Source: Polytrichum commune (Eukaryota; Streptophyta; Polytrichopsida; Polytrichales; Polytrichaceae). From it: 64,000 nt of DNA. The DNA lies in NCBI GenBank assembly GCA_950295325.1, contig OX485807.1, positions 12,117,001 through 12,181,000 of the forward strand. Direction: 5' to 3'. Within the stretch, counting starts at the first letter, position 1; the number at the start of each line of letters is the position of its first letter. Made by a program: the position numbers and the translations under genes. Under the pieces are notes generated by a model. That model saw nothing but the letters and a program-made list of their open reading frames with translations. It searched no databases and was not told the origin of the DNA. Shown in pieces: positions 1 through 64,000 of this stretch.

Positions 1-1950
1 TTATTGAAAGAAATTTAGTGATATGGGTCATCGTATTTTCCTTTACATGCATGAAAGGGGCCTATTACCATGAACTATCCAATATATCCAATGCAATTAT
101 GAAGGCTTCTATTTAACATCCAAGTACATTAGTGTTAGTACGTACTATAGGTATATAGATTGTAATATATTGACTTTCCCAAACACACAAATCAACACAA
201 AACATCAATAACTACTCATGCTCAACAACATGGCAACCTGAAAAATGCACATGACCTTGTTGTAGTTGTAGGTTGGAGTGTGAATGAATTTGTTGTTCAC
301 ATTGCATAGATATTTGAACACATAATAAAGATGTTTGCAATACACTCAATTTCCTTCCTTTTAAAAGCCACAAATGACAATGGGGTGAAGTATGGGCATG
401 TGCATTATAGCATATTAGAAATGGAAACTCAATATGTGATGTCCTTCCTTGAGACAATGTTGATGACCACTCTGCATCTCAGGCATAAAATAGGTGTGAC
501 CCCAACGACAAATATCCCTCCATTTATTCTTGTGATATGTTGTGGGCGGTGATGTATATTGTTGTATAGCCTTCGAATATATAGAATTTGGTTGGGAATC
601 CGGATTTAGAGGCACTCGGATATGTGACCAAGGAATGGGGGTGGTTGAGGTTGATGAAAACCTAAACCGTTGTTTAGGTAATTCCTTACTTTTTGGCCAA
701 TTTTGAACTCGCCTACTGTCATATGTCTACTTCAATATCTTCATCATGATGCCAAATGTATATGCATGCCATGTCCACAATCTTTCAATATCCAATCATT
801 TACATAATGGATACATGACGAGCACAAATAACAATACTTGAAGCACGAGTGTTTACATTTCCGAAAACTACTAGTTTTTTTCCAAATATAATCTAACAAA
901 AATCCATAATTACCTAAATACCACTTCCCAACACATGGACATTTGTCAACCGGACGTACCTTGGCATTTGGTGAACTTTACTAAACAAAATTTTGATTTT
1001 CATGTCGTTCAACTCACAATAGATTTGGAGGGGGATTTGTGAGGCCCGACTTGCAGGTATGATAATGATTTTCATAGCCTTAAACGCAAGTATGTCTCCC
1101 AAAAAGTTCCTTCATTATATTTCCATAATTAAGCAACAACTCAATCAATCTATTTATCTATCTATATGTATAAGAAATGGACCAACATGTGTTTGTGTTG
1201 GTAGATGCAAAGGGTTATTCCACATAGAACTAGGATTAATTAAACCCCCCTTCCTTTCCCTTCTTGCAATGAAGAACAAATTTGAATAGAATTTGATGAA
1301 TACACGCTTGTGTGTATATGGATTTTTTAGAAGCACAAAAATTGCAGGTGCAAGTTGCCCAAACTTGTAGTACAATTTCAAAGCATTGCCATAATTTTCC
1401 ACATCTTCAACAAGAGAACCTAATGGTTGGACAATGGTGTCCCATAATACACCGGTTAAACCCTAAAGCCCATGTCAACGTCAAAAATGGTCAATTAAAG
1501 GCAATCAAAGCAGTGTTGAGATAATCTCGATATCTTGTTCATGTTGTGATGTTCAAAAGTTGGTTTTTTATTTCGATCACTTACAACCACAAAACCAATC
1601 GTTAAGGAGACTCCAATTTATATGGGACACCAGTGTCCCATCATAAGGTTCAAGTGTAGAAGAGTTTGGTAATGAAGTTGATTGCCATTTCACAAAACCC
1701 ATTTGCGTTGATTATAACATGCAACCACCCTCAAGATTCCTAAGTGGACATTTGCAGTGTAAATTTGCTGGTGTTTTACATGTGATAAGGCCCTCTCCTC
1801 ATTGCTTTGCATCAAATAGGCCCTTTTGAGGGCAAAACGTACAATTCTCTATACCAAATTACAATTGCCCCAAAGTCTATCATTAGAAATAGATGAATGT
1901 GACATATTGTCTGAGTAATGTCATGGAAAGGAAATCTTACCACGACGGTG
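1..1950. other. AT-rich intergenic DNA, no gene seen
   Basis: No frame here has coding character; the open stretches are short and lack splice context. The only structure I see is an imperfect inverted repeat of about 20 bp. Its arms, near 1428-1446 and 1620-1640, are centred on TGGTGTCCCATA and would bound a ~215 bp segment. No target duplication is evident, so I do not call it an element. Confidence 0.5.
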
Positions 1951-1964
1951 AGCGCCTAACACAA

Positions 1965-2205
1965 CACATAAGGCCTACATGTCTTATTTGATTAGTTGTT
2001 TTACTTGGACGTCTACAAGTATATTTGAGTGATGTGTGATTAGGTTAGATTCAAGAACGAACTCCAATAAGACATGTGTTTAAAGGAGATTGAACTACAT
2101 GCTAAAAATTTATCAGCTACATTCTAGACTCAATAGTCAACACGATTGTTGTTGTTGTTGTTGTTGTTGTTTTGGGGGGGGGGGGGGATATTCATTGAAA
2201 AGAAT
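1965..2205 (+). repeat. R1 family MITE-like repeat, 3'-truncated copy
   Basis: This matches the first half of the R1 family seen at 13790, 32875, 35945 and 61490. It carries the R1 words for a plant-MITE-like core (GTGTGATTAGGTTAGATTC, ACATGTGTTTAAA, CTCAATAGTCAACA) and ends in the G-run that every R1 copy carries at this point. The second half is missing. Confidence 0.6.
2143..2187. repeat. GTT microsatellite followed by a G14 run
   Basis: About eight GTT units are followed by TTTT and fourteen G residues. It lies at the position of the G-tract of the R1 repeat, so it is probably an expansion of that tract. Its length is likely unstable and error-prone in sequencing. Confidence 0.85.
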
Positions 2206-2354
2206 CAACTCACATGCACTTTCAATAATTGGAACTTAATCAAGGCAAGTCCAATTATTTGTGATGTGTCATCATAAATTTGTTCATGCAACACATTTCA
2301 TTGTGTAAATTGATAGGTAAAAATTGGAGAACATGAAAAACAAGTCATGTAATA

Positions 2355-2635
2355 GAGTTATCTACAAAGTCGCTCAATGAGGGACGAACCCATGGGTTTG
2401 ATCCTTCTTCGATAAAAACTTTCTATTAAGAGCTCATTAGTAGCTCATCGTGTAGCGGAGCCTATTTAAAAAGTTGGGTGAAGTTTTGGGACCTCCTCTT
2501 TCGACCTCTCAAACTTTGAGAGGATTTTAGGATCTAAAATAAAGATATGCGCATGGGGACTCATTGTTCTAAATTCCGGATCAGCCTATGGAAGGCTAGC
2601 ATGGCCTACCCATCCTACTAAGACAAGCTAGAAAA
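2355..2635 (+). repeat. Dispersed repeat family O, copy 1
   Basis: This ~280 bp segment recurs in inverted orientation at 9325-9590. Shared words are GGGTTTGATCCTTCTT, AAAGTTGGGTGAA, TAGGATCTAA, CCTATGGAAGGCTAGC and CCTACTAAGACAAGC. It contains a B-box-like GGTTTGATCC, so a very diverged tRNA-derived SINE is possible. The A-box is poor and the A-to-B spacing is short, so I leave the class open. Confidence 0.5.
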
Positions 2636-2864
2636 CCGGATTTTAATAGCATGGCAACACTCTTTGTGTATAATGATTTAAGCATTAAGAAAACTTGGGT
2701 AACTTTGTGGAAGTTCTCATGAACTCATGGTTTGGGAATTGGGACTAAACCCATGGTTTCATGTGCTTGGCTTTACAAATAACTCTAATACCCACATACC
2801 CTAAAACACAATATGGCTCAAGTAACTTGCCAGAACTTGGAAGGCTTGAAGAAAGAAGAATAGT

Positions 2865-3790
2865 TAGTTCGAATACTACACTAAATATTGTATTTAATGT
2901 CACCAATTCTATTTGTCTTGCACAATTTTGCAAATTGCCCGTGTAGTGTCGCCACCGCTGACCGTTAACCAAACATTCATTTGTCATTCCTTGTAAATAT
3001 TTTTGGGGCATATAGATAAGAATGGTTTCAAATACTGTCACTTACTAAGTGAATTTTCAACCAAATTTCAATCATCCATGACAACATTTCATTATGTAAA
3101 ATGTTAGAATGCATAATATGATACCATACATTGTTCAATACTTGAAATTCGGATGAACTTAGAGTAAGTTGGGACGACAATATATACTTGTAAGTTATTC
3201 ATAAGAAGTGTCACTAAAGGCCACTTCACACTCGAGCCAAGAGCCATGACCATGAAATTGTGAGAGCCCAAAAGAAAGCGCCCAAAGGCCGTCCCAACAC
3301 ACCTCCAAAATAATGCAGCGTGGTCATGGACCCTCAAAGTGTAGTGTGAATTCACATGTGACCAAGCCCTCAACCAAATGCTATTTCAATGAAGTTTTTA
3401 TGTATGTGGGTCCTCACACATGATGAAGTAGAATAAATCAATGGTTGTGAACAATCGGAGTGCCATGGTCTCCTAGTTTTGTGTTCAGTGTACCTCCAAG
3501 AGGTGGTTTTTGAAAACCGTCCAAGTGACCATGAAACATGATCCATTCGATGCCATGTAGACTTCACATCCATATTGCATTCATGTACTCCATTGGTCCC
3601 TCAAGTGTAGTTTGAAGCGAACTTGGACCGGCTCCGCCGTTTGCACCAATGAAAGTGCTTGAAGTATAATAATGGTCACGGGCTCTCAGTCTTGTGTGTG
3701 GAGTGGCCCTAAAGAACGTTACCGCAATGACATAAATTACCATATGACACTAAATACAATATAGTAAAGTGTGGCGTGAAACCCTAAGTT
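2865..3790 (+). repeat. Family B MITE-like repeat, interrupted by a Tourist-like element
   Basis: The left end reads CTAAATATTGTATTTAATG and the right end GACACTAAATACAATAT, which are the inverted ends of family B (other copies at 34020, 39040, 12325). The B sequence breaks at 3217 and resumes at 3710, flanking an independent element, so the insertion is nested. Confidence 0.65.
3218..3709. mobile_element. Tourist-like MITE (family C), nested in family B
   Basis: The 492 bp element has TIRs AGGCCACTTCACAC and GTGTGGAGTGGCCC and is flanked by TAA on both sides (3215-3217 and 3710-3712). A 3-bp TAA/TTA target duplication is diagnostic of PIF/Harbinger-type elements. No transposase frame is present, so it is non-autonomous. 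Related copies lie at 50191-50693, 51487-51819 and 52235-52600. Confidence 0.8.
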
Positions 3791-3974
3791 TATCAGCTAC
3801 AATAGTACTTGTCCTTATAAAGGGCGGGTAGCTAGCTTCCATATTAGACGGGGATAAGGGGCCCAAGTAGATACCTTCACAATGTGGAGGGGGGTTACGT
3901 CCCGGGGCCCTACCTTCACCTTTAATGTTTTTACTTCACCTTACCTTTACCTAACCTTACTACTATGCCACACC

Positions 3975-4180
3975 TTATGGTATTTAGTGTCACTTACTAT
4001 TCGGAGTTACACATTGCTAGAACATTTGATTGTTGAAGTGGTCTTTTACCAAGTAAAGATGTTAGCGTTATATAGTGTCAAATTGACCTTGTTGGTAGAA
4101 AATGAGTTCCATAGTAAAAATGTATAGCACAATGTAACTCCGAATTGGTAAGCGACATTAAATACCAGAAATAGTGTAGG
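3975..4180 (+). repeat. Family F MITE-like repeat, copy 1
   Basis: The ends are inverted: TTTAGTGTCACTTACTATTC followed by GGAGTTACA on the left, and TGTAACTCCGAATTGGTAAG with CGACATTAAAT on the right. The same design recurs at 16710-16930, 29030-29235 and 56150-56385. The ends resemble family B ends (ATTTAGTGT), so the two may share a transposase source. Confidence 0.6.
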
Positions 4181-4264
4181 TGTTTAGCAGCTGGGCTTAT
4201 TAACAAATGGTTTGAAGACTCTAGAATCATTTGATTCACTTCCTAATCCTCATTTCCAACTTCC

Positions 4265-4930
4265 GAAACATCAAAGGTATACTAGGTAAACAATGTGCGA
4301 ATGTGTCTCATCTAAGGTAGATGTGCTTAAATCGAACACAACAATAATTTCTACACTTATATATATATAGATAGATAGATAGATAGATATCAGTCACGGT
4401 ATGTGGTAGTTAGGTGTGGATTTTAAGGACTGACACCAAAATGACATGTTCTAAAATGAGACTAGGCTACATACATTGAATATACTAAATATTCCATGCT
4501 CAATAGTCAACATGATTGTGTGTGTGTGTGTGGAGGGGGGGGGGGCATATATGACTACTCAATGGGCACGATATTTTCTATTTATATTTATATTATAAAA
4601 GTTATTCGAACAAAGGAGGCGTGTTGCCACCTGGCTATTTTTTTCCATCAAGTAGATGGAAGATTTCACGGTTGGGAATTGAGTTGTCAACCACTCCATC
4701 CGATTTGGATACCTCTCCACTATCATTTGGTAGTTTAGGGTCATCTCGGACTGGAGTATGAGGATCTTCATTATGATAATGAACAAGATATCACACGAGC
4801 TTTGAAAATTATGAGGTAAATAGCTATGTGTGTGGTTTGGATTTGGTAATTATCTTGCACTAATTGTGTGTTTCATATCCTTCAAGAAGTGGGTACAAAG
4901 AGAGAAATATCCATCTAAAGTATGTCTATC
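4265..4930 (+). repeat. R1 family copy, interrupted by a SINE
   Basis: R1 words run from about 4310 to 4571 (including the TAGATAGA microsatellite at 4361-4390 and an eleven-residue G-run at 4535-4545) and resume near 4760 with GATCTTCATTATGATAATG. The gap holds a minus-strand SINE. The copy ends in the usual TTTCATATCCTTCAAGAAGTG region. Confidence 0.6.
4575..4758 (-). mobile_element. tRNA-derived SINE (family S2), nested in R1
   Basis: On the minus strand the order is a GATGACCCTAAACTACC head, A-box TAGTGGAGAGG (exact fit to TRGYNNANNGG), a degenerate B-box (CTCAATTCCC), then CGTGAAATCTTCCATCTACT and CAGGTGGCAACACGCCTCCT. The same order occurs at 34425-34625 and, 5'-truncated, at 8648-8767. 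Boundaries are inferred from where R1 stops and resumes; I see no clear target duplication. Confidence 0.65.
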
Positions 4931-4959
4931 ATATCAACCACTTCATGAAACCAGGTTGC

Positions 4960-5275
4960 CCATATTTTGAGCAGTTTAGACATAGGTGCACATAATCAAT
5001 TACTTATGAGGCTTTGCACCAAATTTGGAGAAGTATGAGGCGGCACAATCTTTTCCCCTTGTATGAATATAGAAATCACGAGGATTACAATTTTGTTGAT
5101 AATTTTATTCCTTTGAATGATTTTTTGTGGATTTTTTGAAGCCAAAAGTTGGCCTGAACACATTACCAATGTCTAGAGTATGCCATAACTGCTCATTTTG
5201 CGACGAATTCCTCGTCACTTTAGCACTCAAAACCGGGTACATGTGTCATGGCATTATTGATTCCCTAGTGATATA
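4960..5275 (+). repeat. Dispersed repeat family K, copy 1
   Basis: Shared with 8900-9190 and, inverted, 19565-19860. Common words are GGAGAAGTATGAGGCGG, GAAATCACGAGGATTACAA, AGTTGGCCTGAACA, ATTACCAATGTCTAGA and GAGCACTCAAAAC-like. I cannot assign a class. Confidence 0.5.
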
Positions 5276-5297
5276 ATAACCAAAGTTGGAGACTTGA

Positions 5298-5417
5298 GGT
5301 TAGTTTCCATGTAGGCCGCCTTACCCGCTAGATTCTAGTGGAAATGTAGATTCCACATGGTGGCATCTACGTTACCACTAGAATTTGGTGGGTGACCGGC
5401 CTACATGGAAACTAACC
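5298..5417. repeat. 120 bp foldback hairpin
   Basis: GGTTAGTTTCCATGTAGGCC at the left is the reverse complement of GGCCTACATGGAAACTAACC at the right. The pairing continues inward with a few mismatches (CCGCTAGATTCTAGTGG against CCACTAGAATTTGGTGG) almost to the centre. It is either a small foldback MITE or a source of a pre-miRNA-like transcript. Confidence 0.8.
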
Positions 5418-5935
5418 ATTAGAAACCGTGAAACATGGAACCTTACTTTTAACCACCCACAAAAATAAATTATTGAAATTAGTCCGAACATGATCAAAAT
5501 TATGACACCCTATAGATTCTCAACGGGATCCTGATCAAGAATAGGTGGTTCTACTCCAATTTCCTAATGTCTACTGAGGGGGTAATGAAAGAAAAATAAA
5601 ATTGCCCCATATAATATGTTAGTTGCTCATTCACCCAATTTTAAACTCACTAGAGCAATTTAGGATCAATGACTCCAATTAGGATCGTTATAGCAAATAA
5701 TAATGATCACATTCTCTCAAATAGTAATGAATGTTTCCACCCTCTCCCTTCCTCGGTTCTTTTCCCCCTTTGAAGGTGTTGTGAACAATCATCATGTTTT
5801 GGGAGGAGAACCTATGGAAACTCGTGCTTCCAATAGAGCTAAGCTTATCCGGATTTTGCAAGGTGTCTCCTTGAGGGGCTTTTATTAAAAACATTGGATA
5901 GTTAATATCCCAAGGGGAGCAACACTCACATCTTG
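5418..5935. other. Intergenic DNA, nothing recognised
   Basis: There is no coding frame with splice context and no match to the repeat families defined in this window. Short open frames at 5688-5894 on both strands shadow each other and look like chance. Confidence 0.45.
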
Positions 5936-5936
5936 G

Positions 5937-6250
5937 TCATAGTGTAGAGTCACCGACACTAATGTAAACCTAACATTAATTTGTCATTCCTTGTTTAAGA
6001 GAATATGGACTTTGTAGATTTACAATGTTGCAATTACTGTCACGTACTAAGTGCTTTTTCCATCCAAGTTTCAATCATCCATGACAATATTCCAATATTG
6101 AAATGTTGGATGTAAAATATACAAACTTTGTTTCACCAATTGGCAGTTGGATAACTAAAAGTAAGTTGAGATGATAGTACTTGTAAACTTATTCACAAGA
6201 AGTGCCATTAGAAAAGTACCACAACGACATAAAATACCATGGGACACTAA
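5937..6250 (+). repeat. Family B repeat, 5'-truncated copy
   Basis: It starts inside the family at AGTGTAGAGTCACCGACACT and runs through the core (TCATTCCTTGT, ACTGTCACGTACTAAGTG, CATCCATGACAATATT, AAGTAAGTTGAGATGA) to ACCATGGGACACTAA. The next element begins there, immediately after a TAA. Confidence 0.6.
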
Positions 6251-7151
6251 GGGGTTGTTTACATCATAGACCACAAAGTTGTCCCATGTCAAGTGGTCTT
6301 TTATCACGGTCACGCTACCATGGTCATTTTTCTTACGAATGCAAAAGGATTAGAAATCCACTTACTAGGTGTAAATTGAATGTGGACCAAGAGCAGTGAC
6401 CGTGCACCAAAAAGTGGATGTGTTGATTTTTTTTAATGTATGCCTAAAAACGGTAGTTTTGAGATTGATTTTTCCCCATGTCTTATCTTCTCCCTTTTTT
6501 CTCTTAACCACAACAACAGTTGGCACCAAAAAAAAAAATTTAAAGAAAAAACCCCTAACATTTCTTTGTCATGGTCCTTTGACATTTGCAGCGAGAGAAC
6601 TTCTTTTGCCTTTTTCACCACAAAATCCATTGGACCATGAAAGTGGATAATGCACGCTTGGAAATAGGCTAGATGTTCTCCAACTCCAATATGGTCAATC
6701 ATACATTTTTCCCTTGATGTACACTAAACCAAAGTGCTCTGGGACAAGTTTAACAGCCAATCACACACACTCTAACCTCCCTAATATCATGCCTATGGCA
6801 ACCAAAGCACACATGATATTAAAGAGGTCCATAGTATGTATGGATGCATGATAATAGACAATTAATGTACCATGCAACATTATGGAATAAAACAAAACCA
6901 AACATTACAATAATGACAACGATGACATTATGATGTGTGCGAGCGTGTGATTTGAATTCTTTGGTGGATTATCCTAATGTCAAAATCCGTGATATATGGG
7001 AGGGAAATGCAACAACAAGGAGGGATATCTAAGTTGAACACATTCGTCCCCTAGGGTTTGGGATATACGAGAGGGAGTGACATTACGGAGGTTAGGGTGT
7101 ATTTTAGAGGAGCAAGGGACGACCTCATGTGTCGATGATGTAAACAACCCC
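6251..7151. mobile_element. Tourist-like element with 17-bp perfect TIRs
   Basis: GGGGTTGTTTACATCAT at 6251 is repeated as its exact reverse complement ATGATGTAAACAACCCC ending at 7151. TAA flanks both ends (6248-6250 and 7152-7154). The 901 bp between holds no transposase-like frame. Part of its interior (about 6760-7120) is also the first unit of a diverged tandem array that continues past the right end, so the element may have acquired or seeded that array. Confidence 0.7.
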
Positions 7152-8280
7152 TAATGCAATACATTCTAAACTCCGTAGTATCACACCCATGGCAATCAAA
7201 GTGCACGTGATAGTACGGAGTTTTGTAGTGCTAACATGGATGTGTGATACTATAGACTTAGTGCAGCTTGTGACACTATGGAATAACACAAAGTGCAACA
7301 TTTGAATGGTGTGGTGTGGTCCACTCCACTTGGCCTTCCCGGGCGACGTGGCATACGCATGCACCAACATTCAACAAGTGGCATAAGAAGAAAAACAATA
7401 ACAACAATAAGAAGGTGACACTCAACATATTGACACATGCTGCAATGCGAGGGTGTGGACTGACTTCTTGGGGTGGTTTGCATTAATGACAAAATTTGTG
7501 ATATAAGGGAGACAAATGTGACAATAAGGAGTGAGATTTGAACTACGAACATCCGTTTCCTAGGGTTTCAGGATATTAGAGAGTGAGTGACACTATGGGG
7601 GTTTATATTATAGAGTTTAGGGTGTATTTAGAGAGAATACTAGAGTACCTCATCTAGTGGATGTTGTCTAGAGAGCTTTTAGAGCAACTTTTAGGAGTGG
7701 CACACGTGTGTCGAGCTTCCGGCCTCCGGGTAGGGCTTCTTTGGTGGTTTGCGCTAATGAAAAAATTGTGATATAAGGGAGAGACATGTGACATTAAGGA
7801 GTGAGATTTGAACTACGAACATCCGTTTCCAAAGGTTTCGGGATATTAGAGAGTGAGTGACACTATGGGGGTTGATGTTACAGAGTTTAGGTGTATTTAG
7901 AGAGAGTACTAGAGTACCTCATCTAGTGGATGTTGTGTAGAGAGCTTTTAGAGCAGATATTAAAAATGGCACATGTGTGTCGAGCTTCCGGCCTCCAAGT
8001 GGGGCTTCTTTGGTAGTTTGCGTTAATGAAAAATGATTGTGATATAAAGGAGAAACATGTGACAATAAGGAGTGAGATTTGAAGTACGAACATCCGTTCC
8101 CTAGGGTTTCAGGATATTAGAGAATGAGTGACACTACGAGGGTTGATATTACAGAGCTTAGGGTGTATTCAGAGAGAGTACTGGAGTACCTCATCTAGTG
8201 GCTGTTGTCTGGAGAGCTTTTAAAGCGGATTTTAGGGTTGGCACACGTGTGTCGAGCTTCCGGCCTCCAGGTGGGGCGGG
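6760..8280. repeat. Diverged tandem array, ~270-400 bp units
   Basis: Units share GTGATATAAGGGAGA, GGAGTGAGATTTGAACTACG, CATCCGTTTCCTAGGGTTT, GAGAGTGAGTGACACTA, ACCTCATCTAGTGGATGTT and GTGTCGAGCTTCCGGCCTCC. Three short units start near 7463, 7736 and 8005, with spacings of about 272 and 270 bp. Two longer, older units cover about 6760-7120 and 7160-7480. No protein is encoded in register with the repeat. Confidence 0.75.
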
Positions 8281-8633
8281 CACTTGGGAAAGGCAAATAT
8301 CAAAGAAGGTCAGCAGGCAGGCAGGGCCTTGATCTTTGTTACAAGTTTAAGTTATCTTTGGCACACTCTTCAAACACCATAACAGCTAAGTGAGCGAGGT
8401 GTGCTAATGTGGTGCTGCCAAATGGTAGCTTAACTTCACAAATGCTGGACCTCAAACTTGCCATTGTCATGTGGGGCAACACACACTTCGCCACTTGGAA
8501 GAAACTTACATTTTTAGCTGCTAGCTCACTCGCTCGATTTTGGGATGTCGCACTTTTCCTCAAATTCGAGTTTAAAAAAAAAAGGGGGTTGTCTGTAGCC
8601 ATCTTGTTCTTGGAAGTTGTTATTTTGTGGCTC
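8281..8633. other. Unassigned sequence between array and SINE
   Basis: A minus-strand open frame (8339-8785) runs through it but is poly-Phe/poly-Lys at the ends, driven by A/T runs, and reads across a SINE. I do not consider it a gene. No repeat family from this window matches. Confidence 0.4.
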
Positions 8634-8647
8634 AAAACGGTTTGTTG

Positions 8648-8767
8648 GCGGTTTGAATCCCGGCTGTGAAATCTCCTCTCTACTTGACAGAAAACTTGCC
8701 AGGTGGTGAACTGCCTCCTGTGCTTTGGCGTTGGCATGTCGGCCTTCTGTCTCAAAAAAAAAAAAAA
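8648..8767 (+). mobile_element. tRNA-derived SINE (family S2), 5'-truncated at the B-box
   Basis: The insert begins GCGGTTTGAATCCCGG, a B-box one base from GGTTCGANTCC. It continues CTGTGAAATCTCCTCTCTAC and CAGGTGGTGAACTGCCTCCT, matching the other S2 copies, and ends in a poly-A tail (8754-8767). An 11-bp direct repeat ACGGTTTGTTG flanks it (8637-8647 and 8768-8778), extendable to 14 bp through adjacent A residues. Tail plus target duplication identify a retroposed copy. Confidence 0.8.
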
Positions 8768-8899
8768 ACGGTTTGTTGTTGACACTCCCTCAGTGAGCGG
8801 TACGTTTCTAGGTACTTACCACACGGGTAAATTCTCGTGAGACCTACCATGGGGGAGGGTGAAAACCAAAGAAACTTTGTGTAGAGGAGAGGCACTCAT

Positions 8900-9190
8900 A
8901 ACCCATTGCTTGAGAAATTTTGCGCCGGATCTGGAGAAGTATAAGGCGGTGTAGATTTTTTCCGTGTGGAATGATAGAAACAAGGAGGAATGTAATTTTT
9001 TTTTGGAGAGTTTTAATCCTTAAATTGAAAATATTGTGTATTTTTGAAGTCAGATGTTGGCCCGAAGATATTACTAATGTCTATATTTAGCCATAACCAC
9101 TTATTTTAATGGCTTAGTCCTCCTCACTTGAGCACTCAAAACTAGGATACGTGCCATGACATTATTAGTTTCAGCTTGATTGAAATTCAA
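8900..9190 (+). repeat. Dispersed repeat family K, copy 2
   Basis: It matches copy 1 with GGAGAAGTATAAGGCGGTG, ATGATAGAAACAAGGAGGAA, TTGGCCCGAAGATATTAC and TTGAGCACTCAAAACTAGGA. It is more diverged in the A/T runs. Confidence 0.5.
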
Positions 9191-9324
9191 TCCCAGCTTG
9201 ATGAAACTCCCAATGAGTTGGCTAAAACGTGAGTTTGAGAGGTTATATTTAAGTTATCCAATACTCAAGTGGGGGGGGGGATTTTTTAAATTAAAATTAA
9301 AAAATTAAAAAATTAATTGTTTTG

Positions 9325-9590
9325 GCTTGTCCTACTAAGGTGAGTGGCCACTTGCTAGCCTTGCATAGGTCAATCCGGGGTTTAAGAAGGCGGGTCCCAT
9401 GGACATGCCATGTGTTAGATCCTATAGTAAAGTTATCTCAAATTTTTTGGGATAGCAAAAGCATATCCAAAAAGGTTTCACCCAACTTTCAAATATACTC
9501 CAAAACACGACGAGCTGACGAGCTCATAATAAAAAGTCAAGTCTTCTCAAAGAAGGATCAAACCCAGGGTGTGGTCCCTCTTTGAGGGAC
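9325..9590 (-). repeat. Dispersed repeat family O, copy 2
   Basis: This is the inverted counterpart of 2355-2635. Its complement contains GGGTTTGATCCTTCTTTG, AAAGTTGGGTGAAAC, ATAGGATCTAACA and CCTATGCAAGGCTAGC in the same order. The plus-strand open frame over it is therefore repeat-derived. Confidence 0.5.
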
Positions 9591-10470
9591 TTTACGGATG
9601 ACTCTAATAGCTTGTGGAGGAGAAGGCTATGGGTGTGCTACAAGAATAACCTCCTATAGCATGACCACGTCACTTCTCTTTTTTAGGCCGTTCGATGATG
9701 TACCTTTTTCTCCCTAGCCGTCGACATATGGTTAAGCTTGTTTGCACGGGGGGCCATAAGGTTGTTGTTTGAGGAGGCAAAGTTCCTACAACTTAACATC
9801 ACCATCCTATGGAGTTCACGGTACTAGGATATAAGTTAAGAAATGTCTTCTGTAATTTGCAATTGTGAGGGGTTGGTCACACCGGCCACTTATGGCGCCA
9901 TATGTCGGCATCTCCGGCTGTAATAATGTGAAAAGTTGTGGGCCAACATTTATTTCTCAACATAATCCCCATAAATTTCACGGCTAGAACCAGACGGAAA
10001 GTTTGGTGTGATCAGGGCCTGAGTCTCTTTGCGGCTGGATGATAGCTACATACAAATGTAAGAAGACTTATTCGTCGGGGTTGCAAACAAACTAGAGGTT
10101 TTTGTGTACAAGGCTTTAGGGTTCTTGTGTATGAGAGTGTACATGAGGGTTTGAATAAATGTTGTAAGGTTAAACATCCCGACGATTCGCAACCTAACTT
10201 TTGGAGTTTCGCATTGGTGAAGTTGTGAACAATTTGAAATTTGTCGGGGCGGTTTGGGACAAATTATTTCAAGATCAATTTTCATCACGAGTCTCATCCT
10301 TCCTCAACGTGGATAACCTCACCCAAATAAGTGGTACCAAATATGATAACCAAAGTAGTGGAGTCTAATTGGAATGAATGGGCCCTCAACCTTACAGGGG
10401 GCTTGTTTTTGTTTTTACTAAACCCCTTCATCCACAATGAACGAGTTTACACAAACGCCATGAATCCCAA
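9591..10470. other. Intergenic DNA, nothing recognised
   Basis: There is no coding-like frame on either strand and no match to the families described here. Confidence 0.4.
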
Positions 10471-10471
10471 C

Positions 10472-10700
10472 AAAGAGGGAGTTATCGTATACAAGCGTAC
10501 TTCTCATCCATCCAACATGACCTCCTATAGGTTTGTTACCCATCCATCTCAAACGACCTTGAGCAAACTAACTTTAAAGCCAATTATGGTATGGAACCAA
10601 CTAAAAGAAGTAACGTCCAAGCTGCATAGCATACTATTTCAAGGACTTTTATGTTGGATGAATGAGAGGTACACTCGTATACAATACTTCCCCCCTTTCT
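10472..10700. repeat. Family N foldback MITE, copy 1
   Basis: GTATACAAGCGTACTTCTCA followed by TCCATCCAACAT on the left pairs with ATGTTGGATGAATGAGAGGT then ACACTCGTATAC on the right, about 28 of 32 positions. Pairing extends outward into AAAGAGGGAG and its counterpart CTTCCCCCCTTT. The 182-codon frame at 10331-10879 is carried by this inverted repeat and is not a gene. A second copy is at 36484-36726. Confidence 0.7.
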
Positions 10701-11040
10701 CTCTCTCTCTCTTGAATCCCAAGCCGGTGGAAGGGCCTTCATTTATCGTACTCACGCATATTCTTCTACTCAGAACTTTATCTTATCCAAGCGGCATGCA
10801 CCCAAAAAGCTATAATTGCGGCATTCGGAATTCTTGGGGAGTCTTTTGGTATTCAAGCCACTTTGCCAATGTCGGCTGATAAGTTAATAACCGTCATACT
10901 ACTTATGGTCGAGCATCCATAATCGACCAAGTCAGGTGCACAAAAACTTTAAAACTAAAACTAAAAAAATTTAAAACAAGAAAATAATAACAACAACAAC
11001 AATCGTCAATCAGATCTATTCAACCACTCACTAGGGTCAT
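10701..11040. other. Intergenic DNA, nothing recognised
   Basis: This is an AT-rich spacer with an A-rich stretch and a short AAC repeat near 10990. No gene or repeat family is recognised. Confidence 0.4.
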
Positions 11041-11290
11041 TGTAATGCTGACATAGATGAGATCTATGGTTTATTCGGGTAAACGGAATCAAGATGTATG
11101 TGACGGCAGCTTGTGATTGATTACCTTCACAAGAGTTTTCACGATTGTCATAGCCAGGCATTAGAATTTAGGTGAGCGGTAATGGGTTAACCCTAACTTT
11201 ACCGTTTCAAAAATGAAAGAAACTCCCATATTCATGAAAACATTGGCTTTCTGTTGCATTTTCCTTAGGATTTGTTTCTCTTTGCAAGAA
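11040..11290 (+). repeat. Dispersed repeat family P, copy 1
   Basis: Shared with 21713-22010 in the same order: CTAGGGTCATTGTAATGC, GATTGATTACCTTCACAAGA, AGCCAGGCATTAGAATTTAG, GTGAGCGGTAATGGGTTAA and TTGTTTCTCTTTGCAAGAA. Class unknown. Confidence 0.55.
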
Positions 11291-11317
11291 GAATAAATCT
11301 TTGCTATAACCCCTCAC

Positions 11318-11460
11318 AACATTATTCAGATCCATAACAATGTTTTATAAGACTCACATTATTTAATGAAATATTCCTCACATTTAGTCTGAATGTGAAG
11401 AATACTTTGCAGAATACTGTCAATCCCACATAACACTATCATAGATTTGAATATTGTTAT
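11318..11460. repeat. Family I foldback MITE, copy 1
   Basis: Nearly the whole segment is one inverted repeat. AACATTATTCAGATCCATAA on the left pairs with the diverged ATAGATTTGAATATTGTTAT on the right, and the centre is TTTAGTCTGAA. It is more decayed than the copy at 33602-33742. Confidence 0.65.
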
Positions 11461-11924
11461 GCTCCTAAACATGTGGAAATTCTCTTATTTTATGGATTAT
11501 AGGTGCTCGAACTTTAGATGCTTGAAGAGTATGAGTAGGCTTGTGACATTGAACCTCCAAAACGTATATATAGGTCCCCGAAATGTTGGGTGTTGTTCAA
11601 TGAACTCATCAGTTCACCATAGATCTCGCCTCGAGTCAGGTGAATGCTGTGGAGGTTGCGGTGTTTTTGTTTTGTGGGGAAGTTATTTATTCGAGTCAGC
11701 TTATGCCTTATTCTGTGACTGTTTTGGAAGCCTGCTGGCACTGCAGTGGATAAAGAAGCCAATTAAAAAACAAGCAAGTACTAGCGCAATCAGTGCACTG
11801 GAAATGGAAATGGAAATGAGTCAGCGCTTGATTCCCGAGTTGCCTTCCACTCTCATCAGTGGGCCATGGCTATCAGAGCCCAACATTTTCCTTTCTAATT
11901 GCACCCATACCCAGACCATGCCCA
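11461..11924. other. Intergenic DNA with a chance long frame
   Basis: The 211-codon frame at 11447-12082 starts in a foldback element and ends in a CCCACCCATG minisatellite, giving a Thr/Pro/His-rich tail. I see no domain and no splice structure, so I do not call a gene. Confidence 0.5.
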
Positions 11925-12290
11925 TCAGCAGCGACCTATGCCCACCCATGCCCACCCATAGCATGACATGTGCGCACCCATGCCCACCCATGCCCACACA
12001 TAGCATGACATGTGCCCACCCATGCCCACCCATGCCCACCCATGATATTCAAATTGCGCCCATGTATTCAAAAATTATGTAATGTGTATTGTGTAATTGT
12101 GTAATTGTGCCCCACCCATGCCCACCCATGAACAATAATATCGCAGCTATGCCCACCCATGCCCACCCATGAACAATAATAGCGCAGCCATGCCCACCCA
12201 TGCCCGCCCATGAACAATAATATTGCACCCATGCCCACCCAAAACCCATGGGCATGGGTGGGTATGGGCATGGGTATGGGCGCCCAATGT
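11925..12290. repeat. CCCACCCATG minisatellite with terminal inversion
   Basis: Irregular tandem runs of CCCACCCATG and GCCCACCCAT are interspersed with two higher-order spacers, AGCATGACATGTG (twice) and AACAATAATATCGCAG (three variants). At the right end the unit flips to CATGGGCATGGGTGGG, so the array ends in a hairpin-forming inversion around 12247. The stacked minus-strand frames rich in GHGWAW are artefacts of the repeat. Confidence 0.85.
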
Positions 12291-12324
12291 AGGGCTCTGA
12301 TGGCTATTATGTAACACCCAAATT

Positions 12325-12640
12325 TCGGTGTTTAGTGTCACCAATAACTCTATTTGTCTTCCTCAACACTCATTGTAAACCACTTGTGTAGTGTCACCAA
12401 CACTAAATGTAAACCTCACATCAATTGTCGTTCCTTGTAAGGAAATTTGGGCAGTATGGATCTACAAAGCTGCAATTATGGTCGCTTACTATGCGATTTT
12501 TCATCCAAATTTGGATTGTCCGAGACAACGTTTCATTACAAACGATTCAAGGATGCAAAATGTACCCCACTTTTGTTTCAACAATTGGTGTGAATTGCAT
12601 CGAAATCTCGATGCCTTAAACCAGGCTTCGAGTGACATAG
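12325..12640 (+). repeat. Family B MITE-like repeat
   Basis: Starts GGTGTTTAGTGTCACCAATA and follows the B core (TTGTAAACCACTTGTGTAGT, TCGTTCCTTGTAAGGAA, GGTCGCTTACTATGCGATTT, AACGATTCAAGGATGCAAAA). The right end is lost or highly diverged. Confidence 0.55.
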
Positions 12641-13789
12641 GAAAAGGTGTGAGTGATGCAAGACAATCACCCGAGATTCTTATGCTTGTAGTGGTAGGAG
12701 GACAAAAGGGTGGAATGCTTGGAAGCCGGAGTTATCCACCATTATGGGCAAGTTTGCAAATTTTCTATTGTCATACAATGAATTTTCAATGACATAGGAT
12801 GAATTTCAAGTGACACAAGATAATTACCCAAGATTCATATGTTGGTACACCGTTTATGGTATGTAGTGTCACGTACACTATTTGCGAAGAGCCTAAAATA
12901 GATGCCTAGAGGTCTCAAAGTGTCGTGTCCGTAATTGCCAATACGACACTATTCGTCAACATAAGTAACTTTCCAAAGTGAAAATATTTACAACATGACA
13001 TTTGGCGTAGCACATTGGGATACTTGAGATGATAGTTCAACGTTTTGGTATGCAAGGGGGAGATCTAATTTCAGCATAATGATGCCAAGTGTCATGCGTT
13101 TACAATTTAGTATGCAAGAGGAAGACACCTTTAAGTAAATTAATGCCAAGTACCATTTGTGCGCACTTTTAGTCGATTTGTAGACCCTTGTGTAACAAAA
13201 GCATACACCTCACAACACTACCGAACGTACTCATGCCAAGATTTTAGCAAATACGCTTGAACGCAAAGCATCATGAGATGACACTAACGACGAAGTTGTT
13301 GATCAATAGTGTAACCTAGCATACGCCTGCAAAATAGGACACGTGGAACTATTACGCACGTGACACTAAATGCCATAAAATGGTGTAGTGGTAGGAGGGA
13401 AAAAAGAGCTAGGGGTTAAATCCTTGCTTGCTTAGTTGGCGGCGGGCGGGTGGGTTGGGAGTCGGGAGTAAAGTGAAGTGGCCCATCATAAAGGGCAACT
13501 TGGGTGACAAACATCATGGGTCTAGTCACCCTTGCGAGTGCCCAAGCTACCTAACTTAATTCCTATCCTACAAGGACACCTTTACGGTGCCCCATCACCC
13601 CACCTTTTTGATGGTCCTAAAAACCAACATGCTTGAAGCCATCATGGCACGAGAAAGGGAGGGAGGGGGCCGGCCGGCCCATGATGTGGACCATCGTGGT
13701 TATTAGCTTCTTCGGCCCCCACATTCTATCCATGTTTCAAGCTCAAGCTCCACGCGCCCAATTCGGTTTGCTTACTAGTTTCAATCGGG
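12641..13789. other. Intergenic DNA, nothing recognised
   Basis: I see a GGGCGGGTGGG-type GC-rich patch near 13440 and otherwise no gene, RNA or shared repeat. Confidence 0.4.
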
Positions 13790-14135
13790 CATTTACATTT
13801 TGAGTGGTATGTGGTTTGGTGTGGATCCAAGAACTAATACCAAGAACACATGTGTTCCAAAGAGACATGATTGAGTGTTCAAAATATGGTAACCATTCTA
13901 GACTCAATAATGACCATAATTTGGGGGGGGGGGATTACATGTACAACCGTTTAATGAATACGAGAGAGTCTTCACTTTGAAAATGAATAAGATATCCATG
14001 CGAGCTCTGAAAATGATGAGGAAAGTGACTACAACTTCGATTTGGGTTTGCTAACCATCTCATACAAATTGCATGGTTCGTATCTTAAGAGAAGTGGGTT
14101 ATTTGTGGGGAAAAGTAACCATTTAAGACCCATCT
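13790..14135 (+). repeat. R1 family copy
   Basis: Contains the R1 landmarks in order: GAGTGGTATGTGGTTTGGTG, ACACATGTGTTCCAAAGAGA, CATTCTAGACTCAATAATGA, an eleven-residue G-run (13923-13933), TCTTCACTTTGAAAATGAAT, GAGCTCTGAAAATGATGAGG and TATCTTAAGAGAAGTGGG. The right terminal GACCCATCTACG is near 14130. Confidence 0.7.
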
Positions 14136-14520
14136 ACGTTAGGCCTACGATTCGGCTACCGAGGAACTTGTGGAAATATCCGCACTCGCCCCCCCCCCCC
14201 ACCCAATCCGTTCGTAAACCAAAGCGGCCGTGTGTAGCTAGCTAGCTAGCACTTTTGGATTATGATACCACCCGAGTGGAATCTATTTGGGTGTCCTTCC
14301 CGAGAGGGAAGAGGGGCCATGGTATAATAAATTTCTCGCCTCATGTGGCGGCCCCCGCCCCCATGACGAGGAGGAAACTTGACTTAGGAACGACATATGT
14401 AGCGGGTTGAATCTAGTAGGTGATGGATGATGGAGTGGACCCACAACATCTCACTCGGGGAGCATATTCCACATCCTTTAGAGTGGTGTGCTCCACAAAG
14501 GACACGAATTTGCACACTAA
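14136..14520. other. Intergenic DNA with a short dispersed word
   Basis: Contains a C-run at 14188-14199 and, at about 14440-14500, the phrase CCCACAACATCTCAC with CCACATCCTTTAGAGTGGT. That phrase recurs at 16965 and 19988 (family M, function unknown). Confidence 0.45.
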
Positions 14521-14983
14521 CGGCATGTTTACACTAAAGGCAGCAAGCCATGGCTCTTAAAAGACCTACTTGCCCTGCCTTTTCGATGAGACCACTGAGA
14601 AGTCCATGGATTACAATCCAAAGTCTTTTGGACGTGATGAACCCCGTAGTGTAAACCCAAATGAGATCATGAAAAAAGACCTCGCAATCTTTTGATTAGA
14701 TATGAGAATGCATCACGGAGGAGAGAAAGAAAGGATGTGTTTGTAGCTTTGTTTGTGTATTGGTGTTTGTGTATGTCCTGAGAAAAATTCCCATATGAAC
14801 TTGACCAATATAATCCATACTTGTTATGTGGGGTTTCATATGGATATTTCATCCACCAAAAATAACGTGGGGTCCAAAATTACCCTTGTAATACCCTAAA
14901 GGGGGCCATGTGACACTCTCAATCAATACGGATTCAAGGTTTCTCAAAAGCCATGGTGTAATGGCTTTTGTGTAAACATGCCC
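14521..14983. mobile_element. Tourist-like MITE (TGTTTACAC type)
   Basis: The left end CGGCATGTTTACACTAAAGG and the right end GTGTAAACATGCCC are inverted over 13-14 bp. TAA precedes the left end, but the right flank is AAA, so the target duplication is imperfect. The TGTTTACAC end is shared in type with 36904-37277 and 6251-7151. No transposase frame. Confidence 0.6.
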
Positions 14984-14985
14984 AA

Positions 14986-16215
14986 AGGTAGATGTGTCTT
15001 GATTGGTTACTTGTTCCGACCAACCCACTTCTCTTAGGATTTGAAATATGTGACCAGTACAAGTTGGTTAGTGAATCCAAATCAAGGCTATAGCCATTTT
15101 TCTCATATATTTTTGAAGCTCATCTGAACATCTTTGTCATTATCAAAGTGAAGATTCTTGTGCTCATTAAATGGTCATGTAGGTCCCCTCCTAATTATGT
15201 GGAGTAGATATCAAGCCTAGAATGATTGCCATAATTCTATCACACAATTCAATCTCTTTTAAACACATGTCTCTTTAGTTTCCTTTCTTGGAGCCACACC
15301 AAATCACATACCAATCAAATATTGGTGTCCAATTAAGATAAGCAACCAAATTAGGCATGTCTACCCCAATAGTATGTGCATGTATATATAATTACAAGGT
15401 AATAAGGACTTAAGGAATATGGGTCTTGAATGGTTACTTTTTTCCAACTAGCTCACTTATCCGAGGATATGAAACACGCAATTAAAACAAGATGATCAGC
15501 AAATCTAAATCGAGGCGAAAGACACTTTCCTCGTGATTTTTAGAATTTGTATGAATATCTCATTTCATTTTCAAAGTGAATAGCCTTTGACTCACTAAAT
15601 GGTCATATAAGTCACCCCCCCCCCAACCCCCCAGTATGTTGACTATTGAGCCTAGAATGGTCACCATATCTCAAATACGCAATCCAATGTCTTGTAAACA
15701 CATATTATTTTGGTATATGTTTTGGGAGTCACACCAAACCATATGGCACTCAAACAATGGTACACTTATAGGAAAAATAATTGAATACAAGTTGTCTACC
15801 TTAAACAAGCACATTTTGTTGTGCACCTACTTACTGCATGATATGAAACATGCAATAAGTGTGATATGATTAGCAAAATCCTTATTGTGTTCTTAGCCGT
15901 TTCCCTTATAATTTATGGAGCTCATATGGATGTTTTATTCATTTGCAAAGTGAAGATTATTTTCTTTGCCAAAGGATCCTATATATTTTTATCCAAATAT
16001 GCTGGCTATCAAGCTTAGAACAATTGACAAATTTTAGCATGTAATCCAAACTTTTTTACACACACGTTTTTTTGTTTTTTTTCCCTCAATTTTTGAAAAT
16101 CTTCATTCAACTTAGTTCACACTTAGATAGATCCATGTCTAACCCACACACCCACTCAACTATAGGTTTTCATTTAAGATGAGTAACCGAATTAGGTACA
16201 CTTACCTCACTTGCA
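14986..16215 (-). repeat. Three head-to-tail R1 copies
   Basis: Copies occupy about 14986-15365, 15395-15805 and 15805-16215, all on the minus strand. Each runs from a GGTAGA(T/C)-type end through CCACTTCTC, GCAAATC, CATATG, AAGTGAA, AATGGTCAT, the C-run (15615-15625 in the second copy), CATGTCT/ACATAT, ACCAAA and back to CTACC. The ends of the first copy (GGTAGATGTGTCTTGATTGG and the complement of GGTAGACATGCCTAATTTGG) form imperfect TIRs of about 28 bp. They define R1 as MITE-like. Confidence 0.7.
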
Positions 16216-16330
16216 TAATTTTCCTTTCGTATTGGCCAAGGCTTCATGGCAACCATGCAAGTTGAAGATGAAAATGTTGGTAAGTGCATGTTTAACATGC
16301 TCCATGAGACATGAAACTTGCACAATAGTA

Positions 16331-16537
16331 CTCCCTTTGTCCCAAATTGATTGTCCTACCCCCCAAAGTTTTATGTTCCAAAAAGATCAAATATTTATTG
16401 ATTTTGTTGATATAAAAATTGTTTGGCACACCAAATTATTTGGCAAATTTTTCTGCATCAACAAAATCAAGAAACATTTGATATTTTTGAGACATAAAAC
16501 TCCAGGGGGGTAGGATAATCACGTTGGGCGGGGGGAG
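16331..16537. mobile_element. Stowaway-like MITE
   Basis: CTCCCTTTGTCCCAAATTGA at the left and a GGGGGAG right end lie between TA dinucleotides (16329-16330 and 16538-16539). The interior folds on itself: TCAAATATTTATTGATTTTG with CAAAATCAAGAAACATTTGA. A CTCCCTCCGTCCC-type end with TA duplication is the classic plant Stowaway (Tc1/mariner) signature. 207 bp, non-autonomous. Confidence 0.8.
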
Positions 16538-16560
16538 TATGACAAATTCAGCATAGCATA

Positions 16561-16605
16561 GTTTTTTTTTTGGGGGGGGGGGGGGGGGGAGGGGGGCGTG
16601 TTTAA
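16561..16605. repeat. T9 then G-run with one A
   Basis: Nine T residues, eighteen G residues, an A and six more G residues. It could form G-quadruplex structures and the assembled length is probably unreliable. Confidence 0.8.
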
Positions 16606-16709
16606 CTTAGCTGAAGGTGAGAATGGGGTGAACCATGGTGGAACCTCACCTAGCTTGGAAATATTTTGTCTTAGTAGAATTCACCTTCAAATGCCCAATT
16701 TAAGCTACA

Positions 16710-16930
16710 CTAGTTATCCCATTTAGTGCATGTTACTTATTGGAATTACACGATGCAATAACGTCTTACTTAGGAGTCCAATTGTTACTAATGAAAATTC
16801 AATAGATTGTTAGGACATAGTAGAACCTAAATAACTTTGCTTGGTAAAATATTATTTTCTCATTAAAAAGTTATAGCATTGTGTAACTCCGAATAGTAAC
16901 ATGTAGTGATTGGGATAATCAGTGTAGCAG
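16710..16930 (+). repeat. Family F MITE-like repeat, copy 2
   Basis: CATGTTACTTATTGGAATTA at the left and GTAACTCCGAATAGTAACAT at the right are inverted, with GTTATAGCATTGTG between, as in the copies at 3975, 29030 and 56150. Confidence 0.6.
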
Positions 16931-17380
16931 AAAAGGAGGAATAGAAAGTTTTGGATGTGCTAAGGATTGGGCCCACAACATCTCACGTGGGAGGCATGTT
17001 CCACATCCTTGGATAGTGGCGTGTGGGTACGTGTATAACATTCCATGAAGACATGAAATTGCATGCTCGAGTGTATGCTATGCTATATTGCATTGGCTAG
17101 GGGCTACCAATGCTAAGGAGTGCTAGGGAAACATAGCATTACTAAACAACTAGATGATGGTCTTTTTCAAATCAAAGAGGATGTGGTTTTTAAAAATTGA
17201 TAAACTATAGATGCTTCTCGAGAACTTTATAATACACAACATGAGTGCTCTTTGTAAATGGGGAATCCTAGAATGAAAGGCGAATTATGCTTGCTTGATA
17301 TTTGGTCCTATGGAATACATCCAAGGAGCTAGGTAATGTTATGGAGGTGTTGACTCAATTGTTGTTAATTCTTGGTTGGA
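16931..17380. other. Intergenic DNA with family M phrase
   Basis: About 16965-17050 repeats the phrase CCCACAACATCTCAC, TTCCACATCCTT and AACATTCCATGAAGACATG that also occurs near 14440 and 19988. Otherwise nothing is recognised. Confidence 0.4.
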
Positions 17381-17592
17381 CGGCCACCCTGGGAGGTGCA
17401 CCTTTCATAACACGTATGAGTACACGTGAGTGCAGAAAAAGGGTATCAATTTGAACTTTTCCGTATTGTGTATACATATGCTACATAATTTATAACGTGT
17501 AGTAATGTACTTGTATGGAGAACCTCTAGAAAATATACAACATTTGTACTTGTATGGTAGGGTCACTTATTGCAGCTCATTAATTTGGAAGT

Positions 17593-17775
17593 ATGAAGGA
17601 GGACGAGGAGTGTGATTATGATCACACATTGATTGATGATTCTAGTGCACAAGGTGGTGGCAAGGAAGATTGCAATGTTGGACAAAAGAATTTAACCATG
17701 TGCAAGGTTGAAGGATGTTGTCATAGAGATGGGATTCTTGGGGAGGTGACTATCAAAAACTTAGAAATTACATGA
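17593..17775 (+). CDS. Possible coding remnant, unrecognised
   Basis: A 60-codon frame begins ATGAAGGAGGACGAGGAG. The product starts MKEDEECDYDH, is acidic and Cys-containing, with two C-rich spots (TMCKVEGCCHRD). Its base composition is more balanced than the surrounding AT-rich DNA. A possible splice donor (GAG before GTGACTATC) lies near the end, so it might be one exon of a split gene. I do not recognise it and cannot exclude chance. It lies inside the candidate element 17381-19148 and could be a transposon or captured-gene fragment. Confidence 0.3.
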   Translation: MKEDEECDYDHTLIDDSSAQGGGKEDCNVGQKNLTMCKVEGCCHRDGILGEVTIKNLEIT

Positions 17776-18548
17776 GATTAAAAAATAGGATTAATTTAAT
17801 TCGTTGAGGGTAAAAATTATAATTCCGTTAGATCTACCATAGCATTGGAAATATGTCCCCTACATGATTATATGTAAAATAGGGTGGTGAATAATTCCTC
17901 CATTTTAGTAATTAGTAGAAAAAAAACAAGGTTATAGATATTGGATCCCCCTAAAAGTGTGTAGTAGGTTCAATACAATAACTATGGATTCTATATTTAG
18001 TTTTATTGTATTTGAATGCAATTTTTTTTTTGGGGAGTAGGTAGTTGTGCAAAATTCTATGTCTTGTCACAACTGAGTGTAATTCTTGTTTTGTTCTATC
18101 CGTGTTTACAACTTGTCTATGTTAGCTTGTATATTTTGTTATCTTCATGTTTATTGGTGACCCTTTAACTAGTACCCAAATGCTATTGGTTTGAATGGTA
18201 CTTTGAATGGTTTAGGATTGGTATATAACTAATTGAAACCAATTGAATGACAAGATGGATGGTATTGAATGTTTGTTTCTCACATAGGCGATTTTGCAAT
18301 GCTATAGTATTCCATCCACTATTTGGTACTTGTACGATTTATATAAAAAAAAATGGTGCCAAAAATTAGCCTCCCTAAATAATTACACATAAATATAGGG
18401 TGCTAAAAAATACGTCAAAGTAGCTTTATATCTACAAATAGGGCGGGGAAAATATTGAGAGGTGCATAAATATCCCCCCATTAAATACCCCATTATCACA
18501 CGTGGTTACAAAACGTAAGGGGGTGTGATTGCCCCAAGACGGGATTGA

Positions 18549-18689
18549 TGCAGTTGCAGGTTGAAAATGATTTACAAGAAGATGTGGAGTTGCAAAGTGA
18601 ACTTCAACATGCCTTGGATGTTCTAATTGATGAACGTGAAAATGTTGTTATGTCCTTCCAATCTAATGTAAAGTCCATTGTGGCTTGAT
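18549..18689 (+). CDS. Possible coding remnant, acidic coiled-coil-like
   Basis: A frame starting ATGCAGTTGCAGGTTGAAAA encodes about 46 residues, beginning MQLQVENDLQEDVELQSEL with heptad-like leucines and no Pro or Gly, then a stop. A second open stretch, 18706-18894, follows in a different register and encodes a Trp/Tyr-containing peptide ending ELHPWDENLLNEFINE. Together they look like decayed exons of one gene inside the candidate element. Family unknown. Confidence 0.3.
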
Positions 18690-19564
18690 GGATTGTCCAT
18701 GAAACATGGAGAGTGGTGTATGTTGGTATAAAACAAGAACCAATAATAAATGGACTTATGATCTTATGGATCATTTGAAGGTAGATTTAAAAACAATAAT
18801 TACATTAGCTTTTATGACATATATTGTAAACTTAGATGCTTATGAGTTACATCCGTGGGATGAAAATCTCCTCAACGAATTTATCAATGAATAATAGGGT
18901 TTTACATTATACACATGGTAGGGGTTCATTATTATTCATAAGTATATTTGTTTACTTATGTTAATGACTATGTAACAATGTTTTTTTTTTACATATACAT
19001 ATTGTCACTTGTATTTTATCACTAAAATTGTATGTGTATTGCTTGATTTTATGGAAAAAAAAATGTATACATGGGATTTTTTGAGTATATTGTGAATGCA
19101 TGTGGTTCTTGAATTTTAACGAAAAGGTGCACCCCCTGGGGCGCCCATATTGCCATTAACTTAAACTCTTTTTTTTTTTTTTTTTTTTGGTTTGTTTGTT
19201 TGGTTGGCATGGATTGCCAAAAAGCCTTATCATCCTTAGTTCAACACATAAGTAGTCTAGCTAAATCCGCAAAGTATTGATCTACTACAAAACTTTTAGT
19301 TTCAACGCATAACTAGTTTAGTTAAGTTTAAGTCCTCGCACGGACCATTAGGGAGAAAGCTACAAGACGAGGTCGGTTGTGTTATCCTTAGCTAGGTGTG
19401 GCCACAAAACTTTGAGCTAACTAGTCCTTAACCATCAATGTAGCAATAGGCTTAGATAGTCAACCAAGGATTCCAACCACATTATAGTAGAGGCGCCTAT
19501 TCTTGATTAGGATCCCATCGGCAATCTAAAGGGTCCCATAATTTCAATAAAGTTGGGAGTGAAT

Positions 19565-19860
19565 TTCGATCAGGCCGGAACCATATAGTGCCATGGCAAA
19601 TGTATGGTTTTGAGTGAGGAGGAGTGAGCGGGTATGGCAGACTCTAGACATTAGTAATATGGTTAGGCCAACATTTGGCTTTAAAAATTCATAATAATTT
19701 CAATTTGCAGAATAAAATCACCGGAAAAAATGCAATCCTCTTGATTTCTATCTTCCTACACATGGAAAAATTTGCACCGTCTCATACTTCTCCGGATTTA
19801 GCAGAGAATCTCTTAAATGATCAGTTATGGGTGCCCCTACTCTAGTTGAAGGTGAAAACA
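19565..19860 (-). repeat. Dispersed repeat family K, copy 3
   Basis: The complement carries GGAGAAGTATGAGACGGTGC, TAGAAATCAAGAGGATTGCA, TTGGCCTAACCATATTACTA and CACTCAAAACCATACA in the same order as copies 1 and 2. Confidence 0.55.
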
Positions 19861-20555
19861 TCAAGAACATCTTCCATCTTGGGGGGTTTAGTTTATAGGA
19901 GATTTGACTTGGAATTAGCGTTAGAAACCCTATATAAGTGTAGGATAAAAAGAAAAATAGTGTGTTTAGTGATGTGGTATGGATAAAACCCACAACATCT
20001 CACTTCGAAGGACATGTTTCATATCCTTTGGAGTGATTCATATTTAACATGCTCCAAGATGGAATAACACAAGTATTTGCATACCATAGGTTTCCATTCA
20101 TATTGACCATAGGATTTGTTGACAACCATGTACACACGTAAGGTCTATTAAGGGGTTATTTAGACCTCAAGTAGGACCTTCGTTTGGAACTCAAGAATGG
20201 ACTCAAGCTTAATGATCGGTTCCTCCAACTAGGAGGACTAACTTCTTGAGTAGGGAGCACCAAAATTTGATGGGAGAGTGAAGCCACACCAATGCCATTT
20301 TTCATTTACTTTAATTTTTCATTTTCCTATCTTGGACCCAAACCCAAGTGTGAACTCCTTGGGTCCAAAATTGTGCTCTTAACCGATAAGATCACTAAAA
20401 ATGGAGTTTCTTTGGTATGCAACCCTAATGTAAACTATGTTTTTAAGGTAAATGTGCTTAATTTGGTTCTTGGTCAACTTAACATAACACCTTCATTGAG
20501 TGCTCTGGTATCTAAAAGACATAGGTACATGTGGTATCAAAACACATATCACATA
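19861..20555. other. Intergenic DNA with family M phrase
   Basis: About 19980-20070 carries CCCACAACATCTCACTTC and CATATCCTTTGGAGTG, as at 14440 and 16965. The rest is unassigned. The 90-codon frame at 20292-20564 shows no domain. Confidence 0.4.
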
Positions 20556-21330
20556 TGTGGTTAGGCGAAGCTTCAAGAACAAATACCAAAAAGAGGTGTA
20601 TTGAAACGAGACTAGTGTACTTGCTCAAAACATGATAACTATTATGAAGTCAACAACCAACATAAGTAGAGGGTCAAGCATGACCATTTAATAAGCACGG
20701 TAATCTTTACTTTGATACTTCATAGAGCATTCATATAAGCTCCAAAAACGATGAGGAGAGTGGTGACAACCTTGATTTGGATTTGTTAACTATCCCATAC
20801 TAAGTTAAGGTAGAAATACCATGAACCGTGAAAATAAGGTGATCCACATTGAAGATATGGTCTTACAATCATTAAATTTTTTTCCAAGATACAAGAGAAG
20901 GATTCATGAAGAATGCAAGTTTGTTTCATATTATTATTCCTTGTTAAAAAAATCTACGATTTCTCAAAGTGGAAAGTTTGTCAAACCCCCTACTCGTTCA
21001 TTAGATTCTCCTTAAACTGAACACGGTAATGCTCATTTCCACACAGAACATCACCTAAACCAGTCAACTCACGAGTACATTAAACTGTAATCAATGGTAG
21101 TGAAACACGACTAAGTTCATCTACACTAATTGTACACACATATCAAGATGCCAGCCTCGCAATTATCGGTTTTAGAATTGACACTTCACTATTATGACGG
21201 AAGTCTACTGCACGGGTAGAGGGTAGTTCACAGTTTGTGGTATTTCTACCTTTAATTGCAGCGCGTTCCATATCCTAAGAGAAAAGTAAAGTGGGCTAGT
21301 TTGAAAGGGGGGGTTTTAAGTATTTAAAAC
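20556..21330 (+). repeat. R1 family copy, interrupted by family E
   Basis: R1 words (AAGAACAAATACCAAAAAGA, GATTTGGATTTGTTAACTAT, CCCATACTAA) stop at 20807 and resume at 21252 (TTCCATATCCTAAGAG, AGTGGGCTAG). Joining the flanks recreates the R1 consensus, which marks the inserted element. Confidence 0.65.
20808..21251. mobile_element. Family E MITE with TTA target duplication
   Basis: AGGTAGAAATACCATGAACC at the left and TGGTATTTCTACCT at the right are inverted. TTA flanks both sides (20805-20807 and 21252-21254). The 444 bp element is non-autonomous, and its size and TTA duplication suggest a PIF/Harbinger relationship. A second, larger copy is at 36780-37587. Confidence 0.75.
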
Positions 21331-21712
21331 CGATCTTAACGTTATGAGATTAGGCCTCTAGTGGTTTGTTTTGTGTGTATGTTGCCCGGATTTGTTGCAC
21401 TTTGGGTGGGCCATGATTTTTCAACTTTCGGGGACGGATGGAAGTTAAGTGGCCACCAAACCCCACTGGCACTTGCTGGCCCAAAGGGTACTAATATACA
21501 ATAACATATTCCTATAGTGGCCTAGATTCGGGCAATAGTACTCTAGAGTTGTTGGGTGTTTGTTAGGCAACAGCACCACCGCATATATAATATATAATGT
21601 GCAGTAGTAGTTCAAGTTTGTGACGAAAAATCCAAACATAAACCTGACAATATCCACCACACCATTTATGGTATTTAACGTCGAGGCATGCATAGCCGAC
21701 CATGTCCATTTA
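21331..21712. other. Intergenic DNA, nothing recognised
   Basis: The minus-strand 82-codon frame at 21445-21693 has no domain or splice context. Confidence 0.4.
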
Positions 21713-22010
21713 ACCGTCCACTAGGGTTGTGTAATGCCGACGCAGACGCATGAGATATGTGTTATGTAGGTGAACGGAGTGAAGGGAATGCGTGGTTGAT
21801 TACCCTCATGAGAGTTCTGACAACTGTCACAGCCAAGCATTAGGGTTCAGGTGAGCGGTTATGGGTTAATCTATAGATCGATCATGTGTTACCCTTGTAA
21901 CTTTACCGCTTTGGAATTTGTAGCAATTTTCGTATTTGTGCAAAAGAAAATCTGATTTTTCTTTTGGCACTCTCCATACAATTTGTTTCTCTTTGCAAGA
22001 AAAAGAGTTC
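21713..22010 (+). repeat. Dispersed repeat family P, copy 2
   Basis: It follows 11040-11290 closely in order: CACTAGGGTTGTGTAATGCC, TTGATTACCCTCATGAGAGT, AAGCATTAGGGTTCAGGTGA, GCGGTTATGGGTTAA and TTGTTTCTCTTTGCAAGAA. Confidence 0.55.
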
Positions 22011-22084
22011 CCACTATTACTCCTCCTAAATAGATGCAAACTTTGTTATAGTATCGGTTATAGATGCCTCAACCTTAGAAGATT

Positions 22085-22195
22085 ATTTATGGTCTGTTCA
22101 CATTTAGTGTCGGTGACACTACACGGGCGGTTAACAATTAGTATTGAGCAAGCCAAATAGAATTGGTGACACTAAATGCAATATTTAGTGTATTT
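22085..22195 (-). repeat. Family B terminal fragment
   Basis: The complement reads CACTAAATATTGCATTTAGT, GTCACCAATTCTATTTG, CTCAATACTAATTG and TAGTGTCACCGACACTAAAT, the first ~110 bp of family B. Confidence 0.6.
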
Positions 22196-23190
22196 GATCA
22201 CAAGGTTCCTTTCAAGTTTGTTCTTCCTATGCACACCAAGTCACTCATCTAATTTGGCCCACACTTATAACTACGAAGATGGACCTGAAGTGCTTGTAAT
22301 ATCTTTGATTGCTACAACCCACACTAATTTATGTCACACCAATTTTCAATTCACCACCATTTGATCATTCATCAACTTTTGGTATCTCTCCAAAATAGGT
22401 TATCAAAAAGTACATTTTTTGATTTGGATGAAAGGGAAACACACAATCGGGTTTCTTCTTCTTCACATACATAAAAATACGCATCTAACACACATTGCAT
22501 TATAATACAAAGCAAGGTTAGATTTGTCTAGAAATGCCATTACACACCACTAAGTTTTTGTTTTAGTTCTTGTGAAGCCAACATGGTCTTTCGACAATTA
22601 TGGGTCAATATGTGGTCATTGCCAAACACAACCTCTCAATTAAGGGTCTACACTAAATAGGTTTGTTAGTATGACCTTTGAATAGAGTGATTTACTGCGT
22701 TGACTCGTGGTTACTAGGTTACTAAGTTATTTTTTCTAGTGATTTTGGTCTAATAATAAAATTGATATCATAATAAGGGTAGGTATTATAGATATTTATG
22801 AGATGAGACATTAGTATTAGTCACACTAATGACCTTGTTAGTGCAGTTAAAGCAATGATTTATAGTGGCATCTTGTTTGTATCATGGTATTATTAATAAA
22901 TAAATAAATAAAACTTTAGTGTGTCACTGACACTGACGTGAGTGAGAGCCTATTCTTCCTTGCCGTGATCATGTGACACCAAGCTTCATAGTAAGGGTAC
23001 TTCCTTCCTTTTGGAGGGTGGGCTCCTTTCATGGTACTACGAGTACATAGTTGCCATGTAAACTTTCCTAATGTGGCTTGTTATTATATCACAAGATAAG
23101 GGTCACTAGATTAAGGAAACGAGGCAAGTTGATGTGTCATCATAAGATATTCTCAAGTGACACAACAACACCCTCAAAAAGGTGGATGCT
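22196..23190. other. Intergenic DNA, nothing recognised
   Basis: This is an AT-rich spacer with a short AAAT repeat near 22895. No gene, RNA or family is recognised. Confidence 0.4.
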
Positions 23191-23405
23191 AGATTGGCCT
23201 TAAATTATTATTATTATTTTCCCCCGACTAGCCCACTTCTCCTAGAATGTGAAACACTCAATTAGTACAAGATGGTCAGCATTTCCAAATGAATGCTAAA
23301 GCCACTTTACTCATGATTTTCAAAGCTCGTATGAATATCTCAAACAATGGCAAAGTGAAGATTCTTGTAATCATTAAATGGTAATATAGGTTGCCCCTAG
23401 TTATG

Positions 23406-24510
23406 GGGGCTGCCTAAATACCCCCGACGAGCATTGCAGTTGTCAGGGCGGCGGGCAAGGGCAGCCCCAAAAAAGCCAAAGGTTCGGACACCCGACCCTA
23501 GCCTAATCCCCCGACCCTGTCCACCCGGTGTCCAGCCCGGCCTCCAGCCTGGACAGACGCCCGGTTTTCCGGCCGGCTTCCAGCCTGGCTACCCGCCCCA
23601 CCCTCCACCTGGCCACCCTCCACCTAGCACCTAGCCACCCTCCACCTTTACTAGTGCACCCGCCTTTCATTTGAATTTTTTTGGTTTTGCTTTGCTCATG
23701 GCTGTTGCAATGATGTGAGGAGCTTTGGTGTGGTTGTCAAGAACATGGCGGCGGCCATGCATATGCACTAGATCTTGGTTCTGAGGTTGTAGGACAGGGC
23801 GCTGCTCCAAAAAATGGAATGGATCCATGAGAGGGACACAATTTAGTGCACCCGCCTTTCATTTGAATTTTTTTGGTTTTGCTTTGCTCATGGCTGTTGC
23901 AATGATGTGAGGAGCTTTGGTGTGGTTGTCAAGAACATGGCGGCGGCCATGCATATGCACAAGATCTTGGTTCTGAGGTTGTAGGACAGGGCGTTGCTCC
24001 AAAAAATGGAATGGATCCATGAGAGGGACACAATTTCATGGCATCCGGCCAAGCACATGAACCACATCTTGGATCTGAGGGCGATGGACAGGGCGTTTTT
24101 TTGTTTAGGGTTGCAATGGATCCAAGAGAGAGAGATAATTTCGTGGTGGCAGCGAAGCCCATGGACTGGATCTTGGATCTGAGGGCGATGGACAAGGCGT
24201 TTTTGGTTTAGGGTTGCAATGGATCCAAGAGAGGGGAACATTTTCATGGCAGTGGCGGAGCACATGAATTGGATTTTGGATTTGAGGGTGATGGACAGGA
24301 CGTTGCTAGTTTAGGGTTGCAATGGATCTAATAGAAGGATACAATTTCATGGCATTCGACCAAGCACGTGGACTGAATCTTGGATCTGAGGGCGATAGAC
24401 AGGGCGTTTAGGATTTGAGATTGCAATGGATCAGAGAGAGGGACACAGTTTCATGGCATGCGGCCAAGCTCATGGACCAGATCTTGTGTTTCAAGGTGTA
24501 GGACATGGCG
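23406..24510 (+). repeat. Left inverted arm of the MULE, with 192-bp duplication
   Basis: Compared with the right arm, the left arm holds an extra tandem copy of a 192 bp block (23652-23843 and 23844-24035). The block spans GTGCACCCGCCTTTCATTTG to GAGAGGGACACAATTT. The outer ~230 bp is C-rich, with CCTGGCTACCCGCCCC-type and CCACCCTCCACCT repeats. Similarity to the other arm ends near 24508. Confidence 0.75.
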
Positions 24511-24736
24511 TTTAGGATTTAGGGTTGCAATGGATAAAAGAGAGGGACACAATTTCATGGCATGCGGCCAAACACATAGATAGATCTTGGATCTGAGCGC
24601 GATGGACAGGGCGTTGCTGATTTAGGGCTGCAATGGATCTAAGAGAATGACACAATTTCATGGCTTGCGGCCAAGCACGTAGACCAGATATTGGATCTGA
24701 GGGCGATGGACAAGGTGTTTAGGGTTTAGGGTTGCA

Positions 24737-24961
24737 ATGGATCAAAGAGAGGGACACGGTTTCAGGTTCTGCTCTTGGATACAAGCCGGGGGTTTTGACG
24801 ACCTTAATAACCTCAAGGCATCCCAAGTTCGATGCATGTTTGATCCACCAAACGTAAAGTGTATGAGTGGCCAGCTTGCAGGGTTAACTGCTGAAGTTGT
24901 GCAAATCAGTGCAGGACAGGCCGTGGAGGATGAATCACATTGCGAGGAGGGTTTAGAATAA
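24737..24961 (+). CDS. Short arm-initiated frame on the plus strand
   Basis: The 74-codon frame starts MDQREGHGF, as do arm-derived frames on the other side, and runs into unique internal DNA. No domain is seen and the C-terminus is acidic (VEDESHCEEGLE). It could be a chimeric exon transcribed from the left arm. Evidence for translation is absent. Confidence 0.25.
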   Translation: MDQREGHGFRFCSWIQAGGFDDLNNLKASQVRCMFDPPNVKCMSGQLAGLTAEVVQISAGQAVEDESHCEEGLE

Positions 24962-25501
24962 GAGGATCATTTTGATGTAAGAGTGGTGGACGTATTTTTA
25001 CCATGCTAGTGATAGTTTTTACATATGTTTGAACTACGATTGTAACAAATTGTGAGGTTTATGACAGGTATATAGTTTTGTGCAATCATATGTAGTAAAT
25101 CTTGTATTATCACGGTATGCTATGGAATCCAATGATATCATGTCCTATTCTATTCTATGTTGTCATAGCCTGCCTTAACATGTCATGTTATGTCCTATTA
25201 TGTCCAGGCATGTTTTAACTTGTTTTTTTTTCTATATTCACCAGTCTGACAACAATGAACACAATGTTTCTACAATCTTGGTTTCCTAATCCGGATGTTA
25301 GTATTTTTCCAACTTGTGTCTATACAACTTTTGAATTTCCGCAAATTCCTAGGACCAGGACCAATTTCGAATGACAGGGGAAAAAGAAATGACGCTTCTG
25401 GCTTAGGCACCATCATTTGAAGTTGCCACTCCGTTGAATGGCCACACATAAGGGGTCATCCTCAAGCGGGAGTGGATCATTCAATTTCAAATTACCATAT
25501 T

Positions 25502-27318
25502 CTTAGTAATGATAGAAACAATCTGGATTTTCGTCTGTCCACATCCTCACACTCATGGCATCCCGTGGATGCTTGTCCCAAAGCTCTTTGGCAAGCTTAT
25601 TGGCTATGTTGCACACATCAACTGGCATAATAAAAATGTCCCTAGTCGCAGGCAAGTTATTTAGGGCACCTTGCATGACCACAGAGCTCTGCTATGCCAT
25701 AACATGAGCAGATGACTTCCGAGATCTAAGTGTATCAGCTATCAATTGTTTTGTTGTCATGGACAAACGACCCGATAAGCCAGCCCGCTGCCTTCCAAAC
25801 TCAGTGCCATGACAGGGTTTTCCGTCTTTATTAGTATGTGTCATGCAATGAAAATGAATTGTGCAAAGAGATTCATCTAGAAGTAATTATTTGACAACAA
25901 AATTATATTGACATCCTCTCTTGATGGACATTCCAGCCTGGATGTTACCAACCCTAGTTTTCCTCTTAGGCTTCGTAGATGTCTGGATGAGGGTTTGTGC
26001 CTGAAGGAGCTTCGCCTATGCATCTTGCACCCTGGCTTGATCCTAGAGATCCTCATCAGGATCGTCCTCATTGAGATCTGGAACAGCCTCTGTCATTTCT
26101 TTCTTCCGTCATTGTGGTTTTGATGTTGCGTCCTTCTGAGACTTTTCTACAAGATTTTGTGCCCTCTGTAATGCTTGTCGATGAGATGTTGATTTTTTTT
26201 TCTCCAATAGCACATGTGCAAACACCTTCTGGATCTCTACCTTGTATTGTCTAGTGTATTCCATTGGCCCATACTGGCACCAATAACTACATTGGAGGAC
26301 ACGTCTCATGGTTAGTTCAAGCTCTCACGACGTGATAGACCACATGTTTACAATATGGACTAGGTCATGCAGAGGACGTGTGTATGATAGGCTTCAATGC
26401 TATCTAAAAACCAAAATTCGAAGGGGATAAATGCAAATTCCATTACATGTTTAAACCCTAAACCCAAAACACCTAAAAAAAATGCAAGAATCGTTACCTG
26501 ATATCTTGAATTGCAGATTCGACACGTACTTGCTTCCTGTCTTGTCTCTTTATGCATTGCCTAGATTCCTCATGAAAGATGCAAGGGAACTGCCGGGTTG
26601 ACATTTCTCCTTCCAAAAAATCATCTAGCCGAGCCCAATGAATTGTAGCCTTCTGGGTATCCTTTATGTTACCATTGCCGTGATTGGACTTGGCCTCCCA
26701 CTTTAAATCTGTCCTGTCAAAAGGGCCAGGGGGTGGTACTTGGACAGATGCCAGGACTCTCTGGTATAAATTCCTCCATGACGGACGGATCTTCTTCTCT
26801 TGGACTGAAGTTTGTACTTCCATCACAGAAACAAACTCTGGCGTATTCAAATCTGCATCATTCGTATTCAGGTGAGATGCATGGCTTTCATGGTTGACGT
26901 TATGATCTACTAAATGTCCTCCAGGTGGTCATTGTCCAGGTTTGTGAGTAGCCATGAATTCAAATTCCGAAGTGTTTGCATCATCTCCTGTCCCAAGATC
27001 CACTGCATATGCATTGTAGCCACTATGTCCATGGACTGTAGATCGCTCCTGTGCAAGTTCAGGGTCACCTCCAAAATTCCATATTCTTAAAGGGTTTCCC
27101 TCATTTCCATCCATTGCATTCAGTGGATCATCGCCTTGTCCTACACCCTGAAACACAAGATCTGGTCCATATGCTAGGCTGCATGTTATGAGATTGTTTT
27201 CCTCTCTTGGATCCATTGCATTCAGTGGATCAGCGCCCTGTCCTACGCCCTGAAATACAAGATCTGGTCCATGAGCTTGGCCGCATGCCATGAAACTGTG
27301 TCCCTCTCTCTGATCCAT
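25502..27318 (-). pseudogene. Decayed split gene inside the MULE, function unknown
   Basis: Reading the minus strand from 27318: exon 1 (27318 to about 26498) starts MDQREGHSFMACG inside the right arm, encodes two ~37-residue repeats from the arm tandem units, and then a unique region with KIRPSWRNLYQRVLASVQ and HWARLDDFLEGEM. It ends at a good donor (CAG/GTAACG). Further coding-like blocks are 26309-26109 (CQYGPMEYTRQYKVEIQKVF), about 26095-25910 (PDLNEDDPDEDL) and about 25838-25502 (MPVDVCNIANKLAKELW, ending at TAA). In-frame stops break it at 26929-26931 (TGA), 26043-26045, 26016-26018 and 25692-25694 (TAG). I do not recognise the family; it is not an obvious MURA transposase. It is either a captured host gene or an element-specific gene. 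Confidence 0.55.
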
Positions 27319-28144
27319 TGCAACCTCAAATCCTAAACGCCCTGTCCATCGCCCTCAGATCCAAGATTCAGTCCACGTGCTTGGTCGAATGCCATGAAAT
27401 TGTATCCTTCTCTTAGATCCATTGCAACCTTAAACTAGCAACGTCCTGTCCATCGCCCTCAAATCCAAAATCCAATTCATGTGCTCCGCCACTGCCATGA
27501 AAATGTTCCCCTCTCTTGGATCCATTGCAACCCTAAACCAAAAACGCCTTGTCCATCGCCCTCAGATCCAAGATCCAGTCCATGGGCTTCGCTGCCACCA
27601 CGAAATTGTCTCTCTCTCTTGGATCCATTGCAACCCTAAACAAAAAACGCCTTGTCCATCGCCCTCAGATCCAAGATGTGGTTCATGTGCTTGGCCGGAT
27701 GCCATGAAATTGTGTCCCTCTCATGGATCCATTCCATTTTTTGGAGCAGCGCCCTGTCCTACAACCTCAGAACCAAGATCTAGTGCATATGCATGGCCGC
27801 CGCCATGTTCTTGACAACCACACCAAAGCTCCTCACATCATTGCAACAGCCATGAGCAAAGCAAAACCAAAAAAATTCAAATGAAAGGCGGGTGCACTAG
27901 TAAAGGTGGAGGGTGGCTAGGTGCTAGGTGGAGGGTGGCCAGGTGGAGGGCGGGGCGGGCAGCCAGGCTGGAAGCCGGCCGGAAAACCGGGCGTCTGTCC
28001 AGGCTGGAGGCCAGGCTGGACATCGGGTGGACAGGGTCGGGGGATTAGGCCAGGGTTGGGTGTCCGAACCTCTGGCTTTTTTGGGGCTGCCCTTGCCCGC
28101 GCCCTGACAGCTGCAACGCTCGTCGGGGGTATTTAGGCAGCCCC
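27225..28144 (-). repeat. Right inverted arm of the MULE
   Basis: This is the reverse complement of 23406-24510 minus the 192 bp duplication, with scattered substitutions. An ATG in the arm at 27318 starts the internal minus-strand frame. The same ATGGATCAGAGAGAGGGAC occurs in the left arm at about 24424, where the frame stops after 29 codons. Confidence 0.75.
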
Positions 28145-28330
28145 CTAGTTATGTTGACTATCGAACCTAGAATGATTATTGTATTTTGAGCACAAAGTAC
28201 AAACTCTTTTAAACACATGTCTTTTGGTATCTATTCTTGTAGATGCACCAAAACACATACCACTCAAGTTAGGTGTCCTAATAAGAGAAGTGACCAAATA
28301 AGGGTTGTCTACCTTAAGAGGGTAAATGGG

Positions 28331-29029
28331 TTTTCTTCTTCTACGAAGTTAATGTGGAATACACACTTTCATGAAAAGTGGTGCCTAGCGCCTAAAAAAT
28401 AGAGTCATTGCTATGCTTTTGATTTTGGAGAGCCCACAAGGGAGAGAGGAAATTATTGCATACGGGTGCACCTCTCTTTCTCTCTTTCATCAAATATAAA
28501 TGTCCTAAAATACTATGCAACCCATTTATACTCAAGGTAGACATACCCATTTCCAATAACTTGAGCAATTTCTGCATAAGTGTGGTACACATATGATACT
28601 GGAGTGATTTTTCACAGGCCTAGAAATTGATATCACTATGTTTAACAAAAAAATCATAATTTATATCTAAGTACTAAAATTATACAATTTTTTTCAAAGA
28701 CAAGATTCTCTCCCAATCCATATTCATAGCATAGGTTGATATATTTCAAAAAATTGGTAGACAAAAACTTGAGTAAGGGCAATACCCTTTTCAAGGAACC
28801 CAAATATGTGCCCTTCAAAACTTACGTTTTCCATCATGTTGAATTCAATGGTTGTGACACCTCTCTCACCTGGTCACTATTTATTTCCCACATTCCAAAT
28901 TACAGAATGACGGCTCCATGTATGGAACTTCACGACTTTAGGGGACTCTATATGTGTAATATGATCGGGGCAGTTATTGGAAATGGGTTTGTTACCCAAG
29001 AGTCGATTTGGCACCAAGAGTAGAGTAGT
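28331..29029. other. Intergenic DNA with half of a family N element
   Basis: About 28430-28510 resembles the left arm of family N (AGAGGAAATTATTGCATACG, CACCTCTC) without its partner arm. Nothing else is recognised; frames at 28736-29023 look like chance. Confidence 0.4.
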
Positions 29030-29235
29030 TTGTTTAATTCGCATGGGTTACCATTTGGAGTTACGTGTTGTTATAACTCTTTATTGAAAGTATCATTTTT
29101 TACTCAAATTACATAAGTAGTTAGAATGCACACCGAAGAATATGATTTAAGTTAGTTGGTAAAACACTTTGGTAACAAATTATAGCAACACGTAACTACA
29201 AATAGTAACCCACACTAATTAAGTAGTGTAGCTTC
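29030..29235 (+). repeat. Family F MITE-like repeat, copy 3
   Basis: GGGTTACCATTTGGAGTTAC then GTGTTGTTATAACT at the left is inverted relative to TTATAGCAACACGTAACTAC then AAATAGTAACCC at the right, with TTAAGTAGTGTAGC at the end. Confidence 0.65.
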
Positions 29236-29281
29236 AAAGACACAAGAAACCTCATCAAGTTAGTCATGTATGTAACTTAAG

Positions 29282-29636
29282 GCACCACGGGCCTTGGCTT
29301 GGTGGTTAGGGCTCATGGCCCCCAATGAGGAGGTTGTGGGTTCTATTCCCCATGTTGGCGTGGTGCTCACCACCTTAGTCCACCCAACTATGGTGGGGGG
29401 TCCTTGGACCTTGTTGTATGGGTACCTCAAAGCCCTGTGGGGGGATACCATGTCCGGTATCTTCAAGGCACTAGTGGCTAGCTAGGAACTAGTATAGTGT
29501 GTCACTATAGTGCCCATCCTCGAAAGGGGAGAGTAGTATTGCCTCAATGTCCCCTTGTCCAGTGGGCATCGGGTCATTGGCATTACGAACGGACACTTTA
29601 TTCACGCTAGCCCCTTGCTAAAAAGGGACCGGAGTT

Positions 29637-29678
<42 letters not shown>
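29282..29678 (+). mobile_element. tRNA-derived SINE (family S1), full length
   Basis: The head contains A-box-like TGGCTTGGTGG followed by TTAGGGCTCATGGCC and B-box-like GGTTCTATTCC, 35-40 bp apart as in tRNA-derived promoters. The body is unique here and ends in a (TCTA)n tail from about 29638. A perfect 15-bp direct repeat TGTATGTAACTTAAG flanks it (29267-29281 and 29679-29693). Promoter, tail and long target duplication together are diagnostic of a SINE. The frames on both strands over it are not genes. Confidence 0.9.

Positions 29679-29679
<1 letters not shown>
29638..29679. repeat. (TCTA)n microsatellite, tail of the SINE
   Basis: About ten TCTA units form the 3' tail of the S1 SINE, immediately before the target duplication. 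Confidence 0.9.
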
Positions 29680-29693
29680 GTATGTAACTTAAG

Positions 29694-32600
29694 TATCTAT
29701 TTGTAGTGGATTTGGCGTTGTGCACGTGGTATTGGTTCTAGAGTTATCCATAAGAGGTCAAATAGAAGTGCAACACAAAAATTCAAGTTTCACAATAATT
29801 TATGTTCTTTTATAACTTGTCATCTTGCCCATTGCTAGGTATGAAGACTTTCTCCTCCTATTCTTGGGTCACTAAAATTTGGTCCCGAGTTTGATTATTT
29901 TCTCTTGGGAACATGTAAATTGAACTTGAGAACTTCTTAGGAACCACAAGGGACATGACACACATGGCATGTCTATGTTTAGGGTATTTGTTAGAACCAA
30001 AAAGTTTCCGACTAACACACCAATAACACAATGCACCTCCAAACACCATGTGGTTAATTCCATGTAGCTATTTACCGATATTTGTATAGATGTGCCTCTT
30101 GACATTTATCAATCTCAATGTTGTAAACCATGTAGAAAGCTTCAGCTCTCAACTTGAAAGCTTAAGTGTTAAACAAATTTAAGTGAACAAGTTCGAGAAT
30201 AAAACTCTTTTGCAATAAGAAAAATCCTTTCTTTGAGCTCTAAAACTCCCTAGTGTAAGAGGGTCCTCATGGAGGTCGCTTAATTATGATTGTCGAGAGC
30301 TTGAACTCTCAAATTTATGGGTCTAAGCCAATAAGATTTTGAGCAATCTTTGGTTTTCTTTGGAATTTTATCTATTTTTAGGCTTTCACTTTGAGCAAGG
30401 TTAATTTACACTTGCTCAAATGATCGGTTAAACTTGAAAGCTTGATAATCGGTTAAACTCTCAAAAATTTGAGCTTAGGCCGACCAAAACTCTCATACTT
30501 TAGAGTTTGAGCTCTTAACTCTAATTCTCAAACCCTCTAAGGTACGTATGTTTTACATATATTGTCACTTTTCTTGTGCAACTAGTTTGTAGTCTCAATA
30601 GCATTGCTTTGTTTCCACAATGAGCTTGTATCTTTGGTTTCAATAAGGTTTGTCGTTCCCAACAAAGCCCCCTATGGAATCCTAAATAGGCACATAAAAA
30701 TGACAAATCAAGTACACACAATCTTCAAAATGACCCCCCCCCCCCCCCCCCCCTCCCCTCCTCCAACACAAACCACTTTTAGAATCATGAAATATGCATT
30801 TAGATTAGAAATCTCAAAAGCATACGAATTCTTATTGCAAATTTCTCATTTGCAATCTTCTTCATTCATATTTGCTTTAGGAGAATGAATTTTTCAACTC
30901 ATGGATCCAACATTTAGATTGGTCTATAAAGTTGGAAGTGGCCACAATAGGCACACATACTTTAGCGTAATGATTGTAGTGGGACAATAGCCTAAGATAA
31001 ATTCACTATGTTTTTAATACAAATGAATATAGTTGTCACTTACCAAGAGACTTATTTCTAGTCGAACAAAATAATCAAGGTGTATAAGGTTGTGTAACAA
31101 ACATGCAAAATGACCAACCAAAGAACATGCAAGTAAGATAGTAATAAATTGGTTCCAATAGCCTAAGCATAATTTACCATGACGTAATCTAATGCAAGGC
31201 ACATTTCAATGCGTCATCTACATGGCCATGCCGCACTCACCTTGGACAAGTTGACTTGGTAATTATTCTTGTTATGAATGTCTTGATGTTTTTGACATTT
31301 GAGCATAAAATCAAGGGACTTTGTTTTTTCCAAGAGAAGTTGGAAATGCTCAAAAATGAAAACACGTATGCACATGGCTTTCACATGCAACACACACAAC
31401 ACCCACATGCATATTGAAACAATGCCAAATGAATTAAGAGGGGAAGTGCAACCCTCAAGTGTGTCACTTAAAAGTGACCAAGAGCACGAACAAATACAAC
31501 AAAACTAACCAAGGACAACCTGCAACCCACCTAAGACCAACCACCCTACTCTTCAAAAAAATCTTCCAGTTCCACCTAACCTCATGTTTGTCACAAAGAA
31601 TGCTTCTTTCAACCCACATTTGATCAAAACGTTATAAAAAAAAATTAAAAAATTTAAGAAGAAGAAGAAGAAGAAGTTTATTTTTAGAGTATGGGAAGCC
31701 TATAGGCTTATGAGACAAATTGATCCTTGATCCACCCATATGACCTTGACCTTATGTATTGCAAAACACACTAGACTTAATCATGTTCTCATTACCAAGA
31801 TGTGTAGTAGTGTTAGGTGGAGGGTAGAGGGCAATAGGAGGATATCTTAGGAGGTTGGGAGTGTGGACTTTGTAATCTTGATCTAATATATGGTTTCTAG
31901 GAGTAAATGAAATGGATATTGTAGGGTGTTGTATGGTTCAATAGATAATTATTAAGGTGCCATGTGTTGTATTCGTATAGGTCAAGACCATGAGGAACCA
32001 TATAACAACACTCTATGGTACTTTGTGTACCAACAAATGATTGTTCCATGTTATAATTTTCTAGTGGTTTGGATTTGGGGAAAAAAATCATATCTACATT
32101 TAAAAAAGAACATATGCACTGTGAAAACAATGCAATAAAACAATAGCATCAATAAACAACTTTTGTCAATGGCCAATGATTTGTGGCAGTCATTTAAGTT
32201 GATGAAGGGTAAATTCTTGGGAATTCCTTATTGTTCGAAGAATTGTTTAAAAATAAGAATTAATTTGATCTTGAAACCAACATCAAAGAGCCGAATTTGT
32301 CTTGTGATATTAAGTTGGGATCCATCAACCATAAATCTATAGTTAATGGTTTTCATGTGCACCTATTTGCTATGAATTCTAAGCCGTCCTCAATGGCATT
32401 TTGATATCTCATGAATGTATATGATAGTTAACAAAGTAGATTTTCAAAGTAAGAGTAGTTTGTGCACGTGCTCACCTGGCTCATTGCACTTGGGTGCATA
32501 TGAAGTAATCTCCTAGACCATCCAAGCATTTGCGGCAGCCAATCATTTTGGAACTTTGGAATAGTGAATGCGTCGATGTCCATGACCCTCACCATTCCAA

Positions 32601-32874
32601 GTTTTAGTATATATAGCATATTGAACACGATTATCTTCGATCACAAATTGAGACAACCTAAAACTTAATTCTTAAGGGCCTAAGGGGTAAAGCAAATTCT
32701 ATGACGTGTTATCAAAAATCGTGTTTCAAGGCGATCTTGAAAGTGAGTACATGAATGTAGATGTGAGGCACCACCAAAGGATCGTATCCATGCAATTAGC
32801 AAAATAAGACTCGTTTTGGCACTTCCAAAATGATAATCTTGGAGAGACCAAACTACTAGAATGTCTTATGAACA
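29694..32874. other. Long intergenic stretch, nothing recognised
   Basis: Over 3 kb have no convincing gene and no match to the window's repeat families. A C20 run lies at 30734-30753 and a GAA microsatellite at 31657-31677. Around 30120-30540 the words GAGCTT and AAACTCTC recur in both orientations without a clear boundary. Old, decayed transposon DNA is likely, but I cannot show it. Confidence 0.4.
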
Positions 32875-33200
32875 AGTAAGGTAGACATGCCTAAATCCAA
32901 CATAGCAATAGCGTGGCCACTTATATGGTACCAATTAGGTGTAATTAGGTGTGGATCTAAGAATGGACACCATAAAGACTTGTGCTTAAAAGAGATTGCA
33001 CCATGTGCTCAAAATATGCTAATCATTCTAGGTTCAATAATCAACATGATTAGGGGGGACCCATATGACCCACTTAGTGAACATGATAATCTTCACTTCA
33101 AAGTCATTAAGACATTCATATGAGCTCCAAAAAGTACGAGACAAATGACTATGAACACAATTAGGATTTGCTAATCATCTCGTACTAATTGTGTGTTTCA
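32875..33200 (+). repeat. R1 family copy
   Basis: Begins GGTAGACATGCCTAAATCC (the R1 terminal) and continues AGGTGTGGATCTAAGAATGG, CATTCTAGGTTCAATAATCA, a short G6 tract, AATCTTCACTTCAAAGTC and AGCTCCAAAAAGTACGAG to the GTGTTTCA end. Confidence 0.7.
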
Positions 33201-33601
33201 CTATTTAAACAACAACAACAACAACACGTGTACCTTATGATTAAGCGTCTAGAAGCAATGGACCATTTAACGGTTGTCCCTAGGAAGACGTTTGCTGAAA
33301 ATAATACTCCATTTCTAGCAATGTTTGGCTAATTTAAATTAAGAGCCCTATCATTGGACGTTTAGACCCTTAAGGGCAAAGACACTTCTCAATGTTTACA
33401 AGGTTTGGTCCTTGACATTTGGCCTTCAGTGATTGTCCTAGATTTGTGTTCTAGAATGAATAGACATGCTACAATCTAGAAGCTATTGATTGTGTTAGGA
33501 TGTTGGGATGTCCGTTATAAGGCTTGGGGATTTTGGGGGTTTGTGATGTCATTTCCAAAGTCAAATTTGTTTAGAAATAGCACTTTTATAGGTTATTTTA
33601 G
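33201..33601. other. Intergenic DNA, nothing recognised
   Basis: It starts with an ACA repeat at 33208-33224. No gene or family is seen. Confidence 0.4.
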
Positions 33602-33742
33602 AACATTATTCAGATCCATAAAAATGGTATGTGGGACTAACAATATTCTACAAGATATTCCCCATATTCAGTCTGAATATGGGGAATATTTTGCAGAATA
33701 TTGTCAATCCCACGTAACGTTGTTTTGGATCTGAATAATGTT
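33602..33742. repeat. Family I foldback MITE, best copy
   Basis: The entire 141 bp is an inverted repeat centred near 33672. AACATTATTCAGATCC pairs with GGATCTGAATAATGTT, and ATATTCCCCATATTCA with TGAATATGGGGAATAT around a TCAGTCTGA centre. Only a few mismatches fall in arms of about 70 bp. Related copies are at 11318-11460 and 49488-49644. Confidence 0.85.
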
Positions 33743-34019
33743 ATGTTAATAGGGTGTTGCATGTTCACTTTCTTAATGGATAGTTACATAGACAACATGA
33801 ATTTTTGGTCCCGTGATAGTGGCTTCCTACTTGAGTGAATGTTCATAGCACCTACCGAGGGGAAGTGTAAACTAGCGGAGGGGGAGGGGAAGAATGAAAA
33901 CAATATTTACTATCATAGAGCCCCCACTTTCCTATTTGTAGCTAACTTAAACCCGAAATGGAGGTTACAATCCCCGAATTAGTCTAGTGAACTTAGATCA
34001 AGATGATAAGCAACTATAC

Positions 34020-34410
34020 TATTGTATTTAGTGTCACCAATTCTATTTGTCTTGGTCAATACTAATTGTAAACTACATGTATAGTGTCACCAACACTAAA
34101 TGTAAACCTACCATTATTTTTCGTTTTTTGTGAATTTTTGGGCATTATAAATATACAATGTAGCATTTTTTGTCACTTAATAATTACGTTTTCATCTGGA
34201 TTTCAATCATTCATGACAATATTTCATCACATGATTATTACGATGCAAAATACACCGAACTTTGTTTCAATACTTGGCATGGATTTCATCCAGATTTTGA
34301 TCATGCACGACAAAACTTGTATAGTCATTCATACGAAGTGTCATGAGAAAAGCTACCAGAATGACATAAAATACCATATGGCACTAAATACAACATTTAG
34401 TGTAGCCGAT
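34020..34410 (+). repeat. Family B MITE-like repeat, near full length
   Basis: From ATTGTATTTAGTGTCACCAA to GGCACTAAATACAACATTTA then GTGTAG. The ends are inverted (CTACACTAAATGT type) and the interior follows the family. This is the best-preserved copy together with 39040-39415. Confidence 0.7.
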
Positions 34411-34424
34411 AGGGTAGGTTTTAC

Positions 34425-34625
34425 TATTACCCACTCGGCAAACGTTAAAAAATCAAATTGCTTCTGCTTTGTTTTCGGAACACATGAGGCGTTTGACCAC
34501 CTAGCTAGTTTTTCCTGTTAGGTCGATAGAAGATTTCACAGCTGGGAATCGAAACGCCAACCACTCCATTTGGTTCTGGGTACCTCTCCACTATCATCCG
34601 GTAGCGTAAGGTCATCTTGGGCCCT
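34425..34625 (-). mobile_element. tRNA-derived SINE (family S2)
   Basis: On the minus strand: GATGACCTTACGCTACC head, A-box TAGTGGAGAGG (exact TRGYNNANNGG), then B-box GTTTCGATTCC (one mismatch) about 27 bp downstream. After that come CAGCTGTGAAATCTTC, GGTGGTCAAACGCCTCATGT and an A/T-rich tail near 34440. It aligns along its length with 4575-4758 and with the truncated copy at 8648. Flanking duplications are not evident. Confidence 0.75.
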
Positions 34626-35944
34626 AAACCACTTCTACCTTATGAATGGATGGAGGGTGGTGAAATAAGCAGTGTTTGTTGGGTTGCGGACGAGAAACCA
34701 TAGTATTTGATGAAGCCTCGAAATGAGGTGTCAAGTCCCTTAGATTACGAGATTTATCTTGGGAGTTCACATTGAATTGGAGTGGTCAAGAACAAAGCCA
34801 AGTCCCTAAAAAGTGGACTTGTTATTAATGGTTTATTTGCATGTGAATGCGATGTCTTCATATAATGCATTACTCATTTTTTAAATATGGTCTAGAAGTT
34901 ACATTGTATGGGTGTCTCTTGTATTATAAAGACATCATTGAGGCTTATGTGATTTGCATTAGGATTCACTTGACTATTAATACATTCAACTTTATGAACA
35001 TATATTAATTATTTTGGTTGGTGCAATATTTGTGCATTTGTTCGTTATCATGAGCTCTTCCAAAATATGATTGTTGAATTGGCAAGAGTCTAACTTTGAG
35101 TCCTTAGTTTGGAATGCGATCTCTTGGTAGCCAGAAATTGCATGTATTGCAAAGCTTAAGCATGCTATCCATAGTGGTTTTGAGGACAAGGTCTATCTTA
35201 GGACAAGGCATGTTTGAGCATTACAAAATGAGCTCCCTCATGAGTTTGGATTTAGGCCTCTAAGGGCGTTCCATGCTAGGAAGATGACTTCAAAATCTAA
35301 CCATAGTCTTACAAGACTGGGACATTGAAAATGTATGTTGCCATCATATTGCACAAATGTGTCAGCCTACATATTGTCATCTATAATTATTGACTTATAC
35401 ATTGCATGTTGACTATGAATACAAATGTTCCAAGGGTAGCTCAGGCTGCCCGTAAACAATTAACTTGCCCTAAGAAAAATTAACTATATTGATATAATTA
35501 ATGTTGTACATGGAGTTTAAAAACATAGTAATGGGGTTCTAGTCCATGGAGATAAAATCCCCCAAACATGAGCATTCTCATAAAATAGCATTCCTCAATA
35601 GATATGCACTCAAGGACAACATGAATTGCTTTGTTGTGGAACCATAGACTAATGATATATGATTTATACAATGTTATCCTAGAAATAATGTACACTTATT
35701 TTCATGGACTTTATAACAACCTACGTTATTTTGAACTCAAAGTCACACATTGTCTAGGGCCTATATTATTTTGAAACAACTTCAATTTTTTTGATGCCAT
35801 CAGTTAAAACGAAGACCCTAACTTTGGCCACATGCAATTTTAACTTCCAGGAGTGTTGGCCCCACGCCAATTAAGGCCACTTATCTTACATTCTAGACTT
35901 GGACATGTCCCTAACGATATGAAATCACTATAAGTCAATGTCGA
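34626..35944. other. Intergenic DNA, nothing recognised
   Basis: There is no coding-like frame and no matching repeat family. Confidence 0.4.
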
Positions 35945-36300
35945 CATTAGGTGTAAGGTACATATGCCTAATTCGGTTACTTGTCTTAATCAAACACCTA
36001 TATTTGAGTGGTATGTGGTTAGGTGTGGTTCCAAGAACAAATACCAAAAAGACATGTGATTGGAAAATATTGGACTACATGCTCAAACTATGATAACCAT
36101 TTTATACTCAATCACCAACACAATTTGGGGGGGGGGAACCTATATGACCATTTAACAACACAAGAATCTTCACTTTGATAATGAATAGGTATTCATATGA
36201 GCTCCAAAACTTATGAGGAAAGTGGCTACAACCTCAATTTGGATTTGCTAACCAATTCATACTAATTACTTGTTTCACATCCTAGGAGAAGTGGTCAGAA
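35945..36300 (+). repeat. R1 family copy, well preserved
   Basis: Begins GGTACATATGCCTAATTCGG and ends TCCTAGGAGAAGTGGTC. It includes a ten-residue G-run (36127-36136) at the usual place. The right TIR is replaced by a GAA microsatellite. Confidence 0.75.
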
Positions 36301-36332
36301 AGAAGAAGAAGAAGAAGAAGAAGAAGAAGAAA
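36301..36332. repeat. GAA microsatellite
   Basis: About ten AGA/GAA units directly abut the end of the R1 copy. Confidence 0.9.
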
Positions 36333-36483
36333 TAAATAAGTAAATAGTAATAAACCATTTATGACCCAAACCCACCTTAGCTGGTATGGAGACTCCCAAA
36401 TCACCAGAATGAGCCCATTGATATTACAAATTATGGGCGTTTTGACGACGCAAAAAGACACCTAGAAGCAACAATCACTGTGA

Positions 36484-36726
36484 GGAGAAGCAATTATCGC
36501 ATACGAGCGTTCCTCTCATTCATCCAACACAAAAACTTTGAAATAGTATGCATCCCATAGGTTCCTATCTTGGGTTGATTTGACACCGGAATCAACTCTA
36601 AAGACTTCCAAATTAGTGTAGTCCAAGTCATTTGAAATGAATCAGCCACAAACCTATAAGAGGTCAAAGTTTTTTTTGTGTTGGATGGACGAGAGGCATG
36701 CATGTATGCAACAATTCCTTCTCTCC
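36484..36726. repeat. Family N foldback MITE, copy 2
   Basis: GAGAAGCAATTATCGCATAC at the left pairs with the complement of the right end (GAGAAGGAATTGTTGCATAC). Pairing continues through CCTCTC, CATCCAACACAAAAA and ACTTTGA. The arm pairing explains the minus-strand frame here, which I do not call a gene. Confidence 0.75.
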
Positions 36727-36779
36727 AATTCGGCGTTTATTTTGCAAGTTTTTTGTCTGTGTCAGAAAGAAAACCGATT

Positions 36780-37587
36780 AAGGTAGAAATACCATAACCC
36801 GTTAACCACCCTCTAGCCGTGCACTACACCGCCGTCATAGTGGTGAAGTGTCATTTCTAAAACCGATCATGGCTGGGCGGCAACTTCAATGCGTGTACAC
36901 TTAGGGCCGGTTTACACTACGGTGGAAAAGTCCACCGGTCATGAAAAAAAGGGCGTTTCCCAATTGTGATTGGTTGAAAATGCAACTCTTGACCGGTGGG
37001 TGTTTACACTAGGTGAAGAAAACAATGGTGGTGAACTTTTCTCATGGATGATAAAATGACATGGCCACCTACATGGCGGCACTTTTTGGAGTTGGGCTTC
37101 TCCGGCCTCAAGAGGCCGGACAAGAAACTCCTCCTCCGGAGAAGCCCAACTCAATAAAAATATTTTATTGCCTTTAATTCTTCTCCGGCACATCCACCAT
37201 TTGCCTCATATAACCATGTCTTGGCCAAGCATTCTTGACCGACCGGAGGCCTTCTCCACCGTAGTGTAAACCAGCCCTTAGTGTAGCCAACGGGAGTCAA
37301 GAGTTAATGTACTCATGAGGTAACCGATTTAGGCAATGTTATGTATGGAAATGCAGATTACCATGTTCAGTGTAGAGAGAATCTAGTGAACGAGTAGGGG
37401 TTTGGACAACTTTCCACTTTGAAAAATTGTAGCATTTTTTGTATAGGGCAGAAAAATATGAAACAACTTGCATTCTTTCTTCACGAATCCTTGTCGTCTA
37501 TGTTGGAAAATTATCTCATGATTGTCAGACCAGATCTTCAATGCGAATGAATCACCTTATTTTCACGGGTTATGGTATTTCTACCTT
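36780..37587. mobile_element. Family E MITE carrying a nested Tourist-like MITE
   Basis: AGGTAGAAATACCATAACCC then GT at the left is repeated exactly in inverted form at the right (ACGGGTTATGGTATTTCTAC then CT), giving TIRs of at least 22 bp. Removing the nested 374 bp element leaves ~430 bp, like the 444 bp copy at 20808. The flanks do not show the TTA duplication of that copy. Confidence 0.75.
36904..37277. mobile_element. Tourist-like MITE nested in family E
   Basis: TIRs GGGCCGGTTTACACTACGGT then GGA and the complement of the right end differ at one of 23 positions, and TTA flanks both sides (36901-36903 and 37278-37280). Inside lies a 17-bp perfect hairpin: GAGTTGGGCTTCTCCGG at 37089-37105 and its complement at 37136-37152. 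Confidence 0.9.
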
Positions 37588-38036
37588 ACATAGCAAGTAG
37601 CTAGTCCCACATTCTTTCTTTCTTCCTATGCTCATAATTTCATGAGTGTCCTGACTCGTGCACTTGTAAGGCTCTGGAAGACCAGAGTGGATCTCGAAAC
37701 ATGGGAGTCTAGATAAACAGACTCATTCCAGGTACATTGAAACCCATCATGAATAGACTGAAAGTGCTGGAGTAAAAAAAAAAAAATTGGGCAGAGATTT
37801 TTAAAGTACAATGCACGCGAGGCCACCTCCGGGTCCGAATTTTTACTTTGTGATGAGGCTGCCACATCAGGCGAATTTGAGGGACAGGCCCACCCACCAT
37901 AGATAAGTATGCAGAGGCAAATATCTTTCTGGCACCAAATTCAAGTGACAATTTCCAAATATCTGTATGTAGTTTGTAAGGTAAGCGGGTCCGAGACCTA
38001 ATTCGACGACTCACCTTTTATCTAACAACTGTGTTG
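37588..38036. other. Intergenic DNA, nothing recognised
   Basis: Two overlapping minus-strand frames of 77 and 101 codons cross an A12 run and have no domain or splice support. Confidence 0.4.
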
Positions 38037-38044
38037 GAGTGGTG

Positions 38045-38440
38045 CAGTGTTCAAGGTTGAAGCCCTCATATGAGTTTCATTTTGAAGGGCGGGCTCTCAA
38101 ATTTCAGCCCTTCAGCTGAACAGCCGGTTCAAATCCAAGACGTCAATCTAAGGATATAGAAATGAAATAGAAAACGCATACTAAACTTGTGCATGCATTG
38201 TATGGTACATGTTTCGAGTACAATGTGAAGGATTAAGAATCAACCATCTAACTCGACTTTTTGTCGTGGCGATGCCCTACGCTTGTTGGTTCCTGTGGTG
38301 GGCGGATTATGTTGAGGACTTCATGTGACGTCTTCATTTTCAATTTGGGGTTGCGTTTTGAAGGGTTGTTTTGAGAGATGTATATTTTGAAGGGCCAAGT
38401 CGAGTTCGAAGGGCATTGAAGACTTCAATCTTGAACACTG
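38045..38440. mobile_element. hAT-like MITE with 8-bp target duplication
   Basis: CAGTGTTCAAGGTTGAAG at the left and the complement CAGTGTTCAAGATTGAAG at the right differ at one of 18 positions. A perfect 8-bp duplication GAGTGGTG flanks the element (38037-38044 and 38441-38448). CA-starting TIRs with an 8-bp duplication are the hAT signature. The 396 bp interior has repeated TTTTGAAGGGC words and no transposase. Confidence 0.85.
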
Positions 38441-38629
38441 GAGTGGTGTGTGTGACCATAATATCGTCCAATTGAGTTATGGAGGGTGGGTGGGGTCGGG
38501 AATCTGTCAAATAGTATTCGGGAACGATACCATGGCTATTCTTTGAGCAGAGCGGATTCAACGTGAAACTCATGTGAAGCGTTGTCACTGAATATTAGTA
38601 TGATGAAAATAGTTGATAGCGACAAAATA

Positions 38630-38965
38630 ATGTCATGCTCAATTTAGGCATGGATTCAAGAACAAACACCATAAAGACTACGTGTTTGAGAGACATCGGA
38701 TGATGTGCCGCTCAAAATCTCTTACCTACTCTTCGTACAGTAGTTTCATTAGTCAACGTATATTAGGGGACCTTGTAGTATGATCCTTCAAGAAGAGTTG
38801 TCACTCTAGTATTGAATACGATTTTCATATGAGCTTCAACAATTACGAGGAAAATTATGACATCCTCTATTTGGATTTGCTCATCATCTCGTACTCATCA
38901 CATGCTCAAAATCCTAAGAGAAGTGGGTGTAGAGCTGAAAAGTGTTCATTTTAGGGCCACTCATC
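38630..38965 (+). repeat. R1 family copy, diverged
   Basis: It retains TTCAAGAACAAACACC, ACTACGTGTTTGAGAGACAT, TTTGGATTTGCTCATCATCT, CGTACTCAT and AATCCTAAGAGAAGTGGG. The G-run is reduced to GGGG. Confidence 0.6.
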
Positions 38966-39039
38966 TTGCCATACTATGTAATGTGTGTAAAACTTCAAGA
39001 TTTCACTCAACTGACCCCAAAAATTCCAAATATTTACTA

Positions 39040-39415
39040 CGCTAAATATTGTATTTAGTGTCACCAATCCCATTTGTCTTGCTCAATACTAATTGCAAAC
39101 CACCCGTGTGAACCTAACATTATTTGTCATTCCTTGTAAGACATAGTTTTGGGCAATATACATTTACAACATTGCAATTACTGTCAGTTACCGAGTAATG
39201 TTTCATCCAAATCTCATCATCTATGACAATATTTCAATCCAGATATTGTTTGGATGCAAAATATGCCAAACTTTGTGTCAATAATTGGCATTTGGATGAT
39301 GTAAAAGTAAGTTGGGATAACGGTTTTTGTAAACTTGTTCATAAGAAGTGTCATTACAAAAGTTACCAGTGACATAAAACACTATATGACACTAGAGACA
39401 ACATTTAGTGTACTG
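39040..39415 (+). repeat. Family B MITE-like repeat, near full length
   Basis: Starts CGCTAAATATTGTATTTAGT and ends ACTAGAGACAACATTTAGTG then TA, with the full core between (TTGTCATTCCTTGTAAG, ATCTATGACAATATT, AAGTAAGTTGGGATAA). Confidence 0.7.
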
Positions 39416-39864
39416 AAACTCTCTGGCTTTCAAATACGGGCAGCAACTTATCCTACGCTTTGATTGATGCATCTCTACCTGACAGAAGTCATGGCAAAGG
39501 TTGTGAAAGATTGATTAAATGACATTGTCAGCCACATGCACACTAGGAAATCTTTACTGGTAACAGGGTTGATGTTTATTTGTCCTCTACTCAAAATTCT
39601 CCCCTTCACAAACATTATTTCATAACCTCACGTTGGACCTCAGGTTATGGTACTCTCTCACAATGTTCTCCTGACACTTATTGTTACCAGAACTGGTTCC
39701 TCTGCCACTCTATCCACCTCATATAATACTGGCATTGAAAGCTCATGCATGTATACTTCACTCAACACGTGAATCGGTTTTTCCATGGATGTTCTTGGTC
39801 CTCATGTTCAAAATGCTATTCACAACTCCCAAACTTAACCTTAACCCCCCAAGTGCTGCTTAAC
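39416..39864. other. Intergenic DNA, nothing recognised
   Basis: It is less AT-rich than the neighbouring repeats and has a 60-codon plus frame (39681-39863), but I see no domain. It may be a fragment of a retroelement. Confidence 0.35.
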
Positions 39865-40225
39865 TAAGGTGAGCGGGCCTAATTCAGGTACTTATCTTAA
39901 ATAGACACTATATTTCAGTTGGTGCCTGGTTAGGTGTGGTTCTAAGAACGGACACCAAAAAGACATGTTTCAAAAGAGATTGGACTGCAAGTTCAAATCT
40001 GTTAAACATTTTTAGACTCATAATTCAGCATAATTGTTTGGGGGGGAGGGGGGAGAGGGGGGGGGAGGGTTGTGACCAAGTTATGGCCATCACCTCTGCG
40101 ATTGAACCTGACTTCTACATCCACATCAGAGGATCAGCCAGAATGTAGAGGCGAATCAGAGTTGTATTTCAAGGAGAACATGAAAAAGGAACCATTCAAG
40201 ACCCGTCTACCTTACTAGTAACAAG
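39865..40225 (+). repeat. R1 family copy
   Basis: The left end (TTCAGGTACTTATCTTAAAT), TTCTAAGAACGGACACC, AAAAGACATGTTTCAAAAGA, an expanded G-rich tract (40040-40067) and the right end TCAAGACCCGTCTACCTTAC are all present. The part between the G-tract and the right end differs from other copies. Confidence 0.6.
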
Positions 40226-40598
40226 GGACACACTTATATCCCCATACAGGTATGTGTGCATATCATATGAGATTCTGAAAAAGCATACAACTTCTCTATC
40301 AAGGTGATTGCTCAAGTAATACCCCAAGATGACTTTGAAGTGCTCCAACTGAGGACCAAACCCTCAAATTAAGTCCTCTGATATACAAGGTAAGCCAACT
40401 AACAATGAGCCAACTACCCATATAGTACCACTACTCTTTGTCTGTATGTTCTTCCGAGTGACCCACATTTGGTTGACTGATACATTCTATCGCACATGGG
40501 CACGTGTCAAAAAGCCTTACCTTTCAAACATAAACCTTGCAATGAAGTTTCACCAACACACAAGTGCTTCCCTGGATTATCAATCCCATAATTGGATC
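40226..40598 (-). other. 3' flank and probable 3' UTR of the CobW gene
   Basis: Unique DNA lies between an R1 copy and the CobW stop codon. The 3' UTR should lie here; I could not single out a poly(A) signal. Confidence 0.4.
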
Positions 40599-43500
40599 TT
40601 ATACTAAGCATTCTTGAAATCCTTTTCTCAAGGCTGTCTCATCCAGATCTTTACCTATGAAGACCAACTTGTTGTTTCGTGTCTCTTCAGGTTCCCAAGC
40701 CCTGTCAGGAGAGCCTTCAAATAAAGCATGAACACCCTGCACATCAAACTCGTATGAGATTACAACAATGTGAAGTATACTATAATGCGAAGATTGGTGT
40801 CATTAGAGAATGAATGGATAAACAAGACCTTACTTCGACTCAGTTATTGCATTGATCAATACAACTTTGAGCATCTTTATATAGATCTCTTTGCAGCAGG
40901 AAGAATATGTGTAGGAGTGGAAACAGAAATAATAAATGTAGTATAGATAAAAGAAAATCTATAATGTAGACACAAGTGCTCCCAGAGGACTCAAGTTAAG
41001 GGTTGAAAGACCACTAATCAACACTCCAGGTTAAACCCTAATTCGTATGAACATGCATATGATTGAACTATGCAGATTAAAATATGAAACAAAGAATTTA
41101 AAATAGGATACGTAAGACATTTGTGTGAAGAAGAAATTACGGACACAGATAAAGAGGAATATCCTGTAAGTCGAACTCTTGAAGAACTATTACTCTTCTT
41201 AAGTTTATGTTGCATGGGTTAGGAAAGGAGATTGGCTTTTAACTTGAAGTGTTCAAAGCACACATGCTCAGAAGTGAAGTTAATAAAGCTTGCAATAAAT
41301 CACATGATATACCTGGAACACAAATCGGGCATTGAAGCCATCAATAGATAACACTCCCTTCATGCGATAGATATCATCACTTCTTTCATTCAGCAAGTCC
41401 TCTAGCCAGTCATTGATCTGCAGATCAGTCACCGACAAATAGGAAAGACGAATTATGATCAATAAATTCTTAGGTCATCAAACCAAAGGTAACAATGCCA
41501 GAAATTGACGATGTGTTGCAGATACAGCCACAAGAACCTCAGCAGTACCAATGAATATGACTGCAGCAATTACCTTATCGAGATTCACTGCCCCATCACA
41601 TACTATGCTTACTGAAGATACACCTGGGTCATGTGTGTGGTCATGGTCATGACTATGCCCATGATTATGGCTATGAGACTCATGCTCATGATGGTGATCT
41701 GCAATTTCCAGATATCGCCACACGGTCAGATTTATTAGTGGGCACATAAAAACTTCCCATAATACCATTTTCTCATAGAAGTTTTGATTAACAGAGATGC
41801 AGCCTACAATTCCTCTAGTTAAAAGCTAGATTAACCTGCATGTGCATGAAATTTGTGCATTTAGAAAGGCGGGTAAAATGTTTAATAAACTACACCAATT
41901 TAATAATACAGTGTGGGTGGGACCTTGTGTGTCAACCAATTGGAGATTGTGAGTATGAGGTGTCATCAAGATTGATTAACAAGTGCTCCAAGTGTCATCA
42001 ACACATTGAATACTAACAAATCTCTGAAAACTAGTGCGGTTCACTCGTTTAATATTATGGTGATTTCTTATTACATAACAGGAAAGAAACAACCCACAAA
42101 AGATGGGGGGAACGGGGCAAGAGGACTGGAATGGACTTTCTGGACATGAAGTCCACCTCTCTCACCTGAGGCTCCCGGAAAAGAAAGTGCTATCAATAAT
42201 ACAGAAAAACGTCAATTGTCATCCTATGTATGATCATAGAAAGCAATTGATAAATCCATATTAATGAGACCGACACTGTAAACAAATAGATTTAAAAGAG
42301 CTGTGATGCTTTGACAGGCTTGTGGATGAAAGATTTGATTGCTACCATGATCATGTCCACAATCAGGCGCACAGTCTTCTGTATGTACATGCCCATGCTC
42401 ATGATCATGGTCGTCCTCATGTATGTGCTTTGCAGTGCTTCCAGATTTCTCTGCAGTCACCTCTTTCTCTACCCTACCAACCCACACTCTCATGTATCAG
42501 CAGCACATCAAGGAACGATATAAAAACTATTCTATTAGGAATCCCAACTCTTGAACCAGCAGAAATAGTATTCTGAAGTGCAAGTCCTGCAAATGGTGTG
42601 GGCAACTAGACTTTTTAGATATCAGGAGAGAAAAATGCTATAGGAAAACTTGTAATCACCCATACTACTCGAGGAACTAGAACGACAAGACTAGCCATCT
42701 ACATCTCTTGATGCAAGAGCACAACCAAATATGCTTTTTGCACTTCATAAGGACAACTTGGAGAAAGGTCAAGAACTCACTTCTCTAAATCAAAGCCTCC
42801 AATTCCTAGAACATAATCCATATCAACAGCACCAAACTTGGCTCGTTGAAGACGTGCTAATCCATTTATACGCTGCCAGGGAGACGTCAAGTACAGTTCT
42901 CATATTAGGAAACATAACATTCAGCAGATGTTGGTTTCCCTCCTTTAACTACTATGAAGCTCTGTGCCTCTGATGAAAAGTGATAACTAAATGTTTCTGG
43001 GCATGATGTAATAATGGACTTTGTCAGTACACACAAGAGAACCTCAACTACTTGAGAAGCATATATCTTCACAATAGACAATGAAGCTTAGGCAGATATA
43101 AGCACACATGCACCTACGTAAAAAGGAACATTGCCATCCACAAAAAGTGAGGTACATGAGCCTGCCACAATCACATCCATAACTTCTAAATTGAGTTCCA
43201 CCAACAACCAGAAACAAATGAGTTAGAAAATGCCTTGAACACTCAGCAAAGTGCTACAACTTTGGCATAAGAACAACTACAGCTTATAAATATGAATCTA
43301 ATAGCATTTCAATAATACGTACCTGTATCCGCCGTGCAAGTGTTTCAATGTCTTCTTCACTAGCTAGATCAATCTGCAAAAACATAAAAGATGTTTATAA
43401 CCATGACAACAGAAATATTTCTATTCAAAACGCCTAAGAATTTTGGGCAGTCTTATTCCAGCACAGAGCCAAGTTTGCTACAACTCTGATTACACTTAAT

Positions 43501-46500
43501 GGCTACACTGGGTCAAGAGATGTTTGCAACCTGAGTAAACACTCACATAAATACTCCAGCAAACTAACCTCCAGACCATTAAAAACAACCAAGGTGGTTA
43601 CCAGATATATAAAGGCATCTTGCAGAGTAAGATAACAGGCAAATGACTTTTACCTTGTTTAGAATGATACGATCTGCATACGCTATCTGTTCCACAGCTT
43701 CATTCACAATTCCATCAGGTTTGACCTCATCAATGTGTTGTGTAGCATGCTTTGCATCCACTAAAGTCACCACCCCATCTAGACGTACTTTGTCCACCAG
43801 GTCCTCTTCTAGAAAAAATGTCTGTATGATTGGTGCAGGGTTTGCAAGTCCTGATAGGCAACCAAAGTGTACAAAGTCACAACCATGTGCATAGGAAAAC
43901 CTGTAGCGCTCATTGTGCTCATTGGGTTTGTGCAAGTGATCTAGGAATAGCTGCAGTAGATCTCCCTGAAAGATGTATTACAGAAATCAAACTTGTCCCC
44001 AGATAATTGAGCAATCAACGATAATCAAACACGGAGAAAGCTCGTAAGAACTGCCCATGAGACAGCTGAGGTAGAGACACAGTAGTCTTTAATCTTTGAA
44101 CTAATGCTCAATAATGTGGACTATTCTCTTTCTAGTGTGTGGCAACATAAAATTGGATAATAATATTGACTTGATACTTTGCATCCACCATAAAAACAAC
44201 AACCCCGCAAGGCAGACAAAATATTATTGGTTGGGCTACCCAATAATTCTTAAACAATGCAGCAAATAGCAGGTGCCATCAAGCTTGCTGATTTTTAATA
44301 ATCCAGCAGCTCATCTCTGATGCACATGCTGTAAAGATGGAAAGTCAATTCTAACCTAAAGCAGGGTTCCAGAGCACCTGGATGTGAGAGAAGATGGAGT
44401 GGGATTTTCCTCCATTACACAAAAATAAGCCAGAAGATAATAATTCCCAGATTTGGACATATTACTTATTTCTCAACAAACTACTGTGTAACTGGGCAGA
44501 AAGGCACAGCCCTGTCAGTAAACCGTAACCAAAAACATCAAGAGGCCCCTGGCTTGTCTACAAGGAACCAAGCTGGGAAAGTTAAGTACCCACTTAGGAA
44601 GTGAAAGCCCTTAAAAGGATACATGAGGGTGAGACTATAAAATCATGAGATAAGCCCTAAAAATGCCAAGGAGGAGGCAGAGAGTGGCAAAAGGTGGTAC
44701 CAAAAAGTTATTTAGAGAAATTATCAACTTTCAAAGAATAGCATTATATTTCCAATGCTGAGAACAAGACACAATCTTTTCCCCATGTTTATCCTTCTCT
44801 CTAATTTCACCTTTGTAACTTAAAAACCCAACCACAGCTCCAAAGAGTTCTCAATTACAGCAAATTCCCTATCATAAAATTGGGTTCAAACCAAGATTGA
44901 CATTGAGTGAAAGGAGTTTTCACACCTGTGGTTTCGATGACAATGTGATCAAATTTGTCTTTCTTCGTTGTGAGTAATTCCCCCAACATACGAACCAGAT
45001 CACCTCGAACAGTACAACACAGGCATCCATTGTTGAGCATCAGGATATCCTCATCACCTTGTCGCTTTGCTGCAACCAGCGAGCTATCTATATCAACCGC
45101 ACCATACTGCACAATCAAATCGTAAGTCCAATTGTTCAAAGGGATGAGGAAGTAACTGACCAGACTCCAGAGAAATGAGCACTGCACCCTTCACTGCAAA
45201 TGTGATACTTGAACAGGTTTAAAATCATTCAAGTTTTATAACATCTAATAACACAAGTTAAAAGTATGATGAGTATGCCCGCACCTTTCCAGGATAATGA
45301 CATACATGACTCCAGTATAGCGTCAGACAAGAAATATTTCCTAAACATTTAAGCAACACATGAAGGATATGACCCAAACTGTGGAAGTCAGCCCAACCAT
45401 GGACATACAGATAGATGCCTTCCATCCAGGTACAAATAAGATAACCTTTCCTGTATGTTATGACCAACACCAAACTCAACTCCACAACCATAAAACATCT
45501 TCTGCCATTTCTTGAAAGAAGACCCAAAAGGCAGCAACAGACATTTACAAACCTGATATAACTACACACATCTGCTACTCCTCTTCATAAATAAAGTGGA
45601 TCCCTAAATTCATTGTTTCAAAATGCAGTCAATCAGGACAAGATTTTCTGACCTCATTCTCAATAACAGCAATGCGCTTTCCATGTTGTGCAGTAAGAAC
45701 ATGGTTGAGGAGCGTCGTCTGCAAGAATCAGAAATTGGTTAATTAAAATACTGGACCTCTAATTCCCTAAATAAGAAGACATGTCCTTAGACAACACAGA
45801 AGCAATGAAACATATGTATGTGTAAAATCAGCCAAGTTTATCACATACATTCTACAGATTGCAACTTCTCATGAAATGCTTCACCCACTTACTCTGCTCT
45901 GTGAGCTCTAACAAAGTCAGTGCACACTTGCAAGATACCCAGTGAATAGATAGACCACTACCCATCAACAAAAGTACTACTAGTTGTCTCCTAATGAGAT
46001 TTCCACCACAACTGAATGACCACAATACTGCCTCGTGTAGATGCTTATTGTGTACAAAATAATCAGAACCCTTTACATTCAGAATTTCAAATTTCCCTGA
46101 TGTAAAGTACCTCCAATTTTTCAAAATGCATGGATTAGTCTATAGAGACAACCTTTTGAAACTCATGCCTATTAATTCAGGTACTAACCCAGACTGCTTT
46201 GCACTTTTCCCTACTTGTGATAACCGTCTGAAGGCTTTTTCTGTAATAGCCTCAACACTCGTAGTTTAGTCACCTCAACACTTAGATGCTTGAGAAACAT
46301 AAGAGAGTAACCTTCTTCAAGAGGATAATCTTCTCCTTTGCACTAGTGCAATCATCACAAGTTTGCACTTGAGCCATGCGGCCAGGGAATACTTCCCTTC
46401 TGTCATGACATAAATCCCTTGTTTTTCTTTAAAGCGTTGAACCTTGTTGGCATTTGAGAAGGGTACTAGGTAGCGCTAATAAATCAAATTTCGATAAGAG

Positions 46501-47929
46501 ACCTAACCCCACATGGTACACAGTTCAAGAAACGCCTAACATTAACTACCAATTTCAGTACAAAAGTTGGCAATCAATCCCTCCACGTGAGTGATCGGGG
46601 AGATATTTGGGCATAACCGGTTGAGATCCTAGTGTTTGCAAGTCCAACCGGTTACATGTTGACATCCTCCGGTTTTCCTTTATAAAATTGGGGTATATTT
46701 TCTATAGATTCCTCTAAAGTGATCGGTAATTTCCTGCAGTCTTGAACTTCAAACCGGTTATTTCCCAAACTCAACCGGTTCATTTATAACTAACTGTCGG
46801 TTCTCCCCGATCATTGCTCCACGTCATTGGTCTTGCCTTCAAAGGTGGGCTTAAACCCCAAGACCTTAGCCCAAATCCCATGGCCACTTTGAGGTTGAGC
46901 CATCTAACGCAGGAATAGTACTTGGATGGGGACCTTCCTAGCACTTGATTTCCAGTGCACCCTACCACCTATGGTCCAGCCATTCATAGTGGAGTATCCA
47001 CTTAAACAGGAAATTCTCCACGGACCATGTGGGAACATAGGGGCTTGCCCTTGGGGGGAGATGGTTGCATGCCGCATTGTCAGCACCTTATCAAAGTTTA
47101 AGGTGTAAGAGAAGGCAATCTTCTTCGGGCCCTCTAATTCTTGTGATGCTTGATTTGGGATTACATATAGACTTAGAACAACTCAAAGATGAAGCAAGAC
47201 CATAATTTGCGCCGGTGGCAACATTGGAGTCATCTCTTGGTCTTGTTAAACAGAATTTTAAAACCTAATGAACTTGCCCTTGGGAGAGATAAGTCCAGGC
47301 GGTTGTTCAAGTGTTCACCTTAGTGTTCCACTTTGAAAGGAGATAGAAGTCTTCTTCAAGGGCCTTCTAATTCTCGTAATTCTCGTGATGCGTATTTTGG
47401 GATTATATATAAACTTAGACCACCTCGAAGATGAAGCAACACCATAATTCACGCCCCGGTGGCAACATTGGAGTCATCTCTTCTTCTTCTCGCCTTTAAA
47501 CTACTTTACCAGAAATTAACAACCTAATTCCATCCACATTCGACCTAGAAGACACTGACTTACTTTGCCGGAACCGAGAAATCCTGTAATCACAGTGATG
47601 GGAACGCGAGTATCCTCCCCGACAACATCAATTACGTCTTCTTCCTCCTCCTCCTCCTCCTCCTCCTGCTGTTGATTCCCAGCCACAGACGCAGCCTGAG
47701 CCGCTACCGCTACCGCTATCCTTCCTCTCCCCTCCCGCGCGAACGAAACCCCAAGGCGAGGCAAAACCATCACGCTCTTCCTCAATGTGGGGATTGAAAC
47801 CCTAGGAGGCAGCACGGACATCGACATCCCGTGCGACGTGATGGAGCTCCGGGCTGTCAGCTCGCTCCTGCCTCGCGGTGCCAGCGTTGGCATAGCCGTG
47901 TGCAACGCCGCCATGGCCACGGACGCCAT
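40599..47929 (-). CDS. PTAC17-like: Plastid CobW/COG0523 GTPase, putative zinc chaperone (10 exons)
   Basis: Exons (minus strand): 47929-47564, 45718-45653, 45106-44926, 43850-43654, 43373-43323, 42872-42781, 42473-42346, 41698-41574, 41417-41313, 40736-40599. All introns are GT-AG, all junctions keep frame, and the product is 482 residues. Residues 1-100 are Ala/Ser/Arg-rich then poly-Glu, like a chloroplast transit peptide and linker. Walker A GFLGSGKTT (116-124) spans exons 1-2. The COG0523 hallmark GCLCC is at 171-175, ETTGLANPAP follows, and the guanine motif NKID (269-272) crosses exons 4-5. Residues 334-383 hold 21 His and two Cys, and a CobW C-terminal domain follows. The family comprises metal-binding GTPases that load zinc or cobalt onto clients. 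From memory the closest Arabidopsis proteins are PTAC17 and At1g15730. ATGGCG is the first ATG, after a GA-rich leader. Function is inferred. Confidence 0.93.
46584..46824. repeat. MITE-like insert with four AACCGGTT sites in CobW intron 1
   Basis: ACGTGAGTGATCGGGGAGA at the left is inverted relative to TCTCCCCGATCATTGCTCCA then CGT at the right. The 241 bp segment contains the palindrome AACCGGTT at 46615-46622, 46646-46653, 46752-46759 and 46773-46780. The outer pairs are themselves arranged as inverted repeats. It lies wholly in intron 1. Confidence 0.6.
47109..47495. repeat. Diverged tandem duplication in CobW intron 1
   Basis: Two ~150 bp segments (about 47109-47250 and 47341-47495) share CTTCTTC, GGGCC, TCTAATTCT, TTTGGGATTA, AAGATGAAGCAA, ACCATAATT and GTGGCAACATTGGAGTCATC, about 235-240 bp apart. 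The second lies directly upstream of the exon 1 donor side. Confidence 0.65.
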
Positions 47930-47962
47930 CTCCTCTCTCTCTTTCTCTCTCTCAAAATTCCT
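47930..47962 (-). promoter_or_regulatory. GA-rich leader before the CobW start
   Basis: On the minus strand the sequence just before the ATG is GAGAGAGAAAGAGAGAGAGG. Such purine tracts are common in plant 5' UTRs and GAGA-type promoters. No TATA box is obvious upstream. Confidence 0.5.
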
Positions 47963-49487
47963 TACCCGAATCGAATTGAATTGGCAATCTTGTTGTGTGC
48001 TGCGAAGAAGAATGGCGACGGCGAAGGTGGCGATAACTTAGCAGCTCTTCGTCTGTCTGTCTGTTTGAAGGGAGGCCCAGCCACACACCAGCTCTGCCTC
48101 AAGCTCAGTGGTATGACAACGTGGACACTTAGTGCCATGTAGGATGCCATGTAGATTTTTCATCCATTCAAATTTTCTCAGTCCTTTGAATCTTAAGTTC
48201 TAGTGATAAAGCAAACTTGGTCATGTTCCAGGCTTCATGACCAATGGAAAGATTTTTAAATCACATGTTTAAGGGCCCTCAAGCTCTCGTGTGAAGTGTT
48301 CCTTAAGCTTAACTTCTAATATTCCCATGAGGACGTTTTAGTCCAAATGATACTTTAGTGAAAGGTAAATGCAAATGCAAATGAAGTTATTTTTGTTTAA
48401 ATCATTTATTTTAATCCATGAGGAGCTAATATAGGAGTAAGGCTAGTTCATCAGTGAAGTGATGAAAAATTCATATATTTGCATGAAAGGAATACATAAC
48501 ACTTGTTTGAAAATTTCCCAATGATTTTATCGGTGATTCAAGGAAGGTATTGAAAATATGAATGTGTGTAGTGTGGAAATGATGGAGATAACATGATATT
48601 TGCATGTAGTTTGTTCCTTCCATGTCAGGGTTTCATATTCCATAACTTCTTTGTCGTGACTCCATGATTTGACATGATTTCATGTTTTTAGTTTTTAATT
48701 GATTATTGACAAATTAGGGTCACTACTAGGGTATTGTATTTATCACAAATATGTTGAAAATCAATGTGCAAACCAGTGAATATTTGTCGCCAATTGAATG
48801 CGACGAATCACAAAGTCCTTGGTAAAATGAGGTTCTCATGTCCAAATTTTATCTCTCAAAAAACAAAATCTGTAAACATGCATTTATCGAAGACATTCAT
48901 GGAACCCTAGAATGTCCCCAAATTTCTTAAATTATATTTAAAGGTTCATAATTCATAAGAGACGCACAAATAAAAATATTAGCAATTTCATGCAAATTGC
49001 ATATTTATTCTCTCTTTGTATTGGATGATGTGAAGAAAAATAATAATCCATGCATAATTGAATAAACAAAAGACCCTTGAGGATCATGCTAAGGTGCCTT
49101 CGGTTGTGCAACAAAGCATTCTTTTTGTTGTTGTTGTGAGGAATTGGTGTGTTATGGATACGATTGTGCAATGTTGTTGCATAATGGAGATGTAAAGACC
49201 TCGGGATGGGTCTTATTATTTGATGCCCCATGAGCAACTTTTTGGGGGATGCTAAAAAAAGGGTCCCTTGTGAATAATTGGGAACTACAATTTCATGGAG
49301 TGTATATCACAAGTTTGGACCCATGCAATCTTGGCCCCGCCCATTGCACCCATGCATATGACTTAATATCTGAGCCACCCCAACCCCCATGCAATGCCCG
49401 CCACCTCCCCAAGTTTCCTCCACCATACCCACCTTTTGGCACTTGTGTTACCCCACACTTCCACCCTTTTCTCCCTTTTAATTTGAT
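47963..49487. other. Upstream region of CobW and AT-rich spacer
   Basis: A degenerate family C relic may lie at about 48130-48310 (GCCATGTAGATTTTTCATCC, CTCTCGTGTGAAGTG). The rest has no gene. A GTT-type run lies near 49120. Confidence 0.4.
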
Positions 49488-49644
49488 CATAACATTATTC
49501 AAACCCATAACAATGTTATGAGTCTGAATATGGGGAATATACTGCTGAATATTGTCATATTTTGTTGAATATTGAATATGGGGAATATTCCGTTGAATAT
49601 TGTCAATACCACAAAACATTGTTATGGGTCTGAATCATGTTATG
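49488..49644. repeat. Family I foldback MITE, copy 3
   Basis: CATAACATTATTC at the left pairs with GAATCATGTTATG at the right. Inside, GGGGAATATACTGCTGAATA and GGGGAATATTCCGTTGAATA are tandem rather than inverted, so the centre has rearranged relative to the copy at 33602. Confidence 0.65.
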
Positions 49645-50190
49645 ATCTCATGTTTGTTTGATTGTTTTTTTGGCACAACCTTGTGTTTGTTTTGAGGGGT
49701 AAATATTCTACACATGGCCCTTTTAGGTTTTTAGGCAAGAACGGTGGGGAACGGTGGAGCGACGGCCTCATGGCCACCACTGCCGCCGCCACATCCTCCA
49801 TTTTATATCGGGGTCATTGATGGAATTAGCACCATTTTCTTCACAATATGTAACATGATGTCATACTCATTACATGGTCATAACAAATAAGAATACAATT
49901 ATCTAACCATGTGTATATCGAGCACAATAATATCCTTTATACTATGACCATCAATTGTTTTCAAGCATTTTCCCTCATTATTTGAATTACAACAAGTAAC
50001 AAGATGCGTTGATAATGTCACCGAGTAATTTTTGTAGAAGGTGATAGGTTGAGAGGGTTTTATATAAATATGTGTGATTTTATTGAGCTTCAAATTGTCA
50101 TCGAGTTTTTTTGGAAGTTTTAAATAAGATCGTCAATTATTAAATGATAACAAACAAGATGCAGTTTGATGATTGTTTTGAAACAACTTA
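49645..50190. other. Intergenic DNA, nothing recognised
   Basis: A GC-rich patch near 49740-49800 has no coding frame of note. Confidence 0.4.
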
Positions 50191-50693
50191 GGGCCACTTC
50201 ACGCACGAGACTGAGAGCCCGTGACCATTAAACTTCAAGCACTCTCATTGGTGGAAGAGGCGGAGCCAATCCAAGTTCACTTCACACTACACTTGAGGGA
50301 CCGACGGAGTATGTGAATGCGAGATGGATGTAAAGTCTACATGGATTCCTACGTGGCATCAAATGGATCGTGTTTCATGGTCACGTGGATTATTTTCAAA
50401 AACCACCTCTTGGAGGTAGGCCTAACACAAAACCGGCAGGAGACCATGGCACTCCGGACGCTCACAACCGTTTATTTATTCTATTTTATCATGCGTGAGG
50501 ACCCACATGACTAGAACATTCATTGAAATAGCATTTGGTTGAGGGCCCGGTCACCTATGACTTCACATTGCACTTGAGGATTCGTGACCACATTACATGA
50601 TTTTGGAGGTGGCTTGGGACGGCCTTCGGACACTTTCTTTTGGGCTCTCACAATTTCATGGTCACGGCTCTTGGCTCGTGTGTGAAGTGGCCC
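50191..50693. mobile_element. Tourist-like MITE (family C), full length
   Basis: GGGCCACTTCACGCACGAGA at the left and TCGTGTGTGAAGTGGCCC at the right are inverted. TTA flanks both ends (50188-50190 and 50694-50696). 503 bp, close in size to the nested copy at 3218-3709, with which it shares internal sequence in inverted order. Confidence 0.85.
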
Positions 50694-50696
50694 TTA

Positions 50697-51486
50697 ATAT
50701 TCCAGCTTCTAGAAACCATTACAAAGTGATTTATCTCCATTAAAATCATGTCTTGATTATTCAATGCAAAAAATTCTTGGGACTTGTGTTACGAGTTGGG
50801 TTTAGCTTTTTGCTCGACCCAACTCTCAACACAAGTCCTGAGCCTCACCCCAAAAGAATGTTGCCATGTAGGCATCCATGTCATACTTGGGACTTAAAGA
50901 CTTGAGACCATTGGACTTTAAGACTTGGGACCCATGTGAACTGGCCCTTAGTGTTAGGAACTACAATTGGTGGGCTTCCATTTTGTTGGCAACAACATGT
51001 GGATGTCTAGCTTGTGGTGCTTCCAAATATTTTCCATTCTCGTGCTATATCGGAACATTGGGTTTGTTATGTTGGTAATATTTGTTTTCACCACACCTCC
51101 TCTAGAATCAACATTGATTCTAGATGGGGGATGGTTTAAAGAAAATTATCCAAACACAACTTCAAACTTATTCCCATTTCCACGGGACGTATTGCGAAGG
51201 TTAGTAATGTTGTGAAGTTTTTGTCCAAAGCTCGTATTATGGAGAGGTTGACCAATTTTAAAACTCTCAATAGTTTAAGCAAGCATAAAGTGATTACCCT
51301 TAAAATGAGATATCACAAGGGGATGGTAGTTTAAAAAGTAAAAAGTAATAAAAAAAGTAAGCTCTTGAATTAAAAGCTCAAGTGTGAAGAGATGTTGAGT
51401 GAACAAGCTTGAGTAAAGTTAAGAGGACGTTGGCCAATGAGGAGGCTCATTTTTTTGAAACTCTTGACTTCTTTTGTGTAAACTAA
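50697..51486. other. Intergenic DNA with a short hairpin
   Basis: GGACTTGTGTT then GAGTTGGGT (50780-50801) pairs with ACCCAACTC then AACACAAGTCC (50817-50838), a ~20 bp stem. A right end of TGTGAACTGGCCCTTA type at about 50935-50950 hints at another Tourist-like relic. The 82-codon frame at 50967-51215 shows no domain. Confidence 0.45.
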
Positions 51487-51819
51487 GGACCACTTCACAC
51501 ATGAGACTAAAGGCCCATGACCATTGCATTCTAAGATCTCTAATTGGTCAAAAAGGTCGAGACCGTTCAAGTTCTCGTCACACTAGAAGGTGAAGAAGGC
51601 CTCATGACCCAAAGAAATTATGATGGATGAAAAGTACACATGGATCCCTATATGGCTTATTATAGACAATGTTTCATGGTTTGCCAGAATTTGCACACAA
51701 ATTCCTAGAGACCATGTCAAAGTCAAGGGCCTTAGACAATTGGTATGGGCTTTTGGATGAGAGCCAAGGGCCCTCATAATTACATGATCGCAACCCTTAC
51801 CTCAGTGTGAAGTGGTCCC
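51487..51819. mobile_element. Tourist-like MITE (family C), internally deleted
   Basis: GGACCACTTCACACATGAGA at the left and CAGTGTGAAGTGGTCCC at the right are inverted. TAA precedes the left end; the right flank (AAA) is not an exact duplicate. 333 bp, shorter than other copies. Confidence 0.7.
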
Positions 51820-52234
51820 AAAGGAAGTCTAAGGGCATGGTTGCTTGTGTCCGACTCAAGTGTCACGTTCCTCTTTCACACAAGAATATTACAATCATGA
51901 ATGCACACGAGACACTAATATTGAGAACTTTCAAACTTTGTACATTACAAAAGCTTTACAACTTAAACACAATATTGTGATTGCTATGAGCTCGAATCAC
52001 ATGACCATAGGATGAAGACAATAGATGATTCTCTCTCCTCCCACGAGCTTTCTCTTATACCCAAAAGGCACTCCTAGTCTTGTCCATCTTTAACCATAGT
52101 ATTTAAGAGATGCTTTTAGAAGTCTCAAAGATTACTAAATTTAAATTGAAGCTTCAATATCTATATAAATAAATAAATTTGTTGTGTGATCAATTCTTAT
52201 CTTTTGGCTCAATCATAATCCTCTAGTTGGAACT
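51820..52234. other. Intergenic DNA, nothing recognised
   Basis: AT-rich spacer with no gene or family recognised. Confidence 0.4.
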
Positions 52235-52600
52235 GTAGCCCTTAACCAAATGCTATTTCAATGAATGTTTTAGTCATGCAGGTCCTCACACAAGATAAAA
52301 TAGAATAAACCAACGGTTGTGAGCGTTCGGAGTGCCATGGTCTCCCACCAGTTTTGTGTTAAGCCCACCTCCAAGAGGTGGTTTTTAAAAACAGTCCTAG
52401 AGACCATGAAACATGATCCATTTGATGCCACGTAGGAATCCATGTAGACTTTCCATCCATCTCACATTCACGTACTCTGTTGGTCCCTCAAGCGTAGTGC
52501 AAAGCAAACTTGGACCGGCTGCGCCTTTTCCACCAATTGATGAGAGTGCTTGAAGTGCACTAACGGTCACGGGCTCTCAGTCTCGTGTGTGAAGTGGCCC
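52235..52600. mobile_element. Tourist-like MITE (family C), 5'-truncated
   Basis: It begins in the family interior at AACCAAATGCTATTTCAATG and ends at GTGTGTGAAGTGGCCC followed by TAA. It is very similar to 3370-3709. Confidence 0.75.
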
Positions 52601-54579
52601 TAAGACTTTGACCCCCATGTTGGGACTTGGGATTTGGGACTTGGGACCCCATGTGAAGGGGCCCTAAGCCACCCACATGTGCCGGCCACTTTTCGTTAGA
52701 CCCCTACCGGGGCTCCAATTAGAAAGAGAGCTCGAGAAAGTCCATCATGGGCCAATCACGCAAGTGGCAAAGTAGGGTTGCCTGTTTGGGTCACAAGAAA
52801 GAGCGGGGGAGGTGGAAAGAGCCCCAAAAAGCACGATAACCCCAGCACTTTACCAAAAGGCCTGAACTTGCATGAAGTCCTATGTAGGGAGCAGGGAGAG
52901 GAATGATCCTACAACCACAACAACACATTGAACACATTACATTACATTACATGGGAGTATATATACCGTACTACCTTTACCACGTCGGGTGATCATACAC
53001 GGATTACTTGTTAAATTTATACTTCAAGGTTTGGCCATCCCGGACTTCACATGGGAAAATCTACATTTTTCCCCATATTGATTCCCCCCCCCCCCCTTTT
53101 ACATAGTTGAATTAGTGCCAAAGTGCTAAAGGTACTATGGTGCCGGCCTTGCACAACACATGGGTGTTCCACAAACTAGATGTGCTAGAAGTTTAAGAAC
53201 TAAGTGAACATTAGTATGCAGTTGGTTAGCAACTTGAGATCCATCAAAGGCCGTAGCCATTATCTTCACAAGTTTTGGACTTCATATGAGTCTAGGGGTT
53301 TAGGATTGTGGGTTGAGAATGTAGACCAATCTCTTTTGAACATACGTTTTGTTTTGTTTTGTTTTGTTTTTGGGGGTTCTTTCTTTACATCCCCACCACT
53401 CAATAGGGACGCCAAATGATGTCACCAACATGTCTACCATGAATTCACATGTTTAGGGGAGGTTAGTGTGAAGATTATCTTTGTGTTTTAGTCAACCCCC
53501 CCCCCACCCCTTTTGTCAACCCCCTGCCCCCTTTAGTTAAGCACCCTTGGGGTGGTTATTCATGAGCATCATTCGAAAGTTTCAAGACCAAGGTCTGAGG
53601 AGAGAGTTGAGGAGAGTACAATCCAAAGCCAACAAACTAAATAATCATTTTAATCTTCTCTCGAGCTATAGATTGGTTTAGAAGACCAGCCCCACCCATC
53701 AACCACAACCACAAGGATTCACACATGACAAGTGTCATGCCAAAAAAATAAAGGATGTTGTGGTTGATTGTGATAGTTAACCACAAACCACCTTTTGTAG
53801 TGTAAGAGGCCCTTCGTATGACAAAGGAACTACTCTCTTTTGAACCATACCGCCTTGGCATGTCTATGGAATCAAAACCGCCACTTTTATTCGACATTGC
53901 ATTCCGGCTTCAGTATGCCTCGCTGCCTCTTACTTAGTTTGTTCCATCACATGGCTCTTCTTCAAAGTCAAAGCCATGTGTGTATGGGACCTCTTAATGA
54001 CACCCCCTTGTATATAAGATTTTCACAACAAAAAATGAGACTACACATACAAATCATACCCTACATAATAGTCTCATGTATGTTTACAAAAATATTGAAC
54101 TCTTAGAGTGATTTGCCTCAATCGTGTATACAAAAGATAAGCAATTGCAAAATGAAAGAAGAAGAAAAATGACATTTCTTGGATATATGCTCATAAATCA
54201 CTATGTATTTTTTGGGGGGTGTAAGGTATATACTACATCGATGAAATATAGGTATTCCTCTTATGAGAAACCTGGGGGGGGGGGGGCTTGTGGTATACTT
54301 ATTTCTCCCCTAGAATTCATAGTACCCTATTTATTTGTACACAACTACGTGGGATGATACCCCTCCAAATATGTATATTTTCTAAGTTAAATTGCAATCA
54401 AATACCCGTTTACACACCCATGCCATACAAGCTACATTGACCTCCCCCCCCCCCCCCCCAAAGAGGTTTGTACTGAACTTGCTAATGTGGTATCCATCTT
54501 GATTAAACATACAACCCTAGCCTACTGTTATGTATGAAAATACTCCTATTGTGGTTTCAGATGTTGTAAACCCATCCAA
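52601..54579. other. Intergenic DNA with simple repeats
   Basis: GGGACTTGGGATTTGGGACT near 52620, ACATT repeats (about 52931-52950), a C-run at 53086-53097, GTTTT repeats (53346-53371), a G-run near 54273-54286 and a C-run near 54445-54460. I see no gene. Confidence 0.45.
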
Positions 54580-54813
54580 CAAGGCCATAGGGTGACAGTA
54601 GAAGAAAACTTGCCCATTACAGTCATGCGTCGCGACTTGGCAAGAAACCACGTAAATAAATCATATTGGTTTATCCACCCGAGGACTTTGATTCCTCATT
54701 GTCCAAAAAACGCAGCCAAAAACCTACGGTTGACAGCCATAATGATTTATTTATGCAGTTTCTCGCTATGAGTTGCAATGCCGAAGTTTTCTTCTAGTGT
54801 GAACATGGCCTTG
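54580..54813. repeat. Foldback MITE-like hairpin, 234 bp
   Basis: CAAGGCCAT, GTAGAAGAAAACTT and GTAAATAAATCAT on the left are matched in inverted order by ATGATTTATTTATGC, AAGTTTTCTTCTA and ATGGCCTTG on the right, with mismatches between. No target duplication is recognised. Confidence 0.65.
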
Positions 54814-56149
54814 TTTACCTCCACATCGAATGTCAAAGTTTGTTTTTATTGAAAAATATGTCCACCAATGAAGACGAGTGGCCACGTAAACGTAAAGCCC
54901 ACACTTATGCCTTTGGTACCTTCATACACGTGCCCCCGTACTTTCTTACCTTGTAACTCTCCATGGCCTTGGCCCCCTTTACTACAACTACAGTCTAACA
55001 TCATTAATACAACACTTGTTTATACGACTCCCTTGATATTATGATGCATTTTTGCGAGACCAAACCTTTTTAGTTCCAAACCCCCTCTTTTATACAACTA
55101 TGACGTTTGATAATGCGACATCTAGAATCTTTGTTTTGTCATGTCAAAGAGGTAGTTAATGTTAAGATTCATTTCATCTATGTTATGTACATCTAAAATA
55201 CATCCATTTTCACTTGAGAACTACTTGGGAACGTCACCTATCATTGGGAACTTAATGATAACTAGGGTTACTGATGTAGAATGGACATGGTTAGGGCTAG
55301 AGTGGCCTCTTGCTTAGTATGTTGCCTTGTACACGCGTGATATAGTATCATCACCAATATCTTGAGGCTAAACGTCATGCATCATTGTTGTCTAGTTTCT
55401 TACTAAGGAACTCTTTATAGTTGGGTGTTATTGAAATGATTAGTTTTCAAAAGTTCGTAGGAAATTTAAATAAGATGACAATTACTAACTTGGGTAGGCA
55501 ACACCGTAGATCTTTGGACTCCTATTTTAAGAGTTCTTGAGAGTATTTGTATTTGTTTGGAAATATAATTTATAATTTCATACCATCCATATTGCTTAAA
55601 GTTGTTGTATATATTTTAAAGCTCATATTTCTTATGTTTTTGTATTCCCTCAATAATATGACAACTTTACGCCATTTGTCATGTTAATGAGAAGACGATA
55701 CCTCGACGGTACGAACTTTTTTTGTGTTTCCCAAACGTGTCATACTAAAGAGGGAGAACAATACCATATATATATATATATATATATATGCAAGTGGAAA
55801 CGAGGTTATTGTGATTCTTTTATGACAATTCGGAATTTTGAACAAGAGACCTCGGGGTTCATGTTAAGTTCGAGCTAACATTCATGTCCAAACATGAAAA
55901 TTGTATATGTTTTCAAGGCGGGGTAGGAATGAAACATGAGCTTGATTTTGTGTATCCTTGTCCAAGAATGTTTCGGTCTTGAGGTCATGGTGCAAAGGGG
56001 GGGGGGTGACGTTGCTCTTAGGCACTTGTTTACCAACAAAAGGCATGACTCAAGTCTAGTGAGCCATATATAAATTGGAGAAAAAAAATCACACACACAC
56101 ACATATATATACTCCCTTGGATGTTGATCGGTGGATAGAGGGGGCTATG
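54814..56149. other. Intergenic DNA with an AT microsatellite
   Basis: An (AT)13-like run lies at about 55765-55790. No gene or repeat family is recognised. Confidence 0.45.
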
Positions 56150-56385
56150 TATCGCTACACTAAATATTGCATTTAGTGCCGTTTACTATTTGGAATTATG
56201 CAATGCTATAACTATTTACCATATATATATATATATAATGCATAACTACCAAATTGGTTGTTTGGACATTTATAGAACATTAACAACTTTACTTGGCAAA
56301 AAAATTACATCAATAGTCAAAAAGATGTAGCACTATGTAACCCCAATAATAAGTGACACTAAATATGATATTTAGTGTAGTAAAT
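56150..56385 (+). repeat. Family F MITE-like repeat, copy 4
   Basis: CTACACTAAATATTGCATTT then AGTG at the left and CACTAAATATGATATTTAGT then GTAG at the right are inverted, with an (AT)n run at 56221-56238. This is the copy with the clearest ends. Confidence 0.7.
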
Positions 56386-57029
56386 CGTGACTCCACGTCA
56401 TGTTATTAGTAAGTGAAACTCAAATGTCGAAGCAAATGATATTGGGTTTTGGTTAGAGTTGATATTTAGATCCAAATATGAAGATTACACATGTTTTAAG
56501 GGGGATAAAACATCGGCTTGAGTGCATAACATCCTTGTCCAATATATGTTGAGATTTGAGTTTGGGGTTTCAAGGTGGGTTGCCCCTTGCTCTTAGGCAC
56601 CCATTCACCAACACACCCTTGCAACTATATGAGTCAAGCCTATTGAATCGTACATAAAGCATGGAGGAAACACAATCATACAATACACATATACTCCCAA
56701 GAGGTTGACTAGTGGAAAGGGGACGTATCCAACAAGGCATGGGACAAACTACATTGACACGCGCAATTAGATTGCCCCACAACTAATTTATCGACGTTCC
56801 ACACTATTTTGAATATTTGCTACCTTAGTCAAATCGACACGATTTGTTTATCGCGGCTCCTACAAGGATGATAGACAATGTATTCTGCATGGGTAAATAG
56901 ACAACATGTTCACCAAGGCAACTTAATTGCACGTATTAGTGTAGCCATTGTTCATGTTGGCACCAAAGTGCCAACATGCATCCGAACTTCATTTTTCGTC
57001 CACTAATTAAGAAGAGCGATCACACTAAC
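56386..57029. other. Intergenic DNA, nothing recognised
   Basis: TCGTGACTCCACGTCATGTT then ATTAGTAAGTGAAA at the start recurs at about 57544-57586 in the leader of the downstream gene. Nothing else is recognised. Confidence 0.4.
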
Positions 57030-57395
57030 TTAAAGCCCACATATAACATAGACGTACTAAATTTGGTTACTTACTTTAGTCAGACACCTATTTATTGAGA
57101 TGGTATGTGGATAGTGTGGCTTCAAGCACATACATAAAAATAAATAAATAAAAATTGTCCACATTTCCTTTTTGAAACAAAGTTTGATATATTATGCATC
57201 TTAACATTCATATAATGAAATATTATTATGATTGATTGATTTTTGGATGAAAGATCACTTTGCAAATGACAATAATTACAACATTATAAATCTATAATGC
57301 CCATTTACAAAAAGAAAAAGGGAATGGCAAATCATGTTAGGTTCACATTGTGTGTTGGTAACGTTGGATAGTTTACAATTAGTGAACGGTCGGTA
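57030..57395. repeat. R1 fragment joined to an inverted family B fragment
   Basis: 57030-57125 carries the left part of R1 (ATTTGGTTACTTACTTTAGT, GAGATGGTATGTGG). 57165-57390 is the complement of the family B core (GGATGAAAGATCACTTTGCA, ACATTATAAATCTATAATG, AATGGCAAATCATGTTAGG). The junction is an A/T-rich AAATAAATAAAT run. It ends ~65 bp before the TATA box of the next gene. Confidence 0.6.
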
Positions 57396-57461
57396 AAGAC
57401 CCGGCGATGCGATGCAAGCTTTTCTTTTCTTTTCTTTGCGTTTTTTTACTGGAGCGAACCG

Positions 57462-57468
57462 TATATAG
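57462..57468 (+). promoter_or_regulatory. Probable TATA box of the 57844/57979 gene
   Basis: TATATAG lies after a pyrimidine-rich stretch (TTTCTTTTCTTTTCTTTGCG) and before GC-richer leader DNA. It is about 380 bp before ATGGCG at 57844. Position and context fit a core promoter; no experiment supports it. Confidence 0.5.
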
Positions 57469-57843
57469 AGAGGGCCGTTGACTGGCGGGAGGAAGGGGGG
57501 AGGGGGGAGGGGCTACATAGTAACCTACTATTCACTAGTAGGTCGTGACTCCGCATCATCATGTTACTACTTACTAGTAAGTGAAATTATGCGCCTGGTT
57601 CTCGTCATCTGGGACGAGAAGCTCGTCTCTCTCCGCTCGCCGGGCCGAGTAGGAAGAAGACTCCAGAGCTTTCCAGAATACGTCGGAGCCCTCCCATCAC
57701 CTCTCCCGCCCTTTCCACACCCGAGAAGGCTCTTCGCTTCCCTTCTCGCTCTGCTCTCTGAAGCATCTTTCTCTTCTTTCTTCCTCAACTATCGCAACGC
57801 ACCATCGGGAAAGCGGAAGGTGGAACCCCAACTGTCACAGGTG

Positions 57844-57978
57844 ATGGCGTAACAGGACTCAGAAGACGAAGAAGGAGAGGAGGAGGGGAGGTCAACTGCG
57901 GAGGAGGAGGAGGAGGAGTTTGCGGGGGAGCGAGGCTTTTGGGTGTACGCGAGTGACGCAAGGAAGGAAGGGAGAGCC
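57844..57978 (+). pseudogene. Upstream coding-like segment cut by TAA at codon 3
   Basis: ATGGCG in good plant start context (GGTGATGGCG) is followed by TAA and then 42 in-frame codons, strongly acidic, that run without another stop into the confident part of exon 1. A longer open frame (from ATG 57589) also ends at this TAA. Options are a nonsense allele, a sequence error, a hidden intron (AG at 57854-57855 could be an acceptor for a donor such as GTAGGA near 57643), or real use of ATG 57979. Confidence 0.5.
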
Positions 57979-60809
57979 ATGAGTTTGCGGATGTATAACC
58001 ATGCGAAGCGGAAGGAGCCTGACGAAGTGGTGGATCTGCTGCGCAATGTGAGCTTGTCGCCGTCCAAGAAAGTGCGAGCTTCGACAGTACGTGTGGCTCG
58101 ATCCTTCTCTCCTATTTGTTCCATTCTGTTCTCTTTTTTGTTGCCCTGGCGCTCACCCTTCTCACTCCGTCTTTCAACCCTTGCATGGTGTTGCCTGTGT
58201 GAATTCGGTGGTCGCGGATTAGGACGTGCCGTGGTTGCCCTCTGAGTGTCGCCGTGGGGTTGTTGTCCCGTGTTTGCCCTATATCCGCGGGTTTGGTTTG
58301 GTGATATGAGAGGTGAGGAGGGCCAGGGTCTTGTTCCGAGTGCGTTGGTAGGTCCGAAGGCGTGTTTGCGAGGAGTGAGTATATGCTTGTGGTGTCCTTT
58401 CGCATTTACGTGTTGGTTCTAGTGGTTGCATGTAGTGTTCCGAGTGGGGAGCTTTGTTTTGAAGTGGTGGGTCTCTGCGAGCAGCTCGCCGCGCTGAGTC
58501 ACTTGGGCAATTGTGAGCTCTGGTCTATGGGAGCTCCGGTCAAGCCGTCGCCGTGATTATGAGCCCTTCAATTACCATCCAGGCCGCATTTTTTCCGCCA
58601 CCTGTTGCAATTAGTTGTACGCGCAAGTGCGGGAATAATCTACACCACATCGACCGGCCTTTTTGTGGCTTTTGGTCATCTGTTGGCGGTTGTTTCGAAG
58701 AATTGGGCTCGTAGTTTGAAGAATTTTTTTATCTCGGAACGAGGACTGTATTGACAAATCTCTGGCCGGCTCTTCTTTAGAAGGACTTCGCAGCTTGGTT
58801 CTAGTGTTTTTCTTGTAAACGCAAGAGGGTTTCTTTAACTTAGAGTGGGATACGCTCTTGGAAATGAGCACATTCTTGAAGTGCAGTGTCATGTACCTCC
58901 TGTTAGATGTCGGAACTAAATGGAGGCTTGTTTACGAGACTTTTATATCGTCTATGTTGTGGTAGTCCAAGAATTTAATCAAAGTTGGGTAATTTCAATG
59001 CTGTCGAACACATCATAGTTCGTGTGGTTGGTTGGAAATTAGCTCCTCTAAATCTTGAAGCTGCCAGCTCCTCGAGGCGTTGTTTAAGGCTAAGAATGGA
59101 TATCGAGAATTAACTCGTGAATTATCTTTCTGGTTGGATATAGCTTTTTTTTTGAGAGAGAGTCTCTTGTTCTGTATAGAATCAAAAACACGTGAAGGAC
59201 CTCCTGGATCTGCACCAGTGTCTTTGAAATCTGGGACCTGGGAATTGGACCTAGGAGCATCTGTGTTATCAGAAAATTTCCATCCGTAGGAACCATACCG
59301 TATAAATTGAACAGAATTTTGGTCGAATGTTCACGCGTGAGACCTAGATGGCTAGGTTGCCTCTTTTAACACTTTCAAGAGCTGATGTATTATAGCCCCA
59401 CGAGAACCTTGGAAGTAATCTGTGAATCTGATAGGATTGCATTTGTTGGGATTTCCTCCTAGTTGCTGATTACAAACCAGGACTACAGTACAAAGGTAGG
59501 GTGTAGAATCTCCTTAACCAGCCCACACTGGAACTAGTGATGCTGATTGGATGCTCCGTTACTGTTCTCTGCAGGACTCATGGGTTCCAAACGACTTGTG
59601 GCAATCAGCAAGTTCTCAACCCCAACAACAGGGGAACCTTTTAGCTCCACAGGCGGCTCCCGGATCAGTTGAAGATGTAGATTTAGTGGCATTGGCACCA
59701 CCCGTAAGCACTGCAACTGTTGCGACTGGAACAGAAGAAAAGGCCATAGTACTGTACAAGCCAGTCAATCCACCACTTTTCCCGGGGGGTCCACCAGCAG
59801 GGTCATCAGATCCGGCATTTGTTGTAGACACGGCTGGATATCTGGCTGCATGCAAGGGTACTGGCAACAATGGCTCCAGTAGCGATGCTGGCCATTCTTC
59901 TTCTGCTTTTGCTAGTTCTTCTTCCGATATATCATGGACTGGCCTCTTTGAAGGTAGCCCATTATACTTTCTAGTTGGTAGTCAGGGGGTTCTCCAGTTT
60001 CTCTTGGGAGGGCCCTGGCTGGCCAGAGTGCAAGCCTTCGATAAGGCTGACTCTGTGTCTTTCCAACAACACAGTTTGTCAATTTTGATGTGTGAATGCT
60101 TGCTAGGAAGAGTTGAGAAGAAAAAAGAACGGAATCTGTGTTGTTTGTTGTTCTTCGCACTCAACGCACATGTGCTCTGTAAGTTTCTGTTCACTAGAGA
60201 ATGTTGACCTGGATTTCCAGTGAAACCGCCCTGATTTTGCTTGACCTGCTTTTGTGTCTTGTCCAAGTGGCTCACTATACACATGTTTGATGGAATGGTT
60301 TTGCTGGACATGGACTTTCATTGTAGATCATAACATGTTTTCTTGTGTGTTTGGCTACATGGTGTGCAGCTCTCGATCTTCAAGGTGGGAAGTTGCCACT
60401 GCCTTCAAGACGACTCCAAAGAACTTCGTCATGCTCCTCTTTGCCTCGTTTTCCAGCCTCCATGGATGAAAATGCAATGGAGGAAGAGACCGATACCCAA
60501 CCGAGCAGCAGCAGCAGCCAATTGGCTCTTATTCCGTATACCCCACCCGCTTTCTTTGTACCATCTGTTGATAACACAGTGCAATTATCCCCTCCTACCA
60601 CATCAGATTTTCCAGGAGCAGATCCTATTGAAGACAGGATTGATGAAGACGATGCCATGGATGTGATGGAGGATAGTACACCTGGAGGTGTAGGAACAAC
60701 TGACCCAAGTTCACAATTTGGAAGCCCAATCCCAATGTTTGGTGCAGGCCAGTGGGAGCCTTGTGAAGTGTTCAAGGCCCCTTACTCCAAAATCATGTGG
60801 TCACATTAG
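57979..60809 (+). CDS. Unrecognised acidic Ser/Pro-rich plant protein (3 exons)
   Basis: Exon 1 ends at 58086 (donor GTACGT), exon 2 is 59575-59953, exon 3 is 60370-60809 (TAG). All junctions are GT-AG and in frame. From ATG 57979 the product is 308 residues. The frame is open and protein-like further upstream (an acidic DSEDEEGEEEG run, six more Glu, then ERGFWVYASDARKEGRA) back to ATGGCG at 57844. However, the third codon there is TAA (57850-57852), so I use the first ATG after it. Features: basic YNHAKRKEPDEVVDLLRN with a KKVR-type basic patch, a DSWVPNDLWQS motif, Pro/Gly- and Ser-rich middle, acidic DRIDEDDAMDVMED, and a C-terminus ending KAPYSKIMWSH. No catalytic domain or membrane segment. 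It resembles conserved nuclear-type plant proteins of unknown function, but I cannot name it. Confidence 0.7.
58087..59574 (+). other. Intron 1 of the 57979 gene
   Basis: A 1488 bp intron runs from GTACGT to TTCTCTGCAG. It is T-rich and I see no repeats from the families in this window. Confidence 0.7.
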
Positions 60810-61485
60810 GAAGATGTTCCACAAAATCCCCACCTACACCCCGAAATCTTTTTATCTCCTCACCTCCTGCAAGGGAGATTATCACTGGGACCGATTGAAA
60901 AAACCTGAGCTTTGAGCTGGTCTTAGGAGAGCTCCAGACTTGTGCCGGTTATACAGCCTAGAGGCTTCTTGTAACAACTAACTAACTCATCCCAATCTGT
61001 AGATGCAAAAATAGGAACTAATTTGTGGCTCCAGAACAAGGGTCACATTTCTGTAATATTCACATGCAACTTTTTTGATGTTGTACCCTTTCAATGGAGA
61101 AACCCATTTTTCTCGCCTCTTTATGTATATGCATCATGCCGTCTGCACATCTATTGTCCTTCAACAGTACCCAGTCTTAAAATGGCAGGCACGGCAAACG
61201 GTGTCATTTGAAAAACTAACTGTATGTGCGATGAGGTTGCTTTGCAAATTGCTTGCTTTACCCATGCAAATTAGCTTGGATCAAAATCAGGCGACAAAAA
61301 TCTTTCAACTATGACTACGAATCTGTATTCTTTTGGGGTTATAGGATCATCATTTCTGTATTGACTCATTTCTCACATTGTGATGTGTCAATGTGATCTT
61401 CAAGAAAAATCGATCAACATTGTCATCATGAAATATCAATGTGAAGTTCACATGATACTTGGAAAATTGTTGGGCAATTGAACGT
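60810..61485 (+). other. 3' UTR and downstream flank of the 57979 gene
   Basis: Unique DNA follows the stop. GCACACTTTT-like and AATAGGAACTAA stretches near 61010 could lie near the poly(A) region, but no clear signal stands out. Frames here have no splice support. Confidence 0.4.
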
Positions 61486-61489
61486 TCCG

Positions 61490-61830
61490 GCAAACAAAAC
61501 AGTAGTCGTGTCTAATTCGGTTACTCACCTTAATCGGTCAGCTATATTTGAGTGGTTTATGGTTTGGTGGGGCTTGAAGAAAAGATACCAAGACAAATTG
61601 AAAGAGATTAGATTGCGTGCTAAAAATGTGATAACCATTCTAATCTCAAATAATGAACATAGTTGGGGAGCCATGGCATGAGCACGAGAATCTTCATTTC
61701 AATAATAAAAAAGATACCTCTTCATATAAGCTCTAAAAATCATGAGATTGACTAACAGCCTGGATTTGGATTTACTAGCCATCCCGTACTAATCGTGTTG
61801 TTCGTTTTTAGAAGAAGTAGATATTGGAAT
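61490..61830 (+). repeat. R1 family copy
   Basis: TGTCTAATTCGGTTACTCAC, TTAATCGGTCAGCTATATTT, GAGTGGTTTATGGTTTGGTG and GAGATTAGATTGCGTGCTAA, then a reduced G4 tract, AGAATCTTCATTTCAATAAT and TACTAGCCATCCCGTACTAA. It lies between two host genes. Confidence 0.7.
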
Positions 61831-62476
61831 TTATTAACTATTCCACTGACCACAAAAAGGAATCAACATACATTAGCTTCTGAAAACCATAACTAAATTT
61901 ACAGTATGCATTTGTTGATGTTTCATCATAGTTCCGCTAATGTAACATTAATTTGAAGTAAATCTGATCAATAGAAAATGGAGAACAAGAAAAACGAGCC
62001 ACTTCACACCTGCCTAAGCCATGCCTGTAAAGCTTCCCGGACTTCATTTCACTTCATTTCAAAGCCACACAGCTGTTCGACTGATATGTACGAAAGAATA
62101 TGGATTGTTTGCTGTAAAGACAAACCCGTGATCAGTGCGTGTGTTACCACACTATTGTACAAAAGCTATAGGGAGATAGGGTTAGTTACATTCCACTATA
62201 TATTTGTAGCGGACCAATATAGAATGGGCAGAGTAATACAAAAATTTGTAATAAAATAAAGTTCAATACCTCCTGTACTATGTCAATCACCTTTGCAATT
62301 TGCTACAATCTCGTCTATACAGTCTGAGCTTTCCACCTTAAGAAACTCCACAAAAATGTACCACTAACCTTCGAGAAACCAAAACTATGGTCTTGAAGAC
62401 CCCAACTAAACTAAGAAACAGTTTTTAGTTGGCAACATCATCATCTCCTGCACTTTCACATATACAATGGATCTAC
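61831..62476. other. Spacer and probable 3' UTR of the last gene
   Basis: The end nearest 62477 should be the 3' UTR of the minus-strand gene. The plus-strand 93-codon frame at 61978-62259 has no splice or domain support. Confidence 0.4.
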
Positions 62477-64000
62477 TTAGTCGTGGACGATAGTGTGGAC
62501 AAGCTCCATCGACGGTCTCTCCCCTGACTCGTCGGTGATGGAGTCTGCCAACGATGAAAAAATCAATCAGTAAACATTTCGTGACTACTAAATGCAGCCT
62601 TGTTTAAACAACACAAAACTAACAACTACTTCTGTCTAAAGCAGAAAAGCTGAATCCTGACATATAGCCCCATTTTCTTCTTCTCTGTCGCACTGCAACT
62701 TTTAACGTGGTGGAGACAAGGAAATTATAAGCTATTAGCAAATGCTTCAGAAAATGGAAGGTCACCAGTATCAGCAAAAACACACTCCCATATCTGAAGC
62801 ATGCTGAAGATGCCTGTCACCACACCTTGAACTTGCTATCGATTGATTGAACGTAGCTTAAAACCATGAAATAGCGTTTGAACAGTGAGGAAGTGCGACA
62901 CTATCAGATTTCTAAACTTGTGTAAAAAACATCTCTCATCGGAAAGTTCAAGTATGAAGCACATTATACTCACGGCATTCATACTGAACCATTAGGAGGA
63001 CAGATTTGTACCCAACCCTTTATTGCCTTTATAAAAATTACCGCTTCTATACAAGCTTGAAATTGCAATGCAGGGACAGCTTCTTTGGCTGTCGTAAGTA
63101 AGGCACCAGGCTCGTCATTACTCTAAACAGAGTTCGTAAATACTTACATAGCTATATGCTTCCTTTCCCTAAGCTACTTTGTCAATTTCCTCATGTGGCT
63201 ATGGAGTGGGATTGGAATGCACAACTCTACTCACAATATTTCATTCAAATTAATGACCAATCAGCCTGGTGCCTCTTACCATACCTATGCAGGCTTCACA
63301 TTTTCAAAAAGAAACGAGAACCTTGACATAACTAAATGCTTCCTTTCCCAAGGGTATCATGTCAATTTGCTGATGTGGCTATGGAGTGGGATGGCAATGC
63401 ACAACTGACAAACATCAGAAGTGAGTCACATTCATCAAGGTTTGATATATAAGTTATGTACTCAAATTACTAACCAAACACTCGGAACCTCTTACCATGC
63501 CTACTACTTATGCGATGCTCCAGATCTTGAAACAAAGAAACGAGAACCGGGATGATGGTACCTGACACATGCGCCATGGTGCCATTGCTGAGCACCGCCT
63601 CTTTTACCGACTGTGCGGCCTCTTTCACAGTCCGCAATAAATCCTTGTCCTCTTCACCACCTTCATGTTGCCTCTCCGACGCAGCCTCCACACCCTCCGC
63701 CTCCTGCTTCAAGATCGCTGACCGCACATCTTCCATATTCTCGTGATCGACATTACCGTTATGCATCACTGCCTCCTTCACACTTTCCTTCACAGTCTCC
63801 ATCGAATGCGAGATCAGCTCACTCACGGTCTCCATCATCGTCTTCTTCTGAGGCTCCCCTGCTTCCTCTTCATCTCCAGCTCTGCCTCCATTTTCCATTC
63901 CACCTGTCAGCCTGTGATTTTCCATCGAGTCCTCCATAACAGAAGCCACAGTGTTATGCGATCCAGTAGTATTACAGTCCTCACTTTTATGAACGCTCTC
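62477..64000 (-). CDS. Unrecognised protein with VKEAV repeats, 5' end outside window
   Basis: Two exons are visible: 64000-63496 (continuing beyond the window) and 62544-62477. The donor is CATG/GTAAGA and the acceptor TTGGCAG/AC, and the joined frame closes at TAA, giving 190 visible residues. The N-terminal visible part is Met/Glu/Gly-rich (VMEDSMENHRLTGGMENGG). A repeated amphipathic motif follows, TVKESVKEAVMHNG and later KEAAQSVKEAVLSNG, then a hydrophobic VSGTIIPVLVSLF and a polar tail ending MELVHTIVHD. There is no catalytic motif. LEA-like or membrane-associated helical protein are possibilities; I do not recognise the family. The true start lies upstream. Confidence 0.7.
63150..63550. 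repeat. Imperfect direct duplication across the last exon boundary
   Basis: About 63155-63330 and 63335-63550 share GCTTCCTTTCCC, TGTCAATTT, ATGTGGCTATGGAGTGGGAT then GCAATGCACAACT, CCTCTTACCAT(A/G)CCTA and AAAGAAACGAGAACC. The second copy contains the end of the coding exon and its donor (complement CATG/GTAAG). The first copy lies in the intron and keeps a mutated version, CTTACCATACC. Confidence 0.75.

Follow-up and report, generated by a model that had tools for sequence, protein, structure and literature searches.

A non-autonomous element with foldback-type arms in Polytrichum commune, very probably a deletion derivative of a Mutator-superfamily transposon

Introduction

Ds elements are internally deleted forms of the autonomous element Ac and are moved in trans; Ac/Ds belongs to the hAT superfamily and is associated with 8-bp duplications. 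Among elements of the Mutator type, MuDR of maize carries two genes, and mudrB has been reported only from Zea (PMC3276141). Tm1 of root-knot nematodes combines the features of Mutator-like elements (MULEs) with foldback-type arms, and the FARE foldback elements of Arabidopsis are referred to here as they are cited in the Tm1 paper (PMC3169594). Abermu of barley carries additional ORFs, one of them reversed, unrelated to MURB (PMC9168764).

An element of 4739 bp from the moss Polytrichum commune is described here and compared with these systems. It lies in a window of 64,000 nucleotides (assembly GCA_950295325.1, contig OX485807.1, positions 12,117,001 to 12,181,000), and positions given without a contig refer to this window.

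Results

The element and its insertion site

The element extends from 23406 to 28144, with its transposase gene on the minus strand, and is bordered by two copies of the 9-bp target-site duplication CTAGTTATG (23397..23405 and 28145..28153, no strand assigned). Its exact ends are CTAGTTATG followed by GGGGCTGCC... on the left, and ...GGCAGCCCC followed by CTAGTTATG on the right. The insertion is hosted by a dispersed repeat (23224..28314, plus strand), the flank parts of which are 23224-23405 and 28154-28314. Once joined, the two flanks align unbroken across the point of insertion with four further copies of the repeat in the window, at approximately 15016-15365, 15444-15770, 36296-35950 and 33210-32945, which show the empty site. 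Both the perfect duplication and the nesting within a repeat that has empty sites had been claimed by a sequence-only reading of this DNA, and both were confirmed. Taking its ends, duplication, arms and empty sites together, the discreteness of this element is far above chance.

The left inverted arm (23406..24764, plus strand) is made up of a terminal part, two 192-bp units (23652-24035) and ~104-bp tandem units (24010-24764), and the right arm (27109..28144, minus strand) of ~104-bp tandem units (27109-27807), one 192-bp unit and a terminal part, the arrays and the 192-bp units being detected with TRF. The arms pair in two blocks, one of 440 nt at 97.7% (23405-23844 with 28145-27707) and one of 748 nt at 94.9% (23844-24589 with 27899-27156). 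Because only the left arm has two copies of the 192-bp unit, it measures ~1.36 kb, against ~1.0 kb for the right; the earlier description of arms of 0.9-1.1 kb built from tandem units holds as to the composite build. The element therefore has the terminal inverted repeats of the Mutator superfamily and also the long terminal repeats, composed of tandem subrepeats, of the foldback type.

Within the terminal repeats, the motif ACGAGCATT is located 21 nt from the left end (23427..23435, plus strand) and differs by one change from ACGAGCGTT, which is found at equal distance from the right end (28115..28123, minus strand). ACGAGCGTT is also present 21 nt from the end of a diverged two-gene element at C1:42.11M, and the transposases of this element and of the window family (the latter compared through a relative at C3:5.53M) are ~51% identical in the C-terminal half. 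The motif is proposed as a candidate transposase-binding core. The ~104-bp arm units (26929-27354 and 24010-24764) were also observed to hold ATGGATC and open frames (MDQREGHSFMACGQAHGPD...) which continue into the transposase frame, and the arm arrays and the 5' end of the transposase gene may share an origin.

Copies elsewhere in the genome

The genome (408 Mb, seven large contigs) was searched with the arm and the middle separately, which returned at least 40 scored matches for the arm (109 candidates) and 24 for the middle, and merging these loci revealed complete element copies on several chromosomes. Perfect 9-bp duplications were found at seven insertions with flanks that were all different: the window element and six siblings, at C2:28.50M (GCTTACCTG), C5:41.01M (CTCAATAAG), C6:5.55M (ATTCCAAAG), C3:48.28M (GGGTAACCT), C1:12.48M (TGTTTTGAG) and C2:16.60M (GTGGAGAAG), the last two of which have the terminal variant GGGTCTCTCT. 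At a further copy, C1:59.74M, the duplication agrees at 8/9 positions. In the close copies the middle sits between the same arms as in the window, indicating an element gene, and a few diverged or short middle matches had no arms within the DNA examined around them. Some copies consist of nearly the arms alone, such as that at C7:41.05M (1.47 kb), and the number of units in the arms differs among copies. One arm of the C6:5.55M sibling has a strongly expanded ~104-bp array (~20 units, >2 kb), and its other arm is normal. The longer copies examined have broken frames, and no fully intact autonomous copy of the window family was found.

Several other genes were noted during these searches. The MULE copy at C4:45.26M is flanked by open frames similar to pogo/Tigger-type transposases (such as VVQPLDQGVIDTLK), and a PIF/Harbinger-like transposase frame (L021:744-1319) is present near the long C3:8.07M copy, both as judged by eye; a protein with a NAM-associated domain (L061:2357-3262) is also encoded near the latter. 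The genome encodes light-harvesting proteins of the land-plant type, for one of which the best single-domain PDB matches were 8htu and 7xqp, which we take to be Physcomitrium photosystem structures. At C5:1751760-1846160, 14 or more genes for light-harvesting proteins, whose profile scores are identical, lie within 100 kb.

The middle of the element

In the middle, as judged by homology, lies the N-terminal half of the MULE transposase of the element itself, encoded in two exons on the minus strand. The remnant of exon 1 (26497..26793, minus strand) is 64.6% identical to the C3:5.53M relative (E 2e-44), which also has the catalytic half, and that of exon 2 (25434..26285, minus strand) is 62% identical to it (E 9e-115) and has six in-frame stops. 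The exon 2 remnant contains an RGCQYNF...C-H-rich segment and ends with EWQLQMMV, directly before the first catalytic Asp, and after the deletion the C-terminal tail continues (FEIGPGPRNLRKF..., 25270..25374, minus strand) to a stop. Longer copies at C3:8.07M, C4:45.50M, C5:8.86M and C6:35.61M have the two halves of the window's middle separated by a further ~1.5 kb, which encodes DATF (with the first catalytic Asp), CLWH...KAW, DTNAA-ESYHANLK and a SWIM-like finger. There is also a frameshift in the window copy, and at least two of its stops are shared with siblings; it is predicted to make no working transposase. The six stops in the truncated transposase appear to be mostly at Gln codons of the relatives. 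Stops at Gln codons are expected of C-to-T decay in methylated DNA.

The window's middle pieces alone gave no match to Pfam, and the MULE Pfam matches in the genome were all outside the close copies of the element, which at first suggested that there was no transposase, until the longer copies explained why. The sequence-only reading had likewise reported a split gene and no visible transposase: the split gene is real, if degraded, but it is a truncated transposase.

Superfamily membership

Duplications of 9 bp, as is typical of Mutator elements, are present at the seven insertions and at the diverged C1:42.11M element. Against the Pfam MULE profile PF10551 (cut-off 27.6 bits), a diverged relative (L055) scored 15.6 bits, below the cut-off, and genome homologues 38-47% identical to the family transposase scored 36.2 and 33.9 bits in the same reading frame. 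The MULE DDE domain is thus assigned through homology, over the matching region of these homologues. The SWIM-like finger C-terminal to the DDE core scored 18.2 and 19.0 bits against a cut-off of 19.6, and the C-x-C...C-x-H pattern is visible. Because the family transposase by itself falls below both cut-offs, membership rests on the homologues and on the 9-bp duplication. A profile search for a MULE transposase fails with the window pieces but succeeds with homologues of the family transposase, and the identification as a Mutator-like element, which had been made from the letters alone, holds.

The deletion junction

A filler of ~32 nt (25375..25406, minus strand) marks the loss of ~1.5 kb, including the DDE core and the SWIM-like finger. 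A 38-nt stretch at the junction matches 33/38 to sequence inside ORF2, the second gene described below, of the C3:8.07M copy; the filler was apparently copied from elsewhere in the element, the match being short and its source a longer relative. Filler copied from nearby is a usual mark of interrupted gap repair. The junction, including the filler, recurs in five copies distributed over four chromosomes (93-100% identity), and as it is common to all five, one derivative arose once and then moved. With its catalytic core lost and its junction common to the copies, the element has the character of a non-autonomous deletion derivative, and having been mobilised it would need transposase in trans.

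ORF2 and the two-gene relatives

Facing the transposase in the longer copies is another open frame, ORF2, and a 3' tail of this convergent gene (WIQAGGFDDLNNLKASQVRC..., 24770..24961, plus strand) is all that remains of it in the window. ORF2 is present at 19 loci in the genome, 15 of which were examined; a transposase lies tail-to-tail with it at 13 of the 15, and the other two are without a transposase within 4 kb. All paired loci are convergent (0 in other orientations), and the fuller relatives therefore share with MuDR a second gene convergent with the transposase. The diverged element at C1:42110217-42117408 (L057:1218-8409; 7.19 kb) contains the two convergent genes as long open frames. 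It is bounded by 377-bp terminal repeats, which are 95% identical, and by the perfect 9-bp duplication GTCCACCAT. Of the relatives encountered in this analysis it is, judging from these features, the strongest candidate for an autonomous element.

The motif C-x2-C-x12-H-x5-C is found at the N-terminus of ORF2 in related families. No relative of ORF2 was detected in Pfam or, by PDB profile search, among solved structures, and AlphaFold models (mean pLDDT 39.6 and 34.2) gave no usable fold owing to shallow alignments. No moss MULE with a second gene came up in a search of the literature. It is tentatively proposed, at slightly less than even chances, that this is a moss Mutator lineage with a dedicated convergent second gene, which would be unrelated to mudrB, would encode a protein of ~700-800 aa with a C2HC-type finger at its N-terminus, and would have been independently acquired as a MULE helper or anti-silencing factor. 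The suggestion of a MULE lineage with its own accessory protein had been raised earlier as an alternative; the convergent ORF2 of the fuller relatives agrees with it in part, but the gene in the middle to which it referred is the transposase.

Discussion

The window element is very probably a Ds-like form of a Mutator-superfamily transposon that has become non-autonomous through internal deletion and has foldback-type arms. The deletion could have originated in interrupted repair of an excision gap, with a template switch into ORF2. The transposase of a fuller relative would recognise the ends, perhaps by way of ACGAGCGTT together with the subterminal units, and, supplied in trans, would move the derivative by cut-and-paste, as the structure of the copies suggests.

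The sequence-only reading had suggested a private gene or a Pack-MULE, in which the arms would have taken up part of an ordinary host gene; a middle which is split into pieces and has no Pfam match of its own would suit such a capture. However, the same arms accompany the middle in the close copies, every genome match to the transposase that was examined is of the MULE type, and the genome search found no host paralogue of the middle. The DNA between the ends belongs to the element's own transposase and to the ORF2 tail, and since in the longer copies the middle is continuous with the DDE/SWIM-like catalytic core, the capture reading is refuted for the main gene and is considered extremely improbable overall.

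The truncated transposase might instead have been kept as a regulator, its DNA-binding half acting without a catalytic core as a dominant-negative repressor of the family, by analogy with KP, the P-element repressor of Drosophila that likewise arose by deletion. What the deletion takes away is exactly the catalytic and SWIM-like half, the cysteine/histidine-rich segment at the N-terminus stays, and five copies have the deletion in common, all of which would be consistent with this role, but the stops, some of them also found in siblings, make it very unlikely, and for the window copy it was rejected on the six stops and the frameshift. Equally unlikely is a foldback-type element that spreads by means of its hairpin arms and carries the middle along passively. 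The long composite arms with their subterminal tandem units would fit it, as would copies that are almost arms alone, such as C7:41.05M, but the clean 9-bp duplications point to ordinary MULE transposition, the spacing of the terminal motif equals that in the two-gene element at C1:42.11M, and the arm unit number varies among copies.

As a deletion derivative the window element is ordinary in kind; of greater interest is the two-gene lineage that came to light alongside it. The element is nevertheless a clear example of an autonomous MULE decaying into a mobilised derivative, with a lost core, a filler and a single junction shared by five insertions. From its fuller relatives, two-gene MULEs seem to form a lineage outside the flowering plants as well, which bears on why MuDR needs or keeps its second gene, because an apparently unrelated partner gene occupies the same convergent position and could be compared with mudrB.

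The likeness to MuDR lies in the 9-bp duplication, the long terminal repeats, the non-autonomous deletion copies and, in the fuller relatives, the pairing of the transposase with an oppositely oriented second gene; in contrast to MuDR, however, the arms carry ~104-bp tandem units, and ORF2 has no detected relation to known families. With Abermu the family shares a MULE layout with extra genes, one of them opposite to the transposase, although Abermu has three ORFs. Like Tm1 and FARE, the family has a MULE-type transposase, 9-bp duplications, terminal repeats of tandem units and hairpin-like short copies, but its units are ~104 and 192 bp as opposed to ~14 bp, its host is different and it has two-gene relatives. 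Finally, as with Ds, the window element appears to be an internal deletion of an autonomous element that would move in trans, the difference being that it is a MULE.
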